Shown one piece after another: positions 1 through 64,000 of a stretch of DNA of 64,000 nt. How positions within the stretch are numbered: the first letter of the stretch is position 1; the number at the start of each line of letters is the position of its first letter. The position numbers and the translations under genes were made by a program. The stretch comes from Thelephora terrestris (taxonomy: Eukaryota > Basidiomycota > Agaricomycetes > Thelephorales > Thelephoraceae). The notes below the pieces were generated by a model. That model was not told the origin of the DNA. It did not search any database and worked only from the letters and a program-made list of their open reading frames with translations. Location of the stretch: contig WIUZ02000005.1 in NCBI GenBank assembly GCA_015956445.1, positions 682,001 to 746,000 on the forward strand. The letters are read 5' to 3'.

Positions 1-1218
<1,218 letters not shown>

Positions 1219-1987
1219 TTATCGATCCTCAGAATTGTGCTAATAGTTGTTCCCAATACAGGGTTGGTGTTTAGTTGAGACGGCCTTCGGGGTGTTCCGA
1301 GACCTTTTTCGTGCTCTGTTCTCTTTGCTATGAAAGGAATTACGGTAGAATGTACACGTACGTGCTTCACATTCTCGCATTTCCCAATGACGAGAACGTT
1401 TGCCAAGTATCCGCCCCGTTTGCCTAGACCGGCAGGCTTTGTGGGAAAACCAGACAAAGAACGCATTGGGGGTTGATGTCTTGAAAGAAAAGTTTGAAAC
1501 ATGCACAATTGTCGTGCTCAGAACCGAGTTAGGGCGGTCATATCAAGATGAAGATTGTTTTAGGACTAAGTTGCCAGTGGCAGAAATAGCGGGGACTCGG
1601 TGAGCGGGCCTGACGCCCTCCTGCGTCTCCGAATTACGTGTCGGCTCGGCAGGTGGGGGTAGCCCCCGAGGAAAGCACGCTGGTTCGTGTTTGTTGTTTG
1701 ACAGTGAGATGAGCAAGCTGTATAGGGTTTCGTGCACTTTGGCAGTGGTAACCAGCGCGCTGCGGAGTTGATGGCCATGGACCGGGGATAAGCGAGATTT
1801 GTCAGCCTACTGAGCTCGGCCGGCTTGATCTCTGCCGAGAACTGCGGAATTCACAGCCACGAAGACTCCAGGTCCCATTTCAGTCGTCTTACTCACCCTA
1901 CACTTTAGTTCTCCTTTCCCTCTTACCACCCACCTCAAATCCTCTTATATACCTCAACTCTCTTCCCCTCCCCCGTTCCCGCTTGCA
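1219..1987. other. Intergenic region between MCM5 and a C2H2 gene
   Basis: No coding exon, tRNA or repeat was recognised. It must hold the MCM5 3' UTR and the promoter of the next gene. The last ~100 bases are pyrimidine-rich, as in many fungal core promoters. Confidence 0.6.
1945..1952 (+). promoter_or_regulatory. TATA-like element of the C2H2 gene
   Basis: TTATATAC lies 36 bases before the ATG at 1988 and is followed by a CT-rich stretch. The position and composition fit a fungal core promoter, but no transcript start is known. Confidence 0.4.
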
Positions 1988-3049
1988 ATGTCTGAAGAGT
2001 TCTTCCAGCTGTTCCACTCGGACATCTTGAAGCACAGTCAACTAGACTCATTCCACACCTACGGTGACCTCTTCGCTCCAGGCGTCGACCAGTTCGAGTC
2101 TGAGCTTGACTCTGACCCCTCCGTCGCTACCTTTGAAATTCCGCAGGCGTTTGCTGCGGACCCTACACCAGCCTTCACAGTACTTCGTTCTGAGCCGTTC
2201 ATCGGCGGGCCGCCTTCAGCCTTTACTGCGGATTCGGATTCGGCCTATAACGACACGTTCTCCAACCACTCGAGCTCTCTCTACAGCCCCAGCTCGGCCT
2301 TTGGATCCACCCCCTCTTCCAACCTACCTTTCGACCTGGACTTCTCCAAGATAAACATGGAGACTCTCTCAGAATACTCGGAAGACATCAACGGGCTTTC
2401 GGCTGCCTTTGGCTTCGACAACTACTCGCCATCTCCAGACCATTCTCCCACTATGCCCACCTACACATCTAGGGATGCCCGCTCTGACTACGAGCCCCAG
2501 AGCCTTTCAGTCGTGGCCCCCATGTTGACATCACTCTCCGATTACACCCCCTCCACTGGTATCAAGGTGGAGCGCCCGATCGCTCGTCGTCAAGCCACCC
2601 TCACTCCATCGAGCACCGTCTCGCCTCCTGCCACATCCCCTGAGCCCTACCACGCGGATGAGCTTAACTTGACATCCGATGACCCGAAGAAGAAGTACAA
2701 GTGCCCCAATTGTCCTCGAGGTTGGTATCCTTCTGTTTCATTCGTTGTTGCTCTCGTGCTAATACACTTATTGCTAGCCTTTGCTCGTGCCTTTAATCTC
2801 AAGACTCACAGGGAAACCCACAACCCAAACAGGGCCAAGCCGCACATGTGCCCGCACTCATCCTGTGGGCGTTCCTTCTCCCGCAAGCATGACCTTGGTC
2901 GCCACATAACCGCCATCCACCGTGATGCCCCCACTGAGGACCTGCACGTTGGAGTCGAGCGCGGTTCTAGGACTCGCTGCCAGAGCTGCGGAAAGAGCTG
3001 GGTTGGCGGCAAAGTGAAGTCTTGCAACTGCAACTACGAGGTCAGATAA
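1988..3049 (+). CDS. C2H2 zinc-finger transcription factor
   Basis: Predicted nuclear DNA-binding protein of 334 aa with exons 1988-2720 and 2778-3049. The first ~220 residues are low-complexity (Ser, Pro, Asp, Phe) and look like an activation region. The C-terminal part holds finger 1 (CPNC...HRETH, Cys-X2-Cys-X12-His-X3-His), completed only after splicing, and finger 2 (CPHSSCGRSFSRKHDLGRH). A distinct cysteine cluster, CQSC...CNCNYEVR, closes the protein. Fingers 1-2 recall Crz1/Azf1-type factors, but the third cluster is not a normal finger, so no orthologue is claimed. The intron at 2721-2777 is 57 nt, a multiple of three without stops, so unspliced RNA would also be translatable (see findings). 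Confidence 0.85.
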   Translation: MSEEFFQLFHSDILKHSQLDSFHTYGDLFAPGVDQFESELDSDPSVATFEIPQAFAADPTPAFTVLRSEPFIGGPPSAFTADSDSAYNDTFSNHSSSLYSPSSAFGSTPSSNLPFDLDFSKINMETLSEYSEDINGLSAAFGFDNYSPSPDHSPTMPTYTSRDARSDYEPQSLSVVAPMLTSLSDYTPSTGIKVERPIARRQATLTPSSTVSPPATSPEPYHADELNLTSDDPKKKYKCPNCPRGWYPSVSFVVALVLIHLLLAFARAFNLKTHRETHNPNRAKPHMCPHSSCGRSFSRKHDLGRHITAIHRDAPTEDLHVGVERGSRTRCQSCGKSWVGGKVKSCNCNYEVR

Positions 3050-3761
3050 GCACGTTGCTTCCGCTCGCGTTTTTGTATCTGTGTATGTCAAAATGTCCAA
3101 CCCGTCCATGCCAACCAGATTCTAATTCATCTTCTAGTTCTATTCTTCGTGCGATAGTTCGCAGCTCGCTTCGTGCCTTGGCACATTATGGCAACCTGGT
3201 CGGTTATTAGACGACCTCATTGCCCCTCGACGAGCAATTCCAGTCGTTATTCTGTGAAAACCACCTCTCAGTGTCCTCCGTATGTCACTTTCTCTAGAGT
3301 AACTGGATACACGTCTCGAGTGACTTCCCTTCGTTTCGAGACTGTTGCTCTCATTATCGACTCTTTATTTGGGATCGAAAGCTTCGTCATCCCTCTTTTT
3401 ATGCTTTACCTTTTATCCCTAGTTCCTGGTTTCTGCTCTCCAAAAATCCCCAAGCCCCACTTCCCGACTAGTTAAGTTTGTACGATAGCCCCACTTATTG
3501 CTTGGACAGTCTCGTCTACAATGGACTCAGCCCCTTGCCTACGTATCCGATAGTGTAATGACCGTAATTGAAGAAGTATTTATAGACCTGTATTTTTGGA
3601 CAACGTGGCGTGGTCGCTGTCACCGATGAGTCATTGTCGACGTCGTCACGTGGCCATGACGCCGCTGACTGCTCGGGATCTGACGTGTTTCATCGAGCGG
3701 GAGTAAAACAGCGAAATGCAATTGGGGTGATCATGATGGAAATCTGCTACGCATCTACCTT
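3050..3761. other. Convergent intergenic region
   Basis: T- and C-rich sequence between the converging C2H2 and YFH7-like genes, presumably both 3' UTRs. Short open frames here have no family resemblance and were not called. Confidence 0.5.
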
Positions 3762-4672
3762 CTAACACCGATCATTTTCCCGGGGAGATTGGTCTTGAAC
3801 ACTCTCGATGATCCTTGTGGGTTCCAGTGAGTTGTCCAGCAAGAATTTGCCATCTGTTTTCCGTACAAAGCCTCGGCGTCTGTGGCCATATCTTCCGGAG
3901 GGGAATGAACTCACTGGGCATATCGTTCTCCCTTGCCCTCCACTGTGCTTCCTGTGGCTTTCATGAGCGATGCACACGGATCGCTCTTTGAAAAGAAAAA
4001 AGACCTCTATGGATCCAGCGACGCCGCTGGCAACATGCCTGTCGATGATCCTCTCTGTCGCTTTCTCAAAATCGACAGCGGTAAGCCACCTCTCGTCTAA
4101 CATCTCCCCTGCCTCCTTCCACGCCCCGATTGAAAGGAAGCAGTACAATCCTTCGATTACTACGATTCTGTGCCATGGGTATACCTCGACCCCTGTTGGG
4201 TCTGGATCTTTCACTGCATGGTCAAACGAGGGTGCGATGATCGGCTCGACCACCGGGCCTGATGGGGAGAGAGGAACGCGAAGGTGCCTCACAAATTCAA
4301 GGTAGCTATCTGGGTCGAACGTCCAATGCGCACCTCGTCTGTCTTTTGCAAGTTGGGGATGGGGTAGGGAAGCAAGCTGTGCCCGAGTGAGATGCCATCC
4401 ATCTAATCCAATAACGATCGCCTCTGTTCGCTCTGCTGACGCGGATTCGATCTCGGTTTTGAGGATGACGTTGATGTGGTCGACTATGAGTTTGGCGAGG
4501 GTCGTCTTTCCTGAAGCTGGGATGCCCGCTATGCCGACTATGAGACGTGACTGATGAGGCACACTGGCTTAGATTAGATATCAAACTCGAACCGTCAATT
4601 GAGACCATTTTACCCTTACTCTCTGACCCTTTCCACAAGGTAGCGAGCCAGCTCCTTTGCTTTTGCATCCAT
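3762..4672 (-). CDS. YFH7: YFH7-like P-loop kinase
   Basis: Protein of 252 aa in the uridine kinase/phosphoribulokinase-like P-loop family that includes yeast Yfh7. Exons on the minus strand: 4672-4620, 4563-4005, 3951-3915, 3871-3762. Visible motifs are Walker A GIPASGKTTLAK, a LDGWHL segment matching the substrate-site region, RRGAHWTFD, VIEGLYCFL, and a C-terminal EAQWRARENDMP followed by EPTRIIESV, all typical of this fungal group. Exon 3 is only 37 nt. The substrate of the family is not firmly established; nicotinamide riboside or nucleoside-type substrates are only possible by kinship. It is divergent from the GH99-like gene across 367 bases. Confidence 0.85.
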
Positions 4673-5039
4673 CTTTGGCCTTTCGCCTCAAGTTTGTTGC
4701 TTGAACCAACTACGCGGGCGGACTGAAGGCTGCTGAAGGGCTCGTGCGGCGGGGGATTTGAGCGGCTGAGCGCTGGTATTGATTTGAACTTCCATTTTTG
4801 GAAAACGGAGGCACCAGCAGAGCCGGTTTAAGAATAGGTTTGAATTCGATCATCCGAGGCCCCCCCCCACTCTTGGCAGAATATCTTCAGCTTTTCATTT
4901 CAATCGGTCGCTTTGCTTCTAACTACGCAGTATTCTTCGCCCTCGACATCGCTTATCGACGCTCGCAGACACTTGCCGCGATTTACTCGTATCTTTTTTC
5001 CTTCTTTGCAGCCTCGTCGTCGTCAACGCCATCGTCAGG
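4673..5039. promoter_or_regulatory. Divergent promoter, YFH7-like / GH99-like
   Basis: 367 bases separate two ATGs pointing away from each other, so both core promoters must lie here. A run of nine C (4860-4868) and a pyrimidine-rich stretch before 5040 are visible. There is no clear TATA box. Confidence 0.5.
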
Positions 5040-8000
5040 ATGTATGACGAAAGGGCTTTGAAGAAGGCTGATCCTTCTACTATCCAGGACAAGCTGCTGG
5101 TCGGCTACCAAGGTTGGTTCACCTGTGGCGGGGATGGAGAACCAGGTAAGCCTCCCGTTCCCTCTATACTTTCGCTTCTCTCACGTTCCTTCCGCCATAA
5201 CCTGCGCCCGCTTCGCTCACCGCTCCTGTTTTACGCGATTTGTTGCCTTTGCCCGCTTTCAAAATGATGTAATCCACGCCACATCGGATAGTTGGGAGAG
5301 GTCATCACGGATGGCTCCATTGGTTCAATTACCCCGTCCCGGACGGTGGACGTCCTAATACGGACATCTGGCCGGACGTGTCGGAATACGATCCCTCAGA
5401 ATTATACGAAGCGCCGGGGCTCAGAACGCAGAGTGGCGACAAATGTTATCTGTTCTCTTCGAGGAACAAGAGGACTGTGGATAGGTCAGAGCCTCATCGA
5501 ACCCATTCCCGAAGGGTCTGTCTGACGTTCGTGCCCGCGTATATGCTATTTGTAGGCACTTTAATTGGATGGCGCAGCACGGTGTAGATGGGGCGTTCCT
5601 CCAGCGGTTCGCTGGCCAATGCGATGGGCGAGGGGAAAATGATGGGATCCGGAAGATCCGTGATGAAGTTGGGGAACGTGTACGGGAAGCTGCAGAGAAG
5701 AACGGCAGGGTGTACGCTATTATGTGAGCCTCTTTCGTCCGTCTCTCTCTTTTCACCGATGTCGCGGACCGGTATGTTTATCCCCTTTGTAGGTACGACG
5801 TGTCTGGAGTTCCGCCCGACAAGATTGAAGAGATTATCAAATTCGACTGGAAGCACCTCGTATACAACAAACGGATTTTCGACAGCCCAAGTTATTTAAG
5901 GGAGAAGGGAAAGCCCGTCGTTGCGTTATGGGGTACTAACCATTTCTCACTCTCTCCCGTTTACCGCGTCTGGCGGCCAATTCTAATCCGGGTTTTTCTT
6001 TTCCAGGTTTTGGGTTCGAAGACTCGCGCCATACGCCCGGTCTTGTGCGTTCAATCGCTTCTTACCTAAACAGCTCCCACCCAGGCGGCGTATATTTGAT
6101 GGCCGGAGGTCAGTTGTTGTTGCACATGCACGCTATTCCTACATTTGCGAGAGAGTGTTGACAAAATGTGACCCGTTCTCATTGAGTTAGTTCCTGCGCA
6201 TTGGCGAACGTCCACGGGCGACGCGGACCGGGACCCTGACTTTGTCAACGTCTGGCTCGATTCCTTTGACGCCATCTCGCCTTGGACGATCGGAAGGTAT
6301 GGTAACGTTCGGGAGGCGGATAATTTCGCGGAGGAAAAGATCGCTGGAGACGTGCAATTGATCAACGAACATAACGGCAAGGCGCGACAGGGGAGGAAGT
6401 TGGATTATATCCCCGTTGTGTTCCCTGGAGGGTCTGGATATAACTTGTCTGAAGGAAAGTGGGACTTTAATGGTATCCCGAGGGAGGGTGGAAAGTTCTT
6501 GTGGAGGCAGGTTTACAATGCCAGGAGGCATGGCGTTAGGACGATTTACGGTGCCATGTGGGATGAGTGAGCTTCCTTCGCCGCTCGTGCGATTTCTTTT
6601 GGGAGTTGACGAGAGACAGGTACGACGAGGGGACCGCTTTCATGCCCGTCGTCACTCAGAAGAATCGATTACCTCTTCCCGTCCGTGACCGGTACAGGTT
6701 CCTTGCGCCGGATGCGGATACCTGTGATCTACCGTCTGACTGGTATTGTGGTTCCTTTTCAACCACCGCGCGTATATTCAACGCGATTTGCAGGTACATG
6801 AGAATCTGTGGTATAGTTATCGAAATTCTCCGCGGCGAGCGTACGCTCCTCGAGGCCTTTCCAGAACAAGAGCTGCACGACTACTGGCGTACCCGACCTC
6901 GCTATGCGGACGGGTCTAGTGGCGGGCGCGTACTCGCGAATAGCACGAAAAAAGCTGGCGGGTCCGAAGGCTTGGCGCAAATGTTGGCCGTAGGGGAGAA
7001 CCCTGATGAACCTCCCCCACCTCCGTACAGTTTGGAGGCTGACGATGTACCAGGGGAATCAGCTTCGACGCAGGATGGATTTGAGACCGCTCCGACCTCG
7101 CCCAACGATGAGCCAAATATTAATGTCTCGGACTTGGCGACAGATCTTGGTCGACATACTCTTGGTCCGCCGTCGCCTCAGTCTTCACATTCACCATTCC
7201 CTGGAGGGTTCGATTCGCGATCTACATCGCCTTCTTACCCAGGCACGTCGCAAATAGCGAAGCCTCCTTCGCCAGCTTTCGCGAACAGACCGAGCTCCGC
7301 ACCTCACCCCGCACCTCTAGAGCCGTCATACTTTCTTCCTACTGGATCCTCGACGGAGGTTGGTATGCCTTCGGTAGCCTTTCCGAACCCCAATAAGTAT
7401 TCTCAACAACATGTTGGTGGGTTCAACGTCGGTGCCCCTGCTGATCCGTGGATTCCGTCTCAACCCTCAGTAAGCGGGTATTTCCCAACTTTCCCACCCT
7501 CCCAGAGCATGTATCCTGGACCTTCGACGTCTGGACAGATGCCTTCGCCGACTCACTCTCCGTATCCAGGGCAGGGGTACCAGCAGCAATTTCCGTATCC
7601 CGGGCAGACGAGTTATGGACCTCCACCTCCTCAGGGTTATGGCCAGCACCAGTCTGCTTACCCTGGCATGACGGGCACTTCGATTTCTGGGCCACCAGGC
7701 CGTCCTCCGACCCGTCCTGGGTCGAATTCGCCTCCGTTACCTCAAGCTCACGGTCAGCATCAACTTCATTACCCTGGTATGACTAACGCACCGGCTCCAA
7801 CGCCGCCGCAACGTCCTCCGACTCGGCCTCCTGTGTCGCATTCGCCTTCGTTATCACAGGGTTATGGGCAGCAACAATCTTCTTACCCCGAGATGACAAA
7901 CGCACCAGCTCCTGCGCTACCGGACCGGCCCCCAACTCGCCCTGCGTCGAATTCTCCTCCGTTGCCCCAAAGTTATGGACAGCATCATTCTTCTTACCCT

Positions 8001-8899
8001 GGGATGACCAGCGCTCCGTCTCCAACATCACCAGAACGCCCTCCGACTCGTCCTCCTGCGTCGAATTCACCTCCTTTGCCTCAAGGCTATGGACAGCATC
8101 AGTCCACTTACCCTGGAATGACAAGTTCGCCACCACCTACGCCGGTTCTACCGCCAACGTCTCACGCTTCTAGGCCAAACGCACCGTATAACCAACAGCC
8201 ACTGTCACCTCAATCGCAACCTCCACCACTTCCTGGAAGGTATGATCATTCTCCAGGTTCGATGCCGTCTGCGTATGGTGGAATGAACCCTGGCGCTATG
8301 CCCCCGCGAAATGGGTCATACCAGCAGCCTGGTCCATACGGATACCAACCGCCTCCTCAGCAACATTCCCCGTACGGTGGATACCCTGAATACCAAGCTC
8401 CGCCGCTACCACCCCGTGAGTGTCACGTCTGCTCCGAAACTTCCATTTGGGTGTTGTATGAAACTAAAGAGAGTTATGACCCCCCTTCTTGGGAATCCCA
8501 CAATGACGCCTTAATATGCTGTTTGTGAACGTTGCGTTGTGCAGGCCCGCAGGACAGGCCACCTTCGAGCGGCGGACCGGGTTTCAATCAATCCCCTTAT
8601 CAGTCCCCCTATTCGCCGCCGCAGCAGCCACCACCACCACTACCACCCCAGAGTTACGGTGGTCCGACGACGAGCTTATCTCATTCGGCATCTTATCCTA
8701 ATGCCACCGGTCAGTGGAAGAAGCAGCAGACGGGCGTTCTGGGACTCGCGAAAGACACGGTGGATAAGATTACCGGGAAGGAAACGAGGAAGAACGTGCA
8801 GTCGTCTGTACATAGTGCGTGCCCCCCTTTTTTTCTGACATTCTCCTTTGTTTTTTTCTTTTTGGGCTAGGGCATCATTTAGTGCCCCTCGTTGGATGA
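5040..8899 (+). CDS. GH99/GH71-like glycosidase with proline-rich repeat tail
   Basis: Ten-exon gene of about 1042 aa. Exons: 5040-5145, 5292-5484, 5556-5723, 5793-5932, 6007-6108, 6191-6566, 6620-6742, 6794-8415, 8545-8814, 8871-8899. The first ~430 residues form a glycoside hydrolase domain of the GH71/99 type, often annotated 'xylosidase/arabinosidase' in mushrooms: LLVGYQGWFTC, GHHGWLHWFNYP, VDGAFLQRFAGQ, AIMYDVSG, YGAMWDEYDEGTAF and ELHDYWRTRPRY. There is no signal peptide, so a cytosolic enzyme is likely. After RPRY the frame continues without a break into ~550 residues rich in Pro, Ser, Gln, Tyr and Gly, with a PPPPPYSLE (PPxY) motif and five ~37-aa repeats. It ends with a charged LAKDTVDKITGKETRKN segment. 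Family members usually stop near RPRY as I recall, so the tail looks like an acquired extension. The substrate is unknown. Confidence 0.85.
7635..8190 (+). repeat. Coding tandem repeat, ~111-114 bp, five units
   Basis: Units begin at 7635, 7746, 7860, 7971 and 8085, spaced 111, 114, 111 and 114 bases. Each encodes a variant of xYGQHQSxYPGMT followed by a PP-RPPTRP-SNSPPLPQ-like half. The last unit decays after about 80 bases. The period is a multiple of three, so copy-number change keeps the frame. Confidence 0.9.
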
Positions 8900-10011
8900 G
8901 CCCGGTGGTATGTTTTCGGAACGCCACCTTGCCTCGCGGTTTCTCTTCTCTTTGATCCGTTTGAAACACCCATCGGAGTCGTGCGCTGACCGAGGATATG
9001 GCGCACTGCCTGTTAGATATGCTAAAACCGTTCATGAAGTGAAGGGCCTGAAGGTCCCTTGGGTCGATTAGATTTGTTGGGTTGGCCGGGTGCGGTCGAG
9101 GTGGTACCCGGCCTTTTTGTTTCTTTGATGATGCGGTGTTGAATCGCCGAGGGGGTGGTACATGTCACATTCCACACCTCGTCTCGCTAGATCTTTCTCT
9201 TCGCTCACCATGTGGTAATTTCCGACTGCGCGGCTTTCAGATATGATGTATTAACGTTGCGTTTGATATTAACCTAAGATGCCCATGTCGGAACCGGGTG
9301 GGGTGACCCGCGCGACCTCACCTGTTCCTGCTTTGTGCTAATGTCGGGAGCGAACCCGTGTGTGGGGCCACGCTGGCTGGGTGCAATGCCCATTTTATAT
9401 GCGTTTCGTTGTTCGCTTACGGTTGTTCCTTTAAGGTTGAACGTTTGATGTATGATAAACGGACGCGAAGATCGAGAAAGAGAATGAGGATGAAGTTGGA
9501 GCTAGATGTGATATGGCGTTACATGCCTCACACAGAAGACTCAGAGAAGGTCTAGATAATTTTCACAAACGTTTGGGCCCCTTCTGACCCCCCCTCTCTC
9601 TCTCCATGGGCCCTATATGCGCTCTCACACGTTTTTCATGCAGGGGGCTTCAAGCTTTCCTTCTTTTCGGAAGCGGCTACTTGACGATTCGGCGGTTGCA
9701 CACCGCGCACCGTACATTTAGAATCGCGGTTTCTTTCCGAGGGCCTCTTATAAAAAACAACGAGATCTCGAGCGGATCTTTCTCTCTCTCACAGGCCTCT
9801 TTGAACTACGGGGAGGGAGGTCACTTGAGGGGGTTACATAACATGCAACCCGAGGGAGGAGTCCAACGCTAAAGCATTTACAAATGACGAAAAGACGAAG
9901 GACGGCACGCATAGACTCCCGGTCTGGACCTAGGGGGTGTGGGTGGTTCCACGGGAAGAATGCAAAGTGCGTATCCCGATCCGGGTTGTATGTAAAAGCA
10001 GGTAAAAGCAA

Positions 10012-10034
10012 GGGGGGGGGGGGGGGGGGGGGGG
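10012..10034 (+). repeat. Poly-G run, 23 nt
   Basis: Uninterrupted run of 23 G on the plus strand in gene-free sequence. Such a run could form a G-quadruplex, and its length is also typical of a sequencing or assembly weak point. Confidence 0.9.
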
Positions 10035-10313
10035 TGCCCTGTGCTGTAGCGTGTGTGTGTGGAGATACGGACCGATATAGGCGCGGTTCGCAATTGGGTT
10101 CCCTTACCTACATTGGCCCGTGACGGTACCGTTTTCCACCAAAAGGTCCGATGGAGGTGAGGTTTGGCGTGCTAAAGCTAAAGGCCGGTAGCGTGTGTGT
10201 GGGCGTTCCGCGCTGTGGGAGGTCCGTAAAGGATGTATGTACATATAGAATGTGGTACGAGAACCCCCGAAAGTATACACATCGGCTCTATCCGTACAAA
10301 TCGATTGGCTACT

Positions 10314-10328
10314 GGGGGGGGGGGGGGG
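10314..10328 (+). repeat. Poly-G run, 15 nt
   Basis: Run of 15 G, 280 bases after the 23-nt run and on the same strand. It is followed at once by TCTAGACCCCCG. Confidence 0.9.
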
Positions 10329-10513
10329 TCTAGACCCCCGCCCATGCACACGCGAATGATTAAGTTGCAATGCGTCAGTACGTAATTTCATTATTATTTT
10401 TGATTATTCACGCGACGTACAGCGGCACCACATTCGAGCTACTGGAGTTGATTGATGGGGGATAAATGTACATGCTGTGAAGTGAACGGGCCAACAATAC
10501 ACGTGTCATTAAA

Positions 10514-10522
10514 GGGGGGGGG
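10514..10522 (+). repeat. Poly-G run, 9 nt
   Basis: Third G run on the same strand, about 150 bases downstream of the converging zinc-finger gene's stop codon. It would appear as poly-C in that gene's 3' UTR. Confidence 0.85.
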
Positions 10523-10567
10523 CTATTGGGGTCCAAAGTTGTACAAAAAGTTTTCTTTTCTGTGTGA

Positions 10568-11903
<1,336 letters not shown>

Positions 11904-11920
11904 TTTCTTTTTTGACGAGG

Positions 11921-11998
11921 GAAAGGGAGAGAGAGAGGAGGGAGAGAGGAAGGAGAGAGAGCTGAGAAATGGAGAGAGGACACCGAGCGAGGGGGGAG
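11921..11998 (-). repeat. Purine-rich (GA) tract upstream of the zinc-finger gene
   Basis: About 78 bases of almost pure G/A on the plus strand, so a CT-rich block 18-95 bases before the minus-strand ATG. This is a common arrangement in strong fungal promoters. Confidence 0.6.
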
Positions 11999-12842
11999 AG
12001 CCCTTATATTCTCCCAGACCACGTTGATTATATTTTTTATTTATTGGAGGGAGAGAACCCTCAAAGATTAAGGGAGGAACGGTACGTTCGGTCTCTCGCC
12101 AATTCCAATCCTTATCCGAAACTGCTCATTCGCTGGAGCTCTTGGGGCAGGCAGGTACGCTCGCCCGGGTTCATTTGTCCCTCGGTTACTTACCTAACAG
12201 CTCGAAAGATTGGCGCGTTGAGCCTCCCTTCCAAAACTTTTTGCTCACTTTTTGCTCCTCAAGGTCTCGCCTCGCCGCTCCGGTCAGTATTTAACACTCT
12301 CCAGGGTCTGCATTCGGCGATCGTCCCCTTGAAATGCTTGGGTCCGAACCTCCGATTTTTTTTCGCTTGTCTTCTCCAAGTCCTTGTTCCCTCCTTCTCA
12401 TTGGCCAAACCTTGATCCCTCCCCTCATCGAGCGCCGTTACGACGTGCATGTTCCACACTCCTCCCTCTCTCTCTCTCTCCCCTCCGGCTCTCGGTACTT
12501 TCTCCCAAAATCAATTCCGGGCTCAAATTAATTCCCCGACCCGTCATTTCATTTTCTGCCAATACATCCCAGCGGCGCCCAGCGACTTTGGTCTCATATT
12601 TGTAGTATGTAACTGTACGAAACCCGTGCGTTTACGGTAATAATACATCCACATCACGAAACACAAGCAGGGTCACTTTTCTCCCTCGGAAACCGCAAAC
12701 AGAGCAATGTGCTGATAGTACACCAGACGGAGGATATAGATAATATCTGCACCAAGCGAGAAAATACACCACGACCAGATCGCAACAGAGGGAGAGGAGT
12801 CGATCGCTTCAACGATCCATATCAAATCACAAATACAACCTT
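11999..12842. other. Intergenic region, zinc-finger gene / PSP1 gene
   Basis: Holds the upstream region of the minus-strand zinc-finger gene and the 3' UTR of PSP1. Open frames at 12673-13011 and 12827-13027 only read through the end of the PSP1 gene in wrong frames or through its intron. No further gene was seen. Confidence 0.5.
12466..12480 (+). repeat. (CT)7 microsatellite
   Basis: Short CT dinucleotide run in intergenic DNA; a possible length polymorphism. Confidence 0.8.
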
Positions 12843-15213
12843 TCATTGCTCGTAGTTCCCGCTCGACGAAAGAGCAGAGAGCCAGATTCTCGTCTTGAAC
12901 ACCCTGAAAAAAAAATAAGCTCGGTAAGGCCACGGTCCAAACCATACCGGCCAGAACCATACCTAAACAGTTCCCGGACGAGCTCGCGGAAATCAATCCG
13001 TTTGTCCGCAATAAAGTAAAACGTCAATTTACGTCGGTCCCTGCGGTCTCTGTGAGCAACCTGAGCTTAAATCATCCCAAGTTCACTACTTGCCACTGGA
13101 ACTCGGCGTCGATGACTTCCATCGGAAGCTTCTTCTGCCTCGCCTTCGTCCTGCACAGGTCCAACGCACGTTCCTCGTCTGCAGATTTGGCAGCAAGCAA
13201 TCTACAAACGAACCTGCCGTCAACGAGCCGACCGAGCCACGAAAACCACACCGCTCACTGGATATCTTGGCTCCTCGCTCTACCGAAAATCCTCTTGGGG
13301 TTGATATCCTTTTTCGACCCTCCAGATCCCCCACCGGGGCTACCATTTTCTTCCCCACCGCCATACCTCGCAGCTTGCGCTTTCTGGAACGCCTCCACCT
13401 CTCTCAACGTGATCGTGTCGTTCACGACCTTGCCCAAATCTTTCCCCCGATCCGCCTCGACGATCACTAGATCCCCCACTCGGATCTCGTTCGTCAATTC
13501 TGCGCTGTAAAACAGATCCGTCCTTCCCGCCTTGAACTCTACGATGTACAGGTGCCAATGAGACGGTACCGCATGCAGCGGTACACCCTTCCCGAGGTCC
13601 GTCACTCCAGAGCTCGCACCATGTCCGCCCTCCATCCCCGCCGTCGGTGGGCGTTGCTGGACAGGTGTCGTAGACGACGGAGGGAACCCCCGGGTGCTCG
13701 TCGGCGATATCGGAGAGGGCGTCGAGATCGTCGTTTGCTGATTCAACTGAGCACGCGCCAACGCCTGCGGGAGGCCCGCATCGGATTTACGTGCATGAGG
13801 CTGGTGCAGACCGCTCGAATATCTCGTTTGCGTTTGTTGTTGCCCGCTCGAGCCGAACCCTTCGCCGAAATGGTCGTCCGCCTCACGTTCCACTTTCGCC
13901 CTCAACGGACTAGATCCCGCGGGCAGAATGTTGTTGTCCACCGGTGATCCGATACCGTGACGCAAGGCCGCGTTGTTCATGTTGAGCTGCTGGTACGCGA
14001 TACGGTCCGTGGCCGGCGCGCGGGAGATTGGAGCGTGAACCGGGAGTGAGGAAGGTTGGCTCGTCGTCCCTCTCGAGAGGCTGCCGTTCAGGTGGTCGTT
14101 TCCGAGGCTCAACGAACCGAGGTCACTCGCGAGATCGTCGTCTGTCAGCAACAGGCCAGAACCACCGTACGATTGACCGAAGCTACCATGCGACGGCTCA
14201 TCCAGGTCGTTCCCTGGCGCGTTGAACCCGATGATGGTCGGACGTCGGCCTTGGACCACGCTGACGCTATGCCTTCGACTGGTAGTCCCGCTACCTCCAC
14301 CATGCTCGTCCTTGGGATGGTTCATCCCCGCCCAAATCTCGCGAAACGCAGAACTGTCTTCCAACAAGATCTGACTGACGTCTCTCACGAACGGACTGAC
14401 GTTTGAGATATCCGTCGGACGGTACCCGTTCGAGGCCATCGTAGTGGACTGAGAGGAGTTGTAAATGTTCTGGGGCGATCTTGCGACACCGTACGAGCCG
14501 TACCGACCGGTTCCCGGAGCTTGCAACTCGTTATACCTGTTATTCGGGATCGAAAGCGGGTTGGAATATGAGTCCATCGGCCAATTTGGCGTCAACGTGG
14601 GTCTGGAATAACCGCTACCGATGGCTCCCGGCCGGGTCGTCGCCACCGACTGTGATCTACTCCTGGTGGGATCCTGCGCATACGTCCGACCCCTCGAAGA
14701 CAAAAACCGGTCGTCGTACGAGTCTTGAAACTCTGTGAGAGCGTCCGTCTCGTCGTCTTCAAAGGTGGATGGGAAGGTCCGGGTCTCTCGCATCGCAGAA
14801 GCAAAGTGTAGTTGAGGGTTGGGATTTCCGGCGGAAAACGATGCGCTTCGGGTGGGAACGCTTTGGGGGAGTCCTCCCAAGGTGTGGATGGAGGAGGAAG
14901 ACGAAGGTGGTCGTTGAGATTGAGGTGCGTTTAACCAGGAAGATCCGGCCCCTCCGCCTCCCCCGCCACCGCCCGATCCCTGAAAAGCACCTCGGGCAGA
15001 AAGGAAATCGCTGACTCCGTGAGGGGGTTGAGAGGCGGCACGTTCCCGTAATGATCCAGGGGTGTCCGATCCCGAGTGTGTTGATGAGAATCGGTTCTGG
15101 CGGTCGGTGTCGTCAGATATACGTTGGTGGTGGTGATGACCCGTCTGCTGCGCCATCCTCGAAGGCGACGGTGCGCCCAAGTGTCGTAACTGGTCGAGAG
15201 TTTGAGTAGCCAC
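12843..15213 (-). CDS. PSP1-domain protein
   Basis: Protein of 733 aa carrying the PSP1 C-terminal domain, named after yeast Psp1, a suppressor of DNA polymerase alpha mutations. Minus-strand exons: 15213-13259, 13201-13094, 13040-12963, 12903-12843. The first ~540 residues are low-complexity (Ser, Gly, Gln, Arg). The domain spans the rest: WHLYIVEFKAGRTDLFY, VGDLVIVEADRGKDLGKVV, ARALDLCR-like helix, LPMEVIDAEFQWDRRKLTF, YFIADKRIDFRELVRELF and the end VFKTRIWLSAL. The end is visible only after splicing; intron 13093-13041 opens with GCAAGT, a textbook GC donor. The biochemical role is unknown. In yeast the family is linked to cytoplasmic mRNA granules, so a role in RNA metabolism is possible but not shown here. 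Confidence 0.9.
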
Positions 15214-15764
15214 CTTTGCGGTCTATTTTTTTCCTTTCTCTTCGGTAGATACAGTCGGCCCGGGAAAAAAAGAAAAATCCACCACACGCGGGAAGGTCTC
15301 AATCTAATCGCGGGCCCCTCAGCCAACAAAACGGTTTGGAGGAAACCTGTTACCCACCAAAGACGGTCTGAACTCGCGATTTTTTGAGAAGGAGGTCGTG
15401 AAAAGTCGTGAACGGGGATGGGGAGGAGTTGAATCTATGATCCGAAACTGGGACGACGCGGTCGGGATTGTGTGTCCGTCGCGAATTAGGCCTGAAAATC
15501 TAGGGGGAGGATAGTACAGTTTAGGGAGCCACAGACTGGTTAGAAGGAGGAGAGGAAGGAAAGTCTATGGGGAGCGAGAGTAAAACCCGGAAGGAATAAA
15601 AATCGCCCTTTGGCGGTCAGCGGATGTAGTCTAGAAGGGGGTCACAGGGTCATGCGAAGTTACCCCACAGCCAGAGTCAAGCACCCCGCATCAGCCATCA
15701 AGACCACTCAGGAACATCCCCGCGCCTGCTCGCGAACAAGTGCCAACAAACGATGACGAACTGC
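15214..15764. other. Intergenic region, PSP1 / RGP1
   Basis: 551 bases with the PSP1 upstream region and the 3' flank of RGP1. No coding exon or repeat was recognised. Confidence 0.5.
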
Positions 15765-18700
15765 TCATACATTAAACACTACATCCGACGCTTTGAACGC
15801 TGTGTTCCCTGGCCAGACCTTTATCGGCACCTCACACTCGACTGTCTCAACCTTCACGGCGGACCATTCCTCATCTGCTTCACGCTCATCCCCTTCGTCT
15901 AGCTCATCTTCTTCGAAATACCGCTCCGACCCAGTACCCGTAAATGGAGAAGCCAAATAACTCGTCCATGATCGCAGTCCGCTCGGTGAACTGACAGCGG
16001 TGGCGTCATTGATCTGTTCCAACGGTGCAATCGAAGGGGCGCCTCTCCAGGAAATTCCCCATTCCCCGCTTGGTCCGTCACGTACGAGTGTTTTCAGCTC
16101 TCTCCGGCTCTGGTCTGAAGCGACAGCTACCAATAAATATAATCTCACTTTCCACTCCAATCCCCCGGGCCCCACAGGTATCGGTGGTTCCAGGTACCCT
16201 GGCTCACCCTGTACTTCGATTTGGAACGCGGGACTCGCGTCTGGAGGAATATCCAGCGCAAACGTCGCCCTAAGCGTCGACGACACAAGGGAAGAATGAT
16301 GCTCAGCGTGTGTCCTACGTAGCGGTCGTGTATTCGAATGGCTTGCCAATGACACCGGGAGCGTCTCGTGACTCTCCAACTTCGCTGATAACTGCAACAG
16401 GCAATGGCGATCATAAGTCAAACCCCCAGATGGGATATACAGCATCAAACCTTCAAGACCCGTGATCGACCCACACGCTCGTTCACGTCAACGATACATA
16501 TTACCGTCTCGCCGAGCCGATAAGCTGATTTGGTAAAGGTCAGAACCGCGACTTTCACTCCATCCTTGTTCACGTCAAATGACACTATCGTCCGTCAGTC
16601 TCTCACCCAAAACAGATGTCACCACCCGGCTTACACTTTCTGGGATTCCGCGTTAAAATCTCCACGGCTTCTCTGCATCCCGTTAGACCCCCAGCTTCTC
16701 GTTCCCTCGCTGCGTCAACGTCGAGATCGTCCCTATCTGGGCTCGGTGATGTAGTCAACAGAAATCTAGCGTATTCTCGAACAGAGCTCATCGATCCTTC
16801 TATTTTCGAAGCTTGGATGAGGTAAGTGTGGTCCTGTGCTTCCGCGAATTTGTGTCTCACATGAGAGAGGTTTCGGTTGGAATGGATTCATCGGTGCGCG
16901 CGGACCCTCGACGATCGCCGGTTTTGCCATCTGGTGTATGGATCTAGCGCATTGAACAGGCCACAGCAGATCATACGGTGACGGTGGGTCCATCACTGAG
17001 CGGAAAAATCGCATCAGTCGCAAAGAAACGCACATGCGGTCGCTGCTAACCATTGACGTGGTTGTAAACACGCACGGGTATCTTCATAACGCGGCTGTGA
17101 TTGGCTGAACTGTTTCCCGGCGAGGCACCAGCCCGACAAACGCCAATGGCAAACTCATAGGAAAACCTAAAAGTCCGACCCTTGAATGTAGGAGGCAAGT
17201 TTTTCGGGAGAGACAGACTATATGTGTCTGGTAGTTTGTGTGAGGAAGGTACCATGAGCGATTCAAAAGGGCTTAACGTACAACTGCGAGATTCACCCGG
17301 GCTTAGACTAATATCTACGGCCAATAGTGTTGGTTGAACCTGGTACGTCGGCAAGGGAACTTCCGGATCGTAGAGTTCCTCCGAAGGGGTCCTCTGTAAT
17401 CCAAGTCCACCGTTAAAGCCCGTCGTCATCGATGACGTACTTAATGTAGGCGCTGAACGAGATGCTGGGAGTGAGAACGAAGACGACGGCCGGTGGGAAG
17501 GAGCCCATTGCTGTGATACAGAGGAAGTCATTGCCGGTGCGGCGCTTAGCGAACCCAGCAACGAAGTGGGAGCGGACAGGAGAGAGAAGAGTCCCGATGA
17601 AAAGGAGGATGTCCTCGTGTGAGACCGAGTGCGTGTAACCGGTGTCATTCTCCTCTTAGATGGGTCCATCATTGCAGCAATGTCCATACTGCCACCCCCG
17701 ATGATCGATCGTTTGAGTAAACTCGATCTCAAAGAGTTCAGCGCATTTTCTTGTAAGGGATCCGCCGTGCCAGCCACCGGGGTGATGGCCAAACTCCCAA
17801 TGAATTGGACGTAAGAGTACAGGATTATCTCCCTGTCGTTTTGTGGTGCATTGTTTGTCGCAGCAGAGGCCGTCTTCGGCACAGGGAAGAGTTGAGGATC
17901 TCGCACTGGAGGTGGCGGTCCGCGTCCAAGACCATCTGAGGTGCTGGACCGCAGTGGCACACGGCGAGGCAGATGGTCACCAGCCCGTAGATCTGCCTGG
18001 CGTTCTTGCAGGCCAAAACCAGGCACCGTGCCGCTAACCGGAGGTGCAGAAGTGGGCCACGGGGTAGGTGGACCCGACCCAGGAGAACTTTCGGATATAG
18101 GGTCGAGCGAAAGGGAGAAGGAGAGGTTGGAAGGGGTGGCGGGAACGGAGATGTCATGTGGGGGCGGCAATTGGCCATCAATCACTGACTGTTTGCGAGC
18201 ATGGGGGTGTTTTGAGGAAATAGGAAGCGATGCGGATCTTGCGAGGGGCGACGAGATGCGTGGGGATGTTGGAGCTGTAAGGATGAGTCTGCTGTCCGTA
18301 TCCAAAAATCAACAGAACAGAACGTACCAGTCGTAACGCCAAGTGCTCTTTGCACATGTACCGGGGTTTTGGACGACGACGACGATGATTCTGGTTGAGG
18401 AGAGACTTCGCCATCTCCCTTGAACGTTATATCCAACGAAAGCGACCTGTTCGGGTTTCTCGTCCTCCTCGAATTTGAGTCCGACCTCCCGATAAGGCCC
18501 TTCCGCTCAATAACACCGCTCTCACCCGGCTTCCTCGTAAGGATGACAGGTAACACCGTCCGAGGCGATCGAGGGGACGTGGGTGGCTGAGCTAGGGGAA
18601 CAGCGCTGATCGAATGTGCGCTCCTTTTGTGCGACCGGGTGATGGCTCGAGAGGAAGCCTCTTGGGCGGTGTTCGTGTTCGTGAATGATATTGTGATTGA

Positions 18701-18778
18701 CATCGTTTCGCCGGCGAAACACGAGGATTGGGAGGGAGTGACCACCACTCGGATCGGAGAGTCTGCGTCATGGGACAT
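15765..18778 (-). CDS. RGP1: Rgp1, subunit of the Ric1-Rgp1 GEF
   Basis: Large Rgp1-family protein of 915 aa. With Ric1 it is known to activate the Golgi GTPase Ypt6/Rab6 and so supports endosome-to-Golgi traffic. Minus-strand exons: 18778-18328, 18274-17051, 16995-16861, 16811-16635, 16584-16451, 16391-15765. Conserved pieces are IRVVVTPSQSSCFAGETMS at the N-terminus, EIILYSYVQFIGSL, FKGRTFRFSYEFAIGV, SPYDLLWPVQ, LTFTKSAYRLGETV, VGRSRVLK/LSAKLESHETLP, HAEHHSSLVSSTLRATF, GLEWKVRLYLLVAV, and an acidic tail before CEVPIKVWPGN. Long Ser/Pro-rich inserts lie between the blocks. The intron at 16450-16392 is secured by the conserved join VLK-LSAKLE. The Ric1 partner is not in the window. Confidence 0.9.
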
Positions 18779-19066
18779 CGTGGATTACAATTCAACGCGC
18801 CTGAATATCTGCGGAGTATGAAGAATGTGTGCAGGTGCACGCTATCGGGATAGTGTAGAAAGACAGAGGCTCAGAAGGGCGGAAGATAACCGAAGCGAAT
18901 CGGTCCGTGGAAAGTCCGTGGGGTGAAGGTGGGCTACTGCTTGGGTCGATCACCAGAAAAGAGTGGGGAGTTTGAGCGCCTCGCCGCGCTAGTTTCCAAT
19001 TCACGACCGGGGTTCCCAGCTTCATGGTATAATAGATTTCGTAACTATAACCGATCCGTAATCCAA

Positions 19067-21262
19067 CTACAGTTTAGCTAACACAGGTAACTCCGGCTGC
19101 CAGTCGACCCGTTCGACCTGGCGAAAGGTCAGCTCGTTTTTGCCTCCGGCACTGGTAGTTACGGGACTCACCATCTCCGGAACCAGATCTCGCACGCTAG
19201 AGGCCCCGAGGAGTCTCATGCCATAAACAATCTCTTGTTCAAGTATCCTTATGATCTTGACGACCCCTGCATCCCCATATGCCTACGGAAAAGTTTGGTC
19301 ATTCAGACAAGGGTGGATCAGATCTCAGACACGCTGAAACCTACACTCTGAGCGTATAAGAATGGCCGACCCATCCCAACAGCGGTTGCGCCAAGGCATA
19401 GCGCCTTCAAAATGTCTACGAAATGGTTTGTTCCACAACGGTGACAGTTCTCAACGGACGGTCCTAACCTGTTCCTCTCCTTGCCCCCCCTTCAACATAC
19501 ACTGTACCGGGTGAGCACATTTCCGGCGCAACGTCCTGATGTGACACCTACCTTCTATCCTCTGGAAAATATCCGGCCGCTGTATCCGTAGCCGGTAGAG
19601 TACTTCGATCGAAGGTAGGGAGCTGTCCAGATGTTAGCGAACTAAAATGCGGCACGGTCGCGCCAACTGCTACGAACTATTCAAGCTGCCGACCTGGGAT
19701 GCACTCCATCAGATGAGAGGAAGGAGGGTCTTTGAAATTGCTTACCACCATGGTTAGATATCAGGATGCCGTCTACCCCAGTTTCAGCTGCCAACACAGC
19801 GTCCTGCACACAATGAGTCGTGAACTTAGCCTTTAATAAAGAGCATCCCCTTACTGCAACGCATTGGATACCTGCAACACAATATTTATAGCGCATTCTC
19901 ATATCCTTAATGAGGTAAAATTTACCTTTAATGACTATAGGCAGCTTGGTGACGCTCCTCAGCCATGGTATCGTCTGTAATTCGGTCAATCTTCCGGATA
20001 AACTTTATCCTACAGAGGCCGACCTTCTCCCAGGTCATATCCACGTCGTTCCCCGCAACGAGTGCTCCCGAAGTGCCCAACGTATGCCCTTCCTCTTCCT
20101 GGGGGCCTTCCACGTAAGGCTGCTGTTTCGTCCCCTCTCTCTCCTGGTCTTCCAGAGCGAATGGGGCCTTGATATCCCTGTCCCGCCTTCCGGCGACAAT
20201 AGCATCCACGGTCAGGAAAATCGCGTTATACCCCAAAGCCTCAACTTCTTGAACTAGCTTTTCAGCTTCAGAATCGTCCCGCTTCTTATAAAGCTGGAAA
20301 AAGAGCGGTTGAGTCGGGGACACTCGCGCCGCATAAATCTCAGAAGCAGAGAACGAGGCGTTCGTCGAAACCATCTGTATAACACCCGTCCGTCCTGCTC
20401 CCCTGGTGATGTTCGTCTCGCCGAGCGGGTGCCCAAGTTTCGCGAGGGCCGCGGACGAGACGAATATCGGTAGTGAGGACCTGCATCCAAGGATCTTCGT
20501 GGCTGGGCTACATTGTGAGACAGTCCTGAGGACGCGGGGATGGAAAAAGAACCGAGAGAACGCTCTAACGTTCTCCGTGTGCGCTAAAACTCGGTCAGGA
20601 AGGCTCGATTTGAAAAACCTCGAGCAATCACTCACTAATCTGGTCGTCGGCCGCGGAGGAATAGTACGCGTTGGCTTTGTACGACAAAACGTCTCTTGCA
20701 ACGTCCTCATCATGCCATGTCATTCATCCCGCGGGTGAACCGACAATTCCCGAAGCGCACCTCCATATCCTGCAGAGTCAGGATCCTACCCAGCGGCAAT
20801 TTGCTCGCCTTGGCCCGCTCCATCCGTAGTTCGTCCTTGGTTTGCTTGCGGTTGGTATCTGACTGCTGTAACTCTCGGATTGCATTCGCGTCCACAAATC
20901 CTAGATGTTTCTCTTTCGGAAGACTCTTCTCAAGGGCGTCCTCGGGGTGTATAGGCTTGTAGGCGGCGGTGGCATCCCTCCCGGCGTACTTTAAAATGAT
21001 CTGCTCGCCGCCTGGATGCAACTGTAAGGCAACGGTCAGCAATTTCACACGGAGAAGGTGAGAAGGATCGTCCCCGTACAGATAAAAACTCCGTGACGTC
21101 GTAGACTTTGTTGTCTATGATGACCCAGCAATCGCTGCCATGCGTTCCAAGGCATCAGTTATCTCATTCGAAAGCTGATCGCCAAAAAGGGATGTCGGAC
21201 CAGCACACCGACCTTGCTGCATTGTGCTTCGCGATCTCATTCAAAGACCACGCCTTGGCCAT
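19067..21262 (-). CDS. CYB2: Flavocytochrome b2-like L-lactate dehydrogenase, copy 1
   Basis: 490-aa fusion of a cytochrome b5-like heme domain and an FMN-dependent alpha-hydroxyacid dehydrogenase; the family oxidises L-lactate to pyruvate. Fourteen minus-strand exons: 21262-21213, 21134-21080, 21021-20761, 20705-20636, 20583-20024, 19974-19926, 19871-19855, 19803-19746, 19693-19678, 19622-19552, 19501-19469, 19415-19345, 19282-19172, 19117-19067. Heme ligands are expected in [14 protein letters not shown] and YKPIHPEDA. The dehydrogenase shows [35 protein letters not shown] and the catalytic-base motif SNHGGRQLEY. The usual FMN-phosphate motif DGGVRRG reads EGGARRG. There is no mitochondrial presequence ahead of [10 protein letters not shown], so cytosolic location is possible. 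It lies 304 bases downstream of its paralogue. Confidence 0.9.
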
Positions 21263-21566
21263 GCCGGAAGTTCACGGAGGAGGATTATGCGCACGTGTGA
21301 AACACAGTAACATTCATGTCGTCGACGGGTGGTGAAGCGGGCGCGCGGACTCCGGGGAATGTCCGAGACTCCGAGTGCCTCACCGGCACCTCGATCAGGC
21401 CCGCTGGGCCGGAGGATCGGGATCCGAGATTTCATGATAAAATTTCAAGTGCAGGCCCCAGATATCATACTCAGCTCATCCAATGAACGGGCCGTAGTTA
21501 ATATTTTCAAGATTACAATACAATGATATATGCCCGGCCCAGCGTACACCAGCGGGCATCGCCCTT
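21263..21566. promoter_or_regulatory. Spacer between tandem cytochrome b2 genes
   Basis: 304 bases that must carry the terminator of the upstream copy and the promoter of the downstream copy. No clear motif was seen. Confidence 0.4.
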
Positions 21567-23737
21567 TTACAACTTGGCCAAAGCAGGCAAGATTGGCTGC
21601 CAGTCAACTCTCTCGACCTGGAAAATTACAGTTGGTGATGTGGTATAGGTGGCAAGGCATAGATAACCCACCAGTTCTGGAACGAGATCGTTTATGGTTG
21701 CTGCGCCAAGCAATCGCATACCATGACCTACTTCGCGCTCCAAGATCTTGATTATCTTCACCACCCCGGAGTCTCCGTAGGCCTAAAGGAGGAACGCAGA
21801 AGATCAACACACGCGTGGAGCAGAGATAAGCAGACAAACACTCTGGGCGTATAGGAAGGGGCGGCCGAGCCCAACAGCCTTCGCACCGAGACAAAGCGCT
21901 TTGAGAATATCTGCGGAAAGTCACATGAGGGAGGAATGACGAATCCAGCGAGGAAGATCAAACCTGTGCCTCTCCTCACGCCCCCGTCAATGTAAACTGT
22001 ACGGGGCGTCAACATTCAGGACTGCCAAAAGAGAATGACGGTAATCACCTTCAGTCTTTCGGAACACATCAGGTCGCTGCTGGCGTAACCGGTAAAGCAC
22101 CTCTATAGTTGGCATAGAACTTCGTAATGGTCAGGTTTGATGACTCCCTTTTCGTCAGTCACATAACGTACTAGTCCAATTGGCGTCCTGGGAGGGGGGC
22201 AAGAATGAATGTACTGTCTGTAGTTCGGAAGGGTTTCATACCGCCATGATTTGATATCAGGATGCCGTCCACCCCTGCCTCTGCAGCCAATACAGCATCC
22301 TGCCCAAATTAGGGTCAGAACGAGTCGCGCCTCGCTCGATCGGAACACGAGACTGACTTCCACACTCTGAATTCCTGACGGATAGGGTATCCACATCAAC
22401 GCCAGCGGATATGGGACATGCGTAGTGCGCTCACCCTTGATCACGATCGGCAACTTGGTCACTCTCCGCAACCAGGGGATCGTCTGACCCGATCCGGTTC
22501 AGTGGGTGTTGCAAGTGACAGAAATGGGAACGCACCTTCTCCCAAGTCATATCGGCATCGTTTCCTGCGGTAAGTCCACCAGCGGTACCAAGAACGCTGG
22601 CAGCTGCCTCGTCCTGTGGATACTCGACCATTGGTCGGAGTTGATCTTCGAGTTCTCGTTCCTGATCTTCTAGAACCCATGGGGCCTTGAGATCACGTTC
22701 CCGGTTCCCAGCAGCCACCGCATCGACGGTCAAGAAGATTGCGGAGTAGCCGAGAGCCTCGACCTCTCGAACGAGTTTGAGCGCCAAAGCATCTTTCGTA
22801 TGCTTGTATAGTTGGAAGAACAGGGCCTGATCGGGTGACACGCGAGCAGCGGCGATCTCCGCAGGTGAAAAGGATGAATTTGAAGAGACCATCTGGATGA
22901 TGTTGCATCTTCCTGCCCCTTTTGTGATGTTCGCTTCACCGAGTGGATGTCCCAACTTCGCCAGTGCCGATGCAGAGACAAATATCGGTAAGGAGGATTT
23001 GTATCCGAGAATCGAAGTTGAGGGGTCACAGTGAGATACTGCCCGTAGCACTCGCGGACGGAAAAAGAATCTTGAAAACGCTCTGACGTTCTCGCTGTGG
23101 GCTGAATGTTGGCTGGTCAACGAAAAAATCAAGGGCGGGGCAGATCCACACGCACTGATTAGATCATCGGCCGCGGAAGAGTAGTAGGCGTTTGCTTTAT
23201 ATGATAAAACCGATCTAGCGACATCCTGTAGGGTAACGTTAGGGACGGGCGTCCGGAGTTTATGGCAGACTAACCTCCATATCTTGTAATGTGAGGATGC
23301 GCTTCAAGGGGGGTTTCCTCGTTTGCGCCTCAGCGACGCGAACCTCGTCCTTGGTTTTCTTGCGAAGCGACTCCTGGTTCTGGAGCTGTTGTTTGGCTTC
23401 GAGGTTGACCGGGCCGAGGCATTTGTCTTTCGGTAGGTGCCTCTCTAGAGCGTCAGGGGGGTGTATTGGCTTGTATGCGAGGGTAGCGTCGCGTCCTGCA
23501 TACTTCAAGATGATTTGCTTGCCCCCTGGGTGTTCCTGTGGATTGTGAGATGTGGGCTTGGAAGCACTTGCTGGCCGATTGGGCGCACCGGAAGGAAATC
23601 GGTAACATCATACACCTGGCCTTCAACGATGAGCCAGCAATCACTGGGGCAACAAAGGTTAGACCTAGGAGACAGCTGTGACCAAGCACACACCTCGAAG
23701 AGTTGTGCTGTGAGACGTCGTTCAGTGACCAAGCCAT
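21567..23737 (-). CDS. CYB2: Flavocytochrome b2-like L-lactate dehydrogenase, copy 2
   Basis: Tandem paralogue of the preceding gene, also 490 aa and 14 exons: 23737-23694, 23643-23589, 23535-23275, 23225-23156, 23101-22536, 22483-22435, 22374-22358, 22299-22242, 22187-22172, 22119-22049, 21996-21964, 21910-21840, 21782-21672, 21617-21567. It starts [12 protein letters not shown] with no presequence. The heme domain has [15 protein letters not shown] and [11 protein letters not shown]; the flavin domain has [29 protein letters not shown] and the canonical [10 protein letters not shown]. Twelve of 14 exons have the same length as in copy 1, including 17- and 16-nt exons. All recognisable active-site motifs are intact, so this copy is the better candidate for normal lactate dehydrogenase activity. 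Confidence 0.9.
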
Positions 23738-25237
23738 GTGAGTGACCTTGTGTCTCGTTGCATTCTCGTTCAGACCAGTACGAGTACATATATGTCCGAT
23801 ACCATGGCCGAGACTGCGGCCCTGCCCTAACACCGATACGAGGAAGGACTCTTAATTACGTGGTTTCTGTATACATTGTCTTGACGTACGGTTTAGCACC
23901 GATCGCCGAAGTCCCACGACTCAACCCGCTAGTATGGAACGAGAAGAACATGGGACAGGCGTGTAAAGCCCAGGGCTTCGCTGAAGCTGAGTCGGGACTG
24001 TGAAGTGTGAAGCTGGGACATTTTGCCAAGATGTGGCAGCAACTGAAAACTCAGACACGATCCAGACTGGCAAAGATGGCACCGGATTCGCACGGCTCTC
24101 CTGATTCCGTGGAAGCGATGCTCCGGATCTAAGAGCGGCACGAAAAAAAATTGCACCCCATTTCTTCCTCGTTTGGGCGTAGATCACTATCAGAATCCCA
24201 CATTCCACTCTTGGCGAAAGTCAGCCGAAGGCAGTCAAGCCAAGCAGCGCGCACCGCTTGAAACAGGGAAGGGATTGCCTTCCCCCGGAGCAGCAGGGTC
24301 AATCGGGGCGCGTGCTTGATCCGTGTATCTACGCACTGACCAAAACTCATCGGCTCCTTGTACTGTAGTGGTATAGATGGAATACGACTAGTGCAGCTGT
24401 GGACTCAACGATTAGTGCAGCCGTGGACTCAAAGATACCCATGGTACTTCTGGTAGCCCTCCGGTGTCTTACCCGGATGCCTCTTTCACCATAAATATCG
24501 GCCTCGTCATACCGTAAAGTCGCAAAGACATCTCAGCCAGATCTCTTTCATGTCCACCAGGAGACTTGGGAACGGACGCAGCAGCCCAACCTGGGGCGAC
24601 ATCAATGAAGAATATCGAGAAACCCCAATGAATATTATCACACGGTTTTCGTGATGCCATAGCTCTCTTACTCGTGTTCGTAGGTTCGCACTAGACCCGT
24701 GACCCTCCTCGACAGGCTTTGGTAGATCGATGATCAAATCTCCCCTTGTATGGCCTTGACCATGAACGATGGTGATGACGGAAGCAACACGTACAACCAA
24801 GCCCCGAGATACTTTGTCCTGGGAGGTATTCATCCCTGTGGGTTGCTGGAGAGACCAAGAATGTCCCCACCTAGTACTCCACCCTTAGCGTGGTTCAGCA
24901 ATGACTCTGAGCGGTCGTGGAGGCTGGGGTTTGGTTGTCGATACAGTCGGGTTGCCCCCGTCCGTGCGTTTTCCCGGAAGCCAGAGCAACAGACGCGCCA
25001 CGCAGGCCAGACGCAGTGATCATATAAGGTTTTCTCAACGGCGTAGGGGTCTTTGTCAAAGTTTTACCTTGGTTTTACCGCAGCGCAGCGGGTTGTCGGG
25101 CCCGTGGGAACTTGTCACGTGGTAGCCGCGTGCAAATAGACGCCTGTCGTTGGACCGCCAACCGGGCGGGACAATTGAACACACAACTCTACTGATAACC
25201 GTCACTCAATACCTACACCGTTCTTCGCCCGGCGGCG
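23738..25237. other. Intergenic region with doubtful coding traces
   Basis: 1.5 kb between the cytochrome b2 pair and the SAP-domain gene. A minus-strand open frame at 24469-24660 has coding-like composition (starts MASRKPCDNIHWGF) but no recognised family and no convincing neighbour exon. A 24-bp tandem duplication sits at 24385-24432. Nothing else is supportable. Confidence 0.4.
24385..24432 (+). repeat. 24-bp tandem duplication
   Basis: Copy 1 (24385-24408) and copy 2 (24409-24432) differ at two positions (C/T in ACTAG versus ATTAG, T/C in GCTGT versus GCCGT). No gene overlaps it. Confidence 0.85.
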
Positions 25238-27235
25238 ATGGCTCCTGCGCTGACCCGTGAGTATCTCGAGACCATGAAGAGAGCCGATTTGCAGAAGTTG
25301 TGTAAAGTCAGTCCCTATCCGTCTCCTATTCAGTGTCACGGCATTAATCTCGGTCATCAAATAGGACTACGGCGTCAAGGCTAACCTCAAAACCGACGCT
25401 CTCATTGACTTGGTGTTGGACGCGACGAGGTGCGTGTACCCGCCTCATGCGCGTGTCTTCTGGCGACCTAACGTTCAAGGATAGCCAACCTATGCCGGAA
25501 CCTGAACCAAATCCCCCGCAGCAGCCCCCTCCCTCCCAACGAGCCGCATCAGTCAGAATCGCGTCCACCAGATCCACGAACGTTGGTCAATCCCGTCTAC
25601 GTTCCGGAGTCTCCGTGGTCGTTCGCGACACTGACGAAGAGGATGAACCTTCGACTGAATCCAAGCCAGAAACCACAAAGATTCCCCGCCCTGTTCCTCA
25701 ACAACCGCCCCCGCCTCCTATAACTAGGATGCGAAAGGCTAAGGAAACACAACTCAGGCTGGGAGTCGGAAGACCGAAAGTAGCTGGTGGCGCTGGGGCA
25801 CGCACCGTCACGAAATCGTTCAGCCTGCCGAAGAATAAACGAGTCAGCAAAAGCGTCAAAATCTCAGAAGCCGCCATTCCAGAAGAGCAAGGCCCTGGTT
25901 TGTTTCACGCTTGTTTCTTGCATTGGCCTTGATATTAAGTCCGCCACTTTAGAACCCCAACGGACAAATTCACCCACCACCGACCCCACGATTCCACTAC
26001 CAGTGGCTCAGACTACCCCAGTTGCACATAGTTCATCCCAGAATTTCGACAAAATAAATGAATACATGCAGAATATTGTGAGTCTCTCCCACCATTCGGT
26101 GTGCCCTCTTTCTGATAGCGGCTTCAGGTGCGCCCTCTCCAGGACCAACTTCAACAGTTCCAGTCAGAGTTTCAGCGCCTGAACTTGCAAGTGTCAGAGT
26201 TGGCGAGCACGAAGGCGAAGCTGTCAGACGAGGTGGAACAGTTAAAAGTTCGTGCTCATAGTGCAGAAGATAGGCTAGAGAAGATGGGTAGCGATTTTGA
26301 AGAGTTTGTGCGCGAGGCTACTGCCCGAGACCAGTACGTGACAGAGTCGCCTTTGTAACGATGATTTTCCTCAGGTCACTCTCAGGACGCTTGAAGCGTT
26401 CGTGCGTGCATCCATTGTGCAACCTTCGGAAACTCTACTGGGGAAACGGCCGCGTGATTCGCCAGACAGCGAAGTCAGCGGAAGAGCAGGACCAAGTCCT
26501 AAAGACGACGACACCCACAAGTTACCTCAGCCCCAGAAGAAGAGGATGAAGTTCTCTTCCGATCATGCAACGGACGTGGTTGCAGGGTCCTCGCGGAACC
26601 CCGGCCCTCCGGGACGGACAGCGACCCGCAAGTTCACAGTGTATACGGGTGAAGAAGAGAAACCTGATTACGACCCCCCTCCCCCAACGGCCCACTTGTC
26701 TGACTTGCTCGGAGGACGTCCATCACCAATAACACCGCACGACCTGCACACCATGACTGCTAATGCCGTGGAAAATCAGCCGGTTGGAGTAAATTATTCG
26801 GCGTTTCAGGCCGCCATCGCTACGCCAGTCTACCCGGGAGCGGGATTTGCATCGTACCTTACCCGGCCTGAGTCTCCGACGTCCCACCTTGTCGAACGAG
26901 CCGGTCGACGAGACCGAGCCTCACCCTTCTTGCTGTCAGGCATGCCCACAGGACCTTCTGATGCTCGCCCGGCGCCGAACCTGCCACCCCAGCGGACGGT
27001 CAACCCAGAGGCCAACGATGATACCTTCTCGTCACTACTGCGGACGCCTCCGTTACACCCCATCCACTCCCACACATCAGGAAACGGAGAAGCTACTTCC
27101 ACGTTGGATGACACTCCAGTGTTTCCGATGAAAACGATCTACGGAACAGAGTTGGAGAGTGATACGCGATTCGGAGATTTTGGTGTCGAAGGGATGGCTA
27201 CCTCATACTGGCAGAAGGGTCAACGGAGATTTTAG
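25238..27235 (+). CDS. SAP-like domain and coiled-coil protein
   Basis: Uncharacterised protein of 575 aa with exons 25238-25306, 25365-25429, 25485-25897, 25953-26077, 26128-26333, 26386-27235. The N-terminus (about residues 6-45) reads REYLETMKRADLQKLCKDYG then VKANLKTDALIDLVL, which fits a SAP helix-hairpin motif (DNA/chromatin binding in other proteins). A Pro/Arg-rich, basic linker follows. Around residues 230-300 is a coiled coil (LQDQLQQFQSEFQRLNLQV, LSDEVEQLKVRAHSAEDRL). The C-terminal part is low-complexity with KRPRDSPDSE and a possible nuclear signal PQKKRMKFSSD. A role on chromatin or the spindle is conceivable from the SAP plus coiled-coil layout, but this is inference; I do not recognise an orthologue. 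Confidence 0.75.
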
Positions 27236-27498
27236 AGTGTGACCCCCGGACTATTATCCTGTATCCAGTGGGTTCTCTTATTACTGTAATACTTCTGTTT
27301 TTTTTCCTGTTACCCTTTCATCCATCGAGCATTTCACCAGTGTATATTTCGCATGTCGTTGATTCCATCATGTTTTGTGTATTAGCACTGCAAGAAGTTT
27401 CTGATTTCGCTGGGTCCGACAGCTCCAAACGCAACGATGAGACCGCCATGATCAGCGAACGGAGTTGATGATGTTTCGGATAGATCACATTGATCTGA

Positions 27499-27530
27499 GA
27501 CTGAGCGCCACGCTCAACTTTCGCTCAGTC
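27499..27530 (+). promoter_or_regulatory. 9-bp inverted repeat upstream of the MAP kinase gene
   Basis: GACTGAGCG (27499-27507) and its exact reverse complement CGCTCAGTC (27522-27530) flank a 14-base spacer that itself contains CGCTC. So three GAGCG/CGCTC half-sites lie 111-142 bases before the ATG. It could be a regulator site; no factor can be named. Confidence 0.45.
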
Positions 27531-27574
27531 TTATTATCACCATCGGTGGTACTGCCGCCGCCGTCTTCACTTCT

Positions 27575-27580
27575 TATATA
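27575..27580 (+). promoter_or_regulatory. TATA-like element of the MAP kinase gene
   Basis: TATATA, 61 bases before the ATG at 27641 and followed by a CT-rich run. Confidence 0.4.
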
Positions 27581-27640
27581 TTCTCTTCCCTCTCTCGATC
27601 TTTTCTTTTCTTCCAACGCAGAGCGATTCATTTTGGAACC

Positions 27641-29281
<1,641 letters not shown>

Positions 29282-29868
29282 GTTATCTATGCTGCGGAGT
29301 TGACAGTATTTATGTTCATTCACTGTATATACTACCAATAATTATACCGGGGTTTCGTTTTCGCCTTTGACTGTGAGTCTTATACTCGTGGCCAGTATTG
29401 GAACCATGTGCGCGCGATGAAAGGCGCACAGTCGGACCCGATTTTCGAAGGGATCCAAAAGGGAAGGGTCAGCTCGCGTATGGCGGGGTGATACGACCAG
29501 TGTTCTGGCTTGTGCGGTGTAAGGTGCCAAACGCCTTTGCTCATGAAGCTCAAGGGGTGCCTTTGACAACCTCTTGTTCAGCATTATCCCGGTGCATTGC
29601 GGTAATTCTGCGAAAATCGGCTTCCGATTTGTTGATCGCACCGTGGGAACCTCGTTGTTCGCTGATAATTGGGCGCGGAAATGGCTCATTCGTTCACTGC
29701 CTTTTCTTTCTTCACCCACCCACCACTCTCTTTATCTTCTTTTCAAACCCCCGTTCCTTTCATTCCTTTCTTCTCCTCACAGAACTACCCATTTTCCAGC
29801 TTTAGCTCTTGATCTCGAGCTTTTCTGAGTTTATTCTGTTACCCTACACGCATACGAACTTGCCAGTC
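29282..29868. other. Intergenic region, MAP kinase / cupredoxin
   Basis: 587 bases with the kinase 3' UTR and the cupredoxin promoter. The last ~120 bases are pyrimidine-rich (TTCTTTC and CCTTTC blocks). No coding exon was recognised. Confidence 0.5.
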
Positions 29869-31274
29869 ATGTTCATTCCATTCATTGGCCTCGTCCTTGC
29901 GTCTGCCATCTCCGCTGCAGTCATTGACATTCAAGTCAGCGATGACAATGCTACTCTCGCTTTTACTCCAGAGGCAATTGTAAGTTTCGATTGACATGAT
30001 CTATGCGTCTAACCACTGACGATCACTCCGAAGGCCGCGAATCCCGGTGACCAAGTCGTCTACCACTTCAATCCCAAGAACCACACCGTGACTCAATCGT
30101 CATTTGCTGGACCATGTAGTCTCAAACCTGGAGGCTTCGACTCGGGTTTGTGAGTGTATCAATGCAGTTTTCTGTACCGTACTCTAACTTTGCATCTGTG
30201 CCCTAGCCAACCAGTCGGTACTGACGTTGCTACGGCGGATAGGCCCACCTTCACCGTCAATGTGAACGACGTATGCATTTTTCCCGTCGTCCGGCGACTG
30301 TTTCCATGACAATTTCTGATTGACTGTTGTCTTGCCTTGGTTTAGACGCAACCAATCTGGGTGTTCTGCAAGCAGGCTAGCAACACCCCCAATAGCCATT
30401 GCGGAGCGTGAGTGTTCAAATTTCCTGTCGGTGTTTTCGCATGATCTCATTCGCGTTGGCCGCTTACAGTGGCATGGTCCACGCGATCAACTGTGGCGCT
30501 GACGGTTCACCCAACTCCTTCACCAACTTCAAGAACGCAGCTCTTGCAATTGGCGCACAACTCAAGGCGAATTCTCAGAGCCCCCCAACTTCCACTTGGA
30601 CTGCTGACTATGGAACTGCCACTATTCCCGCTCCTCCTACTCCATCGCTCATGACTGATACCATCACCCTCGGTAACGACGTGTGGACAACGACTTATTC
30701 CTCTTACCCTGGCTCGCCGGGCCCCACCCCCGTCTCTTCTACCGGAAACACTATCGAGGTTATTGTTGGCGGCCCCAACGGAAATCTTAGCTTCACTCCT
30801 AGTCGTGTCAGTGCTTCTCCTCGCGATACCATCAAGTTCGTCTTCCAGGTGAAGAACCATACCGTCACCCAATCTTCATTCGCTGCGCCTTGCTTGCCCT
30901 TGACCAACAAGACCACTGGTCAGAGGATCGGGTTCAGCTCCGGCTTCTTCCCAGTTGCTGCCAATACCACCGACTTCCCCACCTGGTCCCTTACCATCAA
31001 CGACACTTCCCCCATCTGGGCTTACTGCGGCCAGGCTGGCCACTGCGGTTCTGGGATGGTGTTTGCCGTCAACAGTGACGAAAGTAGCGGACAGACCTTC
31101 GCTGCGTTCCAGAACCTTGCCAAGACTCTTAATGGCACCACCTCCAGCAACTCTACCAGCCCATATAATACCACTACTAGTGGTAACACTGGAAATAACG
31201 GCGCGACCCCCAACTCTGTTGGAGGTGGCTTGATCGTGGCTCTCATTGCAGCTCTGGTCGGATCGTTACTGTAG
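29869..31274 (+). CDS. Secreted two-domain cupredoxin, probably GPI-anchored
   Basis: Extracellular protein of 385 aa. Exons: 29869-29979, 30034-30149, 30207-30270, 30346-30407, 30470-31274. A signal peptide (FIGLVLASAISAAV) is followed by two plastocyanin-like domains with type-1 copper ligands visible in each. Domain 1 has KNHTVTQSSF, then C in IWVFC, then SHCGAGMV. Domain 2 has KNHTVTQSSF, C in IWAYC, then GHCGSGMV, giving His-Cys-His-Met in both. A Ser/Thr/Asn-rich stem with several N-glycosylation sequons follows. The C-terminus is a hydrophobic stretch (LIVALIAALVGSLL) after a small-residue site, as in GPI-anchored proteins. Domain 1 is split by four introns while domain 2 lies in one exon. 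The physiological role of such fungal surface cupredoxins is not established. Confidence 0.9.
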
Positions 31275-31402
31275 ACCGTTGAACTTTGATTCCCTTTTCG
31301 CCGATGGATACCCCAACAAAGCGTTTTATTTCTTCTTTCGGGTAACTCTGGGTAGTTTCTTTGTGATCGATTGCCTAGTCAATCTTTTTTTGTTGCTTGC
31401 TT

Positions 31403-32117
31403 TTACCTTACGGGAACCACGTCTTCCATCGTGTAGTACACCCACTCGAATCTCGAGGGTAGTTGATAATCGATAATATCGATGATCTCATTGTACAACG
31501 GGGATCCGCCCGGAGCAGTTGAAACCAGCCGATTGTTTGGGAGCAATGCGTCCACAGATGTTGGCCAGTAATAGTACGCATATTTGGGGTGATCCACGAT
31601 GAATGGTGCCGTCCATTCTCTGATCGCTGCGTTTTCGCATCGGTGGAAGTTCGCATGATTTCCAATCAGGGCTACGGCAAAGCCTTTTGGTAGCATCATG
31701 ACAATGTAAGTAGTAGGTTGAGTGCTTCTCTTAGTGTGCAAGTGGTTTATGTGCTCTTGGCACGTCTGTCATCACTAAAGGTCTTCTCTCCTCGTCCGTC
31801 GCCCGCGTGCCTACTTCATTGGAACCTGGAATCTCTGTAATCCATCTCCCATGCATCTTCTCCCCTCATCCTGCCCTGTCTCGAAAACGCAGTATAAGAG
31901 TTTGAAGATCGAGCGCCAAGGACGGACATGTTCCATAGGGACCGGAACCCTTGAATGATGCCCTCGCCCATACATGTGGAGAGAATGCACCATGAGACGG
32001 TTAAAAAGCTGCCAAGTAACTTATCAACATCCGGGGGTCAAGTACGTCGTCTTTGTTAGCGTACATGAGCACGGATACCACGATGAGCAACAGGAATAGA
32101 GACGAAGAATCGTCCAT
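31403..32117 (-). CDS. Unidentified small protein
   Basis: Not recognised. The best model has exons 32117-32046, 32008-31826 and 31729-31403 on the minus strand (193 aa); all three keep one frame, but introns of 37 and 96 nt are atypical. The N-terminus has a hydrophobic segment (LFLLLIVVSVLMY), so secretion or membrane insertion is possible. The last exon has strong coding character: LPKGFAVALIGNHANFHRC, AAIREWTAPFIVDHP, YAYYYWPTSVDALLP and a stop after VYYTMEDVVPVR. It lies between the converging cupredoxin gene and the divergent CDF gene. The alternative is that only the last exon is real and the N-terminus lies elsewhere. Confidence 0.45.
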
Positions 32118-32509
32118 TGCTCTGGACGCGAAGGTAGGTGATCGAGACCGGGCGGCCGGATCACCGGCCCTTGGAAGACGGCAAGGTCGGAGCCTGAAAC
32201 TCACGTGCAGAGACGTAACACCCAAAAGAACGGCACCGCCTCTCACCCACACCTATCTCCCAGGAGGGAAAAAATCTCCAGCGTGCAAGAGAAAGTCTTC
32301 CATATCCTACGTCGCTCGAGACGTTCGACGTATTTTTGCAGTGAGAGATATTATCAAAGCTAGGCAACGCCGAAAGCAGAAGTCATTTGACGGTACCGTA
32401 TCTTCGGGCTTGTATCCACTCTTTTGGTTCATCACCCATAACCTTTTCAGATGATGTCCCACCCAACCAGCGGATCCACCGTTACTCAAACTCCGCCTCA
32501 GAGCCCAGT
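32118..32509. promoter_or_regulatory. Upstream region of the CDF transporter gene
   Basis: 392 bases shared with the start of the divergent small gene. An upstream ATG-ATG at 32451-32456 opens a short frame (starts MMSHPTSGSTVTQ) that overlaps the true start out of frame and could act as a uORF. Confidence 0.4.
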
Positions 32510-34323
32510 ATGTCACCTCCTAGGGTCTCAGACCAACGAGGAGAAGTTGACCAAAACCTCGTTTTCGTCACCAAGGGCAAGGCCCCACCCTCGAACGGGG
32601 ACGTCGAAGGTAGCACATCTATAGAGATTTTCGAAACAGATCCGTTCAGTTTTCGCAATGGAATCAAGACCGACGAGGAGCTCGTGGTCTTGAGGCAACG
32701 GAAGAAGGGTAAAACCCTCGAGAGCTACCACCGTAAACAGAATGAAGTTCGATCTTTGTTTTTCCGGGCTATTCATTCCTGATCGTTGCCCACTGTCCAG
32801 CTAATTGATAACCTGCTCAAACCTATGGCCGTTCACACCCAGGAGGCTAGAGATTCTGCAGATGCTGCCCGTCTTTCTGTATGTCAGGTCTTTCCCCCGC
32901 AATACAGCGGATCTCACTTTCCTAGGTGAAAATTGCTGTTTACGCCAGTATGTTCGCAAACATTGCTTTATCAATCATCCAAGGTAAGTCTGTCATACGC
33001 ATCTCTCTATGGCTTCATCCGACGGTCAACGCTGCAGTCTATGCCGCTGTTTCTTCCTTATCCTTGTCCTTCTTCGCCACGGCCGTCGACTCCGTCTTCG
33101 ACCCAATGAGCAATATCTTACTCTGGTGGCTGAACCGTAAGTCAAACAAGTTGGACACAAACAAATGGCCAGTCGGCGGTGCCCGCCTGGAAACCATTGG
33201 AAATATTTGTTACGGTACGCGTTCCCAGGTCTTCTGCCTTTCATTAACATTAGCTCAGCTATTACCAGGTATCTTGTACGTATACTCGATATTTGGGTCA
33301 CAGCCATATTCCCCCTCCTAATATCACAAAGGATGTTCTCCGTCAACCTCATCGTCATCGTCGAGTCCGTACATTCGATCATCACCCATAAGCCCGGTGA
33401 CAGCGATCACTTCTTCATCCCCGCGGTTGCCTCTGTCGCCTCTGCCCTGGGTCAGCTTCTCTATCTATCCCTTTGATTTACAGACAAGAGACTGACACAC
33501 TCATCACAGGCGTAAAGTTTGTTTTATTCTTATACTGCTCCGCCGTCAGGAAGAGCTCAAGCCAAGTGCAAGTACTTTGGGAAGACCACAGGAACGACTT
33601 GTTCATCAATGGGTTCGGTAAGATACAATCAATCTTGCAGTAGCATCGGCTTACCCTCCACAGGTCTATTCACGTCTGCAGGTGGTAGCAAGTGGATTTG
33701 GTGTATGCTTACTTTTCAATGTAACGCGCCTGCTCTCTAACGAAACCTCGCAAAGACTTGGATCCCATGGGAGCCATCATTGTGCGTGCAGCTCACACGT
33801 TCTTACACCTGATTTTTTTCCCTGACAGACTTCTCCGCCCCCACAGATCGCCGCAGGCGTCAGCGGTGCTTGGGTCTATAGGATCTACAGAGAATTTGAA
33901 CTGTTGGCCGGAAAATCTGCTCCTCACGAGTTCATCCAGCTTTTGATTTACAAGGCGATGATGTTCAGCAGCGAAATCGAGAAGATCGACACCGTTCGCG
34001 CGTACCATGTGAGCCGGTGTCCCACCCGTGATTGAGCAGCACGGTTTCCTAATAAGTTCTAATCGCCTAGAGCGGCCCAAACTACTTCGTCGAAATCGAC
34101 ATTGTCATGGCCGCGAACACACCGTTGTGGAAAGCGCACGACATCAGTCAGCAGCTTCAAGATACGATCGAAATCCTCCCCAACGTGGAACGAGCATTCG
34201 TTCACGTCGATCACGAAACGACCCATGTCCCGGTAAGCCCGTTTACCAGTGTACCCGATTTGAGGCGTTCTATCTTTCCCGCTTCTCACGGCTCGCGCAC
34301 AGGAGCATCGCAAGTTCCTGTAG
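32510..34323 (+). CDS. Cation diffusion facilitator (Mn-type CDF)
   Basis: Membrane metal/proton antiporter of 397 aa. Exons: 32510-32746, 32801-32878, 32926-32983, 33038-33214, 33269-33275, 33332-33450, 33510-33617, 33664-33702, 33756-33781, 33847-34008, 34071-34232, 34303-34323. The N-terminal cytosolic block has DPFSFRNGIKTDEEL and KGKTLESYHRKQN, as in fungal Mn-CDF homologues. Membrane segments include VKIAVYASMFANIALSIIQ, then FFATAVDSVFDPMSNILLWW, whose DxxxD spacing is typical of Mn-transporting members. Next come KWPVGGARLETIGNICYG, and YLDPMGAII in the fifth segment. The cytosolic domain ends with YFVEIDIVMA and HVDHETTHVPEHRKFL. The fifth exon is only 7 nt (GTATCTT), required to give YGILMFSVNLIVIVES. 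Mn specificity is inferred from the motif. Confidence 0.9.
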
Positions 34324-34449
34324 TAGCATTCCTGCTGAAAATGTACAGATAATCTGTATCATTGAGTTTGACGGGCACATCTTTAAATGGCGTCCCAGTC
34401 ATGATACTTATACACTTAGAATGATTATACACGTTATAGCAAAAAGCTA

Positions 34450-37345
34450 TTATACACCGAGTGTCAATTTTCCAGGCCCAGACGCAACTCCCAAGGTTGA
34501 ACCTGACGTTGGTTGTAGTAGTCTGTGTATCCGACGGTCGTATTCTGCAAGGAGATCCACCCCCGCTGAGGCAGCGAGGGCTCTGCCTCTGTGTTTCCGC
34601 GGAGGTCGAGAGGCAACTGCATCGCCGCGCGTAGAAGAAGGGGCATAGTTCAGGACACTCGGGTTATCTTTCGCCCATGCGTTGATACTGAGGTGTAGAA
34701 TTAGCTTCAGTTCCACGTGCAAGATGGAGTCTGACTTACTAGCTGCGGACTCTCTCGTGTTTTAGCGAGAAATGCGAGCGTATGACATCCTACATGCGAA
34801 ATTCAACCACCCGATAGCAAAAGTTGAGAGGCGGGCGCATACCCCCCACAGTCCATTTATGTGAGCGTCATCCAACCACTCCACAATTGCCCAACGAACG
34901 GTCTGGAGACAGATGTTCCGGTTATAGGATATACTCTCGCGGCGCTTCGGATTGGCGTGACCGTGTCCTGGCCTGAGACGTAGGTATCAGTCATAGAGTC
35001 TCCAAATGCAGAGGGGGATTTACTCATTGAAGTATGGTGTCTCGACGAGGATCATGCTCTGGATACTCACAAGAACCTGCAACAACGTCGATTTGCGAGG
35101 TTGCCATTTCTCCTCCGCAGATCCCGACCAGGTCCCCAGAAGCGACAAACAAACCTTTCCGCAATTGTAAAGGTTTGGGTTGAACCTGACCCTCCCCTCG
35201 CCGGTAGTACAGAGCGTCATCAACGGGGGCACGTTGGGATACTGCATAGGCAAGAAGCAATCGAATTCAAAGAGCCCGCCTGTGTACGGGGTATTCTCGG
35301 GGCCTGCGATCATAACCTTGCTATTTATACACGGAAGCTTAGCGGAGATGATACTTGCGTAGATGTGAGTGACTTACATCACGTCGTTTCTGACCTCATC
35401 GACTCGAACCCAAATTCCGGGGGGTAAGGCAGTTCCCATGACCGCCAATTCCTTGAGAATATGCAACCTGTCCTTTGGGACACGGGTGTCATTCGAGCTG
35501 GCCTCGACCATATCCCGATAACGGAAGGTTCGGTACACAAGTCCCCCGGTCGGCCCATCTTCAGAAAGCGTGACGTGCTCGAAGGCAAGGTCCGCACATT
35601 CACGTTCATAACGTTTGTCGAGCTCTTCACTGTTTGAGGAGCCTCCTCCAGCCTGGTCGTTCGCCTTCATCTCATCCGGGTCCGATGCGTCCCCGATAAT
35701 TGCCAGGCAGCGGTCGAGATCTTCTTTGGCTGCAATGATATCCCCACAGAGTGACATTTCTTTGATTCCGGTTTCTCCGATATCACCGGTAATACTTGAC
35801 ATCCCGGTAAGATACGCCTCGGATTGTTTTGTGAGCTTCTTGAAGTAGGTATAGAGTGGGGCAGTCCTGATGATACCACCCTCCTCATCTTTCTCCCAAA
35901 CAACCACGCCGTCACCGCGAATGAAGGAGACTATCCCGCAGCTCTCGCTCTTGGACCACCCCTGAGAGACTAACAACCTGATAGTAAGCTCGCAGTCGGC
36001 CAATTGCCGTAATAATCGTAACATGGTTTGGTATGTTTCGCTCCTGGCAATCCAGTCAGCGACGGAGTCATTTCTTAAGAGTGCCGCAAGAGTCTCGGGA
36101 AGATAAGATAGTTGCAACAAGGCATAGATTGAGGGGTGTGGAACGAAGTCGAATGGCTCTGGCGAGTCAGCGTAGGGGTTAGGAAGGTATACGGCCAAGG
36201 CATGAAAGACGCGTGTTGAAACCTCGTCGCAGTTGTGGGTTTCACCGGAGGCTGCATCGTTTCTCGTCCTCGTCTCGGTTGTTCTGGTACCACGCCGATT
36301 GGGTTTCTTGCTTCGTTTCGGTTTTGTGACCGCCTGTTGGGTATATGAGAGCTCTGAATCAGCCAGAGCATCCCAGCTCGCTCCCCACGGAATGAGATTA
36401 GATGGCGCTGGGAAGGTACCGCTCTGTCCCCACCCCCATCCTAGGTGGCCCCAATTATCGGAATTCAAGCCGTTTTGATCACCGAGACTCACTTCGTCAT
36501 CGTAGCTATCGTATTCGTCGGCCTGAAGCCTTCCGTTCGCATACCCGGTCCCGCCGGGGCCCACTGTGGAGGGTTTTTTCTTCAAAGCTTTCGTCCCCGT
36601 TTTGCTACCGCGTTTCTGGGAGTAAGATAACTCTTTCAAACGGTGATGATCGAGTACTGCAAGGATCTCGAAAATGGCGATGACCCGAACATGAGCGCAA
36701 CACTTGACTGTGTCACATTCATCACCCTGGCCACACGATGAGGCACACTGAACAGGCGACATGCATCCACGACAATGATTGGTTTTACAATCAGCGCAGA
36801 CAACGTGGAGCAACTCTGCGATGTTCTGGAGATCCGTCGACATCCTCTATGACTTTATGGATCAGGAGGAGAAATGAAACGAGTGGCAAACTACATACAG
36901 GACTCCGGGCTGGCTGGATTGATTTCTCGCACCGTGAACACTGTCTTTCACCAAAGAAAAGGTCTTTGAATTGCTCGAGAATCTGATCAGGAGGGAGAGC
37001 CTCGCTCGAGGCTTCGAACTCATTGGACGTTTCTTTGACAGAAGGCGAGAACTGGTGCTTGAGGACCTCCAGGGGGGTTTGAGGGCAAGAGAGGGCGGGT
37101 GAGATCGGTGCCTCGTCATCCGAGATAGAGATGACATCGATATCGCGTAGCCGAGGTGGCGGATCGACCGTTTCAGGGACAGCCCGACCCTTGCCTTTCT
37201 GTTTGGCGGTTAGAGGAGGAGGAGAGATTTGACGGGCATCGTCATCGCTGTCGTCCGAGATAACGATTGGGGAGTCGATCCTCGGTTGTTTGGAGGAGGT
37301 TCCTTGGCTTGTAACAGATAGTTTACGCTTTCGAGAGCTTTGCAT
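34450..37345 (-). CDS. UBE2O/BIRC6-type E2 ubiquitin-conjugating protein
   Basis: Large E2 of 876 aa. Minus-strand exons: 37345-36899, 36846-35378, 35320-35024, 34972-34843, 34789-34740, 34687-34450. The UBC domain is near residues 620-760: [26 protein letters not shown], then [19 protein letters not shown] with the active-site Cys (KVCLSL). The [12 protein letters not shown] and FNE(PG) segments follow. This form of the active site is characteristic of UBE2O/BIRC6 rather than small E2s. Upstream there is a cysteine-rich block ([28 protein letters not shown]) likely to bind zinc. The extreme N-terminus has two SUMO-interaction-like motifs, [10 protein letters not shown] and VISISDDE. The protein may combine E2 and E3 functions as UBE2O does; substrates are unknown. 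It is divergent from the Ste20-type kinase. Confidence 0.87.
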
Positions 37346-37611
37346 TGTATGAAGCTGTGGTGGTAGGAGTGGATGCGATCGCCTTCCGGATTGGGATGTG
37401 TTATAGGTTGAAGCAGCCAGAGGCAAACCCGTCGCACCCTAACTTATCCTCACACGAGGCTCTTCCTCCATTTCCCGCTCCGTCATCTCCTACCCCGCCC
37501 ACGCTTCAACTATAGGCATCCTCCTGTCCGATTCAAAACGCATTTGCCATCCATACAACAGAACCGCTGCGCAATCTCCGGCCAGAGAACAATAGAACGC
37601 GTCCTGAATCA
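37346..37611. promoter_or_regulatory. Divergent promoter, E2 / Ste20-type kinase
   Basis: 266 bases between two outward-facing starts; both promoters must be here. No TATA box is obvious. Confidence 0.5.
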
Positions 37612-39740
37612 ATGGTACCATTCTTACCTATCATTCCCTCAGTGATCACCGCAGATCTGACAAAGTCCAACTCAGGAGGCCCACCATCAAGACCCTGAGG
37701 AGTTGTATGTGAAACAGGACAGGATTGGTGCGAGCACCCCACCGTACAAACATGCACGCGCATTCAGTCACTAATCCGTATGGGGTAGGCAAGGGCTCCT
37801 TTGGAGAGGTCTACAAAGGGTACTCCATCCACCCGTTCACTGAATTTCAACGCTCTCTCATAATAGCACACCTTCAGCTTCGATAAACGAACGGGGAAAA
37901 CCATAGCCATCAAGATTATTGACCTCGAAAGCGCAGAAGATGAGATAGAGGATATCCAACAAGAGATTCAAATCCTTTCCCAACTTGATTCCCCGCATGT
38001 CACCAAGTACACCACCTCCACTCTTCAACCCCTTGTCCCATTGACCCTCCGTCACAGATACCATGGCTCGTTCTTGAAGGGTTCCCATCTGTGGATTGTT
38101 ATGGAGTGCGTGTGCTCACTTAGATGTACCAAACATCCGATGACCTTTTGCCTTGATCAAGGTATTGTTCAGGAGGCTCGTGCTCAGATCTGGTACGCTT
38201 CTCCTCGTTTCCACATATTTCAGAGGTTTAATCGAACAAGATGAAACCTGGGGTTTTTCGTGAAGAATACATTGCGATTATCGTTCGGGAACTCCTCAAG
38301 GGCCTGGAGTATCTTCACCAGGAGGGCAAACTGCATCGAGACATCAAAGGTAAACACTATGCTGTCCGATATCGAACCTCCGACTCATCCGTTCTACCAA
38401 GCTGCCAATATACTGCTCTCTGCAAACGGTGACGTCAAATTGGCTGACTTTGGCGTGTCTGGGCAATTGTCCGGGACGCTATCTGCGAAAAAGAACACGT
38501 TCGTCGGAACACCGTACTGGATGTCACCAGAAGTTATAAAACAGAGCGGTTACGATCACAAGGCCGACATCTGGAGTCTGGGGATCACAGCAATCGAGCT
38601 CGCTAAAGGAGAGCCTCCGTACGCTGAATTGCACCCAATGAAGGTTTGGTTATTCTGCAGCCCAACCAATCGGAGACCATCCTGATTTGGTCGCCTCAGG
38701 TTCTGTTCTTGATTCCTAAGAACCCCCCTCCGCAGTTGGACGGGGCGTTTTCTAAATTATTCCGCGAATTTGTGGCTTATTGCCTTCAGCGCGATCCCAA
38801 GGATGTGAGTTCAATCAGTCCAACCACTTGCACATTTGGCCGACACCATCCTAGCGCCCGACCGCCCGTGACCTTTTGAAGCACAAATTTGTGCGGATGG
38901 CAAAGAAGACGAACTATCTAACTGAACTTATCGAACGACACGAAAGGTGGAAAGCAGACGGTGGAGAAAAACCAGATGACCGCGATCAGGCTCGCGATTA
39001 CGACGAGTCCGTAGCTCCCCAATTCCATCGTACGCCACTGATGTAAGTTCCCATAGCCAAAACAACAGCGACCCGGAAGACCTTTGGGATTTTGGAACCG
39101 TCCGTCATGTTGGAGCAACCGTCGGGCGCGCTCAGCATAACCAGGTCACCGACGATCATGGTGGAAGAAACGGTGGCATCTCGGCCTACTCTATAACTCC
39201 AACTCCTTCGACCATCATAGGGGCCACAGCATACGATCACAAACAACCAGCAGATCACTCCCCCATTGCCAACAAAGGCGACCACCTTCCTCCCATTCCA
39301 CCGCCGCCAGTAAAGAAGTACGACGTAGAGGCAACGGTGAAGCACGCCTTACCCAAAGTTACTGGTACAGCGAGAGCTACGGTTCAAAGGGAGCCCTCGG
39401 ACGAACCCGATGATTACGATGAGGATTTTGTCCATAATGAAGGCCGGAACGGGAATGGTGACGCGGAGTTGCCTGATACTACGCTTTTGGACTCTGTAGT
39501 CCTTCCAGCACTAGCCTCGGTATAGTTCTTTTCTTATCCCCAGTTCGGGACGGGGTACCTGACCCAATGTCTCCCCAGTTGTTCCCGCGGGTATCAACAC
39601 AAGAAGCACGAGTGGCGCTGAGCACACTGCAACGCGCCTTCACAGAAGCGGAGAGAATCATCCCTGGTGTCACTACGGAGCTCATTCACGAGATAGTCGA
39701 CTCTGTAGAGCACATCGATATCGATGATGACCGTAGATGA
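37612..39740 (+). CDS. Ste20/germinal-centre-type protein kinase
   Basis: GCK-type serine/threonine kinase of about 504-516 aa, akin to Sid1/Kic1/Don3, which act in polarity and septation. Exons: 37612-37614 (ATG only), 37676-37727, 37789-37819, 37878-38006, 38058-38105, 38162-38192, 38241-38349, 38402-38643, 38700-38804, 38855 onward, 39069-39519, 39579-39740. Motifs: [61 protein letters not shown], and [19 protein letters not shown]. The C-terminal region is acidic with a helical end ([17 protein letters not shown]). One junction is uncertain: either a 62-nt intron from 39007 or a 26-nt intron from 39043, both ending at 39068 and both in frame. The ATG-only first exon is inferred, because the frame is closed upstream of DPEELY. 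Confidence 0.88.
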
Positions 39741-40000
39741 TCTCTGGGGAGTTAACCTCCGTGTCTTTTTTAAGGCTGCAACTATATCTTTCCTGCGGAT
39801 AATTTTCTATCCCTCCTTCGCCCCTACCAAATCCTACTTTGGTCCTTTATGCAATCCGATTCCTTCTCCCCTTATCTCACAAGTACCGCACCCGACATCC
39901 TGTACCTGTAATATCACCCTTCCATCGTATACCTATTTCGAGTACATAATACACATCCAAACACTCTAGTCGACGACACAATTACTTGGGGAGGCGACCT

Positions 40001-43000
40001 CTAATCAACCACTACTTCTGGTTTTGATGTCCGTTTCTTCTTCCCCGTCGTCCCCTTCTTCTTTGATCGCGTGACTTTTATAGGGTCAAGACTCCTTGAC
40101 CGAGGGACGTCATCGCCCCCTGCGTCGTGGATCAGAAAGGATGACACAGAAACCGGAGTGGATGTCATCGATTGACGGAGTTCATTCGGATTTGGGAGAG
40201 GCGGCTTGGCGAGTGTAGGCATCTCGCCTTCCCTGTCGACGACAAACTCTCGTTTTTGATGCGGAGGTGGTTGCAAATCCTCCCGGAGAATGGTCTCGGC
40301 TAGCGCCGGTGCTATACACAAGCAAAGTAAGGAGTGTGCCAGCACGTATGCAAATGGAAAGGGGCTCACTCGGCGCGATTGGCATAAGATCACCAAGATG
40401 AACAATTGGTATCGTGTCCACGTCCGAGGAAGTGGAAGCCAGTGGTTTCTCGAGCTCCTTTTTATCGAAGATGTAGTAGGGATCGTCCTTGAGCCTCTCG
40501 ATACGTTCCAACCGTTTCTGAACATTTATCATCAAAGCGAGGCCTGCGAGAACGCGGTGTGACCTACCCTCTCTCGTTCTGCCTTCTCTGTTTCAGTTTC
40601 CAGCGCCGTGGTAAGAACATCCTCTTGCAGAGGTTCGTTTGCGGCCTTTTCCTTTACTTTTCCGTTCGCCTCCTTTTGCTTCCCTTTCTTCTTCCTCGGT
40701 CTCCGTCCGCGTTCTCCCTCCCCTGTCACATGTGTGGGCACGATGTCTTTTGGAGGGGGTACGATCCATTTATCCAGCTCTAGCCCCTCTGGGATCGGTA
40801 CATTTTCTTGTGCCACTGACGCCACTGGGTTTAGTGGATACGCCGAAACCAGAGGGTGAATGAGATAAAGGCTCTTCGGGAACTCTGGTTCCGTACTCGC
40901 AGGCTCGAAGGCGCCGGAATCACCGGCGAAAGCGTAGCTCTCAGCTGGCCGTGGTTTGAACTGCGACAAGTCGGCACTGATAAGGACGAAGAGTCCTAGA
41001 GAATTCGCAGCCTTTGGCCATTATGAGTCAAACGCACTACCTCGCTTCGGGGGCACCCACTCGTTCTTGAACTTCAATATTCGGATCCGCCGCAAATCCC
41101 TGTAACCTCTCAGTAATGTAGTTGACCTGTTGCGTGAGCTTTGGAAGATCGTCATTGTCCCAGCGTTTCGCAGTCTCCACAGCCCAGAAGGCGAAAACCT
41201 TTGTTGCAGCATGGATGTATACTGCAACTGTTTCAGGGTGTAATTTGGAAATCGTTGGCTGGAGCAGCACAGGTAACAGCTTCTGTGGCTCCGCCAGTTC
41301 TCTTCCCAACGGTCAGCATTGCAATCACTGAGATACAGGAGCGGCTTACCCGCAGTATTCACCACAGATCCAAGCAGCGGCCCACAAAACTTCCGCGCAG
41401 CTTCCTTCGTCCGCTGCATTCAGGAGGAACGTGTCGTCGTTCAGTAGCTTGACCATCAATTTCACTGCATACCTCCGTGCGGCTTTTACTCGACCAACTA
41501 TGTCTACGAGTTGGTCCCTGATCAGAAGCCCGACATCTACTGAGGCAACGTATGCAAGGTCGACCAATACTGAAAGATACCACTCAAAGTCTGTTACGTT
41601 GACGTAGGTATCCCGTGAACATATTGATAGTATCCTTTGAGCGAGTGTCAGTCTGTATGCACGGGTTCCAGCCAGCCCAGTCGAGGTTGGTACACCAGGA
41701 GGCGACTGTGCGTGTTGCGATAACGAATGTACTGCCGTAGGAATCGCTGCCACCGAATCCGGTCTGGCTAAGTGTGACAGGAGTTGCTGAGTAATGGATT
41801 GCAGGTTATCCTCATCCACCTGGTAACAAAATGTCAGCGTGGGCCGAGAGCAAAATATGATGAAATAGAATACCATAGCTGAAACAAGATCCAAGGCCCT
41901 CATGCGGATGCTCATGTCTTGGTCATCGATACTCGATAAGATGACTCTCTGGTACTCCCCAACGAGGTGTGGGTGGCTAGGAACGATCTTGACCAGTGCG
42001 AGCAGAGCGATGTATTTGACTGAGGAAAGTTATTGAGCGAGTCCCATCGTTTATCCACTGCAAGCTTACGGTTCTGGTCAGGGTCCTGCAGGAAAGTGGC
42101 GAGTTTAGTTACACAAGTCCTCGCAAGGGCGTCGCCGGAGTGGGGTTGTAGCATCCCTCCCACAATGCATGTGTGGACGCATTCATAAAGCAAGGATATG
42201 GCGGGAGTCGTACTGATGAGGTCCTTGATCGGTTTCTGGAGCTTTTGTACCAGGCGTGGCTCGTGTGGGGTCAAGGCACCGAACTAGTAGTGGTTAGGGA
42301 ACAGTGAACGATGGGGACGCATTGCGGACGTACGAGTTTGATGACTTTGATCAGAAGCCAGTTATTAGAAGAGGTGGTAAGCAAGTGGAATAGCTGAGGC
42401 GCCAGCGTGAGATAACCGTTAGGGTTCTGGCGAACAAGTTCGCAGAGAACGTTTACAGTCGCGGACACAACACCTAATAAATAGTCAGTCGTTTGGCAAT
42501 AAAAGGGGAACACATCGCATGCCTTGATCAGGGTCGTTTAACTTCTCTGCCAGGCGCGGCAAAGCGAAGGAAACGACATCAGGATAGCTTGCAATTATTT
42601 TATACAGAGCAACCACAGCGCGTTTCCGGATAACCGGTCGCGAATGGTTGAGCATTGAAGTAATTTCAGGGTGAAGATCCCGAGCCAAATCCGGGGTTAT
42701 GAATTGCGAGAGCCCATTTAGAGTCACAGAGATGTCGAGGGGGGTACCACTTAAGTCCTGTAGAATTAAGCTATAGTAAAAGCTATATTGAAGTGGAATG
42801 GCGAACCTTTTTCAGCAAGTTGGTGGTCAGCATCAGTACATCCGTGTCCGTTGAAAATGACTGTGATGCGGCTAAGTAGCCAACACACTTGAGATGAAAC
42901 TTGGGTGAGGACATGACTTCAACAACGTGGAAAGAGGCCCAGCTCATGTCGTAGCCGAGCATATCAAGCTAGGACGAGTTTAACAGGATGACAGATATCT

Positions 43001-43174
43001 CCGGGGGGTAACGCTCACGTAGGTGAGTTTCATGATAGCCCCCGCTTTTAGCTCCATGTCCTTGTTCTTGATCTCTTCCCGGATTTCGTTCACGGCCTTG
43101 TTAATGAACGTTGCTTCATCTTGCTTGTTCGCCCGCAGGCCGCGAATGAGATCTTGCAAGGTGCGTTCCCACAT
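40001..43174 (-). CDS. APL5: AP-3 complex delta subunit
   Basis: Large subunit of the AP-3 adaptor (888 aa), which sorts cargo from Golgi/endosomes to the vacuole. Minus-strand exons: 43174-43019, 42968-42807, 42757-42523, 42473-42334, 42283-42070, 42019-41874, 41819-41350, 41301-41061, 41011-40568, 40517-40370, 40311-40001. It begins MWERTLQDLIRGLRANKQDE; the adaptin HEAT region continues with LDMLGYDMSWASFHVVEVM, SPKFHLKCVGYLAA, ISLLYECVHTCIVGGML and LWAAAWICGEYCGELAEP. The C-terminal third is a charged hinge with a lysine-rich stretch and DDPYYIFDKKE, then a basic end KKKRTSKPEVVVD. The intron at 42522-42474 must start with GC to give the conserved join DPDQG-VVSATVNVLCELV. It is divergent from the NTF2-like gene. 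Confidence 0.95.
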
Positions 43175-43433
43175 AAGAACAGAAGGTTAGGACCGACGAT
43201 TCTGCAAACCGTCTCGTAGAACGTGGAATTGTGGAAGTAAGGAGGTGAAATGGGGGACACGTGCCTGCCGATCGGTTAACATCAGCCACTTCCCCTCCCG
43301 CCACGAACCGAAGCGGTGAGTGTTCAGGAAATGATACTCTAATGTTTTGGACAAAGATCCTCAACCCGTCCAAGCAGATCAGACTCAGGGCTTAGGCCGC
43401 GAAAGTTGGAGAGGATGAGCACCCTCACTCGAG
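43175..43433. promoter_or_regulatory. Divergent promoter, APL5 / NTF2-like gene
   Basis: 259 bases between outward-facing ATGs. A second in-frame start for either gene is not evident. Confidence 0.5.
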
Positions 43434-43992
43434 ATGAGTACGAACCAGTTTCGTCCATTCTGTGCGCAGTCTTTAAAATACCACAGCATCGAAATTGCGA
43501 CCCGTGCTGCGGACCAGTTCACTCGTCTGTATTACTCCACGTACGACTCCCCAGCGCGGACTATAGACCTGCCAAAGTTCTACCGTCCCTCGTCTGCGAT
43601 CACATGGAATGGCAATCCATTCGCGGGCGCTAACGGCATCCGAGAATTGTTGGCAGACACTCCCATAACGAAACACGAGGTACAGTGTTTTGACTGCCAT
43701 CCTATCCCAGGTCGAGCCTATCCCTTGCCGCTCCTCGCTTGTCGTGTGCTGAACCAACCCCACAGGCAGCCAACCTCCGAACCTCTTGGTCACTGTTTCA
43801 GGCACGGTGACCCACGGCAACCCCCCAACGGTTCCCTCAACCAACAATGCAAAGTCGAAGAACGTCGATGGCCAACCGAGAGTTTTCTCGCAAACATTCG
43901 TTCTCGTCCCCGATCCGTCTGCCATCCCAGCGAAGACCGGTGAAGTGGCCAAATATTACATCAGCGCGGACGCTCTCCGATTTGTGGGTTGA
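43434..43992 (+). CDS. NTF2-like p15/Nxt-type mRNA export factor
   Basis: Single NTF2-like domain protein of 167 aa; exons 43434-43710 and 43766-43992. Visible blocks are EIATRAADQFTRLYYSTYDS, DLPKFYRPSSAITWNGNPF, PITKHEVQCFDCHPIPG, LLVTVSGTVTHG, GQPRVFSQTFVLVPD and KYYISADALRFVG. This matches the p15/Nxt1 group, whose members dimerise with the TAP/Mex67 mRNA export receptor at nuclear pores. Yeast uses Mtr2 instead, but many fungi keep an Nxt-type protein. The partner is not in the window. Confidence 0.88.
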
Positions 43993-44057
43993 GAGATGCA
44001 ATTATAACGATGTCGTGAGATCTACTACCTAATAATGTACAACAAGACAGCAAGCAA

Positions 44058-47751
<3,694 letters not shown>

Positions 47752-47900
47752 TGTGGAAGGCGGGGGAATGGTGAAGGATTCTTGAGCTACAAGCGCGTCC
47801 AAAGAGGCGTGTTCCCGCTTAGTCATCGCGACTTGATTTCCCACGAGTACTACGACCGCCGACATGTGTTGTCACGGTGGAAAATAATTGCACGGTCGCC

Positions 47901-50900
47901 CTAACTAGTCAACCCATCCCCAGTGATCAAGTCTATCATAGCCCTAATAACATGAGAATTCTGAGGAACAAAAGAACTCTGGTTCAAGTGATCAAGCAAT
48001 TGCCTATCGAGCAATTTTCTATGCGTGGGGTTGAATGAAAGGGAGGTTTTGTCAGCGGAACTTTACTCACCTCAACTGGGTTACGAGTACGCCAATCCGA
48101 GGGAACGCACGCAACTTGATTACCTTGCCGACAGTTATCCCCCCGCCAACATGGTTGACAGAAACGGTACCACCGAAAAGCAAGATGGCATATATCGGGA
48201 CCTATCCTATATTCATAATGGGGATACGAGCGAGGACTGGTACACTCTCACCTGTGTGCAATCTCTCAAGTACGGTTTCTTTGTCACGTGCTTCGTAAAA
48301 TAACATACGAACGGAGGCTTCCAGACTGCCTCGGTGAAGAGTACGGATGCAGGATGGACGAATACCCGTTCTCGGTTTGAATCGTATATCCTAAACTCTG
48401 CAGCTGAGTTCTCCCGCTGCACTGTACCCGCAGCAACCCGGTCGAATTTTACCGCAGACTTCGGTAGTCGCACTTCCGCTACTTGCGGCCAAAGACCGCC
48501 GAGGATCACAGACTTGACAAGATTGGCATTATCTTTGTTAATATTCAGGGCGGCGTTCGAGATTCCAGCGGACAAGTCCACGAATCCAGCCCCGGCCAAA
48601 TCAAAAAACAGATCCTTTCGCAGGGTTGCGACATCTCGTAGTGCCGACACGGAAATGAAATTCTACCCGAAACCAGTCAGCAATGGTCAAATTTGGCGAC
48701 TGGAACTGACGACCAGACCTCCTCGCAGAATGTGTTGAGCGCAGAGTTGGACCCTCCCTCAGACAGAAGCCTTGCGTATGTATCGAACGCCCTAACATCT
48801 GTCAACAGATCGCTCCCTGCAGTCGCGAACTTCGCACGGCGACTAAGAGATTCGTCAGAGCACGGGTCATTCCTTTCGTGAAGCATTCCTACGCATTAGC
48901 CTCATCACGTTTTTCCATTGGGCTCAGAAAGAGTGGCTTGGATGAAAGACAGGCCGCTGCCGTAAGGATAGGTTCCAAACAACGAAAAATAGCACCCAAA
49001 ATCATCATCTATCGAACTTCACATCAGCGCAGTGAATCCGCTGGCACACAAACCGGACCAACCTTAGCAAGTTTGACGTCCACCGGTAGCGTCGCCTTGG
49101 GAAGTATGAAGCCTGTGCAGCGTGATGATTACTATTACAAACACACCATCGAACGTCCCAGTGCCGTGATCGTATCGTCTTCGTTGATTGCGCCAATTTC
49201 CTTCAGGAAGTTCCAGGAGCTAGATAGAGCGGCGACCTTTGGCGGGTCAATTGCTCTCCCCAAGAATTCCTGATAATACTTCCAGTAAGAATACCAGACA
49301 GATAAGACGGGTAGATACCTGCACATCTTCGCCTTCTCTTGCGGCCTTCGCGGACAAGCAAACGTTGGTCAAAGAGACGCGCAAGATTTCTGGTACGGAA
49401 AAGTCGGGCATGTCTCTCTCCTGCTTCCTAGTATACGCCTTGTAACATATTCCAGGCTGAGTCCGACCGGCCCGACCCCTTCTTTGCCGACCCGAAGCCT
49501 TGGAGACCCAACCCTCTGTCAAGCTCGACAATTGAGTCTCAGGATCGTACTGAACTTCTTTCATCCTCCCGGAGTCAATGATGTAAACAATGTCATCGAT
49601 TGTGACCGACGTCTGGGATACTGGTAAATTTCAGCGGAGGAAAAGACAAGAGACACGGCGCACCTCTGCTACATTGGTTGAACAGACGATTTTCCATTTC
49701 GATTGAGTCTTGTGGAACACTTTTCTCTGCTCATCGCTGGAAAGGTTTGCATGTAATGGAAGTATATCCACCCGCTTCTCGATGGCTGCCTCAATAGCTT
49801 GCATGCATTGCCTGATCTCTTGTACCCCAGGAAGGAAGATCAGAATCCCTCCCTTTGGCTTCTGGTTCACGATGTGGGTTGCTAGGGCGGCTATGAGCTG
49901 TAGACGGTCAGTTCCTCCATTTGAATCACCGAGACACTAGGGGTACTTCGTAGTCAATGCGGTTTGCCCTCGTGACTTTGTGTACAGCTTGTATGACTTC
50001 TTCGGAAAAACCTTGTGACAGGAGTTCCTCCTGCTGTTGTGTTGATCGAGCACCTGGTTGGGTTCTGCCACCGCGAGGTTTGTAGCCTATTGTAGTTATG
50101 ATTTCTTCGAGGTAGCTATTTCCCATTTGATATCAGTCATGAGCGCAAAAAAGGAGATAATGCCCTCACATGTCTTCCACAGGGAATGCACGACCGGGAA
50201 TGTTAATCAATGGTGCCCCGTCGAAGTATTTCACGAAGGTCTCCTGGTTAATCGTGGCAGACATTAAGACGACTTTCAGGTGCTTTGCCGTGTGCAAGAG
50301 GTCCTTCAATTCCAGCAACAAGAAATCGCTTTCCATCGATCTCTCGTGCACCTAGTGGAAAAGATTGAATCGCGAGAACGTGCCGGGTTTGTCGAGGCCT
50401 ACCTCGTCCACGACCACGTGCGTGACGCCGTCCAAATTATCACCAGAGCTGAGTCTACGCAGGACTATGCCCGTTGTGCAGAAGAGGAGTTTGGTTCTGT
50501 TGGTCGTTCTACTTTCTCCCCGAATGGCATATCCAACGGATCCATCGGATAATCGCTCGTCAGAAACACGAGCAGCGACTGCGACGGCCGATAACCGACG
50601 GGGCTGGGTAACCAAGATACACGCGGAAGACCCTCGTCCGTTGACGAGGAGAGAGTCGAGGATAAATTGAGGGACTGTCAAAGTTTGAGATCACCGGCTT
50701 CGGTCCTAGGATAGCGGCACCTACGCTGAGTGGTCTTTCCGGATCCTGATAATTCCATTTAGTATTTTGGCCTTGCAATATCTTGACCTTGCAACACCAG
50801 AAAACATTACCTGTCTCTCCCACAACGATAACAACTCTGCTTTTCTCAAGTGCAAGCAGAAACTCCTCTCGAGCAGAAAAAGCAGGAAGTTGCATCCTCG

Positions 50901-52723
50901 AGCCGAGTAGTTCTTGATAACTTTTGTTTGCACAGAGTCTCTGAAAGTCCACTCTGACTTGCTCATCTGTGCGCTTATCCGTCTTGTGCGAGCTTTCCTT
51001 CTGTCTAGCGGTAGCGGGCTTGACAAAAGGACTGTCATCGGGGTTTCCCCCGCCAATTCCCGAAAGCTTGTGGGGAGGTATATGCTTCAAGACCTGGGCG
51101 ACGTCAGGTGGGCCATTATCCTCAATGGCAGCCCACTCTTCCTCGATAATTCGGAGACATGCGCCGACAAAGGACTCCTCATCTTCGATCAATTGACCCT
51201 CGCCTAACGCCTGTAGAATGCAAGAAAGGACATGCAGACGAACGTAGGCAGGGACAGATGGAGAGGAAATGTGAATAGCAGGAGGAGAGAAGAGAGCAGA
51301 GGAATTTCTCGAGGTGAATATGTGCAGCGTGAAAGGTGAGACAGGTAGCGGGATATTAACGCGGCCAGGAGAGGTTATGCCGCCATACGCATCGACTTCG
51401 ACGGGGTCGATATCACCTAGCATAACACCTTCCCCCTGGAGCGGTCCGGCCTCACCCAACAGGCGCATTCCAAGCTTGGAAACCAGGGTCTCAGGATTGT
51501 CCATGCCGGACGGTGCGGTTGCAAGTTCCTCCTTGATAAGGTAGAGTGGCCATCCGCCTTCCTTGGCGATCGATTCCTCGAACCATCTCATTTTGATATT
51601 CTCGGTACCGGAGAGAGCGTCAGTAACGAAGGAGTTCGAAGAGGTATTAGCAGGCATGAACCTCTCCGGGAGATCCACTTCCGGAGTATGAAGCAAGAGA
51701 TATTCGATGGTTGCTTCTAGGGGTGTTAAATTATCTGTGAAGTGCTTCGTGAAGGCAGAAGGTTTTTGGATGAATGCAATAGCTTTTTGAGATTGGTCGA
51801 GTTTGAAACCTAGCATTCGGAGCTGTTTCAACAGTGATTCGGCGGTGGTTTCATCGATGCTCGTGGTAACGGCCATTTCGTCAGTATGGAGTGCCAATGT
51901 CTGAGAATTTTGTCAGAGCCGGCCCGGGAGAACGCAAATCAACATACCTTTCGGATCGCATCTTCGACGGTATCCCGCATGGATGTAGCCATTTTCACTT
52001 CAGGGGAATTGATGAATTCCTTAGACACTTGAAGCTGAGGGGCGGAGCGAGATGTACTGGCTTCCGAAGTGGCCTTCTGCTTGACGGCATCACTCTGCCT
52101 CCGCCTCTGGGTGGCAAAAGGGTCCGAATCATACATCCACAACCGATGCGGCGGGGCGGCTTTATGCTCTGATGCCAGTTCGTTCCAGTATTCACGAGGA
52201 CCAGGTGGGAGAACCCGGTTCAGCTGAATCCCATTGCAAAACTAGGCAAGACGGCGAGTTTGGGGTGGTAGAGTAGAAATCGGGATGAGAACTAACGCGG
52301 TAGAGAGCGTAAGTAGCACCCCAGTGTCTGGCTTCTATAGCAGTTGGACGGGTGTGAGGTGGATGTGGTTCGAGGCGAATAGATTCGGTCTGAGAGGTCT
52401 TGGGGTTGGCATAGCGCAGTGTGACCACGAAACCGTACTGGTCGCCGATCTTGCGGGCGTCGACAACCGGTTTTTCCCAGCTATTCTTTTGACATCTGAG
52501 AAATAAACGTCAGCGATGCGCGGGACTGTGCCTCTAGTCCTGGAAGACGATGAGAGGACAACAGAAGAAATGCTCGCCTCTCATGCAAAAGGCTTAATGG
52601 CGACTTTGATCCCGGCGGGAACAGGGGTGTATCAAGTGCAACGTTTACTGTGGGCTGGGGCTGTTTATTCTTTGACGAATTTCCTGCATTGCCGGTTTTC
52701 ACGATTCCTTTCCGCGGTGGCAT
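47901..52723 (-). CDS. DHX29/DHX57/YLR419W-like DEAH helicase
   Basis: Predicted RNA helicase of 1318 aa in the group of yeast YLR419W, fission yeast Ucp12 and animal DHX29/57. Seventeen minus-strand exons: 52723-52578, 52495-52297, 52241-51948, 51900-50811, 50745-50725, 50674-50403, 50351-50170, 50115-49947, 49897-49664, 49612-49319, 49269-49147, 49095-49063, 49008-48893, 48842-48719, 48662-48252, 48201-48071, 48018-47901. N-terminal CQKNSWEKPVVDARK and an RWD-like region precede the core: [68 protein letters not shown] and RQRRGRAGRTQPG. The HA2/OB part has LSSKPLFLSPMEKRDEA and VNHVGGG. Motif II reads DEVH as in this subgroup. The 21-nt exon 5 encodes the end of Walker A. The first intron needs a GC donor at 52577. 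Role: probably translation or RNP remodelling, by family only. Confidence 0.92.
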
Positions 52724-53035
52724 CAATTGAAGATAAGCACGTGACCGAAAATCAGCGGGAATCGTGCATGTGATCTCCGAGTGATCTCATAACATAAAAT
52801 GAACGGGTCTGGCCCAAGAGTGGTTCGATGGCCATAACGGATTATCGTCAGACGGCAGGTTCTCCTTCTGCTTGCCCTATCACTCTGTTCCTGCTATAAA
52901 TGCTTCCCCCCACGGCTCGTTAAAAATCCGAGACCTCCGCTAGCCCACCGACCTCCAGTTTTCTCTGTATCGCCCGTGGTCGTGTTCCCGTTCTCTCCTG
53001 CCGGCCACTGGCGCATATAGGTTCCCCTGGTACCA
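52724..53035. promoter_or_regulatory. Divergent promoter region, DHX29-like / membrane protein
   Basis: 312 bases between outward-facing starts. CTATAAATG at 52895-52903 resembles a TATA box about 130 bases before the plus-strand ATG. A pyrimidine-rich stretch follows. Confidence 0.4.
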
Positions 53036-54260
53036 ATGACCATGGCGTTGAGACAAGTGGAGATGGACTCCAAGCCGATCAAGATTTACGAGGCTACTCC
53101 AAGGGCGGTGGCCTCCAATGTCGTATTCCTTGTCGCCTGGCTTGCCGGTACCACCGGCTATTTTCTGGTACGTGACACCCTGCTCATCGATATCGATTTC
53201 TGTTTAAGTACATCTTGCAGAGCATTCTTGCGACGACTCTTGCCCAGTGCATCCGGTGGCTTCCTTTCGGGACAGATGACAATCCATTCTCGTTCGCATA
53301 TGTGAATGAACGGAATTTCAACCGCCCCCCACGTCCCAAACCCGACATCACACGGCCATTGATCATTCGTGAAAACGTCGAGCGGCACGTGTCCTTCTCC
53401 CATGACTCCCGGACAGGTCGTAATATGCAGCAACCCCTCCCGCCCGGCGACAATATGACGTGCACAACTGCCTCGTTCTCTTCAGGCAATTCGACCTTGT
53501 CTTCATCACCATTGTCGGTCCTAGGCGACCTCCCTCCCTTGAAGAACCTTCCACCCCTCTTATTGGATCCGCAAATACTTGAAATGCCGGAACGAATTCA
53601 GGTGAAGCGTCCAACGACTGCCAACTTTGCACTCAAAGCGAGGAACCCTTTCAAGTTTCGTCGCACCTCCACGTCATCCTCTCCGATCCCAATCATTGGC
53701 GAAATTCCTTCCGTGTGCCCATTGATCGATCGAGTTGCTACCTCTCCCACCGAACAGGGTTCGAAGAAACCGTCGCTGATCAAGAGACTCAATATGAAAG
53801 GTCGGAGGGCTTGCAGTGTCGGTATGATGACTAAACGTGAGTTTCGTCATGGTTCAACTCCTTCCTCCACCTAAAAACCCTTCCAGCCCCGTCTAGCGCA
53901 CCCACATCACCCAGGCCGTCGCCTTCATCGTTCCGCAACCCAGCAAACGCCTCAAAACGATCTGCGTCCGTGGACATTCCCTCCCAGATATTGAATTCTC
54001 CTGCGTTTGTTCTCCCCTCTCTGCAGCAAGGTTCTCCTCGACGGTCTCTCTTCAGCAGTTTCACCAAAAGGTCACGGGCAGTGTCACTTTCAGCAGCGCC
54101 CGCACGAACCCAACCTTATGGTCCCCCTTACAACTGTCCATTTCCTATTCCACAGCCACGGCGTTCTAGCGGCACCCGACCACCGACTACTACCAGCACT
54201 CAAACTCCTAATACCCACAACTCAGCTCGCGTAACGCATCAAAGATCACCATCACAGTAA
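53036..54260 (+). CDS. Uncharacterised membrane-anchored Ser/Pro-rich protein
   Basis: Not recognised as a known family. 373 aa; exons 53036-53167, 53221-53836, 53887-54260, all in frame. Residues ~27-44 (SNVVFLVAWLAGTTGYFL) form a likely transmembrane helix; a second, weaker hydrophobic stretch with SILATTLAQC follows across the first intron junction. Everything after ~residue 70 is low-complexity, rich in Ser, Pro, Arg and Thr, with basic patches (KPSLIKRLNMKGRR, SPRRSLFSSFTKRSR) that look like phosphorylation-site clusters. This suggests a small membrane hairpin with a long, disordered cytosolic tail; the function is unknown. The intron phases and coding composition support a real gene. 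Confidence 0.65.
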
Positions 54261-55332
54261 TATGTTCACCATTGTACCACCACCCATTCACGCTCTGTAA
54301 GTATAGTATCATTTGCAGCCTATCTGTTCTCACAGAGCGCCATAGAATGTCTGCCAAAACTTCAGGCTATATCACGATGCATTCGATGCATGACTCTCAA
54401 CGACGCGACATCATATCATACCTTCGGGCTCGGAGCTCTCAATCCCAACCTGCAACGACTTATCACCATAAATTACATTGTTGTTTTTCCATTTTGCTTT
54501 GCAAATTTTACGCACGCAATTTTCCAATTCAGACGCATAGGGCAAGCGAAGTTTTCAAGCCATCGATAGATGAGTGAGGTGTAGATAAGGCTGATAAACT
54601 CGACGGATATTAATGAATAGATAAGGATAGAAATTACCCCAGAGTGAGTTCAAACTTGAAACAAGCACAGAAATGAGATTAGACCGGATAGTTCCTACCG
54701 CCAACTAGGGACTCACCGAGGGGCCGGAAGTGTCACCCTCTAGCATCGACCATGCGAAGCCGGAGAAAGAAAGGAGAATGGCCAAGTACACACGTTCATA
54801 CATGGAATCGAGCTGACACCAGGTTTGGGCCGCAGGCAAGGTTGTGCGTCCGGCCGAACTTGAAGGTCAAAGGGGGCCATGAGAGTTGTCGACGTTGGTC
54901 ATCTACCCAGGTGGCTCGGCGCATCGCAACTATATGCAGCACTCATTTAATTTCGCACCTTATGTGAATACTAGCACCATGGAGGAACCAGCAGGGGTGC
55001 AGCTGAGGTTTGGTAACCTGTCCAGGGTTCCAAGCGTCACCCTGATGTGTTGGTCGTTTCGGCAAGACCGCAACAGAGACACGGCGACATTCTCTCCGCG
55101 GAGATCACCACAACTGCAGGCGATGCATGAGCTGATTGATGGATACCTAGCGGTCAGCACTCGGGATGAAAACCAATGAAACGAGCGAGGCAGACGTGCC
55201 CACTATAAGGCGGATTCATCAGAGATCCGGGAAGAGCTGATTCTAGCTGATTCTGACGGTGGATTTCCCTGATGATCGCCACGTGTTCATCTCACTTTAA
55301 CGACTTGCATCGTTTAACGTCCAGAAGCAACA
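54261..55332. other. Intergenic region upstream of RET2
   Basis: 1.07 kb with A/T-richer sequence after 54450. Open frames at 54752-54967 and 54886-55179 lack family resemblance. I see no gene or repeat I can support. Confidence 0.5.
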
Positions 55333-57252
55333 ATGGTGTGCATACAAAGCCTATGGAATCTCGCGATAATAACGCAGACATTGTGCATAGGTCGTCCTCG
55401 CAGCCTCGATATGCACAAAAGGGGGAAAAGGTGACAACGCAGTCTCAAGAATCTAGCGGACCGTACACGACCGCAATGCTAATCGTCAGTCACCAGCCGT
55501 AATTTCTCGCCAATTCCGAGACATGACAAGAGCCAGGATCGAATCCCTGCTAACGTCCTTCCCAAAACTCATTCCGACGAATATACAACACACATCTGTC
55601 GAAACCGCTGAAGTTCGATACGTTTACCAGCCGCTAGAGGAACTTTACATTCTTTTGATTACGAACAAAGCGTCGAATATCCTCCAAGATATCGAAACGC
55701 TGCATTTGATTGCCCGTGTCGTATCTGACATGTGTAGAAACGCAGAAGAAAGGGAAATCCTCAAAAACGCTTTCGATCTGTTAGGCGCGTTTGATGAGAT
55801 CGTCAGCTTGGGCTACCGAGAGCCGGTGTCGTTGGTTCAGGTGCGAAATGTACTGGAAATGGAGAGTCACGAGGAGAAGATTCAAGAAATAATTGCTAGG
55901 GTGAGCAGCCCTTTTTTTCGCAGGAGAGCATCGAGGATTGCGTTGACCTTACATCCCAGAACAAAGAAGCTGAAGCCAAGGAAGAGCTCAAGCGGAGGGC
56001 CAAGCAGCTTGAAATGCAACGGCGTGAACAACAACGGCGCGCAGCTTCAGGTATGGGAGGTGGAGGCGGAAACTTTCTTGGTGGTGGTGCGACGGGGTAT
56101 GCCCCGATACCCCAACGATTTGAGGCCCCCACCCCTCAAAGAACGGTTTCTCCCCAGCCCTCATCCTCGCGCACCCCCGCCTTTAAGAGCGGCGGCATGA
56201 AGCTCGGCAGCAAAAAGACAAAACAAGCCGAGCTCCTTGACGCTTTGGGAGGCGAACTTGCCGTGGATGAACAGTCAGTCCCCACTTCACCGGTCCATGC
56301 CCCAGAACCTGCCGCCCCAGTCAAAGACTATGCCAGCAGCCTCCCTGCAGTTGCGCAGGAAAGGTAAGTCTGGATTACATCCTCCTAGCGATCTCTAACC
56401 CCCGTCCCCAGCGTGCACGTTTCCATAAAGGAAACAATTTCAGTGGATCTCATGCGCGAAGGCGGTGTAAACTCGCTAGAAGTTAAGGGTGACATGAACC
56501 TTCACGTGTCGGAAGATACCCTTGCACGCATTCGTCTCTTGGTAGCTCCTCCCCCATCTGGAGTTGGGGCCGAGGTGCAATTCAAACAGCACCCGAATGT
56601 GGTCAAATTCCAGGCCCAGAAAGAGCGCGTTGTGGTTCTCAAGGATCCTGGCCGTGGATTCCCTGTGAACCAGCCGCTTGGTGTCCTCAAGTGGAGATAC
56701 TCAGGGAAGGACGAAACTTATGTGCCACTTTCGAGTATGTTCCTCCTGTGCTTTGCTTTAACTCAACGGTGACCTGTTCCGCGCAGTCAACTGTTGGCCA
56801 TCACCATCGAATGACGGGACTTGCGAAGTCAACATCGAGTACGAGCTCGAGAACGAGACTTTGTCGCTATATGACGTTGTGATCTCCATCCCTCTGCCGT
56901 GAGTAGCTGCAAGATTGAATAACGGGAGTTTGTGACAATCATCTTTTATTTTCCCAGGGCTGGTTCGTATCCGACGGTTTCATCCCACACCGGGGAGTGG
57001 TCACTCAACCCGTCCTCGCACTCGTTGGATTGGTCAATCTCCCAGGTAAACGCGGATGATCGGTCTGGTTCATTGGAGTTTTCGATCGGCGGTGATGACG
57101 CTGGTGCTTTCTTCCCCGTCAAGGTCTCATTTGCCGCTCATGGAAGTCTTGCCGGTGTTTCTATCGCTTCAGTTGACCTGGTCGACGGCGGGGCTGTTAA
57201 GTTTTCGCAAGAGGCGATTGTGTCCATCGAGAACTACGTAGTCTCAGGCTAG
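55333..57252 (+). CDS. RET2: Coatomer (COPI) delta subunit
   Basis: Delta-COP, 526 aa, part of the COPI coat for Golgi-to-ER transport. Exons: 55333-55335 (ATG only), 55391-55430, 55497-55900, 55960-56363, 56412-56734, 56787-56898, 56958-57252. Exon 2 gives VVLAASICTKGGK, the conserved delta-COP N-terminus, joined to AVISRQFRDMTRARIESLL. The longin-like N-domain includes VRYVYQPLEELYILLITNK and FDLLGAFDEIVSLGYRE. A charged helix with a Gly-rich linker (GMGGGGGNFLGGG) follows. The mu-homology domain carries VKGDMNLHVSED, FQAQKERVVVLKDPGRGFP, LGVLKWRYSGKDE and the end VSIENYVVSG. The start codon alone must form the first coding exon: the VVLAAS exon is preceded by a splice acceptor (TAG at 55388-55390) and ATG|GTGTGC lies 55 bases upstream. 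Confidence 0.95.
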
Positions 57253-57374
57253 ATAGTCGCGGATTAGAGAACTATACAGTACATGAAGAAAGCATTTTCC
57301 AAAAACGAAACTGGTAGCCAGAACAAGAAGGAGCGCAAGTATCTCGCCTTGCATGAAATGTGGAAGATCGAAAA

Positions 57375-59220
57375 TCAAGATGTTCTCAAGTTCTGCATCG
57401 AACCCAACAAGTCTCCCGTCGAGGAGCTCCGATTCACCCCACTTCCATAGAAAGTGTGCGGTCTGCCTGGTGTTCGACGCAGGGATCCAAATTCATTTGG
57501 GGTGAGATAACTCCCTCCGGCACCCCAAGAAGGTGAGGGTGCGATCGTGGAAATTACGGGGAGCGAGTTTTGTGTGGGGATGTTCATTGTTCCGGTGCTC
57601 GAGGTACGAGCGCGGAAAGTATCGATTTCCAGGTTCCTTCCTCTGCGAGGTACCACAGGAATCGGGGGCTTCGTGTTATCTCTGTCAATCAACATCTGCA
57701 GAATCAAAAGGCAGGAGAATGCATCGTTGCCGGAGTTGTGGAAGCTCCAACGTGCATCGACTCCCAAAGAAGTTAAAGCGGCGGGAAGGGAGATTGTGGT
57801 CTTCGGAGCTCGTGGCTTTCCATAAGAGTCGACCATCGGGCCACGATGCCCGCTCGAAAATAGCTCTCTCTCGAAGGAGGCGGTGTCGATTACGTGCACA
57901 TTTGAGGGCAGCTCTATTTCGATGTCAGAATGTGGGGGACAAAAAGGTGGAAATAAAAGGCTGACTTATACCCATTTCAGCCATCCGCTTGATGACATTA
58001 TGGGCGCCATGAGCGACGATAATCAGGTCGTTGGCCCTCGTATCAGAATCTGGCGAGCCAAGACTGCTGTTGGGACGTAAGACCACGGAACTGGCTTGTC
58101 GAACGAACTGGTGTACCTGATCACCGCATGTATTACCAGCGGCAGCTTGACCTTTGGTAGCACTTGCGTGGAACCGAACTATTATGGTTCAAGACTTAGC
58201 AGCGTTTGATGAAGACAGGTGCTTACGGCGTACTGGTGAAAAACGTCAGCAACTCACCTACTCAAAGGCGGACTGCGTACCTCCCAGGGAAACGTAGGAC
58301 AATGTTTATTCTGTACATGTGTGTATTCTTGCACTACGTAGTGTCCTCGCCTGTAGAAATCCAATCAGGAAACTTGAAAGTGCCATAATCTCGAGCTGAC
58401 CCACCGATAATTTTCATTTGGATCCGGGGGCCAAATGCCGAGGCTGTTCAGAAGACGTCATTCACATGGTACGGTACGGGAGGCAGCCGAGGGCGACTGA
58501 CACATCCAAATGGCTGCATCGCACGGCGGCGTAGCCCCACTCGAGGCAAGAGGAAGTATTGCGTTCGGACCACTCGAAGCTCATCGCGAGAAAAGTCTTT
58601 TCCCTGCTGTTCCAGAGCTGCTGGATGAATTTCGGCTCTCCGGCCCTGATTCTCGTCTTGAGAGAGACCAATGCAGCACCGGAGAGGGTAGAGTGTGCTT
58701 TACGATACGTCAACATATCCGAAATTGTTCGTAGTGGTCTTGTGCTTGTCTCATATGGGGTAATTCTGAGGAAGTTATCCAATAGAGGCAGGGTCTCGCC
58801 AAAGCTTCGTACGCCATCAGACGGACCATGTTGCACTGGGATATGATACAGTACCCACCGCGTCCTGATCATCTTGATGAATGTCTGAATATGAGATTGC
58901 CTCGTAACAATGTGCGCTTTTGAGGTCCATGTATCGGTGACAACGATGACAGGCCATGAACAACTGAGGAACAAGTCGAAGGTCTCGAAGAGATGTCCCC
59001 ACGTTTTTTCATACCTGCAAAGAAAAGTTCCAGTTCGATGCAGGTTTCGGTAGCAAGATGCGTACCATAGGATATTGTGCAATTGGAAATGCGACATGTA
59101 GGCTGAATAAACCTGCATATAAGTGATAAGGACGTGGGATTTCGGTCGTTCAACACGTGGACAGACCGACTGAAGATCATATTCCCAACCTCCGGGATCG
59201 ACCAGCGTAAAGTCAGACAT
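57375..59220 (-). CDS. Gfd2/YDR514C-like exonuclease-fold protein, probably inactive
   Basis: Protein of 469 aa with a DEDDh-type (RNase H-like) fold of the fungal Gfd2/YDR514C group. Minus-strand exons: 59220-59167, 59112-59066, 59014-58502, 58443-58405, 58350-58281, 58178-58109, 58049-57972, 57913-57375. The domain starts with [20 protein letters not shown], then [70 protein letters not shown] and [18 protein letters not shown]. In homologues as I recall them the first motif is DFEW and the second HG-x-x-(S/N)-D-L. Here the first Asp is Ser (MSFEW) and the second is Val (HNVI), while the last HN...ND is kept. That predicts loss of nuclease chemistry. The C-terminus is Ser/Gly-rich. Exon joins were chosen by frame and family memory. 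The N-terminal ~170 residues are not recognised. Confidence 0.75.
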
Positions 59221-60239
<1,019 letters not shown>

Positions 60240-60435
60240 TCTACTCGCTTATGGTACTCGGTGCTTCTAGGAGCATCGTATTGTTGTGTAGTTGTTTCGC
60301 CCCAACTGGAAACGTCCAATACATCGCTTTCGTGTTTGATTTGATTGAGCGTGTGGTTTCCGTGTTCGCGCGATTGCCCGAACAATCTTTGTCTGTGACC
60401 ACATTTGACGCCACCACTCCCCAACCTCTTGCATC

Positions 60436-61217
60436 ATGGTATTCTACATGTTGCGTTCACAATTGGCTGCCTTCTTGTTGTTTCCGCTCCTTGCCTTAGC
60501 TCTCGTCAACGAACAAACAGTAATGGGTGAAGCTCAGACCGATTTATCATCCCATTCAACGCAAACCCTCGCCGATTTCCTTACGATTGAGCCCTCGGCA
60601 TCTATCTTCTACGACTACGCCAGAGGGATTGGCCTCGGCAACAGGCTCGGCGACGACTCCTCCGTGATCACACTCTTAGTTCCCATGAACAAGGCTATAA
60701 TGAAACTAGCCAAGAAACCGTGAGACCAACCTACGCTATGTCCGAAACGAGCCCCATCTTGTTGACACGTTCTGAAGGCATCAAGACAAGGTGCGAATGG
60801 ATGAAGGTGTTGTTCTTACGGAAGAGGAGATGTACAACCGGTCACAAAAAAACGTCGAGCGATGGATCGCTGCTCACATGGTCCCTGTACGTCAATCGCC
60901 CTCGATCTGTTGCCAGTTGGTTTAAACCTCGCGGACATTCAACTTTTCTTGCATGCATGCACACTAGGTCCATCCGATAGATTTTGACTCCCAGAGCTAC
61001 CCCACCCTGCTGGATGGCACTTCCGTCTCATTTGAGATCGTCAAAGGCGACCCGAACACGCCAGAATGGTCCAATGTGCTAGTAAACAAGGACATCCGCA
61101 TTGTAGGGTGCAAAGAGGTACGGATCCCCTTCCGATATTCCAGCGAGTGATTGACGTTTCGCACAGGCTAGCAATGGGATCTATTATCTCATTGATGGTG
61201 TACTTGAAACCCCTTGA
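60436..61217 (+). CDS. Secreted fasciclin (FAS1)-domain protein
   Basis: Single FAS1-domain protein of 197 aa; exons 60436-60719, 60778-60886, 60968-61117, 61167-61217. A signal peptide (SQLAAFLLFPLLALALV) precedes the domain. FAS1 traits are TLADFLTIEPSASIFYDYAR near the start, SSVITLLVPMNKAIMKLAKK (H1-like box), VERWIAAHMVP and the end GIYYLIDGVL (H2-like box). The FAS1 fold is an adhesion module in many surface proteins. There is no membrane anchor, so secretion to wall or medium is likely. A second FAS1 copy is not seen in this model. Confidence 0.85.
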
Positions 61218-61988
61218 CCTGCGCCTTGGGACCGTTTGTGGCCCTCTCTTGTACGATAATACCCCGTATTTCTCCCGCAATCGACTTCCGCGCCTTTTCT
61301 ATAACCGGGAGTTGCAGAAGAGTCCTCCGCCTCACTGCTTCCGTCGCTCTGCGGTCTGCTCTACGGGAATCCGAACATCGGGTCGACTGCCCGACCGTCC
61401 ATTCAGTGCAATGCCCCTCGCGTCAGAATTACGTGGGGTCGGGCCGACAATTCGGATCTGTTGCACTTTACGGCGTTGCCGTTTCAGGACTACTGCTACC
61501 GGCCTACCTTGGTTGAGCCTTCATCTGCAAGAATCGCGAGCTGTCGTATCTTCTCGTCAGCTGAACAACGCGGTTGTGGTGCCCATTTTATCACCTGGTC
61601 TGGGCACGGGACATCGGTCCCTGGGTTGACCACGTGCGCCAAACCTTGGGGACCGGGTCCCTCGATCTACTGATCTACAATCTTGTTGCTCAGATGAAGA
61701 CAGCCCCGATCGGACTCAATGGACGGCGCGGGAGGACGTTAAACTGGCCCCAGGTTTCTCCCGTGAGTGCGGCGCAGCCCGGGTCTTTGTGTGAAGATAC
61801 AAGGCACCTTGTATAAGTCAAGCAACACGCTCTGAGGATCGTGCTGGACGCCTTGCTGGAGACGATTCTCCATTGGGGTGGCCGCACGCGAAACGCTTCC
61901 CCAATCGACTTTCTGGTGTGGCGGCACCACTGGTGTATCACAATCGTAAACTCTCCGGTGGCATTCCGTGGGGTTTGTAAATTTGATC
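61218..61988. other. Stretch with unassigned coding-like sequence
   Basis: A plus-strand segment around 61365-61500 reads LLYGNPNIGSTARPSIQC then PRVRITWGRADNSDLLHFTA, which looks coding, but I could not connect it to a start or to neighbouring exons. Other frames here are shadows. It may belong to the candidate gene that follows. Confidence 0.3.
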
Positions 61989-62902
61989 ATGGATCGATCG
62001 TGGTATGATTGGCCCTCACCCAGATTGAAATATTTAGATCCCGAACCCTGCATGCCGGCCCAGGGATTAGACGAACGACATCGCGTCGGACGCAAGATCG
62101 TGAAATTTCTAGTTGCTTAAAACGTCGAATTCACTTGGAAACGTCGGATGGAATTGCTCGATGCGGTAAGTTTACAAAGCGAATTTTGGCGAGTTTTGAC
62201 CGCATCTTTTTTCTTCCTTTCCTCCTATGCTTTCAATGTATGCGAATTGTGTTCAGTTGGTCATGATCAGCGCTGCGGGCCGTTTCGAGGAATGCGACGT
62301 CGTAACGCGAGGGCCCATGGTGGACGAGTTGCAAGGCGCGCTCTGCTACTTACCCGACGGTGTTGCGTCGCCAATGTATATGATACCTGGCGTGGCGCCT
62401 TGGCCGGGCTCGGAGCTGTGGCGTGTGTCGCCCTATCTGTATGGTCCGCATACGTTCCGACTCTTGATGTGGTCGTTTTTGGATGACTCTTCGCTGAGAA
62501 TCAAGAGTATGAAGCCGTCCCTGAGCGCAGTAGCTCCTTCGCGATATCTCTTCATTCGCTCTCTTACTTACGAAAGCGATGGGCCTGGACCCTTGAGAAA
62601 CGCAGACGCCGCCGAGTTCATTCCACCCTGGAAGAGTTCAGTTACGACAATAGATGTTCCACTCAACCGAAAGGTAAGTTTCATTTGCTTCTCGGGCTGG
62701 CCGCTGTGTAGGGAAGGCATTTACGTTTCCGCCCACTCGACGGTGCAAATCTAACGAGAGTCCGCGGTTCAGTGCTTTTCCCTTGACTCGCGATGCTCCA
62801 CTCCCATCGTCACGCACATAGCTGTTCTTTGGGAAAGTTCAACCACCGAATACCTCCGGATTGGAACCGGTAACAAACCTCAGGAGGATCGCCGGGTTCT
62901 GA
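61989..62902 (+). CDS. Candidate multi-exon gene, unidentified
   Basis: Not recognised. A segment from the ATG at 61989 reads MDRSWYDWPSPRLKYLDPEP and RHRVGRKIVKF, coding-like to about 62100. A short piece MELLDA at 62148-62165 has a GTAAGT donor at 62166. The longest segment, 62257-62673, runs from a clean acceptor to a clean donor and reads LVMISAAGRFEECDVVTRG, ELWRVSPYLYGPHTFRLLMW and EFIPPWKSSVTTIDVPLNRK. A possible last exon is 62822-62902 (LFFGKVQPPNTSGLEP, stop). The first segments are not joined by obvious splice sites, so the model is incomplete and the start may lie upstream near 61350. Confidence 0.35.
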
Positions 62903-64000
62903 GGCGGCTGCAGGAACACCGACAATTGCAGACTCGGGGGAGAGTTTTTCCGGGTACACGCAACTCTCCCTTCCTTGCTCTTCGGACTCAGGCTCAGACG
63001 AATGCCAAACTCTGTTTCTTATCTCCAAGTACCGAAGTGGTTACAGCATCCCGGAGCACACGTACATGAAAATCAACATCAACACGGCCCGCCGCTCTCG
63101 CCCCCTTCCGCACCGGGTTGTATCTGTACGTTACGATACCGAGAGGGCCTGGAACCGCCGAAGAAGCTCCGATGCGCTGATGTTGCATCATTCTACCTTC
63201 GCTTTTGTCATTTTCCGACAACAGCAACGCAATGGCGAAAATGGCGAAACCTCCTCTGCCAACGCGGAACTGCTCGTCCGCACGCACGACGTCTCTTGAT
63301 ACTGGCACATGATGCTGCGATATACCGCGATGGTACAAAAGGAACACATGCGCGCTTGCTTGAGCTATCAAGATATCGGTGTTTTCCTCATATTGCCATC
63401 AGGTCCCACCTGCTCTCCACTAGTTGGCGATGCGGTGGCATCGACCTTTTGAGACCCCGGGGGGCCAGCACTTTTTGCGTGATGCACCAAACGCCATAAC
63501 CCCCCAGACATCCGTTATCTCATTTAAAATAGACCACGCCTCGGAGCACGTGGGGCTGTGGAATTGCTGCGTGTTGTTATGTACGAATTGCACGTCGCAG
63601 GTTGTCTGGACCGTCCTTGGAACCTAGGACACATCGCCTTCACTTTTTTTTGTGGATGGAGTAAAAGTACCGCGACGATGATAACGTACGTACGCGTACC
63701 GTCCCAACACCCTCCAACCCTCGTTCGTTCCATCGTCAAATCGTGTGGTGATGATTGTATGGCTTGGTCTCTTTCCAAGTCGCCGAAATTATGTACGGAT
63801 CCGATTGCAATTACACTGTTTTCCATCCTCCCTTCCTCCACGGAAGAGGCAGTTGTGGCCCGCACCGGCGGATGGAAGTTGCCTCCTGACGTGGAACCCT
63901 GAGATGAATACCTTCACTTTAACCTTCCCATGAGGCGTCTGAGGCTAACGAAACCACGGACTCTCTAGTCACTGGGCTAGAGGGGGACTAGGGTTTCATA
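62903..64000. other. Right-end region without a supported gene
   Basis: About 1.1 kb with short open frames only (for example 62975-63499 and 63558-63902), none with recognisable family motifs or a consistent splice pattern. A gene extending past the right edge cannot be excluded. Confidence 0.4.

Follow-up and report, generated by a model that had tools for sequence, protein, structure and literature searches.

Gene structure

The locus studied here raises the question of whether a GH99-like glycosidase domain and the long proline-rich tail that follows it belong to one protein, and what such a tail would do for the enzyme. We analyzed the gene within a 64,000-nucleotide stretch of contig WIUZ02000005.1 (the window, to which all coordinates refer unless another sequence is named). 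On the + strand, a single frame of 1,042 aa runs through 10 exons from a start codon at 5040 to a stop at 8899 (Table 1), and its nine introns are all of the GT-AG type, with lengths of 51-146 bases. The original prediction had placed the end of the domain and the beginning of the tail in the same exon, and this continuity holds in the complete model: the motif TRPRY (aa 436-440, codons from 6891) is followed by a stop-free frame through the rest of exon 8, and a mechanical ORF (6567-8528) is open from end to end across the domain-tail junction. Domain and tail almost certainly form a single continuous gene. The tail composition is sharply unlike that of the enzyme and the alignment of the relatives stops near the junction, which would fit two genes with the enzyme stopping near 6900 and the tail standing apart; however, exon 8 runs from the domain end into the tail and has no in-frame stop between the two, and we consider two genes extremely unlikely. 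The tail is 602 aa long in the ten-exon model, not the approximately 550 aa first proposed. Confidence in the model is lowest at its 3' end, which comprises the last intron (8815-8870), exon 10, and the final 9-10 residues.

Three queries (the domain, the initial 504 tail residues, and the C-terminal exon) were run against the 40.6-Mb genome of 60 contigs, with scores computed for the best candidates only, and this gene was the sole match at E 0.001 or better. No paralogue of the tail or of the C-terminal segment was found in the genome at E 0.001, and a further hit at E 0.68 was regarded as a chance match.

Some further features of the locus and its surroundings are recorded here. The lengths of introns 3, 7, and 8 are multiples of three. 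Intron 7 (6743-6793, 51 bases) is in frame and stop-free, and its retention would insert 17 residues close to where the enzyme domain ends, while retention of intron 8 (8416-8544) would end the protein at 8528 with loss of the charged C-terminus. The genes of the window are intron-rich, which suggests a filamentous fungus. On the minus strand of the window, DEAH-type helicase pieces (Helicase_C and HA2) adjoin an S1-domain ORF at 44575-47865, an arrangement that we take to be reminiscent of Prp22, and an ORF with an Rgp1 domain lies at 17046-18305.

Table 1. Positions in the window of the exons, domains, repeats, and motifs of the glycosidase-tail gene
Feature	Position	Strand	Remarks
Exons 1-7	5040-5145, 5292-5484, 5556-5723, 5793-5932, 6007-6108, 6191-6566, 6620-6742	+	GT-AG introns, continuous frame
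GH99-like catalytic domain, part covering aa 1-402	5040..6742 (exons 1-7)	+	29-39% identity to seven bacterial relatives
Predicted catalytic pair E362 and E365 in WDEYDEGT	6565..6629	+	Invariant in 8/8 sequences; aligned to the EWHE pair of MANEA
Codons of the predicted pair	E362, 6565-6566 and 6620; E365, 6627-6629	+	E362 codon split by intron 6
Exon 8: aa 404-440 (domain end, 37 residues) and tail aa 441-943 (503 residues)	6794-8415	+	No in-frame stop
PPPPPY with the only PPxY (aa 478-481)	7011..7028	+	Not enriched over shuffled tails
Tandem repeats of 37-38 aa, four full and a half-conserved fifth	7635..8198	+	
PxxPxR sites, in register in repeats 2-4	7797-7814, 7911-7928, 8022-8039	+	Class II SH3-ligand type
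Further PxxPxR sites	PPLPGR, 8223-8240; PPLPPR, from 8400	+	Arg codon of PPLPPR split by intron 8 (8415 and 8545-8546)
Exons 9 and 10: remainder of tail and Lys-rich segment	8545-8814, 8871-8899	+	

N-terminus and location

No ATG occurs at 4561-5039, just 5' of the start codon, so a signal peptide on the protein is unlikely, and the predicted N-terminus of the 1,042-aa protein is polar. Other sources of a signal peptide were also considered. An upstream ATG with a signal peptide is ruled out for the ATG-free interval, an upstream exon beyond 4561 would overlap mechanical minus-strand ORFs, and the hydrophobic in-frame stretch immediately 5' of the ATG is without a start codon. The signal peptide reported as missing is thus also missing within reach of the gene. 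From the absence of a nearby start and the polar N-terminus, we infer that the enzyme would be intracellular.

Family and catalytic residues of the enzyme domain

The fungal domain alone has no match in Pfam up to E 1, PF16317 (GH99) included, and none in NCBIfam; in the PDB it retrieves three antibody chains at E 0.79-0.92, which are not meaningful matches. A profile built from the fungal domain and seven bacterial relatives (an 8-row alignment) matches human MANEA with a whole-chain E of 5.3e-9 and bacterial GH99 chains with E 2.2e-4 to 0.045. The MANEA match consists of two blocks with i-E 4.3e-4 and 0.1, and the whole-chain value depends on both of them; the dyad lies in the weaker block, and its stretch alone reaches just i-E 0.1. 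The Pfam GH99 model (PF16317) gives weak matches in five of the eight aligned members (best 1.6e-4), and its rows in two of the five relatives that were scanned whole score 19.5 and 15.6 bits, under the 33-bit cut-off. The profile match to MANEA, with the dyad in register, supports the original prediction of a GH99-like catalytic-type domain. The domain end proposed at TRPRY also agrees with the alignment, in which the relatives cease aligning near this motif and YWR or FWR is found close by in three of the seven.

In the profile alignment, DEYDEGT of the fungal domain falls on NEWHEGT of MANEA. According to an excerpt of PMC11025385, the glutamates of NEWHEGT are E404 and E407, the catalytic pair of GH99 is EW[H/G]E, and H[I/L]EPY is a GH99 motif. 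The pair is present in the fungal domain as EYDE in register, with Tyr replacing Trp and both Glu invariant in all eight sequences. H[I/L]EPY is absent, and the aligned region reads IMYDVSG, in which M156 and D158 are invariant in the 8-row alignment. Because the fungal domain has no Pfam match and lacks HIEPY, it is called GH99-like and is not filed as GH99. In our judgement, E362 and E365 are likely to be a working catalytic pair. The replacement of HIEPY by a MYDVSG-type stretch would fit a catalytically dead scaffold head, but the invariance of D158 and both dyad glutamates in 8/8 sequences argues against it, and such a head is very unlikely. In comparison with GH99 endo-alpha-mannosidases/mannanases (human MANEA and the GH99 enzyme of Bacteroides xylanisolvens), the fungal protein shares the two-block profile similarity, ExxE in register, and the EGT after it, whereas it differs in the lack of HIEPY, in being missed by Pfam GH99, and in having no secretion signal in reach.

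GH71, the family of fungal alpha-1,3-glucanases, is described as a related family with the motif DYGE (excerpt of PMC11025385), which is comparable to EYDE of the fungal domain. Membership in GH71 (PF03659) was rejected, as the fungal domain has no Pfam match to it. The GH71 model has 11 matches in the genome and none on contig 45, the contig of the gene; separate matches to this alpha-1,3-glucanase family lie on contigs 1, 2, and 60. The structure of a bacterial relative was also modeled from a two-row alignment. The model is poor (mean pLDDT 44.8), and Foldseek places GH99 5m3w first (E 1.7e-3, TM 0.32), with no match at 0.001 or better, which is only weakly consistent with GH99-likeness.

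Bacterial relatives

Relatives of the fungal domain were found in Oscillospiraceae MAGs, Streptomyces, Persicobacter, and Eleftheria. Seven were aligned, with 29-39% identity over the domain, and 45 columns are invariant across all eight rows. Outside the alignment are L012 (no open frame with the marker motif), L013 and L014 (whose loci are those of L009 and L010), two of the three Persicobacter genes, and a partial match in Bacteroides finegoldii. The annotations among the relatives include 'xylosidase', 'discoidin domain-containing', 'T9SS ...', and 'glycoside hydrolase family 71/99-like'. In the class to which genome G001 belongs, 1 of 291 genomes has a match, a genome that had been identified previously, and a scan of a contig collection yielded two loci from 10 candidate stretches; both searches used patterns of the fungal sequence and may miss more distant relatives. 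Two scans of viral contigs gave no relative, and Pfam GH99 has weak matches in 10 of 245 bacterial genomes, none of them over the cut-off.

Whole-protein domain scans covered five of the seven aligned relatives (all except L009 and L011). Four of them carry a dockerin, a T9SS sorting tail, FN3 plus F5/8C domains, or a mannose-type lectin domain after the enzyme domain, and the fifth carries DUF7910. The fungal protein, in contrast, has a proline-rich and probably disordered tail at the position of these modules. Dockerins, sorting tails, and sugar-binding domains position an enzyme. As judged by eye, the N-termini of five of the seven aligned relatives resemble secretion signals. The exceptions are the Persicobacter protein, whose annotated start lies inside the domain, and L011, which has no visible secretion signal, so the fungal protein is not alone in lacking one.

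Some relatives were also notable for their context. The Oscillospiraceae GH99-like proteins L009 and L010 end in dockerin-type repeats (Pfam Dockerin_1 in L010, by eye in L009) and are perhaps cellulosomal. On the Persicobacter plasmid pPP5 (L031, 3507-19173), three GH99-like genes occur with two GH92 genes, TonB-receptor/SusD genes, and a sulfatase gene, in a cluster that looks like a mannan utilisation locus. The Eleftheria relative has a GH26 neighbor gene, and the enzyme itself carries a D-mannose-lectin-type domain. Given the GH92 and GH26 neighbors and the mannose-type lectin domain, our best guess at the substrate of the fungal enzyme, with hints solely from the context of its relatives, would be an alpha-mannoside-type glycan.

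Composition and repeats of the tail

Proline makes up 23% of the tail, and S, G, Q, and Y account for 14, 10, 8, and 5%, respectively; this composition suggests that the tail is probably disordered. A PDB search with the tail gave nothing at 0.01, and Pfam returns one row, in exon 9, whose 14.2 bits fall short of the 34.1 cut-off. Five tandem repeats had been proposed; four full copies are present, whereas the fifth is conserved over about its first half only (about the first 20 residues, 8085-8144 or so), with 38 residues assigned to it by hand. The repeats start at aa 684, 721, 759, 796, and 834, with spacings of 37/38/37/38, and Tandem Repeats Finder detects a 114-base unit in 3.8 copies at 7701-8124. 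The charged C-terminal segment that had been noticed is seen after the repeats as a Lys-rich, weakly amphipathic segment at approximately aa 1001-1025, and aa 1001-1018 has the highest hydrophobic moment (0.43, a modest value) among the Pro-free 18-residue stretches of the tail.

The repeats were compared in ten pairs, which are not mutually independent. Pooled over these pairs, pS is 0.62 and pN is 0.22, and third positions account for 199 of 358 differences. The six pairs within repeats 1-4 have pS of 0.39-0.53 and pN of 0.12-0.27, and pairs involving repeat 5 are near saturation (pS 0.80-0.88). Under a random-placement null, the number of amino-acid differences is below the mean in all ten pairs, with P<0.03 in nine and 0.056 in one. 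Because the protein is kept better than the DNA among the copies, the repeats are evidently translated and held at the protein level, and the tail would accordingly be a translated and constrained part of the protein.

Ligand motifs and possible partners

Six motif patterns were counted in the tail and compared with 2,000 composition shuffles, with P uncorrected. PxxPxR occurs five times against 0.95 expected (P 0.003), a value that overstates the case because the repeats copy motifs, which makes these sites non-independent, and because six patterns were tried; repeats 1 and 5 are without the motif. The excess of PxxP.[RK] is weaker than that with R alone (five against 1.47 expected, P 0.0165). 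PPTRP is seen four times against 0.01 expected, and both [RK]xxPxxP (1.48 expected) and [FYWL]PPPP (0.17 expected) are absent. The PPxY motif of the original prediction is present, once, and this count is at the chance level (1.65 expected, P 0.81), while no LPxY is found in the tail. Binding of WW domains by PPxY as the main function is not borne out as stated, and PxxPxR, a motif of the class II SH3 type, appears to be the better, though modest, ligand signal.

The genome contains two WW-WW-WW-HECT loci on the minus strand of contig 1 (at about 1227131-1228991 and 4182272-4184050), which by their predicted domains are two Rsp5/Nedd4-like ligase genes. It also contains 27 SH3 match rows, some of which are closely spaced and may be one gene. 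SH3 and WW domains encoded in the genome make binding of the tail possible. The SH3 rows on contigs 13 and 44 have identical scores and spacing, which suggests a duplicated stretch or an unmerged haplotype.

These ligases bear on the reading that the PPxY is a functional element, with the enzyme serving as a substrate or adaptor of Rsp5/Nedd4 and its turnover or sorting set by ubiquitin. The acidic setting of PPPPPY (DEPPPPPYSLEADD) and the two WW3-HECT loci point in this direction, but a single PPxY where 1.65 are expected and the absence of LPxY point in the other, and we consider this role improbable.

Possible role of the tail

A tail that is rich in Pro, Ser, Gly, Gln, and Tyr and contains GYGQ/SYGQ repeats might also be a low-specificity disordered spacer or a condensate-prone segment that serves solubility or clustering and has no dedicated SH3 or WW partner. 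PPxY at the chance level would fit such a spacer, as would an SH3 motif excess that comes from few and non-independent sites. However, the constraint on the repeats at the protein level speaks against it, as do PPTRP at four against 0.01 expected and PxxPxR above the shuffles, with repeat copying explaining part of both. We regard the spacer as a somewhat unlikely explanation. Docking through SH3 domains is the most likely role of the tail by analogy, and it is favored because of the PxxPxR excess, the constrained repeats, and the modules for placing the enzyme that occur at the same position in the relatives. The fungal endocytic and actin machinery includes multivalent proline-rich SH3 ligands. 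The tail resembles them in having several PxxPxR sites in Pro-rich repeats, and it differs in being a putative ligand carried by a glycosidase.

Taken together, we propose that one gene encodes an intracellular GH99-related glycosidase, which would probably be endo-acting on an alpha-mannoside-type glycan via Glu362 and Glu365, and that its long disordered C-terminal tail would be a multivalent docking arm. The repeated PxxPxR sites would bind SH3-domain proteins, and the single PPPPPY may serve as a second ligand, for an Rsp5-type WW ligase. Docking would keep the enzyme in place on a membrane or the cytoskeleton, or ubiquitination would set how much of it is present. We infer the location, substrate, disorder, SH3 or WW binding, and tethering in this scheme, and the proposal as a whole, with docking mainly through SH3 and perhaps also WW domains, is a tentative one that we favor with slightly more doubt than confidence. 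A more speculative extension, which we think doubtful, is that a GH99-like enzyme became cytosolic in a fungal lineage, although most of the bacterial relatives examined here look secreted, and that its C-terminal module for secretion, anchoring, or sugar binding gave way to a multivalent SH3/WW docking tail. If this extension is true, glycan trimming would be physically coupled to the endocytic, cytoskeletal, or ubiquitin machinery.

A fusion of a glycosidase with such a tail is not described in the titles and abstract openings of the literature searched. Although GH99 is reported to be absent from fungi in an excerpt of PMC11025385, the genome studied here holds a cousin of GH99 with a GH99-type catalytic pair that is apparently intracellular. 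If the tail docks the enzyme, this would be an unusual instance of recruitment of a polysaccharide-degrading fold to an intracellular scaffold, and it would provide a handle on the role of such fungal GH99-like proteins.
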